This document shows, in pieces, positions 1 to 64,000 of a stretch of 64,000 nt of DNA. The position numbers and the translations under genes were made by a program. Location: NCBI GenBank assembly GCA_009885795.1, contig VFKA01000027.1, positions 1 to 64,000 of the forward strand. The letters are read 5' to 3'. The DNA comes from Rhodospirillales bacterium. GTDB lineage: Bacteria; Pseudomonadota; Alphaproteobacteria; Dongiales; Dongiaceae. Position 1 is the stretch's first letter; the number at the start of each line of letters is the position of its first letter. A model generated the notes under the pieces. It did no database searches, had not been told where the DNA came from, and saw nothing but the letters and a program-made list of their open reading frames with translations.

Positions 1-159
1 CGCGCGCTCGCCTTCGGCTACGTGCGCGGCCCCGGCATCGTGGACGCGGCTTATGTGAAGGCCGGGCGCTACGAGATCGAGATCGCCGGCACTCGCTACG
101 CCGCCCGCGCCAGCCTGACGCCCTTCTACGATCCCAAGAGCGAACGGATGCGCGGGTGA
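1..159 (+). CDS. 3' end of a GcvT-like C-terminal domain protein (partial)
   Basis: This is the last 52 codons of a gene that starts before the window, ending in TGA at 157-159. The translated tail contains FGYVRGP, then AGTRYAARASLTPFYDP, then KSERMRG. A glycine/hydrophobic beta segment followed by a 'tryptophan-free' P-F-Y-D-P ending is characteristic of the C-terminal barrel of aminomethyltransferase (GcvT) proteins and of the dimethylglycine/sarcosine dehydrogenases that carry this domain. Family members transfer a one-carbon unit from an aminomethyl substrate to tetrahydrofolate. Only the end is visible, so whether it is a stand-alone GcvT or a large flavin dehydrogenase fusion cannot be decided. 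The assignment rests on this short tail. Confidence 0.6.
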   Translation, partial: RALAFGYVRGPGIVDAAYVKAGRYEIEIAGTRYAARASLTPFYDPKSERMRG

Positions 160-248
160 GGCGGGGTCGGCGGCGACCGAGGCATCGTGCTTGCACTCCG
201 GCGATAAAGTGGTTATTTTGACTTAAATAGCTTTATTAGGCAAAAGCC

Positions 249-503
249 ATGAAAACACTCGCCGCCAAGGATGCCAAGAACCGGTTCGGGGAACTTCTCG
301 ACGCGGCGCGCGCCGAGCCTGTTTCAATCGAAAAGCACGGGCGCGCGGTGGCGGTGGTCCTGTCGGTCGAGGAGTACGAGCGCCTGGAAGGCCTGGAGAA
401 CGCCTATTGGGCCGCCCGCGCGGCGGCGGCGGAGGCGGAAGGGTATCTCGGCCCCAAGGAAGGCGAGAAGCTGCTCAAGGCGCTGATGCGTGCCAAAGGT
501 TGA
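249..503 (+). CDS. Phd/YefM-family antitoxin
   Basis: An 84-residue protein with the N-terminal pattern of Phd/YefM antitoxins: MKTLAAKDAKNRFGELLDAA, then PVSIEKHGRAVAVVLSVEEYERL. The N-terminal half should form the DNA-binding dimer that represses its own promoter. The acidic, alanine-rich C-terminal tail (EAEGYLGPKEGEKLLKAL) should wrap the toxin. The next gene, a RelE/ParE-type toxin, starts 14 bases before this gene ends, which is the usual antitoxin-first, translationally coupled order. The 90 bp upstream is AT-richer than its surroundings and should hold the autoregulated promoter, but I could not fix a convincing operator. Confidence 0.9.
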   Translation: MKTLAAKDAKNRFGELLDAARAEPVSIEKHGRAVAVVLSVEEYERLEGLENAYWAARAAAAEAEGYLGPKEGEKLLKALMRAKG

Positions 504-765
504 TCTATCGCGCGAGGCCGCCAAATTCCTCAACCGATTGCCGCCGAAGCACGGCCGCCAGGTTGCGACGCGCATCATGGCGTTGCGCGCCGATCCCTTG
601 GCCGCCGACACCATCCAGATGAAAGGCGTCGCGGCGCTCTTTCGGCGGGCCGACATCGGCGAGTACCGGATCACCTACCGCGTCGCGGGTCAGACGCTGA
701 AGATCGTGCTGATCGGCCGGCGCAACGACGCCGATGTCTATCGCCGGCTGGCGCGAAAGCTCTAG
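490..765 (+). CDS. RelE/ParE-family toxin
   Basis: A 91-residue toxin of the RelE/ParE superfamily, with a GTG start inside the antitoxin gene. The N-terminal helices (LSREAAKFLNRLPPKHGRQV) and the central GEYRITYRV followed by LKIVLIGRRNDADVYRRL are the standard core. The GEYRI/Y-R strand and the R-x-D-V-Y-R end match RelE enzymes, which cut mRNA in the ribosomal A site; ParE proteins share the fold but poison gyrase. The basic residues in the last strand favour RelE, but the sequence alone cannot exclude ParE-like activity. It forms a type II toxin-antitoxin pair with the preceding gene. Confidence 0.88.
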   Translation: MPKVDLSREAAKFLNRLPPKHGRQVATRIMALRADPLAADTIQMKGVAALFRRADIGEYRITYRVAGQTLKIVLIGRRNDADVYRRLARKL

Positions 766-802
766 CGCGGCGCCCCGCTCGGCGACCCGGTTGCCGCGGG
801 CC

Positions 803-1258
803 TCAATTGACGATTCGGGGCAGGGCGGCGGCATCGGTGATCGCGCGGATGCGCGAATAGATGGCCTCGATCGACACCGGCTTCGCCAACACTTCGTTCA
901 CGCCCTCGCGGTGCGCTTCCAGCACCAGGCGCATCTCGGTGCGGCCGGTCAGCATGATGATCGGAACGCTGGGATTGGGGCTGTCGCTGCCTTTTCGAAT
1001 GAGGCGCACGAAGTCGAGACCATCCAGGGGCGCCATGTTCCAATCGGTGATGATGATGTCGGCCGGGCAGTGCTTGAGTTCGTTGAAGGCCTCGGCCGCG
1101 TCGGAGGCCAGGCGCACGTTCTTGATGCCGATCGCGTGCAGGATCGTCTTCACCAGGTTCAGCATGTGCCGATTGTCATCGACCACCAGCACCGACAGGT
1201 GCTGGAGCGGAGTAACGTGATGACGCGGGACGGCTTTCCCGGGCGTTGCTGGGGTCAT
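803..1258 (-). CDS. Single-domain response regulator (CheY-like receiver)
   Basis: A 151-residue stand-alone receiver domain with no output domain. The acidic pair is D27-D28 (VVDDNRH), the phosphoacceptor is D72 (IITDWNM), the conserved threonine is T104 (MLTGRT) and the lysine is K126 (LAKPVS). All catalytic positions are present. The first 20 residues are a variable leader. No histidine kinase is nearby, so its partner is elsewhere in the genome. AAAGGA lies about 8 bases before the ATG, and a promoter-like element and a hairpin sit in the 70-bp gap to the preceding gene. The role, such as motility, cell cycle or stress relay, cannot be read from the sequence. Confidence 0.93.
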   Translation of the reverse strand: MTPATPGKAVPRHHVTPLQHLSVLVVDDNRHMLNLVKTILHAIGIKNVRLASDAAEAFNELKHCPADIIITDWNMAPLDGLDFVRLIRKGSDSPNPSVPIIMLTGRTEMRLVLEAHREGVNEVLAKPVSIEAIYSRIRAITDAAALPRIVN

Positions 1259-1292
1259 CGGTATATCCTTTGATATATATTACTAAAGCTCT

Positions 1293-1322
1293 AGTATAGC
1301 TAAGAGCTTAATGAACCGTGAA
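1293..1322 (-). promoter_or_regulatory. Possible sigma-70-type promoter of the receiver gene
   Basis: On the minus strand a -10-like TATACT (1298-1293) is preceded, after 18 bases, by TTCACG (1322-1317). It lies 35 bases upstream of the receiver gene. It overlaps an inverted repeat, AAGCTCT (1286-1292) and AGAGCTT (1303-1309), that could be an operator or the terminator of the TPP-enzyme gene upstream. The call is based on consensus matching only. Confidence 0.35.
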
Positions 1323-1328
1323 CGGCGG

Positions 1329-3014
1329 TCAGCGTCGCTTGGCGAGCGCTGCCTTGCGAATCTCAACGAGGCCGGCGTTCGGGGTGATCGAGTCCGGACC
1401 GACGCGAAGCTCGATCAAGGCGGTCCGTCCCGCCGCCAACGCCCGGTCGAAGGCGGGAGCGAATTCGGCCGTGGTCTCGACCGTCTCGCCATGGGCGCCG
1501 AAGGCGCGGGCATAGGCCGCGAAGTCCGGATTGACGAGATCGGTGGCGATGACGCGCTCCGGATACTCGCGCTCCTGATGCATGCGGATGGTGCCGTACA
1601 TGGCGTTGTTGACGACGATCACGATGACGGGAAGGTCGTGCTGCGCCGCGGTCGCCAGTTCCTGGCCGGTCATGAGGAAGCAGCCGTCGCCGGCGAAGCA
1701 GACGACCGTGCGGTCCGGATGCACCGCCTTGGCCGCGATCGCCGCCGGCAGGCCGTAGCCCATGGCGCCGCTGGTGGGCCCAAGCTGGGTTCTGAACTTT
1801 CGATACTGATAGAACCGGTTGACCCAGCCGGCGTAGTTGCCGGCGCCGTTGGTCACGATGGCGTTGGGCGGCAAGCGGTCGCGCAAGGATATGACGATTT
1901 CGGAGAGGTTGAGCTTGGCCTTGCTCGGCCGCGGCGCGATATGGGCCAGATAATCGGCCCGCGCCGCCGCGGTCCAATTGATCCATGGTGCCGGCGAATT
2001 CGGCTTTAACGCCTTCGCCGCGGCGGCGAACGGCGCCATGCCGGAGTTGATCGGCAGCGTCGCCTGATAGACGCGGCCCAGCTCCTCGGCGCCGGGATGA
2101 ACGTGCACCAGCATTTGTTTCGGGACCGGCACGCTCACCAATGTGTAACCGCTTGTCGTCATCTCGCCCAGCCGTGGGCCCACGGCCAGCAGCAGGTCGG
2201 CCTCTTGCACGCGCTTGGCGAGCGCGGGGTTGATTCCGATCGCGACGTCGCCCACGTAGTTCCGATGGGTGTTGTCGAAAAGGTCCTGGCAACGAAACGA
2301 CGCGCCCACGGGCAGGTCGTTCGCCGCCGCGAAGGCCTCGATGTCGGCGACCGCGCGCGAGGTCCAGCCGCCGCCGCCGACGATCATGAGCGGCCGGCGC
2401 GCTGCCGCCAGCAGCTCGCCCAGCCGCGCCATGTCGGTGGCGCCCGGATGCGCCTCGACACGGGTATAGGGTCCGGCATCGGCGGTCTCGACGCTCTCGG
2501 CCAGCATGTCCTCGGGCAAGGCCAGCACCACCGGTCCAGGGCGGCCGGCGGTGGCGCGGTGAAACGCCTGGCTCACGAGTTCGGGGATGCGCCTGGCGTC
2601 GTCGATCTCGGCCGCCCATTTGGCGAGCGGCTGGAACATGCGGCGGTAATCGACCTCCTGGAAGGCCTCGCGCTCGATCTGACCGCGCGCCACCTGGCCG
2701 ATGAAAAGGATCATCGGCGTCGAATCCTGGAACGCGGTGTGGACGCCGATCGAGGCGTTGGTGGCGCCGGGCCCCCTTGTCACGAAGCAGATGCCGGGCC
2801 GGCCGGTGAGCTTGCCGTAGGCTTCGGCCATGTTGGCGGCCCCGCCTTCCTGCCGGCAGGTGATGAAGCGGATGTGGTTTTTGGCGTCATGGAGCGCGTC
2901 GAGCGCCGCCAGGTAGCTTTCGCCCGGCACGCCAAAGACGATATCGACGCCGTGGATGGCCAGGGCCTCCACGAGAATCTGGCCGCCGGTTCGTGAATTC
3001 CGAGGTTGGGGCAT
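1329..3014 (-). CDS. Thiamine-diphosphate enzyme, acetolactate synthase large-subunit family
   Basis: A 561-residue protein with the three-domain plan of ThDP decarboxylases and synthases. The N-terminal Pyr domain has the catalytic glutamate at E56 (RQEGGAANMAEAYG), followed by RGPGATN. A central nucleotide-like domain contains MIVGGGGW. The C-terminal PP domain has the ThDP/Mg motif GDG at 442-444, ending in a double asparagine about 27 residues later (VIVVNNAMYG). The length matches IlvB. No regulatory small subunit lies nearby, and many alphaproteobacterial paralogs of this kind are not biosynthetic acetolactate synthases. The substrate is therefore unassigned; other 2-keto acid carboligases or decarboxylases of this family are equally possible. 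It probably reads on towards the receiver gene 70 bp downstream. Confidence 0.85.
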   Translation of the reverse strand: MPQPRNSRTGGQILVEALAIHGVDIVFGVPGESYLAALDALHDAKNHIRFITCRQEGGAANMAEAYGKLTGRPGICFVTRGPGATNASIGVHTAFQDSTPMILFIGQVARGQIEREAFQEVDYRRMFQPLAKWAAEIDDARRIPELVSQAFHRATAGRPGPVVLALPEDMLAESVETADAGPYTRVEAHPGATDMARLGELLAAARRPLMIVGGGGWTSRAVADIEAFAAANDLPVGASFRCQDLFDNTHRNYVGDVAIGINPALAKRVQEADLLLAVGPRLGEMTTSGYTLVSVPVPKQMLVHVHPGAEELGRVYQATLPINSGMAPFAAAAKALKPNSPAPWINWTAAARADYLAHIAPRPSKAKLNLSEIVISLRDRLPPNAIVTNGAGNYAGWVNRFYQYRKFRTQLGPTSGAMGYGLPAAIAAKAVHPDRTVVCFAGDGCFLMTGQELATAAQHDLPVIVIVVNNAMYGTIRMHQEREYPERVIATDLVNPDFAAYARAFGAHGETVETTAEFAPAFDRALAAGRTALIELRVGPDSITPNAGLVEIRKAALAKRR

Positions 3015-3102
3015 GAGCCGTCTTCAATACCGGACGAGAGCGTCCATCGGCAAGGGCGGCGCTCTTGCACCCATGGGCGCCTCCGGATATAGCAGGCCGC
3101 GC

Positions 3103-4185
3103 ATGACCGGCATGAAGACCCTCGCCATCGCGGCGTTGCTGACGGCATCGATCCTGGTCGCGCCGGCCGATGCCGCCGAGGTCGACAACGCGGCCTGGCT
3201 TGCCACCCAGCTTCGCGCCGCCGAGGCCGCCGCGCGGGCCGATGCCAACGCCCGGCAACTCGACGAAGCGCTCGAAGCGTATTTCGCGGGGCGCCATACC
3301 GATGCGCTTGCCGGCCTCGCCGCGGCCGCCGAGGACGGCGTGGTCGAGGCGATGCATTGGCTGGGCGTCATCTACGAGACCGGCGGCGTCGCCGCGCCCG
3401 ACGATGAGCAGGCGGCGCGGTGGTACCAGGAGGCGGTGGACGAAAGCGACTACGCGCCCGCGCAATACCGTCTCGGCGTCATGTACGAATTCGGCCGCGG
3501 CGTCGGCAAGGACGATGCGACGGCGGTCGAGCTCTATCGCGATGCCGCCGAGCAGGGCCATGTGGACGCGCAGCGCAATCTGGGTTCGGCCTATGAACGC
3601 GGCTGGGTCGAGGAGAAGGACTTGGCCGAATCGTTCCGGTGGTACCAGCGCGCCGCCGATCAGGGCGACGATATCGCTTTGTCGGGTGCCGAGCGCATTG
3701 CCCGTCAACTTAAGGCGGAAAACGTCGAGCTCAGCGAGATCGAAGCCGCGATGGTGGAATACTACAGCGGCGATGCGTTTCGGGCGGTGAGCGGCTTCAC
3801 GGCGTTGACCGGCGACCGCGACGAAGCTGGCATGTCCTGGCTCGGCTACATGGCGGAGAACGGCTACGGCACGCCGCGCAACCTCGCGCGCGCCGCGGGC
3901 CTCTATAACGAAGCGGCCAAGTACGGCGATTTGAAAGCGATCGTCGCCCTCGCCACCATGTTCTATTTCGGCGACCCGGTGCCCCAGGACCTCGCCCGCG
4001 CCGCCGGCCTGTTCCAGGAGGCCGCCGCGAAAGGCTGGGCCATCGCCGCCTTCAACCTCGGCTACATGTACGACATAGGGTCCGGAGTCGAATCCGACCG
4101 CGCCTTGGCGCTGCGCTGGTACCGCTACGCCGACCTGCTCGGCTACGATCCGGCGGGAGACGAGTTGAAACGGCTGGGGCAGTAG
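3103..4185 (+). CDS. Secreted Sel1-repeat (TPR-like) protein
   Basis: A protein of about 360 residues that begins with a signal peptide (M-T-G-M-K-T-L-A, then a hydrophobic stretch ending APADAAEV), so it should be exported. The mature part is a run of Sel1-like repeats of about 36 residues with the recurrent pattern A-x-x-x-L-G-x-x-Y-x-x-G-x-G-V; examples are MHWLGVIYETGGV, AQYRLGVMYEFGRGV, AQRNLGSAYERGW, MSWLGYMAENGYG and AAFNLGYMYDIGSGV. Sel1 repeats are protein-interaction scaffolds often placed in the periplasm. I chose the start at 3103 because it gives an intact signal peptide; ATG 3112 is an alternative. The reading frame is open further upstream but overlaps the opposite gene. No specific partner can be inferred. 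Confidence 0.85.
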   Translation: MTGMKTLAIAALLTASILVAPADAAEVDNAAWLATQLRAAEAAARADANARQLDEALEAYFAGRHTDALAGLAAAAEDGVVEAMHWLGVIYETGGVAAPDDEQAARWYQEAVDESDYAPAQYRLGVMYEFGRGVGKDDATAVELYRDAAEQGHVDAQRNLGSAYERGWVEEKDLAESFRWYQRAADQGDDIALSGAERIARQLKAENVELSEIEAAMVEYYSGDAFRAVSGFTALTGDRDEAGMSWLGYMAENGYGTPRNLARAAGLYNEAAKYGDLKAIVALATMFYFGDPVPQDLARAAGLFQEAAAKGWAIAAFNLGYMYDIGSGVESDRALALRWYRYADLLGYDPAGDELKRLGQ

Positions 4186-4190
4186 CCGAT

Positions 4191-5603
4191 TTAGATCGGC
4201 GGCCGGCGCTGCGCCCAGGGTCGCGCGCGTTCGAGCGCCGCGCCGATTCGTAGGACGCCAAGGTCGTCGAACCGGCGCCCGACGATCTGCAAACCCGTCG
4301 GCAGGCCGGTGCTTGTCCAGCCCGAGGGAACCGAGAGCGCCGGACACGGACTCACGAAGTTGAACACCGCCGTCATGTCGAGGCCGACATAACGCCCGTT
4401 CTCGTCGTTCCGGTAATAGGCGGCGTCGTTACCGCCGACGGGCGGCGCCGGCAGCGCCATGGTGGGACAGAGCAGCGCCTCGTAAACCTGGAGGATCGGC
4501 GACAATTGCTTCCATTGCTCGGTGCGGATGAACTCCAGCCGTTTGAAGTCGACCGCGCTCATGGCCAGGCCGGTCTCGATCAGCGTCACCACGTTCGGGT
4601 CCATTTTCGCCCGGTACTTAGGGAGGACGTGACCGAAGAAGGCCGCGAGATAGACCGCCCAGTGCGCCGTCCACGCTTCGTTGAGCTCGAGGCCCCAGTC
4701 GAGTTCGACTTCCTCGACGATGGCGCCTTCGCCCGCCAGCGCCGCCACCGCGGCCTTCGTGTTCTCCGCCACCTCCGGATCGATGCGATACCGCCCCAGA
4801 TCGACGCTCAATGCCAGGCGCCGGCCGCGCACGTCGGATGGGATCGGGATCGTAACGTCGAGCGCCGGTTTCAAGGACTGGATGTCCCGCTCGTCCGGAC
4901 CTTGCGTCACCTTGAGGAACAGGGCCGCGTCGGAGACGGTACGGGCAAGCGGCCCGAAATGCGAGAGCTGGTCGAATTGGCTCGGCAGGATGGTGAAGGG
5001 GATGCGCCCGAAGCTCGGTTTCAAGCCGACGATGCCGCAGAGCGCCGCTGGGATGCGCACCGAACCGCCCATGTCGGAGCCTTCGGCGAGCGCCACCGCG
5101 CCCGAGGCCACGGCCGCGCCCGATCCGCCCGACGAGCCGCCGGGCGTGCACGCGGTGTTCCACGGGTTTCTCGTGATGCCCCAGAGCGGGCTTTCGGTGA
5201 AGCTCGAATAGGCAAACTCGGGCGTGGTCGTCTTGCCGACCAGGATGGCGCCGGCCTCGAGCAACGCTTCGACGATGGGCGCGTCCTCGTCGGGCACCCA
5301 ATGTTCGTAGGCGTAAGAGCCAAGGGTCGTGCGCTTGCCCTTGGTCGGCGTCAGATCCTTGATGGCGATGGGCACGCCATGGAGCGGGCCGAGCGCGGCG
5401 CCGTTCTCGACCGCGCGTTCGGCCTCGCGCGCCTTTGCCATGGCCTCGTCGGCATAGACGAAGCAGAAGCAGTTGAGCTTCGGGTTCACTTCGGCGATGC
5501 GCGCGAGGCTGTTCTCGATGACGCGCACCGGCGACAGCTCGCCGGCGCGGATGCGCCGCGCCAGCTCGGTCGCCGGTGTGAAGCAAAGGTCGAGATCGGC
5601 CAT
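4191..5603 (-). CDS. Amidase (amidase signature family)
   Basis: A 470-residue amidase signature enzyme. The Ser-cisSer-Lys triad is visible: the lysine in PIAIKDLTPTKG, the cis-serine in TPGGSSGGSGAAV and the nucleophile serine in GSDMGGSVRIPAALCGIVGLKP. Family members hydrolyse carboxamides and include GatA, but the lack of gatB/gatC and the catabolic setting suggest a stand-alone amidase acting on small amides. The C-terminal third carries a proline-rich ALPAPPVGG segment. It converges with the Sel1 gene (5-bp gap) and is preceded by a palindromic repeat at 5621-5780. The exact substrate is not predictable. Confidence 0.9.
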   Translation of the reverse strand: MADLDLCFTPATELARRIRAGELSPVRVIENSLARIAEVNPKLNCFCFVYADEAMAKAREAERAVENGAALGPLHGVPIAIKDLTPTKGKRTTLGSYAYEHWVPDEDAPIVEALLEAGAILVGKTTTPEFAYSSFTESPLWGITRNPWNTACTPGGSSGGSGAAVASGAVALAEGSDMGGSVRIPAALCGIVGLKPSFGRIPFTILPSQFDQLSHFGPLARTVSDAALFLKVTQGPDERDIQSLKPALDVTIPIPSDVRGRRLALSVDLGRYRIDPEVAENTKAAVAALAGEGAIVEEVELDWGLELNEAWTAHWAVYLAAFFGHVLPKYRAKMDPNVVTLIETGLAMSAVDFKRLEFIRTEQWKQLSPILQVYEALLCPTMALPAPPVGGNDAAYYRNDENGRYVGLDMTAVFNFVSPCPALSVPSGWTSTGLPTGLQIVGRRFDDLGVLRIGAALERARPWAQRRPPI

Positions 5604-5620
5604 CGGTCGGACTCCTTCGA

Positions 5621-5780
5621 TCCTTCGAGACGCGTTCTTCGAACGCTCCTCAGGATGAGGTAGACGTTCTATATGTTACCTCATGCCGAGGAGCCGCGAA
5701 ATGATACCTCATGCTGAGGAGCCGCGAAGCGGCGTCTCGAAGCATAGCGGCTGGGTCGAGGTTTCTGAGACTTGGGATAG
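5621..5780. repeat. Palindromic intergenic repeat, copy 1 (compound)
   Basis: This is a member of the REP-like family seen six times in the window. The core reads TCCTTCGAGACG, then CTCCTCAGGATGAGG, then two copies of CTCATGCTGAGGAGCCGCGAA-type sequence, closing with GGCGTCTCGAAGCAT. The ends are inverted complements (CTTCGAGACG and CGTCTCGAAG), so it can fold into a long hairpin. The following 35 bases (GGTCGAGGTTTCTGAGACTTGG) are also shared with the copy at 38451-38580, so the repeated unit includes a non-palindromic tail. Confidence 0.8.
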
Positions 5781-5812
5781 GATCGAATCGGAACGATTGG
5801 AGGCGTGATGTC

Positions 5813-7114
5813 ATGACGAAATTCGACGCCGATTTCGCCGTGATCGGGGCGGGGTTCGCCGGCGCCACGGCCGCCTGGGAGCTGTCGCGACAGGGGCAGT
5901 CCGTCGTCCTGTTCGAGGCCCGCGACCGGGTCGGAGGACGCGGCTTCGCTAGGCACTTCGCGCTCGGCTGCGACGTGCTTGAGTTCGGCGGGGCCTGGAT
6001 CACGCCCAACCAGGCGCGCGTGCGCCGCCATGCCGAACGCCACGGCATTCGGCTGCGGCCGACGGCGCCGATCGCCGTCCGGCGCTGGCATGACGGGCAC
6101 GCGCTACGGTTGGACGCGCCCGCTTCGCCCGCCGCCATGGATGGCTATCGGCGAACGATGGACCGCGTTGCCGAGGATACGCGCCGCTATCGCGCGGGCG
6201 AGGCGATGGACGGGGAGGGAAGGCCCTATGCCGGGGTGAGCCTCGCCGCCTATCTCGCCCGCGTCGCGGCGACGCCCGAGGCCATATCGCAAGTGCGCGC
6301 CTGGTGGACCATTTCCGGCAATGGCGATCCCGAGACCACGGCGGCCACCGAATATCTATGGAGCAACGGCTATGGCGACGGCGACCCCGAGGGCATGCTT
6401 CGTCACTTGCAACACACGCTGGAGCCGGGGACTGGCGCGCTGGTCGAACGCATGCTCGCCGCGTCCGGGGCGCGCGTTCATCTCGGCGCCGCCGTGACCG
6501 GCGTCCGTGCCGGGTCGTCCGGCGTCGATGTGGAAATCGCGGGCGGCGGGACCGCGCGGGTCCGTGGGCTAGTCGCGGCGCTGCCGCTGAACGCCATCCG
6601 CGCGATCGCGTTCGATCCGCCCTTGCCGGATCGGCAGAGGCAAGCGGCGGCGCGGGGTCATCTTGGCCGCGCGGTCAAAATCTGGATCAAAGCGCGCGGG
6701 GTCACGGTCGGCACGCTGGCGACAGGCGGCGGCGAAGGCATCGAATGGATGGTCGCGGAGCGCGAGGCCGCCGACGGCACGACGCTGATCGTGGGGTTCG
6801 GATTGGCCGATGGCGGATTCGATCCGGCGGACAGGCATGATGTGGCGGGGGCACTCTATCGCTTCTTCCCCGAGGCGGCGTTCGTCGCCTGGGACTGGCA
6901 CGATTGGGTGAACGATCCCTGGGCGCGCGGGACCTGGGTGGCGATGCCCGCCGACGCGCCCTGGGTCGCGGAAGCTGGGACTTGGGCGCCGTCGGGGCGG
7001 TTGGCCTTCGCCAGTTCCGACTACGCCCACGAAAATCCCGGCTGGATCGAAGCCGCCATCGCCAGCGGCGAGCGGGCGTCCGAGTTCCTTCTGAAGCAGG
7101 GCAATTCGATCTGA
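5813..7114 (+). CDS. Flavin monoamine oxidase-like FAD oxidoreductase
   Basis: A 433-residue flavoprotein. The N-terminus has the Rossmann FAD motif GAGFAGATAAWELSRQG followed by the second signature FEARDRVGGR, typical of the monoamine oxidase / phytoene desaturase group. The middle contains GTGALVERM and the C-terminus SDYAHENPGWIEAAIASGE, the usual FAD-closing segment. Family members oxidise amines with release of aldehyde and hydrogen peroxide. The start at 5813 is chosen because GGAGG lies 9 bases before it and because translation from further upstream would run through the intergenic repeat. It is a single gene; nothing nearby identifies the amine. Confidence 0.87.
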   Translation: MTKFDADFAVIGAGFAGATAAWELSRQGQSVVLFEARDRVGGRGFARHFALGCDVLEFGGAWITPNQARVRRHAERHGIRLRPTAPIAVRRWHDGHALRLDAPASPAAMDGYRRTMDRVAEDTRRYRAGEAMDGEGRPYAGVSLAAYLARVAATPEAISQVRAWWTISGNGDPETTAATEYLWSNGYGDGDPEGMLRHLQHTLEPGTGALVERMLAASGARVHLGAAVTGVRAGSSGVDVEIAGGGTARVRGLVAALPLNAIRAIAFDPPLPDRQRQAAARGHLGRAVKIWIKARGVTVGTLATGGGEGIEWMVAEREAADGTTLIVGFGLADGGFDPADRHDVAGALYRFFPEAAFVAWDWHDWVNDPWARGTWVAMPADAPWVAEAGTWAPSGRLAFASSDYAHENPGWIEAAIASGERASEFLLKQGNSI

Positions 7115-7546
7115 ACCGCCCTTTGCGGTGCGCTCCCCGGTGCTTGTGGCACTCAACGAGCGCATTGTCGAGACCTCCCCCGCGACGACGAGTTCACTAT
7201 AAATCGGTGCGCGCTAGGTTCTTGACCGGTATCGGAGGAGGTGACGGTGGCGGTACCATCCTATTCTGGCGCCAGAATGGCAGTGGTGGGATCCTGCGTT
7301 TGACGGTCTTCGGGAAGTGCTACACGCTGAAAATAAGAGGCAGCACGGCATTGAAGATGCTCCCGATAGGGCATTTCTAAGCGGCAGCGTCGTTTGGCAC
7401 TTTCCGGCTCTTGAAGCGCGCACTGCCGGTAAATCTCGTCTGCGGGCAGCGTGAAGTGCCGCCTAAAATCGATGATCAACTCCGGCAATCCTGCCCCCAA
7501 TACTGCTCAGCCGCCCAGGCTGACTCGCCGACACGGCCCCGCCGCC
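7115..7546. other. 432-bp region without a confident gene
   Basis: A low-confidence reading frame on the minus strand, 7500-7261, would encode 79 residues (starting TTG, with LPELIIDFRRHF and EIYRQCALQEPESAKRRC) but has no clear ribosome binding site and no family I recognise. Its last codons lie in a perfect 16-bp palindrome, ATTCTGGCGCCAGAAT at 7263-7278. On the plus strand GGAGGAG at 7234-7240 precedes a GTG that opens only about 20 codons. The base composition is lower in G+C than in the neighbours. It may be decayed coding DNA. Confidence 0.35.
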
Positions 7547-8185
7547 CTATGGCCCAGTCACGGATCGGTCGCGCGGCCGGCGCGCCCGACTTGCCGCCAC
7601 GGCGGCGCGGAAGCGCTCTATGAGCGCCGAGTCGACAGTTCCCTCCGGAATGCGCGCTAGGAACTCGCCCTCGGGCCCGTAGTCCAAGGAATCGTCCGGC
7701 CGTGACAGGCCCTCTAGACATTCACGCATCGATTCTTCAAGCAGGTCGTAACGCTTCATCGCGAGAGCAATCCGGCACCGATCACCGAGACAATACCACA
7801 GCCAGTTTCCGCTCCCGCGTGCCTTTTCCACCGCCGTATCGATAGCATGCAGCGCTTGGCCAAGGTCCTCCTGGCTGGGTCCGCCCGGCTTCGAGCAATA
7901 GAAATAGTGGCCGGCCAGCCGCTGCCATGGTTCCGAATTATCCGGATCGAGGGCGATCTGCTGATGTATGACGGCAATGGCTTCGTCGGTACGGCGCGCT
8001 GCTCCCAAAAGGCGCGACAGCTCGGCCAGATAGATGGATCGCTCGCCTACCGGCATTTCGCTTTCGAGCCACGTCCGAAGCAGTGAGATGGCCCGATCGA
8101 ATTTTCTCGCTCGGATCAGCGGATCAATGCGATTCTGGATAGCGTCCCACGCTTCACCGGGTGTTCGAGCGCTCTCCTCGACCAC
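7547..8185 (-). CDS. TPR-like helical repeat protein, unknown function
   Basis: A 212-residue protein of helix pairs resembling tetratricopeptide repeats: RARKFDRAISLLRTWLE, then RTDEAIAVIHQQIALDPDNSEPWQRLAGHYFYC, then LGQALHAIDTAVEKA. The alternation of A/L/Y positions and the ALDPDNSEPWQRLA stretch are characteristic. There is no signal peptide and no membrane segment, so it is probably cytoplasmic. It follows the yajQ-region genes on the same strand after 45 bp. The C-terminal tail is arginine-rich (ASRARRPRDRS). Its binding partner is unknown. Confidence 0.75.
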   Translation of the reverse strand: MVEESARTPGEAWDAIQNRIDPLIRARKFDRAISLLRTWLESEMPVGERSIYLAELSRLLGAARRTDEAIAVIHQQIALDPDNSEPWQRLAGHYFYCSKPGGPSQEDLGQALHAIDTAVEKARGSGNWLWYCLGDRCRIALAMKRYDLLEESMRECLEGLSRPDDSLDYGPEGEFLARIPEGTVDSALIERFRAAVAASRARRPRDRSVTGP

Positions 8186-8230
8186 CGCCGACCTCCTTCC
8201 AGAAAAAACGACTCCCGACCCCTTTTCCGG

Positions 8231-8587
8231 CTAATGATCGTGCCGGTGCAGGATCTGGTCGGCGATGCCGGTGTCGTAGGCGAGACCCGCCGGCGTAATC
8301 ACGATCCCCGACGGTTGGTGCGGCTTCACCAGGCCCTTGCGATGCAGCGCCACGAACACCGCCTGGTTCGATAGCCCGGTCGCGTCGCTGGCCTGGACGA
8401 CCGCTTCACCCAGGTGAAAATGATCGCCGTGCGCGTGCGGCATCGACGTCACCAGCACATGCCCCGGCTCCGGCTCGGGCCCGATGAATTCCTCGTTCTT
8501 GGCCATCGCCTGTAATAGGACCAGCGTCTTGGCCTGGAGCGCGTTCAGATTGAGCGGATTGTGTTTCGCCATGGCGGCCTCGTTCAC
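8231..8587 (-). CDS. Conserved hypothetical protein, histidine-rich
   Basis: A 118-residue protein whose start codon overlaps the stop of the upstream yajQ gene (ATGA at 8587-8584), which indicates translational coupling. Histidines cluster in the middle (SMPHAHGDHFHLGEAVV) and at the end (LHRHDH), so metal binding is possible. The segment ATGLSNQAVFVALHRKGLVKP followed by GIVITPAGLAYDTG looks like a small winged-helix-like region. I do not recognise a named family. The coupling to yajQ suggests a shared role, but nothing more specific can be said. Confidence 0.8.
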   Translation of the reverse strand: MNEAAMAKHNPLNLNALQAKTLVLLQAMAKNEEFIGPEPEPGHVLVTSMPHAHGDHFHLGEAVVQASDATGLSNQAVFVALHRKGLVKPHQPSGIVITPAGLAYDTGIADQILHRHDH

Positions 8588-9069
8588 TCCCTGAAATTCA
8601 CGTATTGCAACGGCAGCTCGATCTTGAGCCCCTTCACCAAGGCGATCGCGCCCTGAAGATCGTCGCGCTTCTTGCCCGAGATCCTGAGCTCGTCGCCCTG
8701 GATCGCCGCCTGCACCTTGAGCTTGGCGTCCTTGATCGCCTTGACGATGCGCCGGGCAATCGCCTGGTCGATGCCCTGCTTGACGGTGACGAGCTGGCGC
8801 AACGAACTGCCGGCGGCCTTCTCCGGGTCCTTGAATTCGAGCGCCCCGGCGTCGAGCTTGCGGCGCACCATATGGGTCTTCAGCAATTCCTGCATCTGGC
8901 GCAGCTTCATGTCGTCATCGGCCAAGACGGTCAGCAGATTCTCCTGGCGCTCGACCGAGCACTTGCTGTTCTTGAAGTCGAAGCGCGTGTCGATTTCCCG
9001 GCGCAGGCCGTTCAAGGCGTTGTCGACCTCGGCGAGTTCGGTCTTGGAGACGACATCGAAAGAGGGCAT
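8584..9069 (-). CDS. yajQ: YajQ-family nucleotide-binding protein
   Basis: A 161-residue protein, the normal size for YajQ (DUF520). It opens MPSFDVVSKTELAEVDNALN, followed by EIDTRFDFKNSK and the conserved KQGIDQAIARRIVKAIKDAKLKVQAAIQGDELRISGKKRDDLQ. The C-terminus is LPLQYVNFR, the family hallmark. YajQ proteins have two ferredoxin-like domains; the Xanthomonas member binds cyclic di-GMP and works with a transcription factor, and others have been reported to bind nucleic acid. The frame extends upstream, but the conserved N-terminus fixes the start at 9069. It lies 13 bp after the dehydratase gene and overlaps the next gene, forming an operon. Confidence 0.96.
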   Translation of the reverse strand: MPSFDVVSKTELAEVDNALNGLRREIDTRFDFKNSKCSVERQENLLTVLADDDMKLRQMQELLKTHMVRRKLDAGALEFKDPEKAAGSSLRQLVTVKQGIDQAIARRIVKAIKDAKLKVQAAIQGDELRISGKKRDDLQGAIALVKGLKIELPLQYVNFRE

Positions 9070-9082
9070 CGGTACCTCGGAG

Positions 9083-10075
9083 CTATTGGACGTGGCCGGC
9101 TTCGGCCGCTTCGATATGCCGGGCGAAGGTCGCCAGGTCAATATTGGCGCCGCAGACGATGAGCCCGACGCGGCGGCCCGCGAGGCGTTCGCGCAACGGA
9201 CCGCAAAGCGCCGCCGTCGCCGCCGCGCCGGCCGGCTCAACCGCCAGCTTCATCTCGCGGAACAGCAGCGCCATGGCCCGGCGCAATTCCTCGTCGCTCA
9301 CCTTCACCAGGCCGTCGAGATGGCGCCGGCAAAGCTCGAAACTGTAGGGCGCGGCGTGCGGCGCGCCCAGGCTGTCGGCGATGGTGGCGACGCGGTCGAT
9401 CGCCTGTGGGCTGCCGGCGGCGAAACTGCGATGCATGCTGTCGGCGCCCTCGGGCTCGACGCCGAAGACTTGCGTCGACGGGCTCGCGAGCTTGATGGCC
9501 GTGGCCACGCCCGAAGCAAGCCCGCCGCCGCCGACGGGCACGATGACGGCGTCGAGCCCCGGCGACTGGCGGGCGAATTCGAGACCGAGCGTCGCCGTGC
9601 CTAGCGTCGTTCGTGGGCCTTCGAAGGGGTGGATGAAGCTGCGCCCCTCCTCGGCGGCGATGCGCTTCACCGCCGCGAAGGCGGCATGCACGTCCTCGGC
9701 CAGGACCACCTCGGCGCCATAAGCCTTGCAGCGCGCCACCCGCGCCGGGCTCGCGGTCTTGATCATCACGACCTTGGCGTTGGTGCCGAGCGTCTTGGCG
9801 GCGAAGGCGGTGGCGATGGCGTGGTTCCCGGCGCTGGCCGCGGTGACGCCCGCCGCGAGTTCGGCCTGGGAGAGGCCGAGCATGACCGTCAACGCGCCGC
9901 GCGGCTTGAAGGTTCCGGTCAGCTGGAAGAGTTCGAGCTTCAGGACGACTTCGGTGCCGCGCCCGGCCGCTGCTTCGATCTCGCGCCCGCGCCAATGATG
10001 CACCGGCGTCTCGACGATGAAATCGGCGAGGCGCGCGCGGTTGGCTTCGATTTCGGATATTGTCGGGATTTGCAT
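9083..10075 (-). CDS. PLP-dependent threonine/serine dehydratase family protein
   Basis: A 330-residue fold-type II PLP enzyme. The PLP lysine lies in LTGTFKPRGALTVML, the phosphate loop is VGGGGLASG, and SAGNHAIATAFAAKTLG is the usual substrate loop. The length matches catabolic threonine/serine dehydratases without the C-terminal regulatory ACT-like domain of IlvA, so feedback control by isoleucine is unlikely. Family members deaminate L-threonine or L-serine to 2-keto acids; related enzymes act on hydroxyectoine or 3-hydroxyaspartate, so the substrate is not certain. The start at 10075 gives the conserved N-terminus; the frame is open further upstream but that part lies in a repeat region. 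Confidence 0.9.
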   Translation of the reverse strand: MQIPTISEIEANRARLADFIVETPVHHWRGREIEAAAGRGTEVVLKLELFQLTGTFKPRGALTVMLGLSQAELAAGVTAASAGNHAIATAFAAKTLGTNAKVVMIKTASPARVARCKAYGAEVVLAEDVHAAFAAVKRIAAEEGRSFIHPFEGPRTTLGTATLGLEFARQSPGLDAVIVPVGGGGLASGVATAIKLASPSTQVFGVEPEGADSMHRSFAAGSPQAIDRVATIADSLGAPHAAPYSFELCRRHLDGLVKVSDEELRRAMALLFREMKLAVEPAGAAATAALCGPLRERLAGRRVGLIVCGANIDLATFARHIEAAEAGHVQ

Positions 10076-10149
10076 CCGCGATCTTATAGCCGCCGCCACC
10101 GATGAATGCCACACTGGTGGCTGCTTTCGTGGTTTCGAGTTGCGGCCTC

Positions 10150-10204
10150 GTCCTTCGACAGGCGCGAGGCACGAGGTCCTCATGCTGAGCCTGTCGAAGT
10201 ATGA
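10150..10204. repeat. Palindromic intergenic repeat, copy 2 (short form)
   Basis: TCCTTCGACAGGC followed by CTCATGCTGAGCCTGTCGAAG forms an inverted repeat (CTTCGACAGGC and GCCTGTCGAAG). It is the variant of the family that carries the GAGCCTGTCGAAG arm and lies immediately before putA, so the ATG at 10201 falls inside the repeat. Confidence 0.75.
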
Positions 10205-10218
10205 GAGTTGCGCCGCCC

Positions 10219-13200
10219 ATGATCTTCGACTCTCCGCCGCCTACTCCCGATCCTTTCCGCCGGCGCGTCCGCGCCGCAACCCGCATGGACGAAGCCGCGG
10301 CGGTCGAGGCGCTGGCGGCCGAGGCCGAGCTTTCACCCGAGGCGCGGGGTCGCATCGCCGGCCGCGCGCGCGAACTCGTGACCCAGGTGCGCGCCGCGCG
10401 CCTGGGGCAGGGCGGCATCGACGCCTTCATGCAGGAATACCAGCTCTCGAGCCGCGAAGGCGTCGTGCTCATGTGTCTTGCCGAGGCGCTGTTGCGCATC
10501 CCCGACGCCGAGACGGCGAACCTCTTCATCAAGGACAAGATCGGCGACGCCGACTGGCGCAAGCACCTGGGCTCGAGCGAATCGCTGCTGGTGAACGCCT
10601 CGACCTGGGCGTTGATGCTGACCGGGCGCGTGCTTGGCTTCGAGCGCGAGACGGAAGGCGATCTCTATGGGCTGCTGCGGGGGTTGGTCGCGCGCAGCGG
10701 CGAGCCGGTCATCCGCCAGGCCGTGACGCAAGCGATGCGGATTCTGGGGCGCCAATTCGTCATGGGCCGGACCATCGACGAGGCGTTGGAGCGCGCAACG
10801 GTGCTGGAAAAATCCGGCTACCGATATTCCTATGACATGCTGGGCGAGGCGGCGCGGACCGAGGCCGACGCCAGGCGCTACGCCGAATCTTACGCCCACG
10901 CCATCGCCGCCATCGGGCAAACGGCGGCGGGGAGGGGGCCGGTCGACGGCCCGGGCATCTCGGTGAAGCTCTCCGCGCTTCATCCGCGTTACGAGTACGC
11001 GAAAAAACAACGCGTGATGGTGGAGCTTGTCCCGCGCCTCATGGAGTTGGCGAAGGCGGCCAAGGCGGCCAACATCGGCATGACCATCGACGCGGAGGAA
11101 GCCGAGCGCCTCGATATTTCTCTCGATGCGATCGAGGCGGTGTCCGGCGACGCGGCGCTCAAGGGCTGGGACGGGTTTGGGCTTGCGGTGCAGGCCTACC
11201 AGAAACGGGCGCTGCCGCTCATCGACTGGCTCGCGGACTTGGCGCGCCGCCACCGCCGGCGCCTCATGGTGCGCCTGGTCAAGGGGGCGTACTGGGACAG
11301 CGAGATCAAGCAGGCGCAGGAGCGCGGCCTCGCCTTCTATCCCGTCTTCACCCGGAAAGTAGCGACCGATGTCTCCTTTCTCGCCAGCGCCAAGAAGCTG
11401 ATCGGCGACCCCGCCGCCTTCTATCCGCAATTCGCCACGCACAATGCCCACTCGCTGGCGGCGGTGCTGGAGATGGCCGGGCAGGGGCGGGACTTCGAAT
11501 TCCAGCGCCTGCACGGCATGGGCGACGCGCTCTATGAGCGGATCGTCGGCGACTGTCCGGTGCGCATCTACGCGCCCGTCGGCAGCCACGAGGACTTGCT
11601 CGCCTATCTGGTGCGACGGCTGCTGGAGAACGGCGCCAACACCTCGTTCGTGAACCGCATCGTCGATGAGAGTGCGCCGATCGAGGAGCTGATCGCCGAT
11701 CCGGTCGAACGGTGGCGGAATTTGACGGTGAAGCCGCACCCGCGCATCCCGCTGCCGCGTGACATTTTCGGCGCGCGCAAAAACGCCCGCGGGGTCGATC
11801 TGAGCGATCCCGACGCGCTGGCGTCCCTGGCGGTCGCGATGGATTCGGCGTCGGGCGAGGCGGCCGCCGCTCCGATCGTCGGCGGAGCCGAGCGCCGCTC
11901 CGGAAAATCGCGCGAGATCCGCGACCCGTCGGATCGGCGCCGGGTGGTCGGCAACGTCTTCGAGGCCGGCGCGGCGGACGTTGCCGAAGCCGTGACCCGG
12001 GCGCTTGGCGCTCAACCCTCGTGGAACGCGACACCGGCCGGCGAGCGCGCGGGCCTCCTCGAACGCGCCGCCGATCTGATGGAAGAGCGGATGCCGGCGC
12101 TGATGGCGCTCGCGTCCCGCGAGGCCGGCAAGACCATCGCCGACGCGCTGTCCGAGGTGCGCGAGGCGGTCGATTTCTGCCGCTACTACGCCGAACGCGC
12201 GCGGGCCGATTTTGCCGCGCCGCTCGCCATGCCGGGGCCGACGGGCGAGCGGAACCTGCTGGCGCTGGCCGGGCGCGGCGTATTCGCCTGCGTCTCGCCG
12301 TGGAATTTCCCGCTCGCCATCTTCACGGGCCAGGTCGCGGCCGCACTCGCCGCCGGCAATACGGTGGTGGCGAAGCCCGCGGAGCAGACGCCGCTCATCG
12401 CCGCCGCCGCGGTCGCGATCCTGCACGAGGCCGGCGTGCCGGGCGAGGCGCTGCACCTTCTGCCCGGCGACGGGCCGAATGTGGGAGCGCCGCTCGTCGC
12501 CGACTCGCGCATTGCCGGCGTCGCCTTCACCGGTTCGACCGAAACCGCCTGGGCGATCAATCGGGCGCTCGCCCGGCGCGACGGCCCCATCGTTCCGCTC
12601 ATCGCCGAGACCGGCGGCCAGAACGTCATGATCGTCGATTCCTCGGCGCTGCCCGAGCAGGTGGTGCGCGACGTGCTCATCTCCTCGTTCCAGAGCGCCG
12701 GCCAGCGCTGCTCGGCAGCCCGAATCCTCTTCGTGCAAGGTGACATCGCCGGCAAGCTGCTGCCGATGCTGACCGGCGCGATGGCGGAATTGAAGGTCGG
12801 CGACCCCGCCCTGCTCTCGACCGATGTCGGCCCGGTCATCGACGAGGCGGCACGCGCGGCGCTGCACGAGCACGCCGTGCGGATGGAAAGAGAGGGCGAG
12901 CTGTTGTACCGGGCGCCGCTGGGGCCTGAAACCGCGCATGGCACGTTCGTGGCGCCGCAGGCGTTCAAGATCGATCGGCTGGACCGGCTGACGCGCGAGG
13001 TGTTCGGGCCGATCCTGCATGTAATCTCATACTCGGCGGATCGGCTGGACCAGGTCCTGGACGCCGTCAACGCGACTGGATACGGCCTCACGCTCGGCAT
13101 CCACAGCCGCATCGACGAAACGGTGCGCCGGATCCATGCGCGATTGCGCGTCGGCAACGCCTACGTCAACCGCAGCATGATCGGCGCCGTCGTCGGCGTG

Positions 13201-13359
13201 CAGCCCTTCGGCGGCGAAGGCCTCTCCGGGACCGGCCCCAAGGCCGGCGGCCCGCGCTACCTCCACCGCTTCGCGACCGAGCGCACGCTTTCGATCGACA
13301 CCACGGCGGCCGGCGGCAACGCCAGCCTCATGTCGCTGCAGGAAGACGCGCCGCTATAG
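10219..13359 (+). CDS. putA: Bifunctional proline dehydrogenase / L-glutamate gamma-semialdehyde dehydrogenase
   Basis: A protein of about 1046 residues that oxidises proline to glutamate in two steps. The N-terminal half is the FAD proline dehydrogenase: RYSYDMLGEAARTEADARRY, then a segment with GPGISVKLSALHPRYE, then MVRLVKGAYWDSEIK and FATHNAHSLAAV. The C-terminal half is the NAD aldehyde dehydrogenase, with VSPWNFPLAIFTGQVAAAL, AETGGQNVMIVD and the catalytic cysteine C831 in SAGQRCSAARI. It lacks the N-terminal ribbon-helix-helix DNA-binding domain of E. coli PutA, so it is a short form that cannot repress its own gene. The start at 10219 is preferred over ATG 10201, which lies in an intergenic repeat. 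No putP is adjacent. Confidence 0.96.
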   Translation: MIFDSPPPTPDPFRRRVRAATRMDEAAAVEALAAEAELSPEARGRIAGRARELVTQVRAARLGQGGIDAFMQEYQLSSREGVVLMCLAEALLRIPDAETANLFIKDKIGDADWRKHLGSSESLLVNASTWALMLTGRVLGFERETEGDLYGLLRGLVARSGEPVIRQAVTQAMRILGRQFVMGRTIDEALERATVLEKSGYRYSYDMLGEAARTEADARRYAESYAHAIAAIGQTAAGRGPVDGPGISVKLSALHPRYEYAKKQRVMVELVPRLMELAKAAKAANIGMTIDAEEAERLDISLDAIEAVSGDAALKGWDGFGLAVQAYQKRALPLIDWLADLARRHRRRLMVRLVKGAYWDSEIKQAQERGLAFYPVFTRKVATDVSFLASAKKLIGDPAAFYPQFATHNAHSLAAVLEMAGQGRDFEFQRLHGMGDALYERIVGDCPVRIYAPVGSHEDLLAYLVRRLLENGANTSFVNRIVDESAPIEELIADPVERWRNLTVKPHPRIPLPRDIFGARKNARGVDLSDPDALASLAVAMDSASGEAAAAPIVGGAERRSGKSREIRDPSDRRRVVGNVFEAGAADVAEAVTRALGAQPSWNATPAGERAGLLERAADLMEERMPALMALASREAGKTIADALSEVREAVDFCRYYAERARADFAAPLAMPGPTGERNLLALAGRGVFACVSPWNFPLAIFTGQVAAALAAGNTVVAKPAEQTPLIAAAAVAILHEAGVPGEALHLLPGDGPNVGAPLVADSRIAGVAFTGSTETAWAINRALARRDGPIVPLIAETGGQNVMIVDSSALPEQVVRDVLISSFQSAGQRCSAARILFVQGDIAGKLLPMLTGAMAELKVGDPALLSTDVGPVIDEAARAALHEHAVRMEREGELLYRAPLGPETAHGTFVAPQAFKIDRLDRLTREVFGPILHVISYSADRLDQVLDAVNATGYGLTLGIHSRIDETVRRIHARLRVGNAYVNRSMIGAVVGVQPFGGEGLSGTGPKAGGPRYLHRFATERTLSIDTTAAGGNASLMSLQEDAPL

Positions 13360-13387
13360 AAGCCCGTCGATGCTGGCGATGAACATC
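13353..13387. repeat. Direct repeat, left copy: detached 3' end of the Fe-alcohol dehydrogenase gene
   Basis: These 35 bases match 17136-17170 with two mismatches; the last 26 (13362-13387) are identical to 17145-17170. Read on the minus strand it encodes MFIASIDGLL followed by a stop, against MFIASIDGRL and stop in the complete gene. It overlaps the last codons of putA, because CTATAG serves as a stop context on both strands. Together with the right copy it brackets the retron segment, as attachment sites would. Confidence 0.85.
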
Positions 13388-13452
13388 CGACGTAGGGGTC
13401 CGGCCCAGGGGTCAAATTATACCTCTTGCCCCATCGGCATGCACAGGCAAAA

Positions 13453-13468
13453 GGCAAGACCTGACCCC
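13453..13468. repeat. GGCAAGACCTGACCCC repeat, copy 1
   Basis: The 16-mer GGCAAGACCTGACCCC, preceded by CAAAA and followed by TTTT, recurs identically at 15719-15734 and inverted with one mismatch at 16589-16604. A degenerate relative (AGGGGTCAAATTATACC) precedes it at 13408-13424. All copies fall inside the inserted segment. Confidence 0.8.
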
Positions 13469-13537
13469 TTTTGGTGACCCCTTTCGACCCCGTCGGACCG
13501 AGATGGGACATGGGACGACTACTGCCCAGTGGTTAAA

Positions 13538-15283
13538 TCAGGCATGAAACTCGCGCGGCGGAACATAGTCATCTATGACGGCGACGATGCGGTCCAATAG
13601 CGGCGCAAACCCTGAAAAATCTATCGTGCCTGCTTTTGGGCGCACGACCTTCTCCGCAAAAACATACTTTCCGTACTCACCGTCAGCGCCGTGATCCTTC
13701 TTGGGGTTGTACTTTTTGCCGTCGAGTTCGGTCGCAAGCAGCACCGGATCGAAGAAATCCTCAATGCACGACATTTGCTTCCCCTGCAGTTGCGGCGTTT
13801 TGATGAGGTAGAGATTGTCCGTGATGTGAAAGAACGGATCAGTTGAATCCAGATTGACATCGATGCCGTAGTTCTCCTTGAGCGTGCCAAAAATCTTCTT
13901 CGAACCATCGTCATTATCGATGAGCACAATAACGGGGTGCTTCAGCGGACGATGGCCAAACGCCCGGACCTCTTGACCGTACCGGTTCTTAATAAAGAAG
14001 TATTTCAGATCGCTCGCACCACCGCCAAGCTCCAAAATGCGGTGTGCTTGATTGCTATAGTTGAAGAATGCCACGGCACTCTTGAAGGCCGACCCATCCC
14101 AAACGCCGAGCTTGGGATGGAACTGAGTGAGTTTCCGAATGGCGTACCTTAGATAGATGCTGTCTGTTTTGCCCTCGCACACAACCAGCGGCGCTTCGAG
14201 ACGAACGAAGTACCGATACTTCAAAAAGCGTGCATAAAGTCTGCGGAAGGCGGTCGCATTTATCCTCTTATCAGGCTCTTTCCGATCATCGATCGTGTCT
14301 TTGACGTGATGGATATGACTGAGAATGCCGGCAAGCGGAGCGAGTGACTCGATCGGCTCGGGAGCGGGCATTTCCTCCCCAGCCTCTTTGGGGTTCTTGC
14401 TCGCAGGGACCGGGCGGTAGTAACTGCCAGTCTCAAATAGACGATGGCACATGTGGCGCGCCGATCGGTTGTATTCGGGGCGTGTATTGACCTTTGCGTT
14501 GACAGTCAGTCCGGTGACAAGTTGCCGGCTCATACGAAACTGCATTCGGGTCTTTGCCGGATTGACCGCGAAGCCCGTCTTGTCAATCACCTTCGTGAGG
14601 TCGTCGCCCAGGACCCATTGAGGCCCGCCAGCCGGATCGGACTTAGCAACGCCCGACGGAAAATCCCGGTGGCTGGTCGAGAAGGTAATGTCGTCGGCAT
14701 AGCGCGAATAAGTGAGCTGGCTCTGCTTCGCCAACTGCGCCAAACGAACATCGAGGAGATGGGCGATCAGGTCGGCGATGACTGGCGAACAGGGACTGCC
14801 TTGCGGTAGAGCGTTCTCGTAGCACGCGATCTGAGCGACAATGGTTGCGACCTTTTCGTTGAGTTTGAAACTGTTGTTGTGGATGAAGAAGCCCCTGACA
14901 CGCCCGAAATTCAACGTCGGAAAGAAGTCCTGCAGATCGAGATTCAAAACATAACGGCGCCTCCTGTGTCGGCGCGCGTTCGAAATGATGGAGTGCTTTC
15001 GCCTGAAGCCGTGTGAGAGTGAGCGCCGACCGCTCTCAGCATCGATCTTGTCCCTACAATCATAGAGCACATTCGCCAGATGACGCTGCAGAGTTTTGAG
15101 TGACTTGATCGGAGCACTTATCTCCCGCTCGCCACCGCTTCGCTTAGGAATTTTGAACTTCGTATACTTCGATGCTTCCGGAATCTTGTAGAGGATGTAA
15201 GAAAGCCCGCTCGGCTTGTAGCCTAATATTGCCGCAAGGTCCCCTAGTGTTTTTGCATCCTGTAGTTTGTTAAGTACTGACAC
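13538..15283 (-). CDS. Retron reverse transcriptase fused to a TOPRIM effector domain
   Basis: A 581-residue protein. Residues 1-300 are a retron-type reverse transcriptase: region X motif NARRH at 102-106, LDLQDFF at 115-121 (catalytic Asp), ALPQGSP at 158-164, active site YADD at 195-198 and region Y motif VTG at 256-258. Both retron-specific motifs (NAxxH, VTG) are present. Residues 360-480 are a TOPRIM domain with VVCEGKTD (E370) and LIDNDDG (456-460). This RT-TOPRIM fusion is the layout of retron Ec67/Eco2, an anti-phage system. The start is GTG, with CAGGAA 8 bases before it; the ncRNA ends 25 bases upstream. G+C is visibly lower than in the flanking genes, which indicates transfer. The TOPRIM domain is presumably a nuclease toxin held in check by msDNA. 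Confidence 0.93.
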   Translation of the reverse strand: MSVLNKLQDAKTLGDLAAILGYKPSGLSYILYKIPEASKYTKFKIPKRSGGEREISAPIKSLKTLQRHLANVLYDCRDKIDAESGRRSLSHGFRRKHSIISNARRHRRRRYVLNLDLQDFFPTLNFGRVRGFFIHNNSFKLNEKVATIVAQIACYENALPQGSPCSPVIADLIAHLLDVRLAQLAKQSQLTYSRYADDITFSTSHRDFPSGVAKSDPAGGPQWVLGDDLTKVIDKTGFAVNPAKTRMQFRMSRQLVTGLTVNAKVNTRPEYNRSARHMCHRLFETGSYYRPVPASKNPKEAGEEMPAPEPIESLAPLAGILSHIHHVKDTIDDRKEPDKRINATAFRRLYARFLKYRYFVRLEAPLVVCEGKTDSIYLRYAIRKLTQFHPKLGVWDGSAFKSAVAFFNYSNQAHRILELGGGASDLKYFFIKNRYGQEVRAFGHRPLKHPVIVLIDNDDGSKKIFGTLKENYGIDVNLDSTDPFFHITDNLYLIKTPQLQGKQMSCIEDFFDPVLLATELDGKKYNPKKDHGADGEYGKYVFAEKVVRPKAGTIDFSGFAPLLDRIVAVIDDYVPPREFHA

Positions 15284-15308
15284 CTACAATTCCTGAAAAA
15301 GATTAAAA

Positions 15309-15447
15309 GGCTTACAGGCACTCCTATGCGATCGCATGCACTGCACCATCATATAGCTAGCACAAGCATTAAGGATCGTCGGGAAGCATCGTCCCCTGAC
15401 ATTGTTTCATATATCGCGAAGCGCGATAACAAATCTGCCTGTAAGCC
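15309..15447 (-). ncRNA. Retron ncRNA (msr-msd) with a1/a2 inverted repeats
   Basis: The region is closed by a perfect 12-bp inverted repeat: a1 GGCTTACAGGCA (minus strand, 15447-15436) and a2 TGCCTGTAAGCC (15320-15309). Inside, read on the minus strand, there is a 7-bp hairpin TATCGCG-CTT-CGCGATA (15428-15412), then a GTCAGGGG...TCCCGAC hairpin (15400-15378), then an msd-like segment of about 54 nt running from TCCTT (15375) to AGGA (15322). It lies directly upstream of the RT gene, as in known retrons. The start GGCAGATTTGTT and the end GGAGTGCCTG agree with what I remember of the Ec67 ncRNA; that comparison is from memory and is not an alignment. The priming guanosine should lie in CAGATTT just after a1. 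Confidence 0.87.
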
Positions 15448-15451
15448 GTTG

Positions 15452-15481
15452 TGTTTTTTAGCGAATAATGAGCCACGCGGC
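15452..15481 (-). promoter_or_regulatory. Possible promoter of the retron ncRNA
   Basis: On the minus strand TTGCCG is followed, 17 bases later, by TAAAAA, about 7 bases before the a1 repeat. This would start the transcript at the edge of the ncRNA, as expected for retrons. Each hexamer matches the consensus at only four positions. Confidence 0.3.
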
Positions 15482-15539
15482 AAGCTCCGATTGCACTGCT
15501 ACCTGCCCAGCGATGAGCGAGGTTGGGAGGGTTGCGCGG

Positions 15540-15797
15540 TCAAGTCCGGTTTTTGCTGGATAAACGGGTTGGGGATGCGGTGGCTGTAGGGCTGGCCGCC
15601 GGGGCGGTTCGCTTGGCGTGAGCGCGGTCAAGTTCGTCGCGGATCGCTTTGAGTTGGCGCCGCTCGAACGCCGTCTTCTTGAGGCCGGGCCAGCGCTCGG
15701 CGGCACGGATGAGCAAAAGGCAAGACCTGACCCCTTTCGGCGCGTCAGCCGCACGCGCCCTCCATTCACCCGTTCGAATCATGTTATGCTTACGCAC
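15540..15797 (-). pseudogene. Remnant reading frame, possible mobile-element tail
   Basis: An 85-codon minus-strand frame whose C-terminal two thirds look coding: RAAERWPGLKKTAFERRQ, then KAIRDELDRAHAKRTA, with a proline/threonine-rich end. Its N-terminal part is simply the translation of the GGCAAGACCTGACCCC repeat, and it overlaps the start of the next gene on the opposite strand. I think it is the leftover 3' end of a gene lost during assembly of this segment. I do not recognise the family. Confidence 0.35.
15719..15734. repeat. GGCAAGACCTGACCCC repeat, copy 2
   Basis: Identical to the copy at 13453-13468 and in the same orientation. The inverted partner is at 16589-16604, so this copy and its partner bracket the gene at 15781-16575 as terminal inverted repeats would. 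Confidence 0.8.
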
Positions 15798-16575
15798 GGC
15801 TGAAGTTGTTGTTGATTTGGATGATTTGGGGTCGTGGCCTGCGGAGGTGCGGTCGGAACTCGACGAAAAGCTGGACGGACTGATCGCAGAGTACGATGCG
15901 CAAACCCAGTTCGATCTTTCCGGTGATCACTGGTTTAAGCCGCCACCGCCAAAGCCTTTAACCCGGCGCGCGCAACTGGTCATTACGGAACAAATGAAGG
16001 CAATGAAGCTCCGCGTCTTTCACGCGACGCGCCTTCTCGATTTCAACGAGGTTGTGCGCGATGGTATTCGCCCACTTGTTCTTGACGAACGTGTTGCCCG
16101 GCTGCGTGAATTGGCGGCGCAAAGACGCCTCGCCGATTTCGAGGATGAAATCGGCGAAATCATTGGTCGTGTGGATCTAACCGATAATTGTTTCACGATC
16201 CGGGAGGCGCGCGTGTGGGCCACGCCGTTACGCCGCTATCTGCATGATGGAGGGTGTGACGTGTTCTTCGATCACTGGGGTGGAGAGGCAGTCCAAAGAC
16301 TGGCCCACATGGCATCGCCCGCGCTGGAGGCGGCAATTCAGGGGATTGGCAATCCCGCGGTGGTGGTCGCAAAAATCCCGGCGCTCGGCTTTTGCAAGCG
16401 TTCAAACTGGCGCCTGGCACCCACAATGCTGGAACTGGCGCTCGAAGCATCTGGACGGGTTGAAGTATCAGTTGGCGCTTGGGATGTGTGTGCGGAACTC
16501 CCGATTCCGCCCGAGTGGATTGAAGGCGTTGTTCCGCCCGATGACGCCACGGTTTCCGATCCTCGGCGTACCTAG
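15781..16575 (+). CDS. Hypothetical protein in the retron segment, faint ADP-ribosyltransferase-like pattern
   Basis: A 264-residue protein of no family I recognise with confidence. An early segment reads LRVFHATRLLDFNEVVRDGIRPL, which resembles the first strand and helix of ADP-ribosyltransferase-fold proteins (H-x-T, then I-x-x-G-I/L-x-P). Later come EARVWATPLRRYLHDGGCD and VFFDHWGGEAVQRL, then NPAVVVAKIPA. This pattern suggests an ART-like or RES-like fold but is only a hint. The start at 15781 is chosen because sequence upstream is the repeat and the remnant frame; there is no strong ribosome binding site. Lying beside the retron and between inverted repeats, it may be a separate cargo gene, possibly another defence or toxin gene. 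Confidence 0.7.
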   Translation: MLCLRTAEVVVDLDDLGSWPAEVRSELDEKLDGLIAEYDAQTQFDLSGDHWFKPPPPKPLTRRAQLVITEQMKAMKLRVFHATRLLDFNEVVRDGIRPLVLDERVARLRELAAQRRLADFEDEIGEIIGRVDLTDNCFTIREARVWATPLRRYLHDGGCDVFFDHWGGEAVQRLAHMASPALEAAIQGIGNPAVVVAKIPALGFCKRSNWRLAPTMLELALEASGRVEVSVGAWDVCAELPIPPEWIEGVVPPDDATVSDPRRT

Positions 16576-16588
16576 TCTCCACGTCAAA

Positions 16589-16604
16589 GGGGTCGGGTCT
16601 TGCC
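16589..16604. repeat. Inverted copy of the GGCAAGACCTGACCCC repeat
   Basis: Reads GGGGTCGGGTCTTGCC on the plus strand, the reverse complement of the 16-mer with one mismatch. The matching flanks AAA and CTTT show that the homology continues slightly beyond the core. Confidence 0.75.
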
Positions 16605-16735
16605 CTTTGCCCGGGTATCCGTGCCTGGTCATCGTCGCCCCGCCTCTCGCCCAAACCCAAGGGTAGCCCCCGAACCTGCCTCCGGCAATCGGCCTAGGCG
16701 CCGATAGGCAGCCCCGCAATACGTAACGAAAATTC

Positions 16736-16814
16736 TTGACTATTGCGGCCGAGTTCTTGTAATGTTCCATGCCTCCGTCTCGGCGGGACAGGCGTTGTTC
16801 TTTGACATCGTGAA
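16736..16814 (+). promoter_or_regulatory. Promoter-like element followed by a boxA-like sequence
   Basis: TTGACT (16736-16741) is followed after 18 bases by TAATGT (16760-16765). Downstream lies TGTTCTTTGACATCGTGAA (16796-16814), which resembles the boxA antitermination element of rRNA leaders and of some CRISPR leaders. No rRNA, tRNA or CRISPR repeat follows, so its target is unclear. Confidence 0.3.
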
Positions 16815-17045
16815 TAGGACCATCAGAAACCACCCTTCGCGCGTCGCGGGGAAGGGCGGCGGAGGGATTCTACCGCCTTCCGACCGACGGACGATGGCGG
16901 ACCTTTGACGAACGCAAACGACCTTCCGCCAGCCGTCAGCCGTCAAGCGATCCGGCTCCGCCAAGCGGGATTCCCGCTTTGCATGGGGTAGATCGTCGAA
17001 AAATCGGCTTTGTTTTTTATCCCAAGCGAAAACCAAGAACCAACC

Positions 17046-17080
17046 GCTGATAGCTGATAGCTGACAGCTGACAGCTGACA
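17046..17080. repeat. Tandem heptamer repeat (GCTGATA/GCTGACA)x5
   Basis: Five consecutive 7-bp units: GCTGATA twice, then GCTGACA three times. It lies 56 bp before the right direct repeat of the inserted segment. Short repeats of this kind vary in number between strains. Confidence 0.9.
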
Positions 17081-17135
17081 GCCAACTTCCCGCTGGACAT
17101 GGGGTGGATCGCTCGGATCTTGTTTTTTCCGCCGG

Positions 17136-17170
17136 GCTATAGCCGCCCGTCGATGCTGGCGATGAACATC
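17136..17170. repeat. Direct repeat, right copy (inside the Fe-alcohol dehydrogenase 3' end)
   Basis: This is the partner of 13353-13387. It covers the stop codon and last ten codons of the Fe-alcohol dehydrogenase gene. The arrangement, with one copy in the gene and one beyond the cargo, matches a site-specific insertion that restores the gene end. Confidence 0.85.
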
Positions 17171-18309
17171 TGCTTCATCTCGGCCACGCCCGCCGGCACC
17201 GGATTGCCGCCGGTCGAGGGATCGGCCTCGGCCGCGACCGACAATTCGTCGAGCCGGTCCTTGCCCACGCCGAGCTCCTTCAAGGTGTGCGGGATGCCGA
17301 CCTCCATGCGCAGGGCCAGCACCCAGTCGAGCATCGCCTGGTAGGACGGGTCGGGGAGGCCGAGCCAGGCGGCGAGCCGGACCATCTTCGTTTCGATGGC
17401 CTTGCGGTTGAACTGCATCACATAGGGCATGACCACGGCGTTGGTGAGGCCGTGATGCGTGTCGTAGACGGCGCCGATGGGATGGCTCAACGAATGAATC
17501 GCCCCGAGGCCCTTCTGGAACGCGGTCGCTCCCATCGCGGCGGCGGCCATCATGTTGGCGCGGGCCACCAGGTTCTTGCCGTCGCGCACCGCTAGGCCCA
17601 AGTTCTCCTTGATGAGGCGCATGCCCTCGACCGCGATGCCCTCCGCCATCGGGTGAAACCCCGGCGCGCAATAGGCCTCGAAGCAGTGCGCGAGCGCATC
17701 CATGCCGGTGGCGGCGGTGATCTTGGGTGGCAGGCCGACCGTCAGCGCCGGATCGGCGATGACGATCGCGGGCTGCATCTTGGCGTGAAAGATGATCTTC
17801 TTGGCGTGCGTCGCTTCGTTGACGATGACCGAGGCGCGGCCGACTTCCGAGCCCGTCCCGGACGTGGTCGGCACCGCGACGATGGGCGCGATGCCCGCCG
17901 GATCGACCAGCTTCCAATTGTCGCCGACGTCCTCGAAATCCCAGATAGGGCGCTTCTGGCCGACCATGAGCGCGATCGCCTTGCCGGCATCGAGGCCGCT
18001 GCCGCCGCCAAACGCGATGACGCCGTCATGGCGCCCGGCGCGGAATGCCTTGACCCCGTCCTCGACGTTCTTGCCGATCGGGTTCCCCTTGATGTCCGAG
18101 AACACCGCCGTCGGCAGCCCCGCCTTCTCGTTGGCGGCGACGGCGTCCTTGATCATCGGCAGTCCGGCCAAGCCGGGGTCGGTCACCAGCAACGGCCGCT
18201 TCATGCCCAGCGTCTTGCACGCATCGGCCAGCTCGGAAATGCGCCCGACGCCGAACCGTACATGGGTCGGGTAGTTCCAGTTGCCGCGCAACGCGGTGGC
18301 GTCGGTCAT
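17137..18309 (-). CDS. Iron-containing alcohol dehydrogenase
   Basis: A 390-residue group III (Fe-dependent) alcohol dehydrogenase. It has the NAD-binding segment GGGSGLDAGKAI, VPTTSGTGSEVGRASVI, and the metal-binding histidines in ATGMDALAHCFEAY, IHSLSHPIGAVYDTHHG. Family members oxidise primary alcohols to aldehydes with NAD. The start at 18309 is fixed by GGAGG 8 bases upstream. It is the last gene of a minus-strand operon (glutamine-synthetase-like ligase, SDR, aldehyde dehydrogenase, this gene), with a 14-bp gap to the aldehyde dehydrogenase. That pairing suggests oxidation of a hydroxyl-bearing substrate through an aldehyde to an acid. Its 3' end is the insertion point of the retron segment. 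Confidence 0.94.
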   Translation of the reverse strand: MTDATALRGNWNYPTHVRFGVGRISELADACKTLGMKRPLLVTDPGLAGLPMIKDAVAANEKAGLPTAVFSDIKGNPIGKNVEDGVKAFRAGRHDGVIAFGGGSGLDAGKAIALMVGQKRPIWDFEDVGDNWKLVDPAGIAPIVAVPTTSGTGSEVGRASVIVNEATHAKKIIFHAKMQPAIVIADPALTVGLPPKITAATGMDALAHCFEAYCAPGFHPMAEGIAVEGMRLIKENLGLAVRDGKNLVARANMMAAAAMGATAFQKGLGAIHSLSHPIGAVYDTHHGLTNAVVMPYVMQFNRKAIETKMVRLAAWLGLPDPSYQAMLDWVLALRMEVGIPHTLKELGVGKDRLDELSVAAEADPSTGGNPVPAGVAEMKQMFIASIDGRL

Positions 18310-18323
18310 AGGATTATCCTCCG

Positions 18324-19715
18324 TCAAAGCGCGGTGCGCAGGTGGAACGACTTCGGCCGCGTCAAATGTTCATAGCCGACAGCGGAAAGCGTGGCGCCGC
18401 GGCCCGAATCCTTGACCCCGGTCCAGGCCAGCGCCGGATCGAGATAGTCGCAACGGTTCATGAACCAGGTCCCGGTCTCGATTTGGGCGCCGATGCGGAT
18501 CGCGGCTTTCTCGTCCATCGTCCAGACCGCGGCGGTGAGGCCATAGCGACTGTCGTTCATCAACCGGATGGCCTCGTCATCGGACGAGACCTTCATGATG
18601 CCGACGACGGGGCCGAAACACTCCTCGCGCATGATCGGGTTCCGGTGATCGACATCGGCGAGGATCTGCGGCGCCATGTAAGGCGTGCCGTCCTTGGCGG
18701 CGGGAAAGCCCTTGGGATCGATGAGCGGCCTGGCGCCGGCGCGCACCGAAGCCGCGATCTGGTCGCCGATCGCCTTCGCGGCCGAGGCACGCACCACGGG
18801 GCCGAGATTGGTATCGGCCTCCAACGGGTTGCCCAGGCGATACTTGTTGGTGAGCGCGACGGCGCCGTCGAGGAAGCGGTCGTAGAGCTCGTGGGCCACA
18901 TAGATGCGCTGGATGCCGCAGCAGGACTGCCCGGAATTGAAGAAGGCGCCATCGACCAGATTCTCGACAGCGTGGTCGAGATTGGCGTCCGCGCGGACAT
19001 AGGCCGGGTCGCAGCCGCCGAGCTCGAGGCCCGCGCCGATGAACCGCCCGGCCGCAGCCTTCATGACCGCATGGCCGCCATCGACGGAGCCGGTGAAGGC
19101 GACGAAGTCGATGCCGTCGCCGGCGATCATCTTGGCCGTATCCTCGTGGCCGAGATGCAAATACTGGAACAGGCCCGGCGGCAGGCCGGCGGCCTTGAAC
19201 GCCTCGGCGTAGCGTTCGGCGCAGAGCGGCGTCTGCGCCGAATGCTTGAGGATGACGGCGTTCCCCGCCATCAGCGCCGGCACGATGGCGTTGACGGAAG
19301 TGAGATAGGGATAATTCCAGGGCGCCACCACGAAGACGACGCCGAGCGGCTCGCGGCGCAGGAACCGGGTGAAGCCAGGCTTCGGGGCGACCTCGACATC
19401 GGCGAGCGCCTCGCCGGCAATCGCGATCATGTGGCGCGCGCGCTCCTCGAAACCGCGCACCTCGCCCGGCGATTGCGAAATCGGCCGGCCCATCTGGCGC
19501 GTGATCTCCTCGGCGATCTCGTCTTTCTTGGCGACGAAGGCATCGACGGCCTTGGTCAGCAGCGAGGCGCGTTCGGCAACCGGCACGCTTCGCCACGACG
19601 CTTGGCCCGCGCGCGCGGACGCAACGGCCGCCGCGATCTCCGCTCCCGTGGCGAGCGTCCGCTCCACGTAGACGCTGCCATCGACGGGCGTGATGGTCTT
19701 GAGGCTGCTGGGCAT
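18324..19715 (-). CDS. NAD-dependent aldehyde dehydrogenase
   Basis: A 463-residue aldehyde dehydrogenase. It shows VVAPWNYPYLTSVNAIVPALMAGN, the nucleotide-binding FTGSVDGGHAV, the general base in LELGGCDPAYV and the catalytic cysteine in NSGQSCCGIQRIYV (two adjacent cysteines). The usual LELGGKDP has C instead of K after GG, a minor difference. GAGGGGGA precedes the ATG. It sits between the SDR and the Fe-alcohol dehydrogenase in the same operon, so it probably oxidises the aldehyde made by the latter. The substrate is inferred from the operon only; the closest type is the gamma-glutamyl-aminoaldehyde or succinate-semialdehyde-like group. Confidence 0.93.
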   Translation of the reverse strand: MPSSLKTITPVDGSVYVERTLATGAEIAAAVASARAGQASWRSVPVAERASLLTKAVDAFVAKKDEIAEEITRQMGRPISQSPGEVRGFEERARHMIAIAGEALADVEVAPKPGFTRFLRREPLGVVFVVAPWNYPYLTSVNAIVPALMAGNAVILKHSAQTPLCAERYAEAFKAAGLPPGLFQYLHLGHEDTAKMIAGDGIDFVAFTGSVDGGHAVMKAAAGRFIGAGLELGGCDPAYVRADANLDHAVENLVDGAFFNSGQSCCGIQRIYVAHELYDRFLDGAVALTNKYRLGNPLEADTNLGPVVRASAAKAIGDQIAASVRAGARPLIDPKGFPAAKDGTPYMAPQILADVDHRNPIMREECFGPVVGIMKVSSDDEAIRLMNDSRYGLTAAVWTMDEKAAIRIGAQIETGTWFMNRCDYLDPALAWTGVKDSGRGATLSAVGYEHLTRPKSFHLRTAL

Positions 19716-19728
19716 TGCTAGTCCCCCT

Positions 19729-20478
19729 CTATGGCCGGGCCATGAGGCCGCCATCGACGATAAGCTCCGTGCCGGTAATGTAGGACGCCTTATCGGAGAG
19801 AAGGAAGAGGACCGCGTTCGCCATGTCTTCGGTCGTGCCGACACGCCCCAACGGCACCACGCGTGCCGTGGCGTGCTTCCGCGCCGGGTCTTTCAGCCAG
19901 CGATCCTGCATCGGCGACTGGGTCGGTCCAGGCAGCAGCGTGTTGGAGCGGATCTTGTCGGCCGCGAACTGGATGGCGATCGATTTCGATAGGGCGATGA
20001 GGCCCGCCTTCGAAGCCTGGTAGGCGTCCTGGGGAGAGTCGTCGCCGCGCAGGCATTGGACCGTGGAGACGTGAACCATGGCGCCGCCGCCGGACCGGCG
20101 CATCATGGGAATGGCGTGGCGCGCGGCCAGCATGGCGCCCTTGAGGTTGATGTCGAGGACCCGATCCCAGACGTCGAGATCCATGTCGGCCAAGGACCGG
20201 TCGCGGCCGAACCACAGCACGCCCGCCGCGTTGACGAGATAGTCGAGCCGCTGGCCGAGCACGAAGGCACGCGCCATGGCGTCGGCCACGAAGGCATCGT
20301 CGCTGGCGTCGCCCTTGAGGAAAAGCGCATGCGCGCCGAACGGCTTGATATCGGATGGCGCGTCTTTCACGTCGAGGAGCACCACGCTCGCACCCTCGGC
20401 CAGAAGGCCCAGAGAGACGGCAAGGCCCATGCCGCCCGCGGCGCCGGTGACGACGGCGGTCTTGCCGGTGAAGCTCAT
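19729..20478 (-). CDS. Short-chain dehydrogenase/reductase
   Basis: A 249-residue classical SDR. It has the NAD(P) motif TGAAGGMGLAV, the NAG-equivalent VNAAGVLWFG, the catalytic serine in MVHVSTVQCL, the YxxxK motif in AYQASKAGLIALSKS, and the C-terminal ELIVDGGLMA. An acidic residue at the end of the second strand (LLDVKD) suggests NAD rather than NADP. It starts 5 bp after the ligase gene ends and is followed 13 bp later by the aldehyde dehydrogenase. Its step in the pathway is uncertain: it may be an alternative alcohol oxidation or act on a product further down. Confidence 0.92.
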   Translation of the reverse strand: MSFTGKTAVVTGAAGGMGLAVSLGLLAEGASVVLLDVKDAPSDIKPFGAHALFLKGDASDDAFVADAMARAFVLGQRLDYLVNAAGVLWFGRDRSLADMDLDVWDRVLDINLKGAMLAARHAIPMMRRSGGGAMVHVSTVQCLRGDDSPQDAYQASKAGLIALSKSIAIQFAADKIRSNTLLPGPTQSPMQDRWLKDPARKHATARVVPLGRVGTTEDMANAVLFLLSDKASYITGTELIVDGGLMARP

Positions 20479-20483
20479 GCGGC

Positions 20484-21848
20484 TCAAGTCTGCTCGAAAC
20501 CGCGCAGGCGTTCCCAATCGGTCACGCGGCGGTCGTATTCGAATTGCTCCCAATTCCCGGCGTGGAGATAGTGATCGATCACATCATCGCCCATGGCGGC
20601 GCGCAAGACCTTCGACTTGTCGAGCAGCGCCAGGGCCTCGCGCAGGGTCTTCGGAATCTCGCGGATGCCCTTGGCGGCATAGGCGTTGCCGACGAATTTG
20701 GGCTCGAGGTCGAGCTTCTTCTCGATGCCGTGGAGCCCCGCGGCGATCGTCGCGGCGAAGGCGAGATAGGGGTTGGCGTCGGCGCCCGGGATGCGGCACT
20801 CGACCCGGATGCTCGAACCTTCGCCGCAGAGGCGGAACCCAGACGTGCGATTGTCCACCGCCCAGATCGCCTTGGTGGGCGCGAAGGTGCCGGCCTGGAA
20901 GCGCTTATAGGAATTGATGTTCGGGGCATAGAAATAGGTCATCTCGCGCGCGGTTGCGAGCTGGCCGGCCAGGTAACGGCGCATCAGCTTCGACATGCCG
21001 TCCGGCCCTTTCTTGTCGGAGAAGAGCGCCTTGTCGGTCTTGGCGTCCCATAGCGAGGAATGGAGGTGGAAGCTGCTGCCGGCGGCGTTGTAATCGTACT
21101 TGGCCATGAAGGTGATCGCCTTGCCGCGCAGGTAGGCGATCTCCTTGGCGCCGTTGCGGTAGATGACGGCGCGATCGGCCATCTCGAGCGCCTCGGCGTA
21201 TTTAAGATTGATTTCCTCTTGGCCCGCGCCCCATTCGCCCTTCGATGCCTCCACCGGCACGCCGGCCCCGTCCATGCCGTTGCGGATGGCGCGGATGAGC
21301 GGCTCCTCCTTGGTGGTCTGGAGGATGTGATAGTCCTCCATGTAGGCGCCGGAGGTCTTCAAGTCGCGATAGTGCTTTTCGCGCGCGGAGTCGTAAGTCT
21401 CGTCGAAGGCGAAGAACTCGAGCTCGGCGGCCGTCTTGACGACGAACCCCTTCTCGCGCGCCCGCGCGATCTGCTTGCGCAAGATGGCGCGCGGGCTGTG
21501 CGGAACCGGGTGGCCGTGATGGTCGAGCACGTCGCAGAGTACGAGCGCGGTGCCTTCGAGCCAGGGCACGCGGCGCAGCGTGGCCAAGTCGGCCTTCATG
21601 TTGAAATCGCCGTAGCCCTTCTCCCACGACGCGGCCTTGTAGCCGGGCACCGGCTCCATATCCATGTCCACGGCCAGCAGATAGTCGCAGCCATGCGATT
21701 CGTTGACCGCGCTCTCCAGAAAGAAGTGACCGGTGACTCGCTTGCCGATGAGGCGCCCTTGCATGTCGACCATGCACACAAGGACGGTATCGATCTCCTC
21801 GGCCTTGATGAGCCGCGTCAACTCGCCGATCGTCAGTCGTCCGCGCAT
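20484..21848 (-). CDS. Glutamine synthetase-family gamma-glutamylamide ligase (PuuA/IpuC/GlnA4-like)
   Basis: A 454-residue protein of the glutamine synthetase superfamily. The C-terminal catalytic domain shows GVPVEASKGEWGAGQEEINL, SSFHLHSSLWD, TYFYAPNINSYKRF, TSGFRLCGEGSSIRVECRIPGADANPYLA. Missing glnB-type regulation, clustering with a permease and dehydrogenases, and divergence from GlnA point to ligation of glutamate to an amine, as in PuuA (putrescine), IpuC (isopropylamine) or GlnA4 (ethanolamine), rather than ammonia assimilation. The start at 21848 has GAGGG 7-8 bases upstream; ATG 21869 is an alternative without one. It is the first gene of the operon below the permease, separated from it by a terminator. 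Confidence 0.88.
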   Translation of the reverse strand: MRGRLTIGELTRLIKAEEIDTVLVCMVDMQGRLIGKRVTGHFFLESAVNESHGCDYLLAVDMDMEPVPGYKAASWEKGYGDFNMKADLATLRRVPWLEGTALVLCDVLDHHGHPVPHSPRAILRKQIARAREKGFVVKTAAELEFFAFDETYDSAREKHYRDLKTSGAYMEDYHILQTTKEEPLIRAIRNGMDGAGVPVEASKGEWGAGQEEINLKYAEALEMADRAVIYRNGAKEIAYLRGKAITFMAKYDYNAAGSSFHLHSSLWDAKTDKALFSDKKGPDGMSKLMRRYLAGQLATAREMTYFYAPNINSYKRFQAGTFAPTKAIWAVDNRTSGFRLCGEGSSIRVECRIPGADANPYLAFAATIAAGLHGIEKKLDLEPKFVGNAYAAKGIREIPKTLREALALLDKSKVLRAAMGDDVIDHYLHAGNWEQFEYDRRVTDWERLRGFEQT

Positions 21849-21874
21849 GACAATCCCTCGTTCGGCCATGGGTC

Positions 21875-21919
21875 AAAAAAGAACGCACGGAACCGCCGCG
21901 ATGGGCGATTCCGTGCGTT
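21875..21919 (-). terminator. Rho-independent terminator after the permease gene
   Basis: AACGCACGGAA (21882-21892) and TTCCGTGCGTT (21909-21919) are perfect 11-bp complements. On the minus strand the hairpin is followed by six U residues (A-run at 21875-21880). It lies just after the permease stop and just before the ligase gene, so it would end or reduce read-through into the four-gene operon. Confidence 0.85.
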
Positions 21920-21930
21920 GGTCGACATTG

Positions 21931-23514
21931 TCAGGCGTGGCCGAGCGACTTCTGGCGCTCGCTCACGGCAAACGCCTCCTCGGGCGAATAGACCAGTTTA
22001 TGCCGCCCGATGAGCGCGAAGTAGAGAATGCCGATCGCATACCAGATCGCCGCTCCATAGACGCCGGTGCGATAGACCGGGTCCTGCAGCTGCATGACGA
22101 GAGTCACAACGGCGATGACGAGCGTGACGACCGCCCCCAGATTGCCGAGCGGGCTACGGTAGGGCCGATTGATGTTCGGCAGGTTCTTGCGAAGCAACAT
22201 GAACGAAATCGCCTGGAATGCGTAGGAGATCGTGGCTCCAAACACCGCCATGTTGAGCAGCGTCCCGCCGATCACCGTTCCGGCGTCGGCGCCCTTCCAC
22301 CACCGCACGACCAGCATCAGCGCGAATCCCACCACCGCGCCGACGATGAGCGCCACATGCGGCACCTGATGCGTGCCATGGGTAAGCGACAGGACCCGTG
22401 GAATATAGCCGGCACGCGACAAGGAGTATATCTGCCGCCCCTTGGCGTAGATGATGGTGTGTAGGCTGGCAATCAGGCCGATCACCGCAAGCAGCGCCAG
22501 CAGGTTCGCCGCGGTCCCGCCATAGATCGCGCGGAAGCCGTCGAGCAAGGGTTCGCCGGAACTGCCGAGGGCGAAGGCCCCGGTGATCCGCGTCGTCACC
22601 TCCAGGTTCGTGATGGGATCGACAGAGGTCACCTCGCGAACGATGCCAATTCCGGAATTGAGAAAAGTGATGAGGGTCGCGGAAATGCACAGCGTCAAGA
22701 TGCCGAGCAGGATGCCGCGCGGCATGTCCTTCTTTGGGTCGTGACTCTCCTCCGCCGCCAGCGGCAACTGCTCGATGGCGAGGAACAGCCACACCGCGAA
22801 GGGCATGGCGGCAAGAATGCCGTAAATGCCGACAGGCAGGAACGGCCCGCCGCCCTCCGGCAATTCGATCATGGCGCCGGTATCATCGACGCCAATGTTG
22901 AGCGCCCAACGCTGGAAATCGAATTGCGGAATGGCGCTGACCCAGAATATGACGAGGACCAGCAAAGCCAGCAGGGTCACGATCACCGACACCTTGAACG
23001 ACAGCTCCACGCCCAGGAGATTCAAGGCGAGGAAGACGGCATAGGCGATGATCCACCAGACCGGTTCGAATTCGGACCCCGTCCCGAAGATGCCCCCCAG
23101 ATACGCGCCGACAAAAAAGGTGATGACGGCCGGGGTCACGACATATTCGATGTTTTCCGCGAGACCCGTGACGAATCCGCCCCAGGGTCCCATCGCCGAT
23201 CTGGCGAAGGAGTAGGCGGCCCCGGTATGGGGCAAGGCCGGCGCCATCTCGGCCAAGCAATAGCAAAGGCCGACATACATGATGCCGATTATGACGGCGG
23301 CGACCAACAGGCCGCCAAATCCGCCGACGCCGATGCCGAAATTCCAGCCGGAGAAGTGGCCGGAGATGACGGCCCCCACGCCGAGTGCCCAGAGCGAGCC
23401 TACCCCGGCATAGCGGCGCAGAGAGCGTTTCTTGAAATACTCCTCGCCGACGGTTTCGTAGTGAACGCCTTCGTAGCTTACTTGCTTGCCTTCCGAACCT
23501 GATGGCTGTGCCAT
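21931..23514 (-). CDS. APC-superfamily permease, ethanolamine permease-like
   Basis: A 527-residue inner-membrane transporter with about 12 hydrophobic segments. The N-terminal region reads SLWALGVGAVISGHFSGWN, then AEMAPALPHTGAAYSFAR, then GFVTGLAENIEYVVTP; this combination is characteristic of the ethanolamine/amino-acid permease branch of the APC family. QLPLAAEESHDPKKDMPRG in the middle is also typical. It should import a small amine or amino acid by cation symport. The downstream ligase, alcohol dehydrogenase and aldehyde dehydrogenase fit ethanolamine as substrate, but this is inference. The start at 23514 gives MAQPSGSEGKQ; the open frame continues upstream without conserved sequence. 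Confidence 0.88.
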   Translation of the reverse strand: MAQPSGSEGKQVSYEGVHYETVGEEYFKKRSLRRYAGVGSLWALGVGAVISGHFSGWNFGIGVGGFGGLLVAAVIIGIMYVGLCYCLAEMAPALPHTGAAYSFARSAMGPWGGFVTGLAENIEYVVTPAVITFFVGAYLGGIFGTGSEFEPVWWIIAYAVFLALNLLGVELSFKVSVIVTLLALLVLVIFWVSAIPQFDFQRWALNIGVDDTGAMIELPEGGGPFLPVGIYGILAAMPFAVWLFLAIEQLPLAAEESHDPKKDMPRGILLGILTLCISATLITFLNSGIGIVREVTSVDPITNLEVTTRITGAFALGSSGEPLLDGFRAIYGGTAANLLALLAVIGLIASLHTIIYAKGRQIYSLSRAGYIPRVLSLTHGTHQVPHVALIVGAVVGFALMLVVRWWKGADAGTVIGGTLLNMAVFGATISYAFQAISFMLLRKNLPNINRPYRSPLGNLGAVVTLVIAVVTLVMQLQDPVYRTGVYGAAIWYAIGILYFALIGRHKLVYSPEEAFAVSERQKSLGHA

Positions 23515-23820
23515 GACGATGCCTCCACTGGTTTTTCCGATCCCGCCACGCGGTTGCGCGGGTAGTGGGGGAACACGCAAGAAATTGAAACCGGTTTACG
23601 ACTGTGGGTCCAGGTCCATTGAGTCGCCCGATAGCGCGGCAATGCCATTCCCCCAGCTTGCTTTCCCCAATGGACGATGATGGACTTCCAGCGCCGGCTT
23701 GTAAAGCCGGACCGCCGAAGTCCGCGAGCATCGCGCGGGCTGGATATCCAGTCCCGATACCATATATGTTCAGTAATCCAGGTTCGGATGGGCAAAGACT
23801 TAAGGGTAGATCGTTCGGCC
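23515..23820. other. 306-bp divergent intergenic region
   Basis: It separates the permease gene (minus) from the DUF1028 gene (plus) and should hold both promoters. I see AT-richer stretches at 23575-23600 and 23755-23785 but no pair of hexamers good enough to call. Reading frames entering it from either side show no conserved residues. Confidence 0.4.
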
Positions 23821-24498
23821 ATGACATTCTCGATCGCGGGCCACTGCGCGCGCACCGGCATGCTCGGCATCGCCATCACCACGTCGAGCATCTGCGTGGC
23901 GAGCCGCTGTCCGTGGGCGCGCGCCGGCGTCGGTGCCGTGTCCACTCAGAACATCACGGATCCGGGCCTCGGGATTCGTGGTCTCGATCTCATGGCCAAG
24001 GGTGGCGTCGCCGGCGAAACCTTGGCGCGCCTGCTGGAAGGATATCCTTTCGCCGACTACCGCCAGGTGACGATCGTCGACGCCCAGGGGCGGACGGCGC
24101 ACCACAGCGGCGCCAAGACCTTGGGCACGAATGCGGTGGCGGAGATGCCGCATTGCGTCGCGGCCGGCAATCTTCTCGGCAACCGCGACGTGCCACTGGC
24201 CATGGTCCGAAGCTTCGCGGCCAATCCGGCCTCGCATCTGGCGGAGCGGCTGTTGCAGGCGCTCGAGGTCGGCGTGGCGGCGGGCGGGGAGATGGGACCG
24301 GTGAAATCGGCGGGGTTACTGGTCGTTGACCGGCAGCCCTGGCCGTTGGTCGATCTGCGCGTCGATTGGCATGACCTGGCGCCGGTCGGCGCGTTGCGCG
24401 GCCTCTGGGAGGCCTATCGGCCGCAGATGAACGACTACCTGACGCGCGCCCTCGATCCGGCGGCGGCCCCCAATTACGGCGTTCCAGGCGATCCATAG
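23821..24498 (+). CDS. DUF1028 family protein
   Basis: A 225-residue protein with the DUF1028 N-terminus: MTFSIAGHCARTGMLGIAITT, then PWARAGVGAVSTQNITDPGLG and GLDLMAKGG. DUF1028 proteins have an Ntn-hydrolase-like fold and are often fused or adjacent to peptidoglycan-related domains or amine/amino-acid catabolic genes; the biochemical role is not established. The start at 23821 gives the conserved motif directly after the methionine. It converges with the oxidase gene (4-bp gap). The divergent placement next to the amine cluster could mean shared regulation. Confidence 0.9.
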   Translation: MTFSIAGHCARTGMLGIAITTSSICVASRCPWARAGVGAVSTQNITDPGLGIRGLDLMAKGGVAGETLARLLEGYPFADYRQVTIVDAQGRTAHHSGAKTLGTNAVAEMPHCVAAGNLLGNRDVPLAMVRSFAANPASHLAERLLQALEVGVAAGGEMGPVKSAGLLVVDRQPWPLVDLRVDWHDLAPVGALRGLWEAYRPQMNDYLTRALDPAAAPNYGVPGDP

Positions 24499-24502
24499 AG
24501 AG

Positions 24503-25612
24503 TCATCCGGCTTGCAGCTTCGTCCGTATCAGGTCCGCGATCGAAAGCGCGGACGTGAGCCCCGGCGAATCCATGCCGTAGAGGGCGACCAGGCCGGGGG
24601 TGCCGTGATGCTCGGGCCCGCGAATCGCGAAATCCTGGGCCGCGGCGCCGGCCGGCTGAAGCTTGGGCCGTATGCCCGTGTAGCCCGGCCGAAGGCTGCC
24701 GTCGGGAAGATCGGGAAAGTAGGCGCGGATCGATGGGTAGAACAGCGCCGCGCGGTCGGCGTCGATGTCATAGTCGATCCGATCGACCCAGCGGATATCG
24801 GGCCCGAAGCGGCAACGGCCGGCCAGGTCCAGCGTCGAGTGGACGCCGAGACCGCCCTCGGACGGGATCGGATAGATCAAACGGCGGAAGGGCGAGGGTC
24901 CGGCATAGGTGAAGTAGTTGCCCTTCGCCATGTACGCCGGCGGTATCGATGTTGTATCGAGCCCCGACAGACGGCCGGCCACGCTTTGCGAATGCAGGCC
25001 GGCGGCGATGACGAGGTTGCGGCAGGCGATCGTCATGCGCTCGCGGCCGCCGACCCGAAGAATGAATCCCTCGGCGGTGACCATCCCGCCTTCGACCGGG
25101 CTGCCAAAGACGATCGTGGCGCCGTGCGCCTCCGCCTCGCCTAACAGGGCCTGCATGAAGCCATGGCTGTCGATGATGCCGGTCGAGGGCGACAGGAGCG
25201 CGCTCACGCACGTGACCGCCGGCTCCAGCCGGCGAACGTCGCCGGGGCCGAGGATCGCGAGGTCGGTGACGCCGCAGGCGATTGCGTTGGCGCGAAGCCG
25301 GGCCAACGCCGCCATTTGGCCGTCATCGGCGGCGACGATCAGCTTGCCGATCCGGCGATGGTCGATGCCACGCTCGGCGCAGAAGCGATAGAGGCGTTCG
25401 CGGCCATCGACGCACAGTTGCGCGCGCAATGACCCGGGCGGGTAGTAAATGCCGGCGTGAATGACTTCGCTGTTACGCGAACTGATCTCGCCGCCGAACG
25501 TCGCCGATCTTTCGAGAACAAGGACATCTTGCCCCGCCAAGGCCAGGGCCCGGGCCGCCGCCAGGCCCAGCACGCCGGCCCCGATGACGATGCTTTCGAC
25601 CGTTTCAGTCAT
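24503..25612 (-). CDS. FAD-dependent oxidoreductase, L-2-hydroxyglutarate oxidase-like (DAO family)
   Basis: A 369-residue flavoprotein with the FAD motif VIGAGVLGLAAARALALAG followed by LVLERSATFGGEISSRNSEVIHAGIYYPPGS. The last segment (S-S-R-N-S-E-V-I-H-A-G-I-Y-Y) is the signature of the LhgO / L-2-hydroxyglutarate dehydrogenase branch of the DAO family. The C-terminus includes LYPIPS-type strands and YTGIRPKL, then GLVALYGMDSPGLTSALSIA. Family members oxidise L-2-hydroxyglutarate to 2-oxoglutarate; relatives act on glycerol-3-phosphate or amino acids, so the substrate is likely but not certain. The true start is at 25612; the longer open frame upstream is antisense to the pentapeptide gene. 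Confidence 0.88.
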   Translation of the reverse strand: MTETVESIVIGAGVLGLAAARALALAGQDVLVLERSATFGGEISSRNSEVIHAGIYYPPGSLRAQLCVDGRERLYRFCAERGIDHRRIGKLIVAADDGQMAALARLRANAIACGVTDLAILGPGDVRRLEPAVTCVSALLSPSTGIIDSHGFMQALLGEAEAHGATIVFGSPVEGGMVTAEGFILRVGGRERMTIACRNLVIAAGLHSQSVAGRLSGLDTTSIPPAYMAKGNYFTYAGPSPFRRLIYPIPSEGGLGVHSTLDLAGRCRFGPDIRWVDRIDYDIDADRAALFYPSIRAYFPDLPDGSLRPGYTGIRPKLQPAGAAAQDFAIRGPEHHGTPGLVALYGMDSPGLTSALSIADLIRTKLQAG

Positions 25613-25621
25613 GCCGCCATC

Positions 25622-25630
25622 TGGTATAAT
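25622..25630 (+). promoter_or_regulatory. Extended -10 promoter of the pentapeptide gene
   Basis: TGGTATAAT contains a perfect TATAAT (25625-25630) with an upstream TG, an extended -10. It lies in the 60-bp gap between the two divergent genes, 43 bases before the ATG. The -35 region is poor, which is acceptable for extended -10 promoters. Confidence 0.5.
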
Positions 25631-25672
25631 GCCCGACAAGCCTTTGGCTACAAACAATTGGGATGTCGCCAC

Positions 25673-26488
25673 ATGAACGGATTCTTGCTTCTTGCTCTGG
25701 CGGCAATGGCGGTCGTTGTCGAGCCGGCGATCGGGTTGGCGGCCTGCGGCGACGCGCCGAAGCCGGGGGTCGATTGGTCGAAATGCGACAAATACAAGCG
25801 CCACATGATCGGCGCGCAACTGAGCGGCGCCAATCTTGCCGGCGCCGATTTCGGACGCGGCGATCTCAGCGAGGCCGATCTCAGCAACGCCAACTTGGCC
25901 GATGCCCATATGACCAAGGTGAAACTCGATGGCGCCAATCTGAGCGGCGCCAATCTCGCCAAGGCCGATGTCTTGCGCGCATCCTTGGTCAAAACCAATC
26001 TGTCCGGCGCCGTTCTCGTGGGCGCCGAGTTCAATCGATCGGACATGCGGGGCGCCAATCTCGATGGCGCCGATCTGACCAAGGCGGGGATGTCGCGCGT
26101 CGACCTGCGCGAGGCGACGCTCGTCGGCGCGAAAATGGAGAAGGCGGAGTTCGGACGCGCCTTGTTTGCCGGCGCCAAGCTCGCGCGTGCCAACCTTAAC
26201 AAGGCGGGCCTGCCCCGGGTCGATCTTTCCGGCGCCGATCTGACGGAAGCGGAATTGGTGCAGGCCTATCTCGCCTTCGCCAATCTTCAGGGCGTCATTT
26301 TGACACGGGCGAATCTCGAGGAGGCGGAATTGTTTCGGGCCAATATCGTCGGCACCGACCTTTCCTCCGTCCGGAATTTGAAACAGGCGCAAATCGATTC
26401 GGCCTGCGGCGACGCGACGACGATCTTGCCGCCGGCCGTGACGATGCCGGCGACATGGCCGTGCGTCGGCGCAAGCGGCGATGAGTGA
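25673..26488 (+). CDS. Exported pentapeptide-repeat protein
   Basis: A 271-residue protein with a signal peptide (MNGFLLLALAAMAVVVEPAIGLAACG) followed by a cysteine-containing stretch (ACGDAPKPGVDWSKCDKYK) and then about 40 consecutive pentapeptides of the A(D/N)Lxx type: GANLAGADFGRGDLSEADL, then LDGANLSGANLAKADVL and so on. These fold into a right-handed quadrilateral beta-helix. Known members mimic DNA or act as scaffolds, but an exported one more probably has a periplasmic structural role. The two cysteines near the N-terminus and one near the C-terminus (SACGDATTI) could form disulfides. No partner gene is evident. Confidence 0.9.
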   Translation: MNGFLLLALAAMAVVVEPAIGLAACGDAPKPGVDWSKCDKYKRHMIGAQLSGANLAGADFGRGDLSEADLSNANLADAHMTKVKLDGANLSGANLAKADVLRASLVKTNLSGAVLVGAEFNRSDMRGANLDGADLTKAGMSRVDLREATLVGAKMEKAEFGRALFAGAKLARANLNKAGLPRVDLSGADLTEAELVQAYLAFANLQGVILTRANLEEAELFRANIVGTDLSSVRNLKQAQIDSACGDATTILPPAVTMPATWPCVGASGDE

Positions 26489-26520
26489 CGAGATCCCGGT
26501 ATCGCAAATGCACGCAAACC

Positions 26521-26690
26521 GCCCTTCGAGACGCTCCCCCTCGGCAAGCTCGGGGTCGCTCCTCAGGGCGAGGATTTGTTTTTCTAAACAACGACCTCAT
26601 CCCGAGGAGGCCCCCTTCGACGCGAGCTTCGCGCTCGCTCAGGGCAGGCTGGCCGTCTCGAAGCCTCATCCTGAGCCTGTCGAAGGATGA
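26521..26690. repeat. Palindromic intergenic repeat, copy 3 (compound, degenerate)
   Basis: Contains CCTTCGAGACGCTCC, CTCCTCAGGGCGAGGA, CTCATCCCGAGGAGG, CCGTCTCGAAGCCTCATCCTGAGCCTGTCGAAGG. It combines the arms found in copies 1 and 2 and fills most of the gap between the pentapeptide gene and the molybdopterin operon. Confidence 0.7.
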
Positions 26691-26774
26691 CGTTGAAGCG
26701 AGACACGACCGTTTTTCAGCAACCTGCTAGAGCCCGATCGGGTATCGCATCGGGCTAACCCGCGAAGGCGAACC

Positions 26775-28835
26775 ATGCCTCTCGACATCGTCCATTCGAC
26801 CTGTCCGCACGATTGCCCGAGTACCTGCGCGCTCGAGGTCGAGAGGCTTGGGCCATCGACGATCGGCAAGGTCCATGGTGCCCGCGACAATGACTACACG
26901 GCGGGCGTGGTCTGCGCCAAGGTCGCCCGCTATGCCGAGCGCCAGCACCATCCGGATCGCCTCACGCGGCCGCTGAGGCGCGTCGGCGCCAAGGGCATCG
27001 GCATCGGCGCGTTCGAACCCATGAGCTGGCCCGATGCGCTGGACGAGGTGGCCGAAAAGTTGACAGCGGCGGCCGAGCGTCACGGCGCCGAAGCCGTCTG
27101 GCCGTACTTCTATGCCGGCACCATGGGGCTGGTTCAGCGCGACGGCATCGATCGCCTGCGCCATGCCATGGGCTACTCGCGGGAAAAGGAGACCATCTGC
27201 GTGGCGCTGTCGGATGCCGGTTGGCTTGCCGGCGTCGGGGTGAAACGCGGGGTCGACGCGCGCGAGATCGCGGACTCGGAGTTGATCGTCATGTGGGGCG
27301 GCAATCCGGTCGCCACCCAGGTCAACGTGATGACCCACATCAGCCGGGCCCGCAAGGAACGGGGCGCGCCCTTCGTCGTCGTCGATCCCTATCGCACCGG
27401 GACGGCCGCCGTGGCGGATCGCCACCTCATGCTACGGCCAGGCACCGATGGGGCGCTCGCTTGCGCGGTCATGCACGTCCTGTTCAAGGAAGGCTTCGCG
27501 GATTGGGACTACATGAACCGCTATGCCGACGCGCCGAAAGAACTGGAGGCGCATGTCGAAAGCCGGACGCCGGAATGGGCGGCGGCGATCACCGGCCTTT
27601 CGGTCGAGGAGATCGTGGATTTCGCGCGCCTTTACGGCCGAACCCGGCGCAGCTTTATTCGCGTCGGCTACGGATTCTCGCGCTCGCGCAACGGTGCTTC
27701 CAATCTGCATGCGGTCACCTGCCTGCCGACGGTGACGGGCGCCTGGCGCCATCGCGGCGGCGGAGCGCTCTACAGCAATGGCGGCCTCTATCCGATCGAC
27801 CGGACGCTCATCAAGGGGCTCGACGTCCTCGACCGCTCGACCAGGCTGCTCGACCAATCGCGGATCGGCCCGATCTTGACCGGCGACCGGCGCGACCTCG
27901 GCGACGGGCCGCCGGTCACGGCGCTGTTCATTCAGAACACCAATCCGATGTCGGTCTGCCCCGATTTGGCGAAAGTTCGGCAGGGCTTCATGCGCGACGA
28001 TCTGTTCACCTGCGTGCACGAGCAGTTCATGACCGACACCGCCGCGATGGCCGATATCGTCTTGCCGGCGACCACGTTCCTCGAGCATGACGATGTTTAC
28101 ATCGCCGGCGGCCATACTTACATCCAGGTGGCGCGGAAGGTGGTGGAGCCGCCAGGCGAAGCGAGGCCCAATCACTGGGTCGTTTGCGAACTGGCTCGCC
28201 GGTTGGGGGCGAAGCATCCGGGCTTCGCCATGTCGGAATGGCAGATCATCGACGCCACGCTCCGCGCCTCGGGCCTGCCGGATGCGGAGACCGTTCATGC
28301 GAAGCATTGGCATGACTGCGCGCTCGATTTCGACGGCATGCATTTCCTGGATGGATTTGGCACGCCCGACAAGCGATTCCACTTCAAGGCGGATTGGAGC
28401 CGGGTCGGAAGCAATCATGCCGGCATGCCGTCCTTGCCCGATCACTACGCGGTCATCGACGCGCCGGACGCCCTGCATCCCTTCCGGCTGGTGACGGCGC
28501 CGGCCCGCCAGTTCCTCAATTCGAGCTTCACCGAGACGCCGGGCTCGCGCCGCCGCGAGCAGCGCCCGACCGTTCTCATTCATGGCGAGGACGCCGAGGG
28601 TCTCGGCATCGGCGAGGGCGATCGCGTCCGCGTCGGCAACCGGCAGGCTTCGATCGTGGTCCACGCCCGGCGTTTCGACGGGCTACAGCGGGGCGTCGCC
28701 GTCATCGAAAGCATCTGGCCCAATGGCGCGTTCGAGGAAGGCCTGGGCGTGAACGCGCTCGTCAGCGCCGAGGCCGCCCAGCCCAATGGCGGGGCCGTCT
28801 TTCATGACACGGCGGTCTGGGTGAGGCCGGCATGA
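26775..28835 (+). CDS. Molybdopterin-dependent oxidoreductase (DMSO reductase family)
   Basis: A 686-residue protein with the N-terminal [4Fe-4S] motif C10-x3-C14-x3-C18-x28-C47 (HSTCPHDCPSTCAL, then VVCAKV), followed by molybdopterin oxidoreductase segments: ELIVMWGGNPVATQ, FIRVGYGFSRSRNG, and FIQNTNPMSVCPD. The C-terminal molybdopterin-dinucleotide-binding domain has RLVTAPARQFLNSSF and LGIGEGDRVRVGN. No twin-arginine signal is present, so it is probably cytoplasmic. The residue following GTDGALACAV gives no clear Mo ligand assignment. It opens a three-gene run (ATGA overlap with the VWA gene, then the J-domain gene). The electron partner and substrate are not identifiable. Confidence 0.92.
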   Translation: MPLDIVHSTCPHDCPSTCALEVERLGPSTIGKVHGARDNDYTAGVVCAKVARYAERQHHPDRLTRPLRRVGAKGIGIGAFEPMSWPDALDEVAEKLTAAAERHGAEAVWPYFYAGTMGLVQRDGIDRLRHAMGYSREKETICVALSDAGWLAGVGVKRGVDAREIADSELIVMWGGNPVATQVNVMTHISRARKERGAPFVVVDPYRTGTAAVADRHLMLRPGTDGALACAVMHVLFKEGFADWDYMNRYADAPKELEAHVESRTPEWAAAITGLSVEEIVDFARLYGRTRRSFIRVGYGFSRSRNGASNLHAVTCLPTVTGAWRHRGGGALYSNGGLYPIDRTLIKGLDVLDRSTRLLDQSRIGPILTGDRRDLGDGPPVTALFIQNTNPMSVCPDLAKVRQGFMRDDLFTCVHEQFMTDTAAMADIVLPATTFLEHDDVYIAGGHTYIQVARKVVEPPGEARPNHWVVCELARRLGAKHPGFAMSEWQIIDATLRASGLPDAETVHAKHWHDCALDFDGMHFLDGFGTPDKRFHFKADWSRVGSNHAGMPSLPDHYAVIDAPDALHPFRLVTAPARQFLNSSFTETPGSRRREQRPTVLIHGEDAEGLGIGEGDRVRVGNRQASIVVHARRFDGLQRGVAVIESIWPNGAFEEGLGVNALVSAEAAQPNGGAVFHDTAVWVRPA

Positions 28836-29545
28836 CGGGTCCGGACAAGAAACTTCCGAGCGAGCGCCGGTCCGGAACGGTGGACGCATTCCTTCGAAAG
28901 GTCGCGGCGACGCCGCCGCCGAAAACGATGGGCAAGCGCGGGCGCCTGCTGTTCGGCATGGATGCGACCGCCAGCCGCGAACCCAGCTGGGACATCGCGT
29001 GCCAGATTCAAGGCGAGATGTTCGCGGAAGCCGGATCGCTGGGCGGACTCGACATCCAACTCGCCTACTACCGCGGATTCGGCGACTTCGAAACGACGGC
29101 GTGGTTGGGCGATACCGCCGCGCTCGCCGGGCACATGACCGGCGTCGCCTGCCGCGGCGGCAAGACGCAGATCGCCAGGTTGCTGACCCATGCGATTGGC
29201 GAGACCGAGCGGAGCCGAGTGAGCGCGCTGGTGTTTGTCGGCGATTGCATGGAAGAAGACGTGGACGAGCTTTGCCATCTTGCCGGGCGGCTTGGGCTGC
29301 TGGGCGTGCCGGCGTTCATGTTCCACGAGGGCGGCGATCCGGTGGCGGCGAAGACCTTCAAGGAGATCGCGCGGCTGACGCAGGGTGCCTACTGCTCGTT
29401 CGATGCCGGCAGTGCCGGGCAGCTGCGCGAGCTTCTGCGTGCCGTCGCGGCCTTCGCCGCGGGCGGCCGTCTTGCCCTCGAGAAGTATGGCCGGCGCGCC
29501 GGGGGCGGCGCTTTGCGCCTGTCGCACCAGATGGGCCGGCGATAA
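28832..29545 (+). CDS. VWA-like protein, unknown function
   Basis: A 237-residue protein with a von Willebrand factor A-like core. RLLFGMDATASREPSW carries a variant metal site D44-x-T-x-S48 (the usual form is D-x-S-x-S). LDIQLAYYRGFGDF, then GGKTQIARLL and SALVFVGDCMEEDVDEL, follow the Rossmann-like strand order of VWA domains. The start codon overlaps the stop of the oxidoreductase gene (ATGA), so translation is coupled. VWA proteins next to metallo-enzymes often act in cofactor insertion or assembly, sometimes with an AAA ATPase, but none is present here. The role is an inference from context. Confidence 0.8.
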   Translation: MTGPDKKLPSERRSGTVDAFLRKVAATPPPKTMGKRGRLLFGMDATASREPSWDIACQIQGEMFAEAGSLGGLDIQLAYYRGFGDFETTAWLGDTAALAGHMTGVACRGGKTQIARLLTHAIGETERSRVSALVFVGDCMEEDVDELCHLAGRLGLLGVPAFMFHEGGDPVAAKTFKEIARLTQGAYCSFDAGSAGQLRELLRAVAAFAAGGRLALEKYGRRAGGGALRLSHQMGRR

Positions 29546-29551
29546 CAGCCG

Positions 29552-30262
29552 ATGACGCTGGCCTATCTCTTCCTCGGCCTGCTGCTGATGGCTGGCTTCG
29601 TCGGCGGCCTGCGCTGGCTGGCTGGCGCCGACCCGGCCGCCTTGGCGCGCGCCGTCCGATGGCTATCGATTGGCGTCGGAGCGGCGGGCGTCGCGATATT
29701 GGTCTTTTATGGCCGCGCCGGCTTGTTGATGATGCTGGCCGCCCTGCTGATGCCCTTCCTGGGGCGCCGGTTCGCGCAACGCCAGCGCCAGCGCGCGACC
29801 ATGGGGCCGTCGCCGGCGCAGGCCTCGCGCGTCGAAACAGCATATCTCGACATGAAGCTCGACCACGATTCCGGGCGCATGACCGGCCGCGTCCGGGCGG
29901 GCCGCTTTGAAGGGCGCGAGCTCGGCGCATTGACATTGGCCGAGCTTCTCGAACTGCTGGCGGAATGCGCGGCCGCGGACGCTCAATCGGTCACGCTGCT
30001 CGAAGCGTTTCTCGATCGCGAGCATGGCGCGGCTTGGCGGGAATCGAGCGAGAAATCGGCGGGAGATTCGGCCCCGCCCGCGGGCGCCATGACCGAGGAC
30101 GAGGCGCTCCAGGTTCTTGGATTGAAGCGGGGCGCAAGCAAGCAAGACATCACCGACGCCTATCGGCGGCTGCTGCTGAAATTGCATCCCGATCACGGCG
30201 GTTCGGGCTACCTGGCGGCGCAGATCATTCGCGCGCACGACCTGTTGGTTGGGGACCGCTAG
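29552..30262 (+). CDS. Membrane-anchored J-domain protein
   Basis: A 236-residue protein. Two hydrophobic segments at the N-terminus (LAYLFLGLLLMAGFVGGL and VGAAGVAILVFYG, plus LLMMLAALLMPFLG) anchor it in the membrane. The C-terminus (about residues 180-236) is a DnaJ-like J domain with the HPD motif at H212-P213-D214 in LLLKLHPDHGGSG. The middle (AYLDMKLDHDSGRMTGRVRAG) is shared with other alphaproteobacterial proteins of this type. A J domain stimulates DnaK, so this may recruit the chaperone to the membrane. It begins 6 bp after the VWA gene, which places it in the same operon, but the link to the oxidoreductase is unclear. Confidence 0.88.
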   Translation: MTLAYLFLGLLLMAGFVGGLRWLAGADPAALARAVRWLSIGVGAAGVAILVFYGRAGLLMMLAALLMPFLGRRFAQRQRQRATMGPSPAQASRVETAYLDMKLDHDSGRMTGRVRAGRFEGRELGALTLAELLELLAECAAADAQSVTLLEAFLDREHGAAWRESSEKSAGDSAPPAGAMTEDEALQVLGLKRGASKQDITDAYRRLLLKLHPDHGGSGYLAAQIIRAHDLLVGDR

Positions 30263-30343
30263 GGCTCGGCTTGCGCGCGCGCCGCGCGGTGTGGCAAGAA
30301 GGTGATCCATCGATCGCCACATCGTAAGGCCAAGGGAGCCGGC

Positions 30344-31240
30344 ATGACATTGCGCAAGGCTATCTTTCCGATAGCCGGTCTTGGAACGCGCTTTCTGCCG
30401 GCGACGAAGTCCGTGCCCAAGGAGATGTTGCCGGTCGTCGATAAGCCGCTCATTCAATACGCCGTCGAGGAGGCGCGGGCGGCTGGAATCGAGGAATTCA
30501 TCTTTGTCGTCAGGCCGGGCAACCGAACGATCGAAGCGCATTTCAGCCGTTCGCCGGATTTGGAGGACAATTTGCGCCGGCGCGGGCGCAAGGCGGAACT
30601 GGAATCGATAATTTCGTCATGCATCGACCCGGCCAAGGCCAGATATGTTCCGCAAGATCGACCGCTGGGGCTCGGTCACGCCATCTCGTGCGCGCAAGAA
30701 TATGCCGGTGACGAGCCGGTCGCGATCCTGCTGCCTGACGACCTCATTCGGGCGCCGGCACCCTGTCTCGTGCAAATGGCGGAAGCATTCGGCCGGCGCG
30801 GCGGCAACATGATCGCCGTCATGGACGTGCCGAAGGTCGAGGCGCCGCGCTACGGCATGGTCGAACCAGGGCATCGCGACGGCCGGTTGATCGAGATCAA
30901 GGGGTTGGTGGAGAAGCCCACGCCCGAGGCGGCGCCATCGACGCTTGCCATCGTCGGGCGCTACATCGTGCAGCCGGGCGTCTTCCGGCACCTGATGCGC
31001 CGACAACCCGGAGCCGGTGGGGAAATACAGCTCACCGACGCGCTGGCTTCCATGATCGGCGAGGCGCCATGCCATGGGTTTCGATTCGAGGGCCGGCGCT
31101 TCGATTGCGGCGCCAAGATCGGGTTCCTGGAGGCGAACCTGGCCTATGCCTTGAGCGATTCGATGATCGGCGAAGAAGCGCGCCGCTTGGTCCGGCGATA
31201 TGCCTCCGGCGAGGCGGTGTCCTCGGCCGGCGGCCGTTGA
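30344..31240 (+). CDS. galU: UTP-glucose-1-phosphate uridylyltransferase
   Basis: A 298-residue enzyme that makes UDP-glucose from UTP and glucose-1-phosphate. The nucleotide-binding signature IAGLGTRFLPATKSVPKEML lies near the N-terminus, followed by VDKPLIQYAVEEA. Later come AILLPDDLI, VEKPTPEAAPSTLAIVGRYI and GGEIQLTDAL, all typical of GalU. GGGAG precedes the ATG at 30344. It is followed by ugd and a phosphohexomutase, so the three together supply UDP-glucose and UDP-glucuronate for surface polysaccharides. Confidence 0.96.
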   Translation: MTLRKAIFPIAGLGTRFLPATKSVPKEMLPVVDKPLIQYAVEEARAAGIEEFIFVVRPGNRTIEAHFSRSPDLEDNLRRRGRKAELESIISSCIDPAKARYVPQDRPLGLGHAISCAQEYAGDEPVAILLPDDLIRAPAPCLVQMAEAFGRRGGNMIAVMDVPKVEAPRYGMVEPGHRDGRLIEIKGLVEKPTPEAAPSTLAIVGRYIVQPGVFRHLMRRQPGAGGEIQLTDALASMIGEAPCHGFRFEGRRFDCGAKIGFLEANLAYALSDSMIGEEARRLVRRYASGEAVSSAGGR

Positions 31241-31261
31241 CCTAACCGATATCGGCCAGCC

Positions 31262-32587
31262 ATGCGTATCGCCATTGTCGGTTGCGGCTATGTCGGACTG
31301 GTGTCGGGCGCGTGCTTTTCCGAATTCGGCATCGAGGTCGCGTGCGTGGACAGCGCGATCGAGCGCGTGGCCTCGCTCACCCGCAACGAGATCCCCATCT
31401 TCGAGCCGGGGCTTGGGGAACTGGTGCGCCGAAACCGCGAGGCCGGCCGGCTATCCTTCACGACGGATTTGACGGCGGCGGTTCGCGGCGCGGCGGCCGT
31501 CTTCATCGCGGTCGGCACGCCCAGCCGGCGCGGCGATGGGCACGCGGATCTCAGTCACGTCTACGCCGCGGTGGATGAGATCGCGCGCGTCCTGGACCGC
31601 GACACGGTCGTCGTCACCAAATCGACGGTGCCGGTCGGTACGGGGCGCGAGGTAGCGCGGCGCGTGCGCGCCATTCGGCCGGACCTCGAGTTTGACATCG
31701 TTTCAAATCCGGAATTCCTGCGCGAAGGTTCCGCGATCGAGGACTTCATGCGGCCGGACCGTATCGTGATCGGCGCGGAGAGCGACCGTGCCCGCGCGAT
31801 CATGCGCGACATCTACCGGCCGCTCTTTCTCATCGAGACGCCGATGATCTTCACCGATCTCGAGACGGCGGAACTCATCAAGTATGCGTCGAACAGCTTC
31901 CTCGCGGCCAAGGTCGCCTTCGTCAACGAGATCGCCGATCTTTGCGAACGGGTCGGCGCGGATGTGCAGGACGTCGCCAGGGGCATGGGTCTCGACGGGC
32001 GGATCGGCGCCAAATTCCTTCATGCCGGACCGGGTTTCGGCGGTTCATGCTTCCCCAAGGACGCCAAGGCTCTGATCGAGACCGCGCGGGCGGCGGGAAC
32101 GCCGCTCAGCATCGTCGAAACGGCCCTGGCGGCCAACGATGCCCGCAAAGCCGGCATGGCCGGCCGGATCGTGGCGGCCTGCGGCGGATCGGTGTCCGGC
32201 ATGACGATCGCGGCGCTGGGCCTGACGTTCAAGCCCAACACCGATGACATGCGCGACAGCCCGAGCCTCGCTATTCTGCCGGCATTGAAGCATGCCGGTG
32301 CCACGTTGCGCGCCTACGATCCGGAAGGCATGGCCGAGGCCCGGCGGCTGATGCCCTGGGTCGCGTATTGCGATGACGCCTACGAAGCCATGCGGGGGGC
32401 CGATGCCGTGGTCATCATCACCGAATGGAACCAGTTTCGGGCGCTCGATCTGGCTCGGATGAAGGCGTTGCTTCGCCGGCCTATCATCGTCGATCTGCGC
32501 AACGTCTATCGGCCGGCCGACATCGCCGCGGCCGGCTTCCGCTACGTCAGCATCGGGCGCGCGCCGGCCGGGCGAGGCGAAGCTTGA
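31262..32587 (+). CDS. ugd: UDP-glucose 6-dehydrogenase
   Basis: A 441-residue NAD-dependent enzyme that oxidises UDP-glucose to UDP-glucuronate. The Rossmann motif IVGCGYVGLVSGACFSEFG opens the protein; VTKSTVPVGTG and NPEFLREGSAIEDF are conserved, and the catalytic cysteine is C263 in FGGSCFPKDAKAL. The C-terminal domain has LGLTFKPNTDDMRDSPS. It begins 21 bp after galU, and its stop TGA overlaps the TTG start of the next gene. Its substrate is the product of GalU. Confidence 0.97.
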   Translation: MRIAIVGCGYVGLVSGACFSEFGIEVACVDSAIERVASLTRNEIPIFEPGLGELVRRNREAGRLSFTTDLTAAVRGAAAVFIAVGTPSRRGDGHADLSHVYAAVDEIARVLDRDTVVVTKSTVPVGTGREVARRVRAIRPDLEFDIVSNPEFLREGSAIEDFMRPDRIVIGAESDRARAIMRDIYRPLFLIETPMIFTDLETAELIKYASNSFLAAKVAFVNEIADLCERVGADVQDVARGMGLDGRIGAKFLHAGPGFGGSCFPKDAKALIETARAAGTPLSIVETALAANDARKAGMAGRIVAACGGSVSGMTIAALGLTFKPNTDDMRDSPSLAILPALKHAGATLRAYDPEGMAEARRLMPWVAYCDDAYEAMRGADAVVIITEWNQFRALDLARMKALLRRPIIVDLRNVYRPADIAAAGFRYVSIGRAPAGRGEA

Positions 32588-34002
32588 GCGGCGGGCACCG
32601 CTTCGATCCCACGGTCCTGCGCGAGTACGATATCCGCGGTATCGTCGGCGAAAATCTTGGGCTCGCCGATGCCCGCGCATTGGGCCGGGTGTTCGCGCGC
32701 CTGGTGCGCGAGGGCGGCGGGCGGAAAGTGGTCACGGCCTATGACGGGCGCGAAAGCTCGCCATCGTTGGAAGCAGCACTTGTCGAGGCGCTGGCCGAAG
32801 CCGGGATCGATGTATGCCGGATCGGCCTTGGTCCGACCCCGATGCTCTACTACGCGGCGCGAGAGATGGCGGCCGGCGGCGCGGTCATGGTGACGGGCTC
32901 CCACAATCCGCCGGACCACAACGGATTCAAGCTCGTCCTCGGCGAGGCCAGCCTTTACGGAGACGCGATCCAACAATTGGGGCGCATGGCGCTCGAAGTC
33001 GAGGAAGCGAAGCCGGCGCCTGGAACAATAAGTCGTCGAACGATCATCGATGATTATGTCCGGCGCTTGGCGGCAGGCTACGGCAATACCGGGCGAACGC
33101 TTGCCGTCGCATGGGACGCCGGCAACGGCGCCACGGGCGAGGTCATGACCCGGCTCACCAGTCTCCTGCCCGGCCGCCACGTTCTCCTGAACGCCGAGAT
33201 CGACGGCCGGTTCCCATCGCACCACCCGGACCCGACGGTGCCGGAGAATCTGAAACAGCTTCAGGAAGCCGTTCTGTCGGAAGGCTGCGATCTTGGGGTC
33301 GCCTTCGATGGCGACGGCGATCGGATCGGCGTCATCGACGGCCAAGCGCGGATCGTCTGGGGCGATCAGCTTCTCGTGCTGTTGGCGCGCGACGTTCTGA
33401 CGCGCCGGCCCGGCGCCACCATCATCGCCGACGTGAAGGCAAGCCGCGTGCTGTTCGACGAAGTGCGCAAGGCGGGCGGCAATCCCGTGATGTGGCGGGC
33501 GGGCCATTCATTGATCAAGGCCAAGATGGCGGAGCTGAAGGCGCCGCTCGCGGGCGAGCTCTCGGGCCACGTCTTCATCGCCGACGGCTATTACGGCTTC
33601 GACGACGGACTCTATGCCGCGGTGCGGCTCCTCGACATCCTCGGCCGGTCGCCCTTCACCCTGGCCGGCATGCGCGCGGCCCTGCCGGTCATGGCGACGA
33701 TGCCGGAGGTACGGTTCGATTGTCCGGAATCGCGCAAATTCGCCGTCATCGACGAGGTCAAGAGCCGGTTGCGCGCCGCAGGCACGACGATCATCGATAT
33801 CGACGGTGTTCGCGTCGAGACGGAAGGCGGCTGGTGGCTGCTGCGGGCTTCGAACACGCAAGCGAGCCTCGTCATCCGCTGCGAGGCCGAGGACGAATCC
33901 GGCCTCGATCGAATCCAGCGCGCGCTCGCGTTGGAACTGGTCCGGTCCGGAATCGAACCGCCCGAAGTATTGGGCCATGCCCGGCCGCCGGCGGGAGGTT
34001 AG
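32584..34002 (+). CDS. Phosphomannomutase/phosphoglucomutase
   Basis: A protein of about 472 residues of the alpha-D-phosphohexomutase superfamily. It has LREYDIRGIVGENL at the start, the phosphoserine loop VTGSHNPPDHNGFK (S106), the Mg-binding loop DGDGDR near residue 242 and the sugar loop GELSGH. Family members interconvert hexose-6-phosphates and hexose-1-phosphates; the AlgC type uses both mannose and glucose. I chose TTG at 32584, which overlaps the ugd stop, because the conserved N-terminus starts just after it and no ATG is available. It supplies glucose-1-phosphate for GalU or mannose-1-phosphate for GDP-mannose. It converges with the carboxypeptidase gene with a 4-bp overlap. Confidence 0.93.
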   Translation: MSGGHRFDPTVLREYDIRGIVGENLGLADARALGRVFARLVREGGGRKVVTAYDGRESSPSLEAALVEALAEAGIDVCRIGLGPTPMLYYAAREMAAGGAVMVTGSHNPPDHNGFKLVLGEASLYGDAIQQLGRMALEVEEAKPAPGTISRRTIIDDYVRRLAAGYGNTGRTLAVAWDAGNGATGEVMTRLTSLLPGRHVLLNAEIDGRFPSHHPDPTVPENLKQLQEAVLSEGCDLGVAFDGDGDRIGVIDGQARIVWGDQLLVLLARDVLTRRPGATIIADVKASRVLFDEVRKAGGNPVMWRAGHSLIKAKMAELKAPLAGELSGHVFIADGYYGFDDGLYAAVRLLDILGRSPFTLAGMRAALPVMATMPEVRFDCPESRKFAVIDEVKSRLRAAGTTIIDIDGVRVETEGGWWLLRASNTQASLVIRCEAEDESGLDRIQRALALELVRSGIEPPEVLGHARPPAGG

Positions 34003-35351
34003 TGGCTCGCCATCGCGAGCGTGGTGCTGGGGGCGAGGACCAGGCAGCCATTCGGAGTCTTCTTAAGCTTCTTGCACGCCGCGCGCGCCACCGCCTCGGT
34101 CAGTCCGGCGATGCGGGCGCGGTAGAGCGTGCCGTCCTCGTCGGTGCGCTCGTCGATGACGACGCGAGCCTTGGCGAGGAGTTCGGGGACGCGAAGGCGG
34201 GCCTTCAGCGCCACGTCATGCGCCGGGGCGAACTTGCTATAGGCGCCGACCTGGATGGTCCAGCGGCCGCTGCTGACGACGACCTCGCCGATGCGTTCGG
34301 CGGCGGACGCCGCCGCGATCGGGTTCATCGAACTCAACTTGAAATCGCCGCTCGACGGCTTGCTCATCGGGACGATGGCATCGGCATCGGTTTCGACCGC
34401 GGCGGCGACCAAGACCGGTTTTAGGGTCGGGATCGGCGGCAGATCGTCGCCGGCGCCCGCGTTGGCGCTTTTCGGCGGGTCCGGCAGCGAAGCGGTCTGG
34501 GTTCCAGCGGATTTCTTGCGCAGGGCGTCGAAGCCCTTGTCGAGCAGCTTTACCACATAGGCGTCGCGCGAGCCGGCGGAGCGCCCGCCGGTCACGATCG
34601 CGATAAGGCGTCGCCCTTCGCGCTTGGCCGAGGCGGCCAGGTTAAAACCGGACGCCCGGATGTACCCGGTCTTCAACCCATCGGCGCCGGAATAGCTGCG
34701 CATGAACCGGTTGTGGGTCACGTAGGTGCGGCCCCCGTAGCTGAATTTCGTATCGTCGAAGAAATGATAATAGTGCGGAAATTGGCGAATCAACGCGCGC
34801 GCCAGAATCGCCAAATCTCGCGCCGTCGTGCGTTGAGCCGCATCCGGCAGGCCCGAGGCGTTGCGGAAGCGCGTATTCTTCATGCCGAGACGAAGCGCCT
34901 TGCCGGTCATCATTTCCGCGAACTGCGTCTCGCCGCCGCCGAGCGCCTCGGCGATGACGACCGCCGCGTCATTCGCCGATCGCACGACGATGGCCTTGAT
35001 CGCCTGTTCGACCGTGATGGACTGGCCGGCGCGCAAGTCGATATTGGTTTCGGACATGCCGGCGGCATGGCGGGATATCGACAACGGCGTATCGAGCGCG
35101 ACCCGTTTGCTGTCGAGCGATTCGAACAACAGATAGAGCGTCATCATCTTCGCCAACGAAGCAGGATAGACGCGCGCATCGGGTTTCGATTCGAAGAGGA
35201 TGCGCCCGGTCTGGACGTCGACGACAATGGCGGCGCTGGTTCCGGCCGCGCTCGGTTGGGTGGGGGCAACAAGGATCGCCCCTGCAAGAACGGTGGCGCA
35301 AAGAACGCTTGGGTAGAATCGCTTCCAACAGCCGAGCGTGCGACCGGCCAT
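33999..35351 (-). CDS. D-alanyl-D-alanine carboxypeptidase with C-terminal SPOR domain
   Basis: A 450-residue penicillin-binding protein of the DacA/DacD type. After a signal sequence (LCATVLAGAILVAP, cleavage near SAAGTSA) come the active-site motifs SxxK at S65-K68 (PASLAKM), SxN at 125-127 (RSAND) and KTG at 227-229 (GLKTGYI). It trims the terminal D-Ala from peptidoglycan stem peptides. The last 75-80 residues (WTIQVGAYSKFAPAHDVALKA and onward) form a SPOR domain, which binds denuded glycan at the division septum; this fusion is common in alphaproteobacteria. I chose ATG 35351 because it leaves a normal signal peptide; the frame is open to 35447. Confidence 0.94.
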   Translation of the reverse strand: MAGRTLGCWKRFYPSVLCATVLAGAILVAPTQPSAAGTSAAIVVDVQTGRILFESKPDARVYPASLAKMMTLYLLFESLDSKRVALDTPLSISRHAAGMSETNIDLRAGQSITVEQAIKAIVVRSANDAAVVIAEALGGGETQFAEMMTGKALRLGMKNTRFRNASGLPDAAQRTTARDLAILARALIRQFPHYYHFFDDTKFSYGGRTYVTHNRFMRSYSGADGLKTGYIRASGFNLAASAKREGRRLIAIVTGGRSAGSRDAYVVKLLDKGFDALRKKSAGTQTASLPDPPKSANAGAGDDLPPIPTLKPVLVAAAVETDADAIVPMSKPSSGDFKLSSMNPIAAASAAERIGEVVVSSGRWTIQVGAYSKFAPAHDVALKARLRVPELLAKARVVIDERTDEDGTLYRARIAGLTEAVARAACKKLKKTPNGCLVLAPSTTLAMASH

Positions 35352-35769
35352 ATCCCAACCCCCCACCAACGCCGGGCGACTCGGCCCGTCTGCCGCAAAT
35401 CTATGAAAACGCCGATTCGTTGTCCACCAATGATAATTGAAGGCCAAGGGCCTTAAGGTTTGCCTAACTTCGACGCCACGCCGCCGGCCGTTGGCGCCGC
35501 GATGTCAGCCGCCCGCGGGCTCTCTCGGATCGAGCGCTGCCGGCGCGGCGTGTGTTCACGGCCTCCCGAAGCGGCGAGGTTGCATCGAGGCCATGACGCA
35601 AGGCAATAGCAATCTCGGCCTCCGGTTTATGTATATGATTATAAATGATAATTTTATCATGCTGCGATGCGGCATCAAACCGGCCGGCGCGCAATCGCCA
35701 CTTTGCCGCCCCAAAGTCATTTTAGTAAGATGATAATAACAACGCGCCTCTTGGGATAAGCTGCGAGAC
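35352..35769. other. Divergent region between the carboxypeptidase gene and clpS
   Basis: It is 418 bp with no gene. The half next to clpS is markedly AT-rich (35625-35665, containing TATATGATTATAAATGATAA), unlike the rest of the window, and carries the clpS promoter-like element at 35703-35731. Small frames across it show no conserved features. Confidence 0.5.
35703..35731 (+). promoter_or_regulatory. Probable promoter of clpS-clpA
   Basis: TTGCCG (35703-35708) and TAAGAT (35726-35731) are separated by 17 bases and lie about 40 bp before the clpS ATG. Four positions of each hexamer match the sigma-70 consensus. Confidence 0.45.
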
Positions 35770-36096
35770 ATGAGCGACAAGGACGTCATACGCAAGGACG
35801 ACCCAGGGACGGGGACGCTGGTTCGAGCCAAGCCGAAGACGAAGAAGCCGTCCATGTACAAAGTGCTGCTCCTCAATGACGATTACACGCCGATGGAATT
35901 CGTCGTTCATGTCCTGGAGCATTTTTTCGGGAAGAGTCATGCCGACGCCATGCGGATCATGCTACACGTGCACCGGCGCGGCGTCGGCCTGTGCGGCGTC
36001 TACACGTACGAGATCGCCGAAACCAAGGTGAACCAGGTCGTCGATTTCGCGCGCCGGCACGAGTACCCGTTGCAGTGCACGCTCGAGAAGGAGTAA
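35770..36096 (+). CDS. clpS: ATP-dependent Clp protease adaptor ClpS
   Basis: A 108-residue adaptor that delivers N-degron substrates to ClpAP. The core [20 protein letters not shown] is the family signature, with the N-degron pocket residues N-D-D-Y-T, and [23 protein letters not shown] follows. The N-terminal 28 residues are a basic, disordered tail as in other ClpS proteins, which is needed for ClpA remodelling. clpA starts 6 bp downstream, the standard arrangement. Confidence 0.98.
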
Positions 36097-36102
36097 GGCC
36101 CG

Positions 36103-38415
36103 ATGCTGTCGGCGAATTTGGAGAAGACCCTGCACCGAGCTCTCGCCCTGGCCGGCCAGCGGCGCCACGCCTATGCGACGCTCGAGCACCTGTTGCAGGC
36201 GTTGATCGACGACCAGGACGCGGTGGCCGTCATGCGCGCCTGCAACGTCGATATCGACCGCCTCAAGCGCGAGGTCACGGAATACGTCGACAACCAGCTG
36301 TCGAACCTCATCGGCGACGGGGTCAGCGAGGCAAAACCGACGGCCGGCTTTCAGCGCGTCCTGCAGCGCGCGGCCATCCATGTCCAATCATCGGGCCGCG
36401 AGGAGGTGACCGGCGCCAATGTTCTGGTCGCTCTCTTCTCCGAGCGCGAGAGCCACGCGGTCTATTTCCTGCAAGAGCAGGAGATGTCGCGCCTCGATGC
36501 CGTCAACTATATCAGCCACGGCATCGCCAAGGCGCGCGGCCGATCGGAATCGCGCCGTGTCCATGGCGCCGAGCCGGAAGCGGCGGCCGAACGCGTGGTG
36601 AAGACCGGGACCGAGGCCCTCGACGCCTATTGCGTCGATCTCAACAAGAAGGCGCGCGCCGGGCGCATCGATCCGCTCATCGGACGCGAGGCGGAGGTCG
36701 AGCGCACGATCCAGATTCTTTGCCGGCGGTCGAAGAACAATCCGCTCTATGTCGGCGACGCCGGCGTGGGCAAGACCGCGATCGCCGAGGGCCTGGCGCG
36801 GCGCATCGTGCGCAGCGAGGTTCCCGAGGTCTTGCGCAACGCGACCATCTATGGCCTCGACATGGGCTCGCTGCTTGCCGGCACCCGCTATCGCGGCGAT
36901 TTCGAGGAGCGCCTCAAGGCGGTCCTGAACGAGCTCGAATCGCTCGAAGGCTCGATCCTGTTCATCGATGAAATCCACACCGTGATCGGCGCCGGGGCGA
37001 CCAGCGGCGGGGCGATGGACGCTTCGAACCTGCTGAAGCCGTCGCTGGCGTCGGGCACGCTGCGCTGCATCGGCTCCACGACCTACAAGGAATATCGCAA
37101 CTATTTCGAGAAGGATCGGGCGCTGGTGCGCCGGTTCCAGAAGATCGACATCAACGAGCCCTCGATCGAGGATTCGGTGCGGATCTTGCGCGGCCTCAAG
37201 CCCTATTACGAGAAGCACCACCGCGTCCGCTATACCAACGAAGCCGTCCGCAGCGCGGTGGAACTGGCGTCGCGATACATCAACGACCGCAAGCTGCCGG
37301 ATAAGGCGATCGACGTTCTCGACGAGGTCGGCGCGGCGCAGATGTTGTTGCCCGAGAACAAGCGCAAGAAGACGATCAATGTGAAGGATGTCGAGGACGT
37401 GGTCGCGAAGATGGCGCGCATCCCTCCGAAGAGCGTCACGCGCGACGATCGCGCGGTGCTTCGGAACCTCGATCGAGACCTGAAATCGATGGTCTTCGGC
37501 CAAGAGGAAGCGATCCAAGCGCTCTCGGCCGCGATCAAGCTCGCGCGCGCGGGCCTGCGCGAGCCCGAAAAACCCATCGGCTCCTATCTCTTCTCCGGTC
37601 CCACCGGCGTCGGCAAGACCGAAGTCGCGCGCCAGTTGGCGCGAAGCATGGGCATCGAGCTCATTCGCTTCGACATGTCGGAGTACATGGAGCGCCACTC
37701 CGTGTCGCGGCTGCTTGGCGCGCCGCCCGGCTATGTCGGATTCGACCAGGGCGGCCTGCTGACCGATGCCGTCGATCAGCACCCGCATTCCGTGCTGCTG
37801 CTGGACGAGGTCGAAAAGGCCCATCCCGATCTATTCAATGTCCTGCTGCAGGTCATGGATCACGGCAAGCTGACCGACCACAACGGCAAGTCCGTCGATT
37901 TCCGCAACGTCATCCTGATCATGACGACGAACGCGGGCGCGGCCGACATGGCCAAGGCTGCCATCGGCTTCGGCCAGGAAGTGCGCGTCGGCGAGGATAC
38001 CGAGGCGATCAACCGCATGTTCACGCCGGAGTTCCGCAACCGGCTTGACGCCATCATCGGGTTCCTCCATCTGACGCCCGAAATCGTGGCCCGCGTGGTG
38101 GACAAATTCGTGTTGCAGCTCGAAATGCAGTTGGCCGACCGCAACGTTCAGATCGAGTTCAGCGATGCGGCGCGGGATTGGCTGGCGCGCAAGGGATTCG
38201 ACCCGCTCTATGGCGCCCGGCCGCTGGCGCGCGTCATCCAGGAAAGCGTCAAGAAACCGCTCGCCGAGGAGCTTCTGTTCGGCAAACTGGAAAAAGGCGG
38301 CGTGGTGCGTGTCGACATGGCGGACGAAAAGCTGACCTTCGACTATCGGGGGCCCGCGCCGAAACCGCCGGCGGCGTTGCCTCCGGCCGGCAAGTTGCCG
38401 GCGCTGGCCGAATAG
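36103..38415 (+). CDS. clpA: ATP-dependent Clp protease ATP-binding subunit ClpA
   Basis: A 770-residue AAA+ unfoldase. The N-terminal Clp-N domain ([17 protein letters not shown]) binds ClpS. The first ATPase has Walker A GDAGVGKT (218-225) and Walker [11 protein letters not shown]. The second has GPTGVGKT (499-506) and [18 protein letters not shown]. It lacks the long coiled-coil middle domain of ClpB, which confirms ClpA. With ClpP (encoded elsewhere) it degrades ClpS-bound and other substrates. It forms an operon with clpS; a palindromic repeat follows its stop. Confidence 0.98.
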
Positions 38416-38450
38416 GGAACATTAGGACCGAAGTCCCGAGACTGACTGTC

Positions 38451-38580
38451 CATCCTTCGAGACGGCCCTACGGGCCTCCTCAGGATGAGGAGGGCGTTTT
38501 GTATGAACCTCATGCTGAGGAGCCGCGAAGCGGCGTCTCGAAGCATGGCGGCCGAGTCGAAGTTTCCGAGACTTGGTATT
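38451..38580. repeat. Palindromic intergenic repeat, copy 4
   Basis: Contains CCTTCGAGACGGCC, CTCCTCAGGATGAGGAGGGCG, CTCATGCTGAGGAGCCGCG, then GGCGTCTCGAAGCATGGCGG and the shared tail AAGTTTCCGAGACTTGG. It is the closest match to copy 1 at 5621-5780. It lies between the convergent clpA and acyltransferase genes and could act as a bidirectional transcription terminator. Confidence 0.8.
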
Positions 38581-39748
38581 AGGTTCGCGCCTCATCCGTC
38601 TTTCGAAACGGCGAGAAGCCGGCGAGTACGTTTATTTCATGTTCGATCGCGGGGCCCTCGCGGCGGAGAAAATCGCCGATGGCCGCCTTGAAGTCGGCAT
38701 CCCTGATCCAATGGGCGCTGCGCGTCGCCACCGGCAGATAGCCGCGCCGGATCTTGTGCTCGCCCTGGACCCCGGCTTCGACGCGGGGCAGCCCGCGCTC
38801 GATCGCGAACTCGATGGCCTGGTAGTAGCAGGCTTCGAAGTGCAGGAACCGGTACTCGTCGAGGCAGCCCCAATGGCGCCCGTAGAGCGCATCCTCGCCG
38901 ATGAGGTTGAGCGCCCCGGCGACAAAGCGGCCCTCGTGTTCGGCCATGACCAAAAGCACGCGTTCCGCCATCGCGGCGCCGAGCCTGTGGAAGAAATCGC
39001 GAGTCAAATAGGGACTGCCCCACTTCTGGCCGCCGGTGGCAACGTAACAATGATAGAAGGCGTCCCAGTGGCGCGGCTCGATCGCCTGTCCGGTCAGGCG
39101 GTGAACCGTGACCGCGCCGGCAACCGCCTGGCGTTCCTTGCGAATGCCTTTACGCTTTCGTGACGACAGCGCCTGGAGGAAGTCGTCGAAGCAGGCATAG
39201 CCTCCGTTCATCCAGTGGAACTGGTAACCGAGACGAATGAGGAATCCCATGGATTCGAGCAAGGCCGCATCGGCCTCGCCGATGAAGTTGACGTGGAGCG
39301 ACGAAACCTCGACGCGCTCGGCCAGCGCCACCAATCCTTGCGCGAGGCCGAGCCGGTCGGCTTGCGCCCGCGGCCCCGGCCGTGTGAGCAGCCTGGGACC
39401 TGGAACCGGCGTGAAGGGCACGGCTACCAGCAGCTTCGGATAATAGGTCCGGCCGGCCTGTTCGAGGGCGGCGGCCCAGCCGTGATCGAAAACATACTCG
39501 CCCTGGGAATGCGACTTCAGGTAAGCCGGCGCCGCCGCGACGAGCCGGCCCGCCGGATCGGCCATCGTCACATGGCAGGGCCGCCAGCCGGTGCCGTCGC
39601 CGACCGAGCCGCTCGCCTCCAGGGCCTCGAGAAATTCGTGCGCGAGAAAGGGATTGCCCGCGCCGGCGCAGGCATTCCACGATGGCGCATCGACGGCCTC
39701 GATCGACGAGAGTACCCGGACCGTATCCGCGTCGCCGCCGTCCGGCAT
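38579..39748 (-). CDS. COG3146/DUF482 GNAT-superfamily acyltransferase
   Basis: A 389-residue protein of the COG3146 family, which resembles FemAB/GNAT acyltransferases. The recognisable elements are SWNACAGAGNPFLAHEFLEALE, LPVL-like strands with VAAAPAYLKSHSQGEYVFDHGWA, SSRKRKGIRKERQAV in the middle and GVQGEHKIRRGYLPVATRSAHWI near the end. The last stretch is strongly conserved in this family. It is thought to transfer an acyl or aminoacyl group, but the substrate is not established. It is followed 7 bp later by ridA and shares its strand, so they are probably co-transcribed. Confidence 0.88.
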   Translation of the reverse strand: MPDGGDADTVRVLSSIEAVDAPSWNACAGAGNPFLAHEFLEALEASGSVGDGTGWRPCHVTMADPAGRLVAAAPAYLKSHSQGEYVFDHGWAAALEQAGRTYYPKLLVAVPFTPVPGPRLLTRPGPRAQADRLGLAQGLVALAERVEVSSLHVNFIGEADAALLESMGFLIRLGYQFHWMNGGYACFDDFLQALSSRKRKGIRKERQAVAGAVTVHRLTGQAIEPRHWDAFYHCYVATGGQKWGSPYLTRDFFHRLGAAMAERVLLVMAEHEGRFVAGALNLIGEDALYGRHWGCLDEYRFLHFEACYYQAIEFAIERGLPRVEAGVQGEHKIRRGYLPVATRSAHWIRDADFKAAIGDFLRREGPAIEHEINVLAGFSPFRKTDEART

Positions 39749-39755
39749 GGGTGCC

Positions 39756-40220
39756 TCAGGCCAGTTCGACGACAGCCTCGATTTCGACGGCGACGTTCAG
39801 CGGCAGGGCGTTGACGCCGACAGCGGTACGGACATGCCGGCTGGTTTCGCCGAACACCTCCACCATCAGGTCGGAGGCGCCGTTGGCGACCTTGGGCTGG
39901 TCGGTGAATCCGTCGGCCGAAGCGACGAAGACGCCAAGGCGCACGACGCGGCGGACCCGGTCGAGATCGCCAAGCGCGGCCTTCAACTGGGCGATGATGT
40001 TGAGGCCGCACATCCGCGCCGCCGCCCGGCCTTCTTCGATCGAGAATTCCTTGCCGAGGCGTCCTTGGTACTTGATCTCGCCATTCCACAGCGTGACTTG
40101 CCCCGACACGAAGGCAAGGTTGCCGACGATGACGACGGGTATGTAATTAGCGACCGGCGCCGCCGCCTTGGGCAGTTCGATTTTCAGTTCGCTCAGGCGT
40201 TGCTCGATCTTGCCGGCCAT
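39756..40220 (-). CDS. RidA family protein (single domain)
   Basis: A 154-residue RidA (YjgF/YER057c/UK114) protein. The family segments are NYIPVVIVGNLAFVSGQVTL, then GRAAARMCGLNIIAQLKAALGDLDRVRRVVRLGVFV and HVRTAVGVNALPLNVAVEIEAV. RidA proteins hydrolyse reactive 2-aminoacrylate and related enamines or imines; this is a longer, divergent paralog. The classical arginine that binds the carboxylate corresponds to R in RTAVGVNALP, which is present. The start at 40220 matches the conserved N-terminus. A terminator lies upstream at 40285-40320. Confidence 0.92.
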   Translation of the reverse strand: MAGKIEQRLSELKIELPKAAAPVANYIPVVIVGNLAFVSGQVTLWNGEIKYQGRLGKEFSIEEGRAAARMCGLNIIAQLKAALGDLDRVRRVVRLGVFVASADGFTDQPKVANGASDLMVEVFGETSRHVRTAVGVNALPLNVAVEIEAVVELA

Positions 40221-40284
40221 GGGATGCCTCGATTGGGTTGTCCTAGGCGCAGCATAGATCAAAGTAATGTCGGCGTCCCAACAC

Positions 40285-40320
40285 AAAAATCCGGGCCCGC
40301 TCGTCTCCGAGGAGCCCGGA
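40285..40320 (-). terminator. Rho-independent terminator downstream of nrdJ
   Basis: TCCGGGC (40290-40296) pairs with GCCCGGA (40314-40320), and on the minus strand the hairpin is followed by five U residues (A-run 40285-40289). It lies between nrdJ and the RidA gene and should end nrdJ transcription. Confidence 0.8.
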
Positions 40321-40416
40321 AGTTCACAGGGAAAACTCGGATCGCGTCACGAACGATCGAATTTCCAGATACCGAATCTAGTACCCGCGATCATTGAAAC
40401 CCGAGTCGGGCCTCTA

Positions 40417-40470
40417 TCCTTCGACAGGCTTGAGGCATGAGGCCCTCATGCCGAGCTTGTCGAAGCATGG
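40417..40470. repeat. Palindromic intergenic repeat, copy 5 (short form)
   Basis: TCCTTCGACAGGCTTGAGG followed by CTCATGCCGAGCTTGTCGAAGCATGG. The arms CTTCGACA and TGTCGAAG are complementary. It matches copy 2 at 10150-10204. Confidence 0.75.
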
Positions 40471-40511
40471 GGGCCGGGGCGGTGAAACACGCTTCTATGA
40501 TTCTTCGCGCA

Positions 40512-43500
40512 CTAGGAGCAGCCGCTGGTGGAACCGCACGACGCGCATTTGAGACAAGTGCCGCCGCGCACCAGCGTGAAATTGCCGCATTCGCCGCACG
40601 CATCGCCTTCGTAGCCCTTGAGTCGCGCTTCCCGAATCCTCTCAAGGCGCTGATCGAAGACGCCAACGAAAGCGGCCTCGACGGCAACGGCACCGCCCGC
40701 GAGTCCCGCGCCGATTGCCATGCCATTCCCGACCATGGCGCGCGTGGCCTCGGCCGTCGCGCCGCCTTGTCCGGCCATGCCGTGGAGAACGAACAGATTG
40801 CTGCTGCGGACATAACCGGTGCTGACGATCATCCGCGCCGGCGCCGATCCGGCGGCCGAGGCGCTGCCGGCCCCGATGCTGTCGGGCTGGAGGTCGTGGG
40901 ACTGCACATGGGCGAGATCGTTGCGCGACAGGTAAGAGATCGCCAGTTCCCGGAATACGTAGTCGAGCAGCGAGGTTGCCATCTTGATGGTTTCGTTGCC
41001 TTCGACGATGCCCGAAGGCTCGAACCGGGTGAAGGTGAAGGCGTCGACATATTCCTCGAGCGGCACGCCATATTGCAGGCCGATCGAGATGGCGATGGCG
41101 AAATTGTTCATCAGGCTGCGGAAGGCGGCGCCTTCCTTGTGCATGTCGATGAAGATCTCGCCCAGCGTGCCGTCTTCGTATTCGCCGGTGTGCAAATAGA
41201 CCTTGTGGCCGCCGACGATCGCCTTTTGCGTGTATCCCTTGCGCCGGGACGGCAGGCGGCGCCGCTCGGCGCGAACCCGCTCGATGATCCGTTCGACGAT
41301 GCGCTCGGCCACGACCGAGGCCCGAGCGGCCGGCGCCATGTCGACGACGTCCTCGTCTTCGTCGGTTATCTCGCCCATGATCGTGGAGGCCAGCGGCTGC
41401 GACAGCTTGGAGCCGTCGCGATAGAGGGCGTTTGCCTTGAGGCCGAGGCGCCACGACAGAAGGTAGGCCTCCTTGCAATCCTCGACGGTGGCGTCGTTGG
41501 GCATGTTGATCGTCTTCGATATGGCGCCGGAGATGAAGGGCTGCGCCGCGGCCATCATGTGGATATGGCTTTTCCAAGACAGGTAACGCTTGCCGGTGAG
41601 TCCGCAAGGGTTGGCGCAATCGAACACCGGCAGGTGTTCGGGCTTCAAATGCGGGGCGCCTTCCAGCGTCATGGCGCCGCAGCAATAGACGTTGGCGGCG
41701 TCGATATCGTCCTTGGCGAACCCCAGCGCCACCAGCATGTCGAAGCCGATTTCGTCGAGCTGGGCGCGCGTGAACCCGAGCACGTCGACGCAGAGCGGCT
41801 CGCCCAGCGTCCACTTGTTGAACGCGAAACGGATGTTGAAGGCGCCGGCGAGCGATTGCTCGAGCGCGTCCAACGCCGCCGTGGTGAACCCCTTGGCCTT
41901 GAGCGACCGGTGGTTGACTTTTGGCGCGTCCACCAGCGTGCCGTGGCCCACCGCGTGGCGGATGATGTCTTCGATCGCCTGCTCGCCATAGCCCAGCGTC
42001 TTCAACGCGCGGGGCACGGTCCGGTTGATGATCTTGAAATAGCCTCCGCCGGCCAACTTCTTGAACTTCACCAGGGCGAAATCCGGCTCGATACCCGTGG
42101 TGTCGCAGTCCATCACCAGGCCGATGGTGCCGGTGGGCGCGATGACGCTGACCTGGGCGTTGCGAAAGCCGTGGCGCTCGCCGCCGGCAAGCGCCTCGTC
42201 CCAGGCCGCCCGCGCCGCCGCGACAAGCGCCACGTCCGGGCAGTTCTCGGCATCGAGCGGCACCGGCGGCACCGGCAGATCCTCGTAATCCGCGGCCTCG
42301 CCATGGGCGGCGCGGCGGTGATTGCGGATGACGCGCAGCATGCTTTCGCGATTCTTGGCGTAACCCGGGAATGCGCCGAGCTCGCCCGCCATCTCCGCCG
42401 AGGCGGCGTAGGCGGTCCCGGTCATGATCGCGCTCAGCGCCGCGGCGAGCGCGCGTCCCTCGTCACTGTCATAGGGAAGTCCGAGCGACATCAAAAGGCC
42501 GCCCAGATTGGCGTAGCCGAGGCCGAGCGTGCGGTAGTCATAGGACAGCCGGGCGATCTCGCGCGACGGGAACTGCGCCATCAAGACCGAGATTTCCAGC
42601 ACGACGGTCCACAGCCGCACCGCGTGGCGGTAGCCCTCGATATCGAACCGTCCATCCTCGCCCCCGAAGGACATGAGATTGAGCGACGCGAGGTTGCAGG
42701 CCGTGTCGTCGAGGAACATGTATTCCGAGCATGGGTTCGACGCGTTGATGCGTCCGCCGGCCGGACAGGTGTGCCAGTCGTTGATGGTGGAATCGAATTG
42801 CACGCCCGGGTCGGCCGAGGCCCAGGCGGCGGTTGCGATGCGCTCCCACAGCGCGCGCGCCCGCAGCGTCTTATGGGTGCGCCCATCGGTGCGGCGCACC
42901 AGGTCCCAGGGGCCGTCCGCCAGCGCCGCCTCGATGAAGGCGTTGGGCAGTCGAACCGAATTGTTGGAATTCTGCCCGGAGACCGTCAAGTACGCTTCCG
43001 AATCCCAATCGGTGTCGTAGGTGCGGAACTCGATCGATTGATAGCCCTGGCGCGCGAACTCGATCACCCGCTGGATGTAATTCTCCGGGATCATCACCTG
43101 ACGGGCCGCCCGGATGGCCTGGCGCAGCCCGCGGTTGGATTTCGGCTCGAAGCGGGCCTTGCCGTCGCCGTCCTGGCAGGCGGCGATGATGGCGTTCAAG
43201 TGCGTGTTGGAGAGCCGCGAGCCGGCGACGAGGGCGGCGACCTTCTGCTCCTCGATCACCTTCCAGTCGATGAAGTGCTCGATATCCGGATGATCGGCGT
43301 CGACGGTCACCATCTTGGCGGCGCGCCTGGTGGTGCCGCCCGACTTGATGGCGCCGGCGGCGCGGTCGCCGATCTTCAGGAAGCTCATCAGGCCCGACGA
43401 CTTGCCGCCGCCCGACAGCGATTCGCTTTCGCCGCGAAGCTTCGAAAAATTGGTCCCCGTTCCGGACCCGTACTTGAAGAGGCGCGCTTCGCGCACCCAC

Positions 43501-44150
43501 AGATCCATGATGCCGCCTTCGTTCACCAGGTCGTCGGCCACCGACTGGATGAAGCAGGCGTGGGGCTGCGGGTGCTCATAAGCCGACTCCGAAGCCACCA
43601 GGTCGCCGGTCCGGAAATCGACGTAATGGTGCCCCTGGGAGGGGCCGTCGATGCCATAGGCCCAGTGCAGCCCGGTGTTGAACCATTGCGGCGAATTGGG
43701 CGCGCCCATCTGCCGGCACATCATGAACCGCATTTCGTCGAAGAAGGCGCCGGCGTCGGCCTCGGCGTCGAAATAGCCGCCCTTCCAACCCCAATAGGTC
43801 CAGGTCCCGGCCATGCGGTCGAAGACCTGGCGGGCGCTGCTCTCGCCGGCGGTTCGATTGCCGGGCGTATCGGAACTTTCCGCGGCCGGGCCGGCCTCAT
43901 GGCGCCAGAGCCATTCCGGAACGTCGGTTTCGGGTACCGGAACCAGAACCGCCGGCACGCCGGCCTTGCGCAGGTACTTCTGCGCCAGAACGTCGGTCGC
44001 GACTTGCGACCAATCGGCGGGAATCTCGATCTTCTCCCGGCGGAACACGACCGATCCATCCGGATTGCGAATCTCGCTGATGGCCTGCCGGAATTCGACG
44101 TTCCGGTAGGGTGACTCCCCAGCGACGGTAAACCGACGTTCGAAACGCAT
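40512..44150 (-). CDS. nrdJ: Vitamin B12-dependent ribonucleoside-diphosphate reductase
   Basis: A class II reductase of 1212 residues that makes deoxyribonucleotides using adenosylcobalamin, with or without oxygen. Diagnostic segments are [13 protein letters not shown]-like [18 protein letters not shown], a catalytic-domain run with [43 protein letters not shown] and [22 protein letters not shown]. The C-terminus has the zinc-binding ending C-G-E-C-G ... C-L-K-C-A-S-C-G. The conserved N-terminus MRFERRFTV fixes the start at 44150. It is monocistronic, ending in a terminator. A B12 riboswitch would be expected in some relatives, but I do not see one upstream. Confidence 0.97.
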
Positions 44151-44506
44151 CCTTGCCCCCGCTAATTTCTCGGTCGCTTCGCCGATGAAACCCCTCGATG
44201 TCTCGGGATTGTCCGGCAACGCTTTGTTATAAAAAGATATTTGTTGGTTCTAGTCCCCACCAACCAAGGCAGTGTGATCCAGCCTCGCGCGATGTGCAAC
44301 TAGATTTTGCGGGGGTGCCATAAAATGGACACAACATGTAGCAGGATGCGGCCCAAGGCCCGAAGGACGCCGAGCAGCCATGGCCTAACCGATTGTTACT
44401 CATGAAGAATCACTACGAAGATTCTCGTTGCCTACGCCTGCGCCGGTGATCCATGCTGAAACCACGACACTCCGCGAAAATGAAGCTTGAACAGGGGGAG
44501 GCCCAA
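44151..44506. other. 356-bp divergent region between nrdJ and the alpha/beta hydrolase gene
   Basis: It contains AT-rich sequence at 44225-44245 suitable for the nrdJ promoter and an inverted repeat GTTGGT / ACCAAC (44243-44248 and 44259-44264) just upstream that could be an operator. I looked for a cobalamin riboswitch and for NrdR boxes and saw neither clearly. Confidence 0.4.
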
Positions 44507-45361
44507 ATGAACGCTATCCGCAATTTGGCGCTGGCCGCGGGACTCGCCGCCGGCCTGGCCGCCGGCCCGGCGAACGCCGAGGAGGTCTGGGAAACGCTGC
44601 CGCCATTGCCGGCGATGCCGGCCGCCACCGAGAGCGGCTTGGCGCCGGTGAACGACATCCTGATGTACTACGCCGTCTATGGCGCGGGCGACCCGGTGAT
44701 CCTGCTCCATGGCGGGCTCGGTCACAGCGACGTTTGGGGTTATCAGATCCCCGAACTGGCGAAGCACTTCAAGGTCATCGCCGCCGATAGCCGCGGCCAC
44801 GGCCGCAGCACCCGTTCGGCTCAAGCCTACGGTTACGCGCTGATGGCGACGGACGTCGTCGCCCTCATGGATCATCTCAAGATCGACAAGGCCTCGATCG
44901 TCGGCTGGAGCGACGGCGGCATCATCGGCCTCGACATCGCCATCAACTTCCCGGGGCGCCTGGACCGGCTGTTTGCCTTCGGCGCCAACACCAATGTCGC
45001 CGGCCTGCGCGCCGACATCGCCGACAGCGCCGTCTTCAACAAGTACATCGAGAACGCGGGCGCGGACTACGCGCGCATGTCGCCGACGCCCACCGAATTC
45101 GACGCCTTCGTCGCCCAGATCGGCGAAATGTGGGCGACCCAGCCGGACTACAAGCCGGAACAGCTGGCGACGATAACGGCGCCCGTCGCCATCGCCGATG
45201 GCGAACACGACGAGGCGATCCGCCAGGAGCACAACAAGGAGATGGCCGACGCCATCCCCGGCGCGACGCTGGTCATCCTGCCCGGCGCCAGCCACTTCGC
45301 CTTCCTGCAGAAGCCCGACGAGTTCAACGCGGCGGTGCTCGAGTTCCTGCAGGCGAAGTAG
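44507..45361 (+). CDS. Secreted alpha/beta hydrolase
   Basis: A 284-residue alpha/beta hydrolase with a signal peptide (NLALAAGLAAGLAAGPANAEE). The oxyanion motif is HGGLGHSDVW, the nucleophile elbow is VGWSDGG with S135, the acid is in ADGEHDE and the histidine is in LPGASHFAF. This fits esterases, lipases or haloperoxidase-like hydrolases acting in the periplasm. The start at 44507 is supported by GGGGGAG 6 bases upstream. The cupin gene converges on it with a 22-bp gap. Confidence 0.92.
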   Translation: MNAIRNLALAAGLAAGLAAGPANAEEVWETLPPLPAMPAATESGLAPVNDILMYYAVYGAGDPVILLHGGLGHSDVWGYQIPELAKHFKVIAADSRGHGRSTRSAQAYGYALMATDVVALMDHLKIDKASIVGWSDGGIIGLDIAINFPGRLDRLFAFGANTNVAGLRADIADSAVFNKYIENAGADYARMSPTPTEFDAFVAQIGEMWATQPDYKPEQLATITAPVAIADGEHDEAIRQEHNKEMADAIPGATLVILPGASHFAFLQKPDEFNAAVLEFLQAK

Positions 45362-45383
45362 ATCGACGCGGGCGGCGGCGCTG

Positions 45384-45800
45384 CTACTGCGCCGCCTCGG
45401 CCAAGGGCTTGCCCTTCTCCTTGACCTGGAACACCAGGACCTTGGCCGGCTCGCTGTCGCTGCCGTTGTGGGCGGCATGCACGACGCCTTGCGCCAGGTG
45501 AGCGGTGTCGCCCGGCTTCAGCGTGATCGGGTCTTTCCCCTCCGGCTCGACGATGAGCGTGCCTTCGAGGAGATAGACGAACTCGTCGCCATGATGCGTA
45601 TGGCGTCCGACGGCCTGGCCCGGCCCGAACTCGGCCGTGTACATGGCGCCTTCCCTGCCATCGATTCCCGTGACATCCGCCGTGAGCAGCTCCTTGCGTA
45701 CGATCGGCTGGTCCTGGGCGGTCGCGACGCCCGCCCCGATTCCGCCGAAGAGGACGGCAAGCGCGAAGGCCGTGCCGAGGATCGATGTTCCGTTCGCCAT
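45384..45800 (-). CDS. Exported cupin-domain protein
   Basis: A 138-residue protein with a signal peptide (ILGTAFALAVLFGGIGAGVATAQ) followed by a single cupin barrel. The metal-binding motif is GRHTHHGDEFVYLLEG, and the second motif is KPGDTAHLAQGVVHAAHN. The conserved histidines and glutamate are present, so it should bind a metal in the periplasm. Family members include dioxygenases, isomerases and simple binding proteins. The start at 45800 is preferred because GGGAG lies about 10 bases before it; the frame also runs up to 45824. Confidence 0.88.
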   Translation of the reverse strand: MANGTSILGTAFALAVLFGGIGAGVATAQDQPIVRKELLTADVTGIDGREGAMYTAEFGPGQAVGRHTHHGDEFVYLLEGTLIVEPEGKDPITLKPGDTAHLAQGVVHAAHNGSDSEPAKVLVFQVKEKGKPLAEAAQ

Positions 45801-45846
45801 GATCGAGTTCTCCCAAGAGTTCATTTGAAATCCGCCGGACCGTAGC

Positions 45847-45927
45847 TCACGCCCCCTCCGGAATCCACCATTCCTCGCCGCGAGGCGTCGTCACGTATTC
45901 CGGCCAGCGGAAGTGGATGGGGGCGGG
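45847..45927 (-). pseudogene. Detached 3' end of an M20 amidohydrolase gene (left direct repeat)
   Basis: Reading on the minus strand it encodes PAPIHFRWPEYVTTPRGEEW, then WIPEGA and a stop. The same peptide with one change (A for P) ends the intact hydrolase gene at 48678. The DNA identity with 48680-48758 is about 90% over 79 bp, with most differences silent. It is not a functional gene. It marks the left edge of the restriction-modification cassette, and its silent divergence shows that it came from a homologous gene rather than from a recent local copy. Confidence 0.85.
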
Positions 45928-45950
45928 AGCATCTTGAAGCGCTGCCCTGT

Positions 45951-46871
45951 TCATGACTTGCTCGATGCCACGAAATCCGCCAAGTCCTGGAGACGGAAAG
46001 CCCAGAACAGCGAGAGACCGGCCTGCTGCGCGGTTTCCAAATTGCCCGGATTGAATACGCCGCTGAGAACGGCGGAAGGCACCGTCGCCCGGTCGCCGAA
46101 AGCGCGCAGCCACTTGGCGGCCTTCCCGGCGGCCTCATGATTGACACGCTTGAACGAGTTGACGGCGCTGTTCGACGCCTTGCACTCGATTGCCATGACG
46201 CGCTTGTCGCCGAGCCGCACGACGAGGTCGGCGCGGGTGTCGCCGAGTTTGCTTTCGCCGCAGAATTCGCCGGGGGCCGGCGCCCGGTCAAGTAGAGCGA
46301 TCTCGCGCGCCGGCACTTCCTTGAAGCCTAGGCCGCGCAGCAATTCCTTCACCTGCGCCTCTTGCGCGTCCTTGGCGTCCTTGCGACGCGCGGTTTCGAC
46401 TTTCCTGGCGGCGACCAGGGCGGCGGAAGCAACGACGGCCTGTTCGCGCTCGTGCTTTGCCGGTTCACGCGGTTGGCCGACCCAGGGGAATCGGTGCGGG
46501 TCGATGATGTGCAGAACCACGTCCCGCACTCGCCGCGCCTGATCGGGGTCGCGCCGAAGCGCGGCGGGCGAGAGCGTCGTCTCGGCGAGGGTCTTGAGGT
46601 CGTCCTCGGAGATCGGCGGGCCGGTTAGGTAACGCAAGGCGGTGCGCTGGTCGGCGTCGCGAACCATGCCGGCCAGAACCTCGGGGTCGGGTTCCGCGGC
46701 GGATAGGTTCGGCAGTTTGTCGATGATGGACTCGAAAATAGGAACGAACGCGCCGAAGAAACGCGAATAGATTTCGAGGGGTTCGTCAAGACGCTCACGC
46801 CGGAAGATGGTCTTCGCTTCCTCGGCGTCGTCCCGCAACTGCCGTATCGACCATTGGCGAGGTGATTTCAT
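45951..46871 (-). CDS. Type II restriction endonuclease, XamI-like
   Basis: A 306-residue protein resembling the XamI restriction enzyme family, immediately downstream of an adenine methyltransferase (77-bp overlap). A PD-(D/E)xK nuclease core is visible near the C-terminus: D215 in DTRADLVVRLGDKRVMAIECKAS with E229 and K231. The preceding helical half (RFFGAFVPIFESIIDKLPNL, then PISEDDLKTLAETTLSP) is the variable specificity region. If the family assignment holds, the target may be GTCGAC, the site I remember for XamI, but related enzymes could differ. Its stop lies 23 bp from the left direct repeat. Confidence 0.82.
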   Translation of the reverse strand: MKSPRQWSIRQLRDDAEEAKTIFRRERLDEPLEIYSRFFGAFVPIFESIIDKLPNLSAAEPDPEVLAGMVRDADQRTALRYLTGPPISEDDLKTLAETTLSPAALRRDPDQARRVRDVVLHIIDPHRFPWVGQPREPAKHEREQAVVASAALVAARKVETARRKDAKDAQEAQVKELLRGLGFKEVPAREIALLDRAPAPGEFCGESKLGDTRADLVVRLGDKRVMAIECKASNSAVNSFKRVNHEAAGKAAKWLRAFGDRATVPSAVLSGVFNPGNLETAQQAGLSLFWAFRLQDLADFVASSKS

Positions 46872-48486
46872 GAAGTCTTTCCAGCCGGGGAATTGGGATG
46901 CGCTCGACCTCTTTGGGCTCGAACTTGGTTAGCCCGCCTGCATAGGTCCGCCCCGATCCGGTACACACGTGATTCGAAAGATAGACGATTAGCGCCATCA
47001 AGTCGGCGTCGCTCAAGCGTTCGCGTGGATAGAGGCCGTGTGCGATGTTGATGTGCCGGGCGCCGCAAGGATTGCGGACAAACGCCGGAGGTCGTCGCGC
47101 CATGTAAGTGCAGAGAATGGGCGCCGGCGCGCGAAGGTTTACCGACCACCAGGCGCGCCGCGCGGAGGCGACGTAGGATTGGTGCGCGCCCCGCGCCTTG
47201 GCCCATTCGAGAAATCGCTCGACACGCTCGCGGTCCATGGTGTCGAGCGTGTCAAGCTCGGCCGGCAGGTCGATGACCCGGCGCAGGCGGTCGGCTGACG
47301 CGAGAATCGCGCCGGTTGCCAGAAGCTCACGCGCCTTGGTGACGGTTGGCAAGAGGTAAGCGGCGGGAATTTCGCCGCGATAGGCCCCGGCGATCCAGGT
47401 GTCGTTGCCACCCGTAACCTGACCGCGGTGTACGCGGCAAATTTCGCCAAGCTCTATGTACCCGTGGGGCGGCGGCGCGGTCGGCTTGAGGATCGGGGTC
47501 CAGCGGTTCGCCTTCTCGAGGGTCGGCCAAGGCACGGGTGTTCCGCCCGCTAGGTTCCCCAGCCGGTCGAGCGAGCCTACCGAGCGCATGACCATTTCAC
47601 CGGGGCGCATACCGATACGGAAGCAGGTGATCGCGCCGGTCGTGGCGGCGCCCGCGAAGGGCATGGACTCCGGGGTCAGCACGTGGAGCGCCGCGCCGCC
47701 GAGCCCGTCGGCGAGCATCTTGCGCAGTACGGCGCCGTAGTTCACGTCGAGCCACTCCGCGGCGGTGATAAACACGCCGCGGTCGCCGACGCGGCCCAAC
47801 TGCCGCGTCTTCAGAAAGAAGTGGATGTGCAGGCCGGCGAGCTTGCTGGCCTTGAAGCCATAGCCGGTCGCTGTCGCGGCGAACCAGGTCTTCCATTCCG
47901 CGCCGATGTCATGGTGGCGGACATAGGGCGGGTTGCCGATGAACAGGGTGGGACCGTCGATTGGCGGCAGGGTCAGATGTCGGTAATCGGCGCACCATGC
48001 GGTGAGGCGTCCGGTCAAGCCGAGAACGGCGGCATTTGCGCGTAACATCAAGACTGCGAGCGGGTCGGTGTCGACCGCCACCAGGGCGGCCTTGGGAAAG
48101 CTCCGCGCGGCGGCCAGGAGAAAGCGGCCGGAGCCACAGCCGGGGTCGACAACGCGTGCCGGATCCCCTTGCTTCGCCGCCCAACCGACCATGCTCCGGA
48201 CAATAGTGGCGGGCGTGTACACGGCACCGCTCGCCCGGCGCGCGACGCTCGGGCGCAGCAGGCAGAAGGCCTCGCCGAGCGGGTCGGAGCCGGCCTCGAT
48301 AAGGGCGCGGACCGATCGTATGAGGTTGGGGGCGGCTGGCTTGCCCTCGGCAACTAGACTCCATTCCGGGGTGCTATACGGGGCCTTCGGCCCCGCGAGC
48401 GCGCGGGCCACCGCCGCCAACTCGGCCTGCGAACCGATGGCCGTCGCCGAGGCAAGCATCCCACCGGTCGCTTGTATGGATGTCAC
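46795..48486 (-). CDS. Type II N6-adenine DNA methyltransferase
   Basis: A 563-residue gamma-class methyltransferase. The AdoMet motif I is VVDPGCGSGRFLLAAA (DPGCGSG 114-120) and the catalytic motif IV is FIGNPPYVR (NPPY 185-188), in the order typical of the gamma class. The C-terminal half, with WVRGE-type variable sequence, holds the target-recognition region. It is followed with a 77-bp overlap by the endonuclease, and should methylate its recognition site to protect the chromosome. The start is GTG at 48486; ATG 48459 is a good alternative with GGTGGG before it. Confidence 0.92.
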   Translation of the reverse strand: MTSIQATGGMLASATAIGSQAELAAVARALAGPKAPYSTPEWSLVAEGKPAAPNLIRSVRALIEAGSDPLGEAFCLLRPSVARRASGAVYTPATIVRSMVGWAAKQGDPARVVDPGCGSGRFLLAAARSFPKAALVAVDTDPLAVLMLRANAAVLGLTGRLTAWCADYRHLTLPPIDGPTLFIGNPPYVRHHDIGAEWKTWFAATATGYGFKASKLAGLHIHFFLKTRQLGRVGDRGVFITAAEWLDVNYGAVLRKMLADGLGGAALHVLTPESMPFAGAATTGAITCFRIGMRPGEMVMRSVGSLDRLGNLAGGTPVPWPTLEKANRWTPILKPTAPPPHGYIELGEICRVHRGQVTGGNDTWIAGAYRGEIPAAYLLPTVTKARELLATGAILASADRLRRVIDLPAELDTLDTMDRERVERFLEWAKARGAHQSYVASARRAWWSVNLRAPAPILCTYMARRPPAFVRNPCGARHINIAHGLYPRERLSDADLMALIVYLSNHVCTGSGRTYAGGLTKFEPKEVERIPIPRLERLHEITSPMVDTAVAGRRRGSEDHLPA

Positions 48487-48677
48487 GGGTTTCGAACCGG
48501 CATTCCGCCGAGCCCCTTATCTTAGCTGGTTTACTCGAATCGGCCTGAACCCATCGAATCCTGTGGCCGCGCCGGCCGACTGTCAATATTCTTGTTTTGT
48601 TCTCGATACAAGGGGAATCTGTTTTGCTTCGAGACCTTCCTCAAGGGGCCGCTCCAGCGGATTGGCGCCTGATGCGG

Positions 48678-50270
48678 TTACGCCCCCTCCGGTATCCACC
48701 ATTCCTCGCCTCTGGCCGTGGTCACGTATTCCGGCCAGCGGAAATGGATCGGGGCGGGGAACTTCCTCGGCAACAGCGGTCCGACCCAGTTCTTGCCGCC
48801 GATGCCACCGCCGGTGCGGGCCTTGAACTCGGCCTTGGCCTTGGCAAGGAGAGCGGGTCGGGTCAGGAGATCGACGATGGTGAGGCCGATGGTCCGCGCG
48901 GCGGAGAAGATCGTCGGGTCGATCGTCGCCGGATAGCCGCCGAGCGCGTTCCACACCCATTCCGGATAGCGGTAGTTGGGCGCGGGCGGGCGCAACGTGG
49001 CGCGGCCGATGTAGAGGCGCACGGTCGGGCAATGCCATGTGTAGTCGGTGTAGTCGTCGGAGGTGTAATTCTTCTGCCAGGCCGGAAGCTCCTGGCGGAT
49101 CGCGGCTTCCGCCTCTTCGGGCGGCGTCAGCCGGCTCATCTCCGGCGCCATCGGATCGCGCATCGGCTTCAGCCCGAGATTTTTCTGGATCGCGGCGGCG
49201 AACCGGCGCGCGTCCGCGCCCCACGCCGGCGGTCCGGCGATCTCGAGGTTGTCGTAGGTGAGCCGCGCCATCGCGTGATTGGGCAGGCCCGGCCGCGTCT
49301 TGGTCACCCAACCCTTGCGCAATGTGCAGCCCGTGACGGCCGCCGCGTGTTCGGCGTTGTTGTCGAGAATGGCGAAGACGCGGGCTTGCATGTCGAGCGT
49401 CGGCGCGCGGCTCGCGTATTGGATCTGGCTGAAGCGCGGCGGCAGGTTGTCGGCCGTCGCCTGGCCCGCGGCGAGGATCGCCTCGTTGATGGTCCAGGTG
49501 CCGGTGTGCGGCAGCATCGCCTCCTTGGTGTACTTGGTCATCGTGTACATGAGGCAGACGGCGTCGATGGCGCCGGGTGCCCGCGCCGAGGTGTGCGGGT
49601 TGCCGGAATCGCCGGCGGCGCCCATGGCGGCCCAGCTTTCGGGGTTGTCGCACTCGAAGGTGTAGACCTTGCTCCAATACGACCCGCAATGCGTGTCCCA
49701 GATGGTCGTATTGGAGAGCGTGCGGAAATAGGCCGGGTGAAAGCTCACCGCGGCGTCGAGATCGTCGTAATAGCCGTGCGCGGCATGGATGGGCTTCGAG
49801 CCGCAGACCTTCTCCGCCGGCTCGCCGAAGAACTTGAGCGTGCCCTTGAGGCCGTGCTTCTCCATCGCCGCCTTGGCCGCGAGCACGCCGCCCAGCGCGC
49901 CCAGCCCCAGCGCCGAATGGGGATCGGTATGGCCGGCGGCCTCCGGATGCAGGCCCGCGCGGGGCTTGCGGTAGGGCACCGGCTCCTGGCTCTGGCCGGG
50001 GACCGCATCGTACTCGGCGTATGTTGCGATGACGGGCTTGCCGGACCCGAACGTCGCCATGAAGGCCGTCGGCATGCCGGCGGTCCCTTCCTTGACCTTG
50101 AATCCGTGCGCCCGCAGCAGGCGGACGTAATAGGCGGCGGATTGGTACTCGCGCCACGCGGTCTCGTGGAAGTTCCAGATGTCGGTATGGGTGGCCGACA
50201 GCCACTTCTCGTGGGCAGCGACCCAGTCGAGCGCGGTCTTCTTCGGCGCGGGCAGGCGCGGCGTGGGCAT
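48678..50270 (-). CDS. M20-family amidohydrolase (AbgB-like)
   Basis: A 530-residue zinc peptidase/amidohydrolase similar to the p-aminobenzoyl-glutamate hydrolase subunit AbgB. Conserved segments are WNFHETAWREYQSA, VIATYAEYDAVPGQSQ, AGHTDPHSALGLGALGGVLAAK, FFGEPAEKVCGSKP and DSGNPHTSARAPGAIDAVC. Metal-binding acidic and histidine residues lie in the DAVPG and GHTDPH motifs. It hydrolyses an amide bond in a small folate-like or acylated amino acid substrate. Its 3' end is the insertion point of the restriction-modification cassette; the gene itself is intact. A transporter partner (abgT) is not nearby. Confidence 0.9.
   Translation of the reverse strand: MPTPRLPAPKKTALDWVAAHEKWLSATHTDIWNFHETAWREYQSAAYYVRLLRAHGFKVKEGTAGMPTAFMATFGSGKPVIATYAEYDAVPGQSQEPVPYRKPRAGLHPEAAGHTDPHSALGLGALGGVLAAKAAMEKHGLKGTLKFFGEPAEKVCGSKPIHAAHGYYDDLDAAVSFHPAYFRTLSNTTIWDTHCGSYWSKVYTFECDNPESWAAMGAAGDSGNPHTSARAPGAIDAVCLMYTMTKYTKEAMLPHTGTWTINEAILAAGQATADNLPPRFSQIQYASRAPTLDMQARVFAILDNNAEHAAAVTGCTLRKGWVTKTRPGLPNHAMARLTYDNLEIAGPPAWGADARRFAAAIQKNLGLKPMRDPMAPEMSRLTPPEEAEAAIRQELPAWQKNYTSDDYTDYTWHCPTVRLYIGRATLRPPAPNYRYPEWVWNALGGYPATIDPTIFSAARTIGLTIVDLLTRPALLAKAKAEFKARTGGGIGGKNWVGPLLPRKFPAPIHFRWPEYVTTARGEEWWIPEGA
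48680..48758. repeat. Direct repeat, right copy (3' end of the M20 gene)
   Basis: Partner of 45849-45927, with about 8 mismatches in 79 bp. It spans the last 25 or so codons and the stop of the intact hydrolase gene. Both copies are in the same orientation and bracket the restriction-modification genes. Confidence 0.85.
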
Positions 50271-50310
50271 GGGCGGGTCTCCTCAACGGACGGCATCGAA
50301 CAATACAATA

Positions 50311-50400
50311 CCCTCATGCTGAGCCTGTCGAAGCATGAGCTTCCTCATCCCGAGCTTCCTCATCCCGAGCTTGTCGAGGGACGAAGGACGAAACATGAGG
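50311..50400. repeat. Palindromic intergenic repeat, copy 6 (tandem arms)
   Basis: CTCATGCTGAGCCTGTCGAAGCATGAG, then two direct copies of CTTCCTCATCCCGAG, then CTTGTCGAGGGACGAAGGACG. The arms match copies 2 and 5, and the internal 15-base duplication is unique to this copy. Confidence 0.75.
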
Positions 50401-50437
50401 GGCGACCCCAGGTACCTGGAGTCCGGGGTTCTCAATG

Positions 50438-50608
50438 TTAGCCGATCGCGGGCCGAGCGCGGCCGGCGCGATCCGGCGCGGGCTTGTCCGTTTTTCGATC
50501 GGGTGCTTCAATGACAACGCTTGCGTTTCTCGGCGCGAATCGTTCCGCGGTCGCTTCGAGGCTCCGCACGATCGTATCGATCAGTTCATCAGGCGTCAGG
50601 TCGGTCAT
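50438..50608 (-). CDS. Possible small protein, unknown function
   Basis: A 56-residue minus-strand frame beginning MTDLTPDELIDTIVRSLEAT, followed by AERFAPRNASVVIEAP and a basic, proline-rich end (DRAGRARPAIG). The N-terminal amphipathic helix and codon usage look coding, and GAGGAA lies about 10 bases before the ATG. It has no family I recognise. It lies between the M20 gene and the type III-like system and is not overlapped by another gene. Confidence 0.45.
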   Translation of the reverse strand: MTDLTPDELIDTIVRSLEATAERFAPRNASVVIEAPDRKTDKPAPDRAGRARPAIG

Positions 50609-50847
50609 CGCGTCGCTTCCTCGATCAATGCCCAGCGCAAGGGGGTCGCGCACCGTCAGAGGCAATCCCGGTGTCCGTCGGGCCTTTGGAATTGGGATGG
50701 CATGTCATAGAATAGCGAGTAAAGATACGGCCTTACGGCCAAATGGGCAATGCCGCAAACGGCGAGGCCGGGTCCGACGGCGATCTTGGCCTGCTGGTCA
50801 TCCTCGACGACGCATTATAGTCACGAGCGGAGAATCCAACCGACATC

Positions 50848-53800
50848 ATGCCCACACCCCTTGAAAAATTTCAGGCGCTACTCCGGGAGCTGCTCCAGTT
50901 CGATTGCGCCGACCTCGATTTCGGCGTCTACCGGATCATGAATCTGCGCCGGGAGCGGCTGGAACGGTGGTTGACGGTGGACTTTCCCGCCCGCACCCGC
51001 CAAATCCTGCAAGGCGCGGCGCCAACCTTCGATGACGACCTGGCGGCAAGACTGGAGGGGCTGCGCGTCACGCTTCGCGCGGTCGATCCCAACGCCATCG
51101 ACGACGACGGCAACCTTGTGAGCGAGGCGCTTCGTTCGGTTCCCGCCGGGCAAGAATACGCCCGCCTGTTCGCCCAGCAGCGGCGCGCCCCGATCCGGCC
51201 CACGGCCGACCTGGAGCCGCTGATCTATAATCACCTCTACGAATTCTTCTCGCGCTACTACGACACGGGCGACTTCATACCGAAGCGCCGGCGGTCCTTC
51301 GCGCCGGACGGGCGCGACACCTACGCCGTTCCCTGGGACGGCGAGGAAGTCGTCCTCCATTGGGCGAACAAGGATCAGTACTACGTCAAGACGGGCGAGC
51401 GGTTCACGCACTACCGCTGGCAAAGCCGCGCCGCGGACAGGGCCTTCACCATCGAATTCCGGCTTACCGAAGCCGATCTGCCTGCGGCCAACAACAAGGA
51501 TGGCGCCAAAAAATTTCACTTGCCCCTGGAGGACAGGATCGAGTGGAACGACGAAGCCTCGCTCCTTCTCGTGCCGTTCCATTACCGCAGTCTCGCATCG
51601 GACGAGGAACGCGCCATCGGCGGTAGCCAACAGGCTACGATCCGCGACAACATATCATCGCGCACGGTCGATAGGTTGCGGGCGCATCCGGTCGTTGGCG
51701 GTGTTCCGCACCTCGAAACCGCGCTCATGGCACCGAAAAAAGACGCCGGCGGGAATGATGTTCAGAACAAGAGCGGCCATCCGATTCCGCTGCTCCGGCA
51801 TCATCTCAATCGCTGGGCCATGAAGAACGAGGCCGATTTCTTCATCCACAAGAACCTGCGGCGGTTCCTGTCCGGCGAGTTGGATTATTTCATCAAGAGC
51901 GTCGTTCTGAATCTCGACAACCTACTCGCCGCCGGCGAATTGCGGGCGGATCCCAATTTCCGCCTGCTCGAAGCGGTCAAAAAACTTGGCGGCGAAATCG
52001 TCGATTTCCTCGCCCAGCTTGAGGACTTCCAGAAGGCGCTGTTCGAGAAGAAGAAATTCGTCGTCGAGACCCACTGGTGCCTGACGCTCGACCGCATACC
52101 GGCCGCGGTCAAGGACGAGGCCTACGCCGCCATCCTCGCCAATGACCGGCAATGGGAGGCTTGGGAAAAACTCTTTCGGGTTTCGGCCTGGCCGCGCGAT
52201 CTCGCAACGACGGAGCCACGCACCCGTGAGTTTCTCGACGTTTTCTCGCACATGATGATCGACACCAGCCTCGGGTATAACGGCGCTTTCGTGGACAATC
52301 TCATCGCTGAAATTGAGAACATTGATGGCGACATGGATGGCCTGATCATTCAATCGGAGAATTTTCAGGCGCTCAATCTCCTTCAAGAATCATTCTTAGA
52401 AGGAGTCAGCAGTATTTACATTGATCCACCATACAACACCGATGCCGGACCAATCAGCTACAAGAACGGATATCGCTCTTCGTCGTGGGTCACAATGATC
52501 AGTCAAGCGCTTGCGGCATCGCGGCGCCTCCTTACGACCAGAGGGGTGCTCTGCGCGACGATCGATGATTACGAGTTTAAGGAACTCGGTTTCGCGATTG
52601 AGAGTGCGTTCGGAAAGGACTTGGTGTCGGGAGTTATTGTAATCCGCGCAAATCCCTCCGGCCGACCGGAGCCAGGTGGACTCTCAATCAGCCACGAGTA
52701 CGCAATTTTTGCAAAGCGATCAGCGGACGCAATCATCCAAAAAATGGCACGGTCGAAGCAACAAGACGAGCGCTACACAGAGCATGACGATGTGGGTGAA
52801 TTCGAGTGGAGAAATTTGCGACGCGAGGGAGCAAATTCGGAGCGAAGCAGACGACCGAAGCTTCACTATCCATTGTATGCGAAGGGCGAGCAAGTGCGAA
52901 TTCCTATGATGGAATGGAACGGTGGTCACACCGAATGGATCATTAGTGAAGAGCCTAGCAAAGGCGAGGTGGTCGTGTGGCCACGAGACAGAGCGGGGGT
53001 ACAACGCACCTGGCGGTGGGGTATTGAAAAAGTCCGTCAGAATCTTGGGATCGTCAGATGCCGCAAGACTGGGCGAACCGAGTGGCAAGTGTATTTCAAG
53101 CGCCGACCTGATCCAGAAGGTATAACACCACCGACAATCTGGACAGACCCAAAGTATTCGGCCACAGAGCATGGTACCGCGACATTAAAAAAGCTATTTG
53201 GGGTGCAGGCATTCAGCTATCCCAAATCGCCATATGCAGTAGCAGATTGCATCTGGATAGCCGGTTTGTCGGACGATGAATCAACTGTGATTGACTATTT
53301 TGCTGGCTCCGGCACTACGGGCCACGCGGTTATTAGCCTGAACCGCCAGGACGGCGGTGCGCGGAAATACATCCTCGTTGAAATGGGGGAGTATTTCGAC
53401 ACGGTTTTGAAACCGCGCCTTCAGAAGGTCGTGTTCTCGGAAGATTGGAAGGATGGCACCCCGACTCCGCAAGCCAACCCAACTAGCCAGCGCAATCCGT
53501 ACAACGGCGTCTCGCACTGTTTCAAGGTGTTACGCCTGGAGAGCTACGAGGACGCGCTCGACAACATCGAGTTCAACCATGTTGCGGCACCGGGCGAGCA
53601 GATGGATCTGGAGCTTCCCAGCGACTACGAGTTGCGTTATGCGCTCGATTGGGAAAGCCGGGAGTGTCTCACGCGGCTGGCCGTCGGGGCGCTCGATGCC
53701 CCTTTTGACTACACGCTGACGCTTCGCCGCGAGACCGGCACGGTAACGGTGCGGCCGGACCTGCCGGAGACGTTCGCCTATCTCATCGGTCTGCATGTGC

Positions 53801-54075
53801 GGCGACGGTTCTGGGTCGAGCGCGAAGGCGTCCGCTATCTGATCTACACCGGAACGCTGCATTCCGACGGCACGGAGACGGCCGTGCTGTGGCGCAACTG
53901 TCGGGGCTGGTCGGAGCAAGACTTGCAGATGGAAAAGGATTGGTGGCGCCAGCAGCGGGAAACGCTCGCGCCGGGCGCCATGCACATCTACGTCAACGCC
54001 GCTTGCGCCATCGAAGGGCACCGTTGCCTCGATCTCGAGTTCAAGAGCCGGATGCATTCTCCGGCGACCGCCTGA
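50848..54075 (+). CDS. Type III-like restriction-modification methyltransferase (Mod)
   Basis: A 1075-residue beta-class N6-adenine methyltransferase: the catalytic motif DPPYNT (526-531, in SIYIDPPYNTDA) precedes the AdoMet motif FAGSGTTG (818-825). The first 500 residues are a large domain not found in simple Mod proteins (QFDCADLDFGVYRIMNLRRER, then YNHLYEFFSRYYDTGDFIPK). The restriction helicase starts 11 bp downstream, so they form a two-gene system. The part between about 52290 and 53330 (motif IV, the target-recognition region and motif I) is lower in G+C than both flanks, suggesting that the specificity region was replaced by recombination. Confidence 0.88.
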   Translation: MPTPLEKFQALLRELLQFDCADLDFGVYRIMNLRRERLERWLTVDFPARTRQILQGAAPTFDDDLAARLEGLRVTLRAVDPNAIDDDGNLVSEALRSVPAGQEYARLFAQQRRAPIRPTADLEPLIYNHLYEFFSRYYDTGDFIPKRRRSFAPDGRDTYAVPWDGEEVVLHWANKDQYYVKTGERFTHYRWQSRAADRAFTIEFRLTEADLPAANNKDGAKKFHLPLEDRIEWNDEASLLLVPFHYRSLASDEERAIGGSQQATIRDNISSRTVDRLRAHPVVGGVPHLETALMAPKKDAGGNDVQNKSGHPIPLLRHHLNRWAMKNEADFFIHKNLRRFLSGELDYFIKSVVLNLDNLLAAGELRADPNFRLLEAVKKLGGEIVDFLAQLEDFQKALFEKKKFVVETHWCLTLDRIPAAVKDEAYAAILANDRQWEAWEKLFRVSAWPRDLATTEPRTREFLDVFSHMMIDTSLGYNGAFVDNLIAEIENIDGDMDGLIIQSENFQALNLLQESFLEGVSSIYIDPPYNTDAGPISYKNGYRSSSWVTMISQALAASRRLLTTRGVLCATIDDYEFKELGFAIESAFGKDLVSGVIVIRANPSGRPEPGGLSISHEYAIFAKRSADAIIQKMARSKQQDERYTEHDDVGEFEWRNLRREGANSERSRRPKLHYPLYAKGEQVRIPMMEWNGGHTEWIISEEPSKGEVVVWPRDRAGVQRTWRWGIEKVRQNLGIVRCRKTGRTEWQVYFKRRPDPEGITPPTIWTDPKYSATEHGTATLKKLFGVQAFSYPKSPYAVADCIWIAGLSDDESTVIDYFAGSGTTGHAVISLNRQDGGARKYILVEMGEYFDTVLKPRLQKVVFSEDWKDGTPTPQANPTSQRNPYNGVSHCFKVLRLESYEDALDNIEFNHVAAPGEQMDLELPSDYELRYALDWESRECLTRLAVGALDAPFDYTLTLRRETGTVTVRPDLPETFAYLIGLHVRRRFWVEREGVRYLIYTGTLHSDGTETAVLWRNCRGWSEQDLQMEKDWWRQQRETLAPGAMHIYVNAACAIEGHRCLDLEFKSRMHSPATA

Positions 54076-54086
54076 CCGGCGGCTAC

Positions 54087-57000
54087 ATGCCCGCCCACCG
54101 CGCCACCGCCACCCGCCGCACCGCTACCCGCGCCATTGCCACCGTGCGCGGGGAGACGCTGGTACAGCGCTTGTTCCTGCTGCGCTGGCTGCATGCGCAG
54201 TTCGGGTTCCCAAGCGTTCCGAATGACCCAAATGGCGACGGAGCCACGAAGCAAGCGTTGGAGTTCTGCCGGAACGTACAGGAAGGTTACGCCGCGGACG
54301 GCGTTTCCTATCTTACAATGCTGTTGCTTGCACGCGGCGGGCGTAGCGTGACCGACGACCATCTTCGCCGCTACGACGAAAACATCCGCCGGCACCTTCA
54401 TGCCATCAACGAGCGGCGGGCGGAGCCGATCACGCTTCGGTATTTCCAGCACCTGGCCCTCCTATACACCGAGCATGTGCTGCATCGGCTGTTCGCCCAG
54501 CCGAGGCAGCTCTGTTCCGACCTGAACCGCTTCGTCCAGGAGACAAGGGCGGCGGGTTGGCGCGAGTTTCCGCGCTTCAGGCTCGCGGATTTACGTAAGC
54601 TTGCCTATATGATGGCGACGGGCTCCGGCAAGACGTTGCTGTTGCACATCAACTACCGCCAGTTCCTGCATTACAACGCCGGCAGGCCGCTCGCGAATAT
54701 CCTTCTTGTCACCCCCAACAAGGACCTGAGCGAACAGCATGAGCGGGAGCTAAGGGCCTCCGGCCTGCCGTGCCGCCGCTTCGAACCGGGGCGGCCGCGC
54801 GATTTCACGGACGATCCGTACGCCGTCGAGATCATCGAGATATCCCGCTTCGTGCCGGAGAAGAGGGACAGGGGCACGCGGGTGGAGCCGGCGTCCTTCT
54901 CGGGCCGGAACCTGATTTTCGTGGACGAAGGCCACCGCTCGAAGAGCGAAGAGGGTGTGCAACGGCGGATTCGCGAGGCGCTGACCGGCGACGAGGGTTT
55001 CGTGTTCGAGTACTCGGCCACCTTCCAGCAGGCCTTCGCCGGCGAGGACGAGGACCAGAAGGCGCGCCGGGACGAGTACGGCGCCGCCATCGTCTTCGAT
55101 TACTCCTATCGCTGGTTCCTGCACGATGGTTTCGGCAAGGACTTTACCGTCCTCAACAGCCGGGGCGACGACGAGGAGTCGGCCCTTTGGCCGTTGCTGG
55201 CCGGGCTGTTCGTGTTCGGCGCCCAGGTCCATGCCTATCGCAACAACACGCCCATCTTGGCGAACTATAACGTCGCCCACCCGCTCGCGCTCATGGTGGG
55301 CAGCCAGGTCGCCGGTTCGAGCGGGGAGGACAACCGAACGAAATCGGACGTGTTGCGGGCGTTACTGTTCTTTCACCGCTTCCTACGGAACGCGGATGGC
55401 TGGAGCGTCGCACGGCTGAACGAACTGCTCGCCGGCACGTCGCCGCTGCACAGACAGGGACTCGGTGGAGCCTTGAAGCAGGCGCGGGACTATTTCGACG
55501 CGGCCGGATTGGCGGCGGCGCAGCTCTTGTTCGATTTCATTGCAGCGCAGGTCTTTCACTCGCCGACTGGCGGCGGGTTAGTGATCCACCGAATCAAGGG
55601 CAACGAGAACGAGATCGCGCTACGCGCCTCGGAAGCCGGCGGCGGGCAGCCTTTCGGTCTCGTCTACATCGGCAAGGCTTCCGATCTGACAGCACTGATC
55701 CTGCCCGAGCATGGCATCGAGCAGTCCGACGACGCGCTGGCGGACGCTTGGTTTCCGCGCATCGAGGAGCCCGATTCTCCAGTAAACTTCCTGGTTGGGG
55801 CCAAGATGTTCATCGAGGGCTGGTCGAGTTGGCGCGTCAGCGCGATGGGCTTGGTGAACATCGGCAAGAGCGAGGGATCGGAGATCATCCAGCTTTTCGG
55901 CCGCGGCGTGCGCCTCCTTGGCCTGCATCGGGGGCTGAAACGTTCGACCTGTATCAGCGGGATACCCCACCCCAAGTTCCTGCCGATTCTTGAACGCTTG
56001 TTCGTATTCGCCATCGACTCGCGCTACATGGAAAAATTCAGGCAAATCATCGATCGCGAGGGCGTGGACGGCGGCGGGTTCGTGGAGTACGAGCTCAAAC
56101 TCTGGCGGATGATCGAACACGGGACGCTGCCCGATTTGGCGATGCCCGAGTGGCCGGGGGAAACGGCCTTCCGGGACAGGGCGGCGGTGCTGTTCGATCC
56201 TCGCCACCTTGGCGACCGGCCGGACCGCCGGCGTATCGCGGTGCGCCGCGACCTTCGTTACCAGAGCTTCGCAAGCGACGACGACAACGCCATTAGGGCC
56301 GGAGAGGCGCCCGAGCGGGAGAAGAAGCTTTCGGAGTGCGGTTGGAGGCGCTTCATCGACCGCGAGGCGCTCTATCTGCGCCTTGTCTCTCATGCCCGGG
56401 AGCGCGGATTCGACAACCTGGGATTTGGGTTCGGCCACGTTCGGCAGTTTATCGAGAACCACGCCGACGACTTGATCCTCCATGCGCCTGAAAAATTTCA
56501 CCAGATTGAGAGTTGGGACGACCGAAGGCGCCTCGAAGAGGCTGTTTTCGACCTCATGAAGGTCGCGCTGGAGCGAGTTTACCGCCGCGCCCAGCAGACA
56601 TGGGAAACGCAAAACATGCGCGTGCCCATGTTGAGTGCCGACCACCCCAACCACAAGTTCGTCTATCGCATCCGCGTCCCCCAGCGGCTGACACAGTCGG
56701 CGGCCGATTTCATCCGCGAGCTTGAGGCGTTGGTGGGGAATTGCCCGAAGGAGGACTGGTCGCGGACCGAGCCGCTTACGGCGGTGGCCCGCTTCGGCGA
56801 ACACCTTTATCAGCCGCTGCTGCTCGACGCCGGGTTAGCCGCCAACAAGACAACGCCAAACCGAGACCAGCAAAGGCAGTTGACGATCGTTCCCGCCCTG
56901 TTGACGGAGAGCGAGCAGCAATTCGTCGAAATGCTGCGGGATTACTGGATCGAAAAGAAGGAGACCGAACACCGCGGAGAGCGCATTTTTCTTCTCCGCA

Positions 57001-57398
57001 ATCTGAGTCGAGGGAAGGGGATCGGTTTCTTCGAGTCGGAGGGATTCTACCCCGACTTCATTCTTTGGCACTTGCTGGCAAACGGTCGTCAACGGCTCGT
57101 GTTCATCGAGCCTCACGGCATGAGGCAGGAAGACGCACCGGACGTCAGCAAAAAAGTGAAGATCGCGCGCGAGATCGGAGCGCATCTCGATGCCGCCATC
57201 CGGGTGGCCGGATGCCCCATCGCGGAAGTGACCGCGTTCATCGTATCGGCAACGCCGTTGCTTGAGCTGCGGCGCAAGCACGGCGAGAACCGAACGGCGC
57301 AGTGGTACGCAGAACACCACATTCTGTTTCCCGAGGAAATGGCGAAGTCACCTAGGCTAGGCGGGATCTTGATGTCCTCCTCTGGTGAACGGCCCTAG
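54087..57398 (+). CDS. Type III-like restriction enzyme helicase/nuclease (Res)
   Basis: An 1103-residue superfamily 2 helicase with a C-terminal nuclease-like domain. The motifs are Walker A ATGSGKT (177-183), Walker B DEGH (280-283), the SAT box in FEYSATFQQ and motif VI in IIQLFGRGVRLLG. Near the end GFYPDFILW (P989-D990) and LVFIEPHG (E1008) correspond to the PD-(D/E)xK nuclease of Res subunits, but the expected lysine is histidine (H1010), which may weaken or change cleavage. With the upstream methyltransferase it should form a restriction complex that translocates along DNA. ATG 54087 is the first start after the methyltransferase stop. Confidence 0.9.
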   Translation: MPAHRATATRRTATRAIATVRGETLVQRLFLLRWLHAQFGFPSVPNDPNGDGATKQALEFCRNVQEGYAADGVSYLTMLLLARGGRSVTDDHLRRYDENIRRHLHAINERRAEPITLRYFQHLALLYTEHVLHRLFAQPRQLCSDLNRFVQETRAAGWREFPRFRLADLRKLAYMMATGSGKTLLLHINYRQFLHYNAGRPLANILLVTPNKDLSEQHERELRASGLPCRRFEPGRPRDFTDDPYAVEIIEISRFVPEKRDRGTRVEPASFSGRNLIFVDEGHRSKSEEGVQRRIREALTGDEGFVFEYSATFQQAFAGEDEDQKARRDEYGAAIVFDYSYRWFLHDGFGKDFTVLNSRGDDEESALWPLLAGLFVFGAQVHAYRNNTPILANYNVAHPLALMVGSQVAGSSGEDNRTKSDVLRALLFFHRFLRNADGWSVARLNELLAGTSPLHRQGLGGALKQARDYFDAAGLAAAQLLFDFIAAQVFHSPTGGGLVIHRIKGNENEIALRASEAGGGQPFGLVYIGKASDLTALILPEHGIEQSDDALADAWFPRIEEPDSPVNFLVGAKMFIEGWSSWRVSAMGLVNIGKSEGSEIIQLFGRGVRLLGLHRGLKRSTCISGIPHPKFLPILERLFVFAIDSRYMEKFRQIIDREGVDGGGFVEYELKLWRMIEHGTLPDLAMPEWPGETAFRDRAAVLFDPRHLGDRPDRRRIAVRRDLRYQSFASDDDNAIRAGEAPEREKKLSECGWRRFIDREALYLRLVSHARERGFDNLGFGFGHVRQFIENHADDLILHAPEKFHQIESWDDRRRLEEAVFDLMKVALERVYRRAQQTWETQNMRVPMLSADHPNHKFVYRIRVPQRLTQSAADFIRELEALVGNCPKEDWSRTEPLTAVARFGEHLYQPLLLDAGLAANKTTPNRDQQRQLTIVPALLTESEQQFVEMLRDYWIEKKETEHRGERIFLLRNLSRGKGIGFFESEGFYPDFILWHLLANGRQRLVFIEPHGMRQEDAPDVSKKVKIAREIGAHLDAAIRVAGCPIAEVTAFIVSATPLLELRRKHGENRTAQWYAEHHILFPEEMAKSPRLGGILMSSSGERP

Positions 57399-57711
57399 TC
57401 GGACCAGTTGACTGCCCCGATAGCCACTTTTCGCTTGACATCCATAGAACTTAATCCTATCATGGCATGTGTCATTGCGTTCTCGGAAAATCGTGAATAC
57501 CTCCATGCGCCGGTCCGCACGTCGAGCCCCCCTATATCTTGTGCGAAATCCCACCCGGCCGGTCTTCCCTGGGGTTGTTCCTCCGAAAATGAAAACTCGA
57601 TGTTTGTCGGAATCTATGTTAACCCATTGATCGAACATGAAAAACTTCGTCTCTGGCGCCGTTTTCTCACCGCCCCGTTAACCTTTAAGGCGGCGAACCC
57701 AAAGGGGACCC
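57399..57711. other. 313-bp region downstream of the Res gene
   Basis: No convincing gene is present. The plus strand has a good promoter-like element (57435-57463) and AAAGGGG just before the next gene. Short frames on both strands (for example a 41-codon frame from ATG 57504) lack recognisable features. Base composition is AT-richer than in the flanking genes. Confidence 0.45.
57435..57463 (+). promoter_or_regulatory. Sigma-70-type promoter upstream of the triple-RidA gene
   Basis: A perfect TTGACA (57435-57440) followed after 17 bases by TATCAT (57458-57463), the best promoter match in the window. It lies about 250 bp before the triple-RidA start, so either a long 5' leader or a small RNA is made from it. 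Confidence 0.55.
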
Positions 57712-58932
57712 ATGCCGACACGAACCCATAGCTGGCCGGCCGGGCATTGGGACTGGCCCATCCATCTCACCCACAAGCACGGGCTGGCTTGCGGCCCCAT
57801 GATCTTCGTCGGCGGCCAGGTCGATCTCGACGAGCGCGGCGCCGTGCGCCATGCGGGCGATCTCGCCGCGCAAACGGCCGAGGTCATGGCCTACATCGGC
57901 CGCGTGCTCGCCGATCTCGGCGCCGGCATGGACGATTTGGTGAAGCTGGTCGCCTTCTATGTGGATGACGGCGGCGGCGAACGGGAACTCCTGACAAACA
58001 TCGCCAAGTCCTTCCGCTCCGCGCCGGGGCCGGCCGTCACCACGATCCCGCTGCCGGCGCTCGCCTATCCCGGCATGGTCGTCGAGATCGAGGCCATCGC
58101 CATGCGGGGGCCGGGGGCCACGCGCCTGGCGCGCCGCGCCGCGATTGCCAAAGGCCTGCCGGCGCTGCCCCCGCCGCTCTCGCACGCGCTCCGGTGCGGC
58201 GAGATGATCTACGTCGGCGGCCAAGCCGCGATCGCCGCCGACGGGTCGGTGGTGAAGCCCGGCGACATGGCCGCGCAGACCGCGATCGTCATGGACCGCA
58301 TCGCCGCGCTCCTCGCCGAATTCGGCGCGGCGCATGACGATGTCGTCAAGATCGATACCTGCTATCTCGGCCAGGGGACCGTGGCCGATTGGGAGGTTGC
58401 GGCCAGGATCCGGGCGCGCTATTACACCGAGCCCGGGCCGGCGGCCACCGGCCTTCCCGTGCCGCGCCACCACCTGGCGGGCCTTGTCGCCAAGACCGAG
58501 GTCGTGGCGATGCTGGGCGAGGACGGGCGTCGGCTCCCTCGCCGCCACGTATGGCCCGAGGGACATTGGGATTGGCCGATCCACCTTCCCTACAAGCACG
58601 GCATCCAATGCGGCAACGTCATCTGCGTCGGCGGCCAGGTGGCGCTCTCGCCCCAGGGCGACGTGCTCGCGCCCGGCGACATGGTGGCGCAGACGCGCGT
58701 CGCCATGGCGAACATCCGCAAGGTGCTGGAAGGCTTCGGCGCCGGCCTCGACGACATCGTGAAGGTGAACGCCTTCTACGTGGGCGGCGCGTCCGGCGAT
58801 GCGCTGCACGAGAACCTGCGCATCCGCTCGGGCAGCTTCCGCGAACCCGGACCGACGACGACCGGCATTCCGCTGCCGGTCCTCGCCTACCCCGACATGA
58901 TGATCGAGATCGAGGCGATGGCGATGATCTAG
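57712..58932 (+). CDS. Triple-RidA-domain protein
   Basis: A 406-residue protein made of three RidA (YjgF) domains. Domain 1 (about 1-130) has CGPMIFVGGQVDLDERG and PLPALAYPGMVVEIEAIAM. Domain 2 (about 150-265) has LRCGEMIYVGGQAAIAADG. Domain 3 (about 280-406) has CGNVICVGGQVALSPQG and PLPVLAYPDMMIEIEAMAM. Domains 1 and 3 share the leader WPxGHWDWPIHLxxKHG and are close relatives; domain 2 is divergent. RidA proteins are normally trimers of single domains, so this protein could form a whole ring from one chain. It is immediately convergent with an amidinotransferase-fold hydrolase; the CTAG at 58929-58932 is part of both stop codons. Confidence 0.9.
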   Translation: MPTRTHSWPAGHWDWPIHLTHKHGLACGPMIFVGGQVDLDERGAVRHAGDLAAQTAEVMAYIGRVLADLGAGMDDLVKLVAFYVDDGGGERELLTNIAKSFRSAPGPAVTTIPLPALAYPGMVVEIEAIAMRGPGATRLARRAAIAKGLPALPPPLSHALRCGEMIYVGGQAAIAADGSVVKPGDMAAQTAIVMDRIAALLAEFGAAHDDVVKIDTCYLGQGTVADWEVAARIRARYYTEPGPAATGLPVPRHHLAGLVAKTEVVAMLGEDGRRLPRRHVWPEGHWDWPIHLPYKHGIQCGNVICVGGQVALSPQGDVLAPGDMVAQTRVAMANIRKVLEGFGAGLDDIVKVNAFYVGGASGDALHENLRIRSGSFREPGPTTTGIPLPVLAYPDMMIEIEAMAMI

Positions 58933-59798
58933 GCCGGGTCGCGGCGCAGCGATTGGGCCATGCAGTGGACGCCGCCGCCGCCCAGCGTGAACATCGTCAC
59001 ATCGGGATCGTAGACGGTGAACCCGAGCGCCCTGAGCTTCGCATTCAGGTCCTTCGACTGCGACGTGGACAAGATGCGCTCGTTGCCGAGCGCCATGACG
59101 TTGCAACCTAGCTCCATGGTGTCGCGGTAACTGACCGGGATCAGCTCGATCTTCTTGCCCTTCAGCCAGGCGATCACATCGTCATCGGTGGTGTCGAGGC
59201 AGACCGCGGCCAGCTTCGGCGCCAGCATGCAGACCATGAGATCGATGTGGACATAGTGTTCGGCGATGGGCGCCAGCTTCACTTCCCATCCCTTGTCGCG
59301 CAACCAGCCGGCGACTTGGGTCGCGGCCGGCTCCTGCGTCCGCTCGCCGCAATAGCCGATGAGCGCGGCGCCCGGCTCGATGACGTCGAAATCGCCGCCC
59401 TCGAAGGCGGACGCCGTCACCATGTTGAAGATCGGGATGCCCTTCTCCTGGTAGAAGCGGATCACCGGCGCATACTCGCCGCGCCGCCACCATTGATGCA
59501 TCTGCGTGACCACGGCGCCATAGGGCGTCATGAAACTCGAATCGCGGGCGTAGACCTGGTAGGGCAGGTTCGGGTCGGGCTCGAGGAAGTGGCATTTGAC
59601 GCCGGCATCTTCGTAGGCCTGGACCATCTCGCGGTGCTGGCGCATGGCGAGCTGCACGTCGAACTTGGCGCCGCTCCTGAGCGTCGCCTTCGATATGGAA
59701 CTCGTCGGCAGCCAGCGGAAATTCTCGGGCCGGCACAACAGCACGTCGCGCAAGGTGCCATATTCCGAGTTTGCGCCCCATCCATTGGCGGTCGTCAT
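58929..59798 (-). CDS. Amidinotransferase-fold hydrolase (DDAH/arginine deiminase-like)
   Basis: A 289-residue guanidino-group modifying enzyme. The conserved residues are in YARDSSFMTPYG, AFEGGDFDVI, the histidine in EHYVHIDLMVCML and the catalytic cysteine C279 in GGGGVHCMAQSL. This layout is that of N-omega,N-omega-dimethylarginine dimethylaminohydrolase and of small arginine deiminases; the substrate may be arginine, a methylated arginine or another guanidino compound. It yields citrulline-like ureido products. Polyprenyl synthase follows 18 bp upstream on the map on the same strand but is probably unrelated. Confidence 0.9.
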   Translation of the reverse strand: MTTANGWGANSEYGTLRDVLLCRPENFRWLPTSSISKATLRSGAKFDVQLAMRQHREMVQAYEDAGVKCHFLEPDPNLPYQVYARDSSFMTPYGAVVTQMHQWWRRGEYAPVIRFYQEKGIPIFNMVTASAFEGGDFDVIEPGAALIGYCGERTQEPAATQVAGWLRDKGWEVKLAPIAEHYVHIDLMVCMLAPKLAAVCLDTTDDDVIAWLKGKKIELIPVSYRDTMELGCNVMALGNERILSTSQSKDLNAKLRALGFTVYDPDVTMFTLGGGGVHCMAQSLRRDPA

Positions 59799-59816
59799 CT
59801 TATGCTTCTCCTGGTT

Positions 59817-60890
59817 TCAGTAAGCGCGCTCGATGCAGAAATCGACGATCTCGAGTAACGCCGATTTCGCCGGGCCCTCGGGAAAGATGCCGAGCGCGTC
59901 GCGGGCGACGGCGCCATAATGCGCGGCGCGGGCGACCGTATCGCGCAGCGCGCCGTGCTTGTGCATGAGGCCGACGGCATGATCGAGGTCGCCGTCGCGC
60001 CGGTCCTGGCTTTCGAGCGTGCGGCGCCAGAACTCGCGCTCCTCGCGGTCGCCGCGGCGAAAGGCGAGCACGACGGGCAAGGTGATCTTGCCGTCGCGGA
60101 AATCGTCGCCCACGGTCTTGCCGAGTTCGATCTCGCGGGCGGCATAGTCGAGTACGTCGTCGACGAGCTGGAAGGCGATGCCGAGGTTGAGGCCGTAGCT
60201 GTCGAGCGCTTCCTCCTCGACCCTGGGCCGCTCGGCGATCACCGGGCCGACGCGGCAGGCGGCGGCGAACAGGGCGGCGGTCTTGCGGCGGATCACGTCG
60301 AGATAGGTCTGCTCGCTCGTTTCGGCGTCGTTGCTGGTGACGAGCTGAAGCACCTCGCCCTCGGCCATGACCGCCGAGGCATTCGACAGGATATCGAGAA
60401 CCCGCAGCGAGCCGTCCATGACCATGATCTGGAAGGCGCGGCTGAACAGGTAGTCGCCGACCAGCACGCTGGCCTTGTTGCCCCAAACCGAGTTGGCCGT
60501 CGCTCGCCCGCGCCGCAAGGCGCTGTCGTCGACGACGTCGTCATGCAGCAGTGTGGCCGTGTGGATGAATTCGACGCACGCCGCGAGCGCGCAATGACGC
60601 GTGCCCCGATAGCCGCACAGCGAGGCCGAAGCCAGAGTCAGCATCGGCCGCAGTCTCTTGCCGCCCGACGCGACGATGTGCCCGGCAAGCTGTGGGATCA
60701 ACGCCACCGGGCTCTGCATGTGTTGGAGAATGAGCCGGTTGACCTCGACGAGATCGGCCCCAACGAGCGCGTTCAGCGGCTCCAGCGACGGGCGGCGCGA
60801 GCGATCGCGCTCCTCGTCAAGATTGACAATGATGGCCACCCGCGACCGGACCCGGTTGATTGTGATAAGGAGCGTCTCGGGAGCCAGCAT
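59817..60890 (-). CDS. ispB: Polyprenyl (octaprenyl) diphosphate synthase
   Basis: A trans-prenyltransferase of about 357 residues making the ubiquinone side chain. The two Asp-rich motifs are LLHDDVVDDS (D117-D122) and LVDDVLDYAA, with GGKRLRPML for the substrate diphosphate. ATANSVWGNKASVLVGDYLFS is strongly conserved. The start is uncertain: ATG 60890 gives 357 residues, while GTG at 60839 gives about 340, closer to the family norm. It is divergent from the DUF2007 gene, with a short shared promoter region. Confidence 0.94.
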   Translation of the reverse strand: MLAPETLLITINRVRSRVAIIVNLDEERDRSRRPSLEPLNALVGADLVEVNRLILQHMQSPVALIPQLAGHIVASGGKRLRPMLTLASASLCGYRGTRHCALAACVEFIHTATLLHDDVVDDSALRRGRATANSVWGNKASVLVGDYLFSRAFQIMVMDGSLRVLDILSNASAVMAEGEVLQLVTSNDAETSEQTYLDVIRRKTAALFAAACRVGPVIAERPRVEEEALDSYGLNLGIAFQLVDDVLDYAAREIELGKTVGDDFRDGKITLPVVLAFRRGDREEREFWRRTLESQDRRDGDLDHAVGLMHKHGALRDTVARAAHYGAVARDALGIFPEGPAKSALLEIVDFCIERAY

Positions 60891-60915
60891 AGTGGGGCCG
60901 CGCGCGGGGTCAAGC

Positions 60916-61128
60916 ATGGTCGAATTGCTACGAACCAACGATCCGGTGCGCCTGTCCTGGCTGACGGCCCTGCTGAAGGATTCCAGCATCGAGGTGTTCG
61001 TCTTGGATTCCCACGCCAGCGTCATCGAGGGCAGCATCGGCGCCATCCAGCGGCGACTGATGGTGGGCGATGATGACGCGCCGGCCGCGCGGCGCTTGCT
61101 CGCCGCGGCGGGAGAAAGCATGGCATGA
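60916..61128 (+). CDS. DUF2007 family protein
   Basis: A 70-residue protein of the DUF2007 family (putative signal-transducing, beta-alpha-beta ferredoxin-like). It reads MVELLRTNDPVRLSWLTALL, then EVFVLDSHASVIEGSIGAIQRRLMV, then ARRLLAAAG, all conserved. The stop overlaps the methyltransferase start (ATGA at 61125-61128), so translation is coupled. The function is not established; it sits here beside ispB and the methyltransferase in many alphaproteobacteria. Confidence 0.92.
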   Translation: MVELLRTNDPVRLSWLTALLKDSSIEVFVLDSHASVIEGSIGAIQRRLMVGDDDAPAARRLLAAAGESMA

Positions 61129-61883
61129 TGTCGGGCGAAGCGGCACAAGACGCCACCGAAGACACCGTGCTTGGCGGGCGTATTCGCCTCCGCCAGCCGG
61201 CGGCAGGCTATCGCGCCGCGATCGACCCGGTGATGCTGGCGGCGGCCGTGCCGGCCGGGCCGGGGGACATGGTACTCGACGTTGGAACCGGCGTCGGCAC
61301 GGCGGCGCTCTGTTTGGCGTGGCGCATTCCCAACGCCCGAATCCGCGGCGTGGAATTGCAGTCCGACCTCTTCGATCTGGCGCGGAGTAACGTCGAAGCC
61401 AACGGCGTCGGCGGCAGGGTCGAGATCATGCTGGGCGATCTGTTGCGGCCGCCGTCGCGGTTGGCGCCGGGCGCCTTCAATCACGTCATGGCCAATCCGC
61501 CCTTTCTTCCGATCGACGCCGGCAATGCGCCCCCCGATTCGGGCAAGGCCTTGGCGACCCGGGAGCACGAGGCCGTGCTTGCCGACTGGGTGCGTTTCGC
61601 CCTCAACATGCTGCGGCCCAAGGGCAGCGTGACGTTCATCTATCGCGCCGACCGCATGGAGCGACTCCTGGCGGCTCTGGCGCAACACAGGGTTGGAGAG
61701 ATCGTCGTGTTTCCGCTCTGGCCAGGGGGCAACCGGCCGGCGTCGCGGATACTCGTTCGCGCGCGCAAGGACGTTGCCTCACCCTCGCGCCTCGCCGCCG
61801 GCCTGGTCCTGCATGAAGCCGACGGCCGCTACACCGCCGCCGCCGAGGCCGTCTTGCGCGAAGGCGCCGGGCTGGTACTCTGA
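61125..61883 (+). CDS. tRNA1(Val) N6-adenine methyltransferase-like protein
   Basis: A 252-residue class I methyltransferase similar to YfiC/TrmN6. AdoMet binds at LDVGTGVGTAALCLAWR, and the catalytic motif is NPPF in VMANPPFLPID, which is typical of N6-adenine transfer to RNA. It opens with the conserved VLGGRIRLRQPAAGYRAAIDPVMLAAA. YfiC methylates A37 of tRNA1(Val). It overlaps the DUF2007 gene and precedes the S49 peptidase by 11 bp. Confidence 0.9.
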   Translation: MMSGEAAQDATEDTVLGGRIRLRQPAAGYRAAIDPVMLAAAVPAGPGDMVLDVGTGVGTAALCLAWRIPNARIRGVELQSDLFDLARSNVEANGVGGRVEIMLGDLLRPPSRLAPGAFNHVMANPPFLPIDAGNAPPDSGKALATREHEAVLADWVRFALNMLRPKGSVTFIYRADRMERLLAALAQHRVGEIVVFPLWPGGNRPASRILVRARKDVASPSRLAAGLVLHEADGRYTAAAEAVLREGAGLVL

Positions 61884-61894
61884 GGTTGCCGATC

Positions 61895-62737
61895 ATGAAC
61901 AAGAGTCGATTAAGTGGTATAGCGTCGTTCCCCTGGCGCCGGGCGCCCGTGGTCGGCGTGCTGCGCCTGTCGGGCGCCATCGGACTGCCCGGAGGCTTGC
62001 GGCGCGGGCTGTCGCTGGACGCGTTGTCGGGTCCGATCGAGCAGGCCTTCGCTTTGTCGCGCAAGACCGCGGTGGCGCTCGCCATCAACTCGCCCGGCGG
62101 TTCGCCCGTGCAGTCCGCCCTGATCGCCAAGCGCATTCGCGATCTCGCCGCCGAGCACAAAGTACCGGTCTTAAGCTTCGTCGAGGATGTCGCCGCGTCG
62201 GGCGGCTATTGGCTCGCCTGCGCCGGCGACGAGATCTACGCCGACGAGTCGTCGATCATAGGTTCCATTGGCGTCGTCAGCGCCGGGTTCGGATTCGCCG
62301 ATCTCATTCAACGATACGGCATCGAGCGGCGGCTTCACGCCGTGGGCGAGCGCAAGGGCATGCTGGATCCCTTCAGTCCGGAGAAGCCGGAGGACGTCGC
62401 CACCCTAAAGGCGCTGCAAGGCGACGTGCACGAGCACTTCAAGGCCATGGTGCGCACGCGCCGGGGGGGCCGGCTCAAGGCGGACGAGAGCGTACTCTTC
62501 AGCGGCGAGATCTGGGCCGGGCAACGCGCTGCCGCGTTGGGGCTCGTCGATGGGATCGGCGATATGCGCGCGGTCCTTCGCGGTCGGTTCGGCGACAAAG
62601 TGAAGCTGAAGCGAATCGATGCCGGCGGCGGGTGGTTGCGCCGCCGTCTTCAAGTTGGCGGCGGCGGCGAGGATTGGGCCCAGCGGCTCCTGCTCGCCGC
62701 CGAGGAGCGCGCCTTGTGGGCGCGTTACGGGCTGTGA
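61895..62737 (+). CDS. S49 family serine peptidase (SppA/SohB-like)
   Basis: A 280-residue ClpP-like serine protease. It contains INSPGGSPVQSA, the catalytic serine S102 in DVAASGGYWLA, SIIGSIGVVS and the catalytic lysine K154 in GERKGMLDPFS. It acts on signal peptides or membrane proteins. There is no clear transmembrane segment, which is shared with other short alphaproteobacterial SohB-like members. GAGG 9 bases before ATG 61895 supports that start over the TTG at 61886. Confidence 0.92.
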   Translation: MNKSRLSGIASFPWRRAPVVGVLRLSGAIGLPGGLRRGLSLDALSGPIEQAFALSRKTAVALAINSPGGSPVQSALIAKRIRDLAAEHKVPVLSFVEDVAASGGYWLACAGDEIYADESSIIGSIGVVSAGFGFADLIQRYGIERRLHAVGERKGMLDPFSPEKPEDVATLKALQGDVHEHFKAMVRTRRGGRLKADESVLFSGEIWAGQRAAALGLVDGIGDMRAVLRGRFGDKVKLKRIDAGGGWLRRRLQVGGGGEDWAQRLLLAAEERALWARYGL

Positions 62738-62791
62738 TGAAAGGACGCTGCCGCTTGACCGCGCCGCGCCCAACCCGGTAAGCACGCACCC

Positions 62792-63061
62792 GTGTTCAGC
62801 ATTCCTAGCCTGCAGAAACTGCTGGTCCTCGTCGCCATCATCATGGCGGTGTGGACGGCGTTCAAGTTCATCGGCCAGATGGATAAGGCGAGGCGTGGGG
62901 CCGGCGGGGTGAAGCGCAAGAGCATCTGGCCTTGGCCGACACGCGCCGACACCGGCGACGCAAGCAGCCGGATCGAGCAGACGCAGAAGTGCCCTAAGTG
63001 CGGCGCCTATGTGCCGACGCGCGAGCCTACCGCCTGCGGCCGGGCGGACTGCCCGTATTGA
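62792..63061 (+). CDS. Small membrane protein with C-terminal zinc ribbon
   Basis: An 89-residue protein. The first 30 residues (LQKLLVLVAIIMAVWTAFKF) form one membrane helix, and the last 25 hold a zinc-ribbon-like C-x2-C ... C-x4-C (KCPKCGAYVP, then TACGRADCPY). The GTG start at 62792 gives this arrangement. It lies between the S49 peptidase and glyQ in an order conserved in Rhodospirillales. Its function is unknown; the zinc ribbon suggests binding to another protein or RNA at the membrane. Confidence 0.85.
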   Translation: MFSIPSLQKLLVLVAIIMAVWTAFKFIGQMDKARRGAGGVKRKSIWPWPTRADTGDASSRIEQTQKCPKCGAYVPTREPTACGRADCPY

Positions 63062-63070
63062 GATGAAGCG

Positions 63071-63961
63071 ATGAGTCGGGCCGCCGATCCCAATACCTGC
63101 TTCCAAGCGCTTATCCTGAAACTGCAAGGCTATTGGGCCGCTCAGGGCTGCGCCATTCTTCAGCCCTACGACATGGAGGTCGGCGCCGGCACGTTTCATC
63201 CGGCGACGACGCTGCGCGCGCTTGGGCCCCGGCCATGGCGGGCCGCCTATGTGCAACCATCGCGCCGGCCGAAGGATGGGCGGTATGGAGAGAATCCGAA
63301 CCGCCTCCAGCACTACTACCAATTCCAGGTCATCCTGAAGCCCTCGCCGAGCGACGCCCAAGATTTATACCTGCGCAGTCTCGAAGCCATCGGGATCACG
63401 CTCAAGGATCACGACGTGCGCTTCGTCGAGGACGATTGGGAAAGCCCGACCTTGGGCGCGTCGGGGCTGGGCTGGGAGGTCTGGCTCGACGGCATGGAGG
63501 TGACGCAGTTCACCTATTTCCAGCAGGTGGGCGGCATCGAGTGCGATCCGGTTTCGGTGGAGTTCACCTACGGGCTCGAACGACTCGCCATGTATGTGCA
63601 AGGGGTGGAGAACGTTTACGACCTGGATTGGAACGGCGTCGCCGGCGAGGGCGCGCTCACCTATGGCGATGTTTATTTGCAGGCCGAGCGGGAATTCTCC
63701 GCCTACAATTTCGAGCGCGCCAACACGGACGTGCTGTTCCGCCATTTCAAGGACGCGGAAGAGGAATGCATGTCGTTGCTGGACGCCGCGCTTGCTCTGC
63801 CGGCCTATGACCAATGCATGAAGGCGAGCCATATTTTCAATCTTCTGGACGCGCGAGGCGTCATCTCGGTCTCCGAACGGCAGGCCTATATCGGACGCGT
63901 GCGTCAATTGGCCAAAGGTTGCTGCGAGGCGTGGCTCGCCAGCCAAACGGCGGCGGCCTGA
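63071..63961 (+). CDS. glyQ: Glycyl-tRNA synthetase alpha subunit
   Basis: A 296-residue subunit that charges glycine onto tRNA(Gly) as part of an alpha2-beta2 enzyme. It has the class II catalytic motifs: [20 protein letters not shown], then [38 protein letters not shown] and [15 protein letters not shown]. Length and sequence match the alphaproteobacterial GlyQ. glyS starts 5 bp downstream. Confidence 0.98.
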
Positions 63962-63965
63962 GACG

Positions 63966-64000
63966 ATGGCCGAGCTTCTTCTCGAATTCCTGTCCGAGGA
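63966..64000 (+). CDS. glyS: Glycyl-tRNA synthetase beta subunit (5' end only)
   Basis: The first 11 complete codons read MAELLLEFLSE, the conserved start of GlyS. The gene continues beyond the window. Its position right after glyQ confirms the identity. Confidence 0.92.
   Translation, partial: MAELLLEFLSE

Follow-up and report, generated by a model that had tools for sequence, protein, structure and literature searches.

The locus described here raises the question of how a pair of restriction-modification (R-M) genes could settle at a coding gene without breaking it, and which of the two gene ends that now flank the pair is the original one. Within the 64,000-nucleotide stretch of DNA that was analysed (the window), an intact M20/amidohydrolase gene is followed by a short R-M cassette, on the far side of which lies a detached second copy of the gene's 3' end (Table 1). 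We consider it rather probable that a small R-M element entered the M20 3' end by one reciprocal recombination, leaving a structure with attL- and attR-like repeats that resembles a cis-mobilizable element (CIME), that is, an element without an integrase that yet keeps both att sites (PMC5704250). The locus offers a small and readable case, in which the M20 gene would have exchanged its final codons for foreign ones that encode almost the same peptide.

Table 1. Features of the M20 locus and its cassette, in window coordinates.
Feature	Coordinates	Strand	Evidence
Integrase-free cassette of 2,752 bp, lying between the repeats	45928..48679		Missing at the corresponding syntenic site in G004 and G008
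Type II DNA methyltransferase, Eco57I-type, NPPY motif, 563 aa, open ORF	46795..48486	-	PF07669 E 7e-8; PADLOC MTase_II E 1.8e-221
XamI-family restriction endonuclease, 306 aa, open ORF	45951..46871	-	PF09572 E 2.6e-39; PADLOC
M20/amidohydrolase gene, 530 aa, putative insertion target	48678..50270	-	TIGR01891; host-like, syntenic body
Cupin gene directly after the detached tail, outside the cassette	45384..45824	-	No close homologue in synteny among relatives
Repeat copy 1, 3' end of the intact M20 gene	48680..48758	-	90% identity; relatives, codon usage
Repeat copy 2, detached M20 3' end	45849..45927	-	90% identity; comparison with relatives
23-bp core copy 1, putative crossover zone	48721..48743	-	Identity block; agreement with relatives flips across it
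23-bp core copy 2	45890..45912	-	Identity block

The direct repeat of 79 bp that the initial annotation had placed around the cassette is present, its two copies being equal at 71 of 79 bases (8 mismatches, 90% identity). Both copies, read on the minus strand, encode PAPIHFRWPEYVTT[A/P]RGEEWWIPEGA-stop, which is the end of the 530-aa M20/amidohydrolase protein; the translated copies differ at one residue, as had been claimed, and the gap of 23 bp between the endonuclease stop codon (45951) and the left repeat is likewise as described. Homology is bounded by the stop codon on one side and ends 78 bp upstream of the stop on the other, and between tail positions 16 and 38 the copies share an identical 23-bp core (TTCCGCTGGCCGGAATACGTGAC, coding strand). 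Only two copies of the repeat were recovered from the host genome (3.46 Mb, 103 contigs; E = 1.7e-24 for the detached copy, 0.13 for the next-best match), and to the left of the cupin/hydrolase pair a search for a third tail copy gave nothing above shuffled background. Of the eight base differences seven leave the amino acid unchanged, where neutral change would make 22-26% silent (P for at least 7 of 8 about 2e-4 to 5e-4), and this excess means that the two tails diverged inside functional genes. The tail was also considered as a folded recombination site, a candidate that we rejected because the secondary structure is not consistent among the genomes compared (folding z about -2 for both host copies, -2.7 for G001, +1.4 for G004, -0.9 for G008 and +1.5 for Shinella).

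Between the repeats lies a predicted XamI-type Type II R-M system with both ORFs intact. The XamI-family endonuclease gene adjoins the Type II methyltransferase gene, as is characteristic of such systems, with the two ORFs overlapping by 77 bp, and both products score above their Pfam cut-offs (135.7 bits against 25 for the XamI endonuclease, PF09572, and 33.2 against 25.3 for the Eco57I methylase). These two are the only ORFs of the cassette; integrase, transposase and transfer genes are absent and there is no space for an integrase. Measured against a sample of 116 host genes, codon usage falls at the 8th percentile for the methyltransferase and at the 14th for the endonuclease. XamI-type endonucleases above the Pfam cut-off were found in 4 of the 385 genomes sampled in the class, the host counted, and related R-M pairs also occur on small plasmids, on conjugative plasmids and on one viral contig (L127). 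In G275, of the same class, a related XamI cassette (L114 5956-8050) lies directly downstream of purH and its endonuclease frame is disrupted; it was examined as a like case and set aside, as it sits by purH without a duplicated purH end.

Comparison with members of the same family provides empty sites, which the initial annotation had suggested looking for. In G004 and G008 the order is RNR (minus), acyltransferase, M20 (minus), an ABC transporter operon and a Rid-family gene, and the R-M cassette is absent from the M20 locus. The order of the M20 gene with RNR, the Rid-family gene and the 58929 gene is common to the host and to G004/G008, and G001, a MAG from another genus of the family, has the same M20-RNR order split over two contigs; M20 and RNR thus stand in order in three relatives, none of which has the cassette. 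Identity between the host and these relatives is 74% for M20 and 72-75% for RNR, and the M20 gene stands at the 96th percentile of the 116 host genes in codon usage. The shared order, the RNR-like identity and the host-like codons together indicate that the M20 gene was resident before the cassette came in. Two observations named beforehand as contrary to an insertion were not made, in that the flanks searched in the empty-site genomes hold no tandem fragment of the tail, and no second full M20 gene lies nearby in the relatives. The 64-kb window contains no tRNA or RNA gene as an insertion target.

Further features of the neighbourhood may be recorded here. Where the relatives have the acyltransferase between M20 and RNR, the host has an alpha/beta-hydrolase gene and the cupin gene (44453-45824), both host-like in codon usage. 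In the gap between M20 and the Rid-family gene a type III R-M system (50848-57398; Mod 50848-54075, ResIII helicase subunit 53889-57398; codon usage at the 3rd-8th percentile) fills the place that the ABC transporter operon, consisting of a binding protein and two permeases, occupies in G001, G004 and G008. R-M systems flank the host M20 gene on both sides, and REP-like short repeated motifs (ctcatcccgagcttcctcatcccgagcttgtcgaggg) are found at 50315-50400, in the space that separates the start of M20 from the type III R-M system.

Which M20 end is resident was judged from the outgroup tails of G004, G008 and both G001 contigs, compared at the bases that distinguish the two host copies. At tail positions 9 and 15, upstream of the core, the outgroup bases give 5 matches to the intact copy and 1 to the detached copy, and downstream of the core (positions 39-80) they match the detached copy 21 times, the intact copy twice and neither 5 times, these counts coming from 9 differing bases, 2 of them upstream of the core, and from 3 related outgroup genomes whose matches are not independent. 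Agreement with the relatives switches from the intact to the detached copy across the core. Codon usage gives a comparable picture downstream of the core, where the intact end reads GCC AGA..ATA..TAA; AGA accounts for 1.1% of host Arg codons, ATA for 3.7% of Ile codons and TAA for 13% of stops, and at the same codons the detached copy has CGC (56%), ATT (10%) and TGA (47%). By this measure the detached end resembles host usage about 44 times more closely than the intact end does downstream of the core, and slightly less closely upstream of it. The crossing pattern of matches and the host-rare AGA, ATA and TAA suggest that the intact M20 gene is most likely a hybrid of resident body and incoming 3' end, and the detached fragment is probably the original end of the resident gene, displaced. 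The support that relatives and codon usage lend to this polarity is good but not conclusive, since the outgroups are related and the sites few.

This result alters part of what had been proposed. The initial annotation held that the detached copy evolved in a functional homologue and then arrived at the locus; divergence of the tails inside functional genes agrees with the 7 of 8 silent differences, whereas the reverse direction is favoured for the arrival, the detached copy being resident-like downstream of the core (21 matches against 2). Whether the intact gene uses an incoming or a resident 3' end had been left open, and the evidence favours an incoming one. Reading the locus as a mobile insertion was thus largely right, apart from the direction in which the end was replaced.

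We propose that the incoming R-M element bore its own copy of the M20 gene end, and that one reciprocal exchange within the 23-bp core took place between the tail of the element and the chromosomal M20 gene. The tail of the element would have restored the reading frame, with the M20 gene staying at 530 aa, and the original 3' end would have been displaced to the far side of the cargo. A single exchange of this kind in the core would make the two 79-bp repeats attL- and attR-like junctions and the element CIME-like. Such a product is routine for elements with site-specific integration into gene 3' ends. The features of the locus are those of a CIME in that the flanks are M20 ends, with resident-like halves that switch across the core, and the cargo of two R-M ORFs in 2,752 bp is without integration or transfer genes. 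The intermediate may have been circular or tail-bearing, and an integrase may have acted in trans or may since have been lost, the element being either the decayed remainder of a larger integrative element or one that was moved in trans.

Searches for such an integrase and for a donor were negative within the following scope. The host genome has 7 tyrosine-integrase matches, 6 of them above the Pfam cut-off, and beside none of the 7 is there a second copy of the att-like sequence. No integrases were found near M20 genes at other loci, in a search that used the host's own integrases as queries and is weak given how diverse integrases are. A donor of the tail was sought in phages, plasmids and viral contigs and none turned up; phages and viral contigs gave neither M20 nor its tail, and plasmids gave ordinary-looking M20 genes only.

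One crossover through a short stretch of homology would have the same outcome as the action of a recombinase, and the reading that we favour must be weighed against a Campbell-type event, in which circular DNA integrated through the 79-bp segment without a site-specific recombinase and the remaining plasmid sequence was lost afterwards. An R-M plasmid carrying an M20 tail captured from a close relative, and recombining through homologous or short-homology recombination, would be an example. It would yield the same junctions, XamI cassettes do occur on small plasmids, and experiments have shown an R-M plasmid and a chromosome to recombine by reciprocal crossovers at 1-3 bp (PMC3031569). However, it requires a captured M20 tail that ends exactly at the stop codon and the loss of everything except the R-M genes, and no plasmid was found that has an M20 tail beside an R-M system; we therefore regard it as unlikely. 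It is also conceivable that the exchange was much larger, with an incoming M20 gene and its R-M systems, XamI on one side and type III on the other, replacing most of the resident M20 gene, of which the detached tail would be the sole remnant. The presence of R-M systems on both sides, with the type III system standing where G001, G004 and G008 have the ABC transporter operon, would be consistent with this, but the body of the M20 gene is host-like in its codons while both R-M systems are atypical (3-14th percentile), and the intact copy matches the relatives upstream of the core, which makes a replacement on this scale improbable.

The remaining explanations differ in how they account for the two tails. 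R-M systems have been proposed to insert with long and variable target duplications (Nobusato 2000, cited in PMC3031569), and under such a Nobusato/Kobayashi model an insertion in situ would have duplicated the 79 bp and the copies would then have diverged. Copies made in this way would have had the same sequence at first, and of the two the detached one, being free of constraint, ought to have accumulated changes more quickly. Yet the changes that could be polarised fall mostly downstream of the core in the intact copy, which is under constraint; 4 of these changes lie within 6 bp, and the codons there are rare in the host. Since it is the constrained copy and not the free one that holds most of these changes, the two copies do not appear to be duplicates of one host sequence made at insertion, and we judge this model to be decidedly improbable. 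The silent divergence of two functional tails would be explained by a remnant of a tandem M20 paralogue (M20a - R-M - M20b), in which deletion spared only the final 79 bp of M20b, but the relatives have no second close M20 gene nearby and the deletion would need to end 23 bp from the endonuclease stop, so that this history seems very improbable. Finally, as the host genome is a draft assembly of 103 contigs, an R-M fragment of another genome might have been joined falsely through the M20 tail. We find this barely credible, as the identical block of 23 bp is short for a false join (the k-mer of the related G001 assembly is 55 bp) and the contig is continuous for 69 kb through the site.

The M20 locus of G001 may bear on whether the site has been used elsewhere in the family. 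One of its contigs, C66, carries the M20 gene up to the stop codon, where it breaks off; the other, C26, with the acyltransferase and RNR genes, opens within the M20 tail at position 39, immediately past the core as defined in the window. The two contig ends (L092 1-42 and L134 1-42) overlap by 42 bp with 1 mismatch, whereas all 11 of the other adjacent G001 contig pairs overlap by exactly 55 bp with 0 mismatches, in a sample of both ends of the 60 largest contigs plus C66. An imperfect overlap of 42 bp against exact overlaps of 55 bp argues that this junction is not an ordinary k-mer break, and the chance of a break within 100 bp of the site is about 0.4%, by an after-the-fact estimate from about 160 contigs and 4.2 Mb. 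The contig ends are compatible with a variable insertion flanked by imperfect tails, which hints at a recurrent site, although the break may also reflect a gap in coverage together with an error at the tip of a contig. That the M20 3' end is a recurrent site in the family for tiny integrase-less defence cassettes bearing replacement gene ends, with G001 as a second independent occupied or polymorphic site that shares the core boundary and has an imperfect tail duplication of 42 bp, is in our view doubtful. Should the G001 signal be real, it would mark a place where defence cassettes integrate in an alphaproteobacterial family that has received little study, and the movement of bare R-M cassettes without recombinases would become directly testable.

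Among known systems, the locus belongs to a known kind, a CIME-like insertion of an R-M system at the 3' end of a gene, with a target for which we found no earlier description; a full-text literature search, narrow in scope, returned none of the M20 3' end as an integration site. The XamI R-M cassettes on plasmids have the same order as here, methyltransferase then XamI endonuclease, with endonuclease identity of about 44-48%. They lie near genes for a HigA-type antitoxin, an integrase or a recombinase, whereas in the host the R-M pair is alone and on a chromosomal-type contig. Insertion of the type attributed to Nobusato 2000 resembles the locus in placing an R-M gene pair within a direct repeat of host sequence without an IS or integrase. 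Against that model, the host copies are only 90% identical with their differences split at the core, and the foreign-looking end on the gene attached to the cassette is a feature that in-situ duplication does not predict.

The closest likeness is to the CIMEs of streptococci. CIMEs of 1.2-13 kb have been documented in the 3' ends of coding genes, and those of Streptococcus, ICESt1-type and others, lie in the 3' ends of fda, rpsI, rpmG and rplL (PMC7563491); related ICEs and IMEs also carry type II R-M systems (PMC7563491, PMC5704250). The host cassette differs from these in that no ICE, IME or integrase was found to use its site, and in having an M20 hydrolase gene of an alphaproteobacterium as its target and a repeat of 90% identity where the streptococcal repeats are near-identical. 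It shares with the streptococcal CIMEs a short cargo that lacks integration and transfer genes, a position at the 3' end of a coding gene, and two copies of that gene end.
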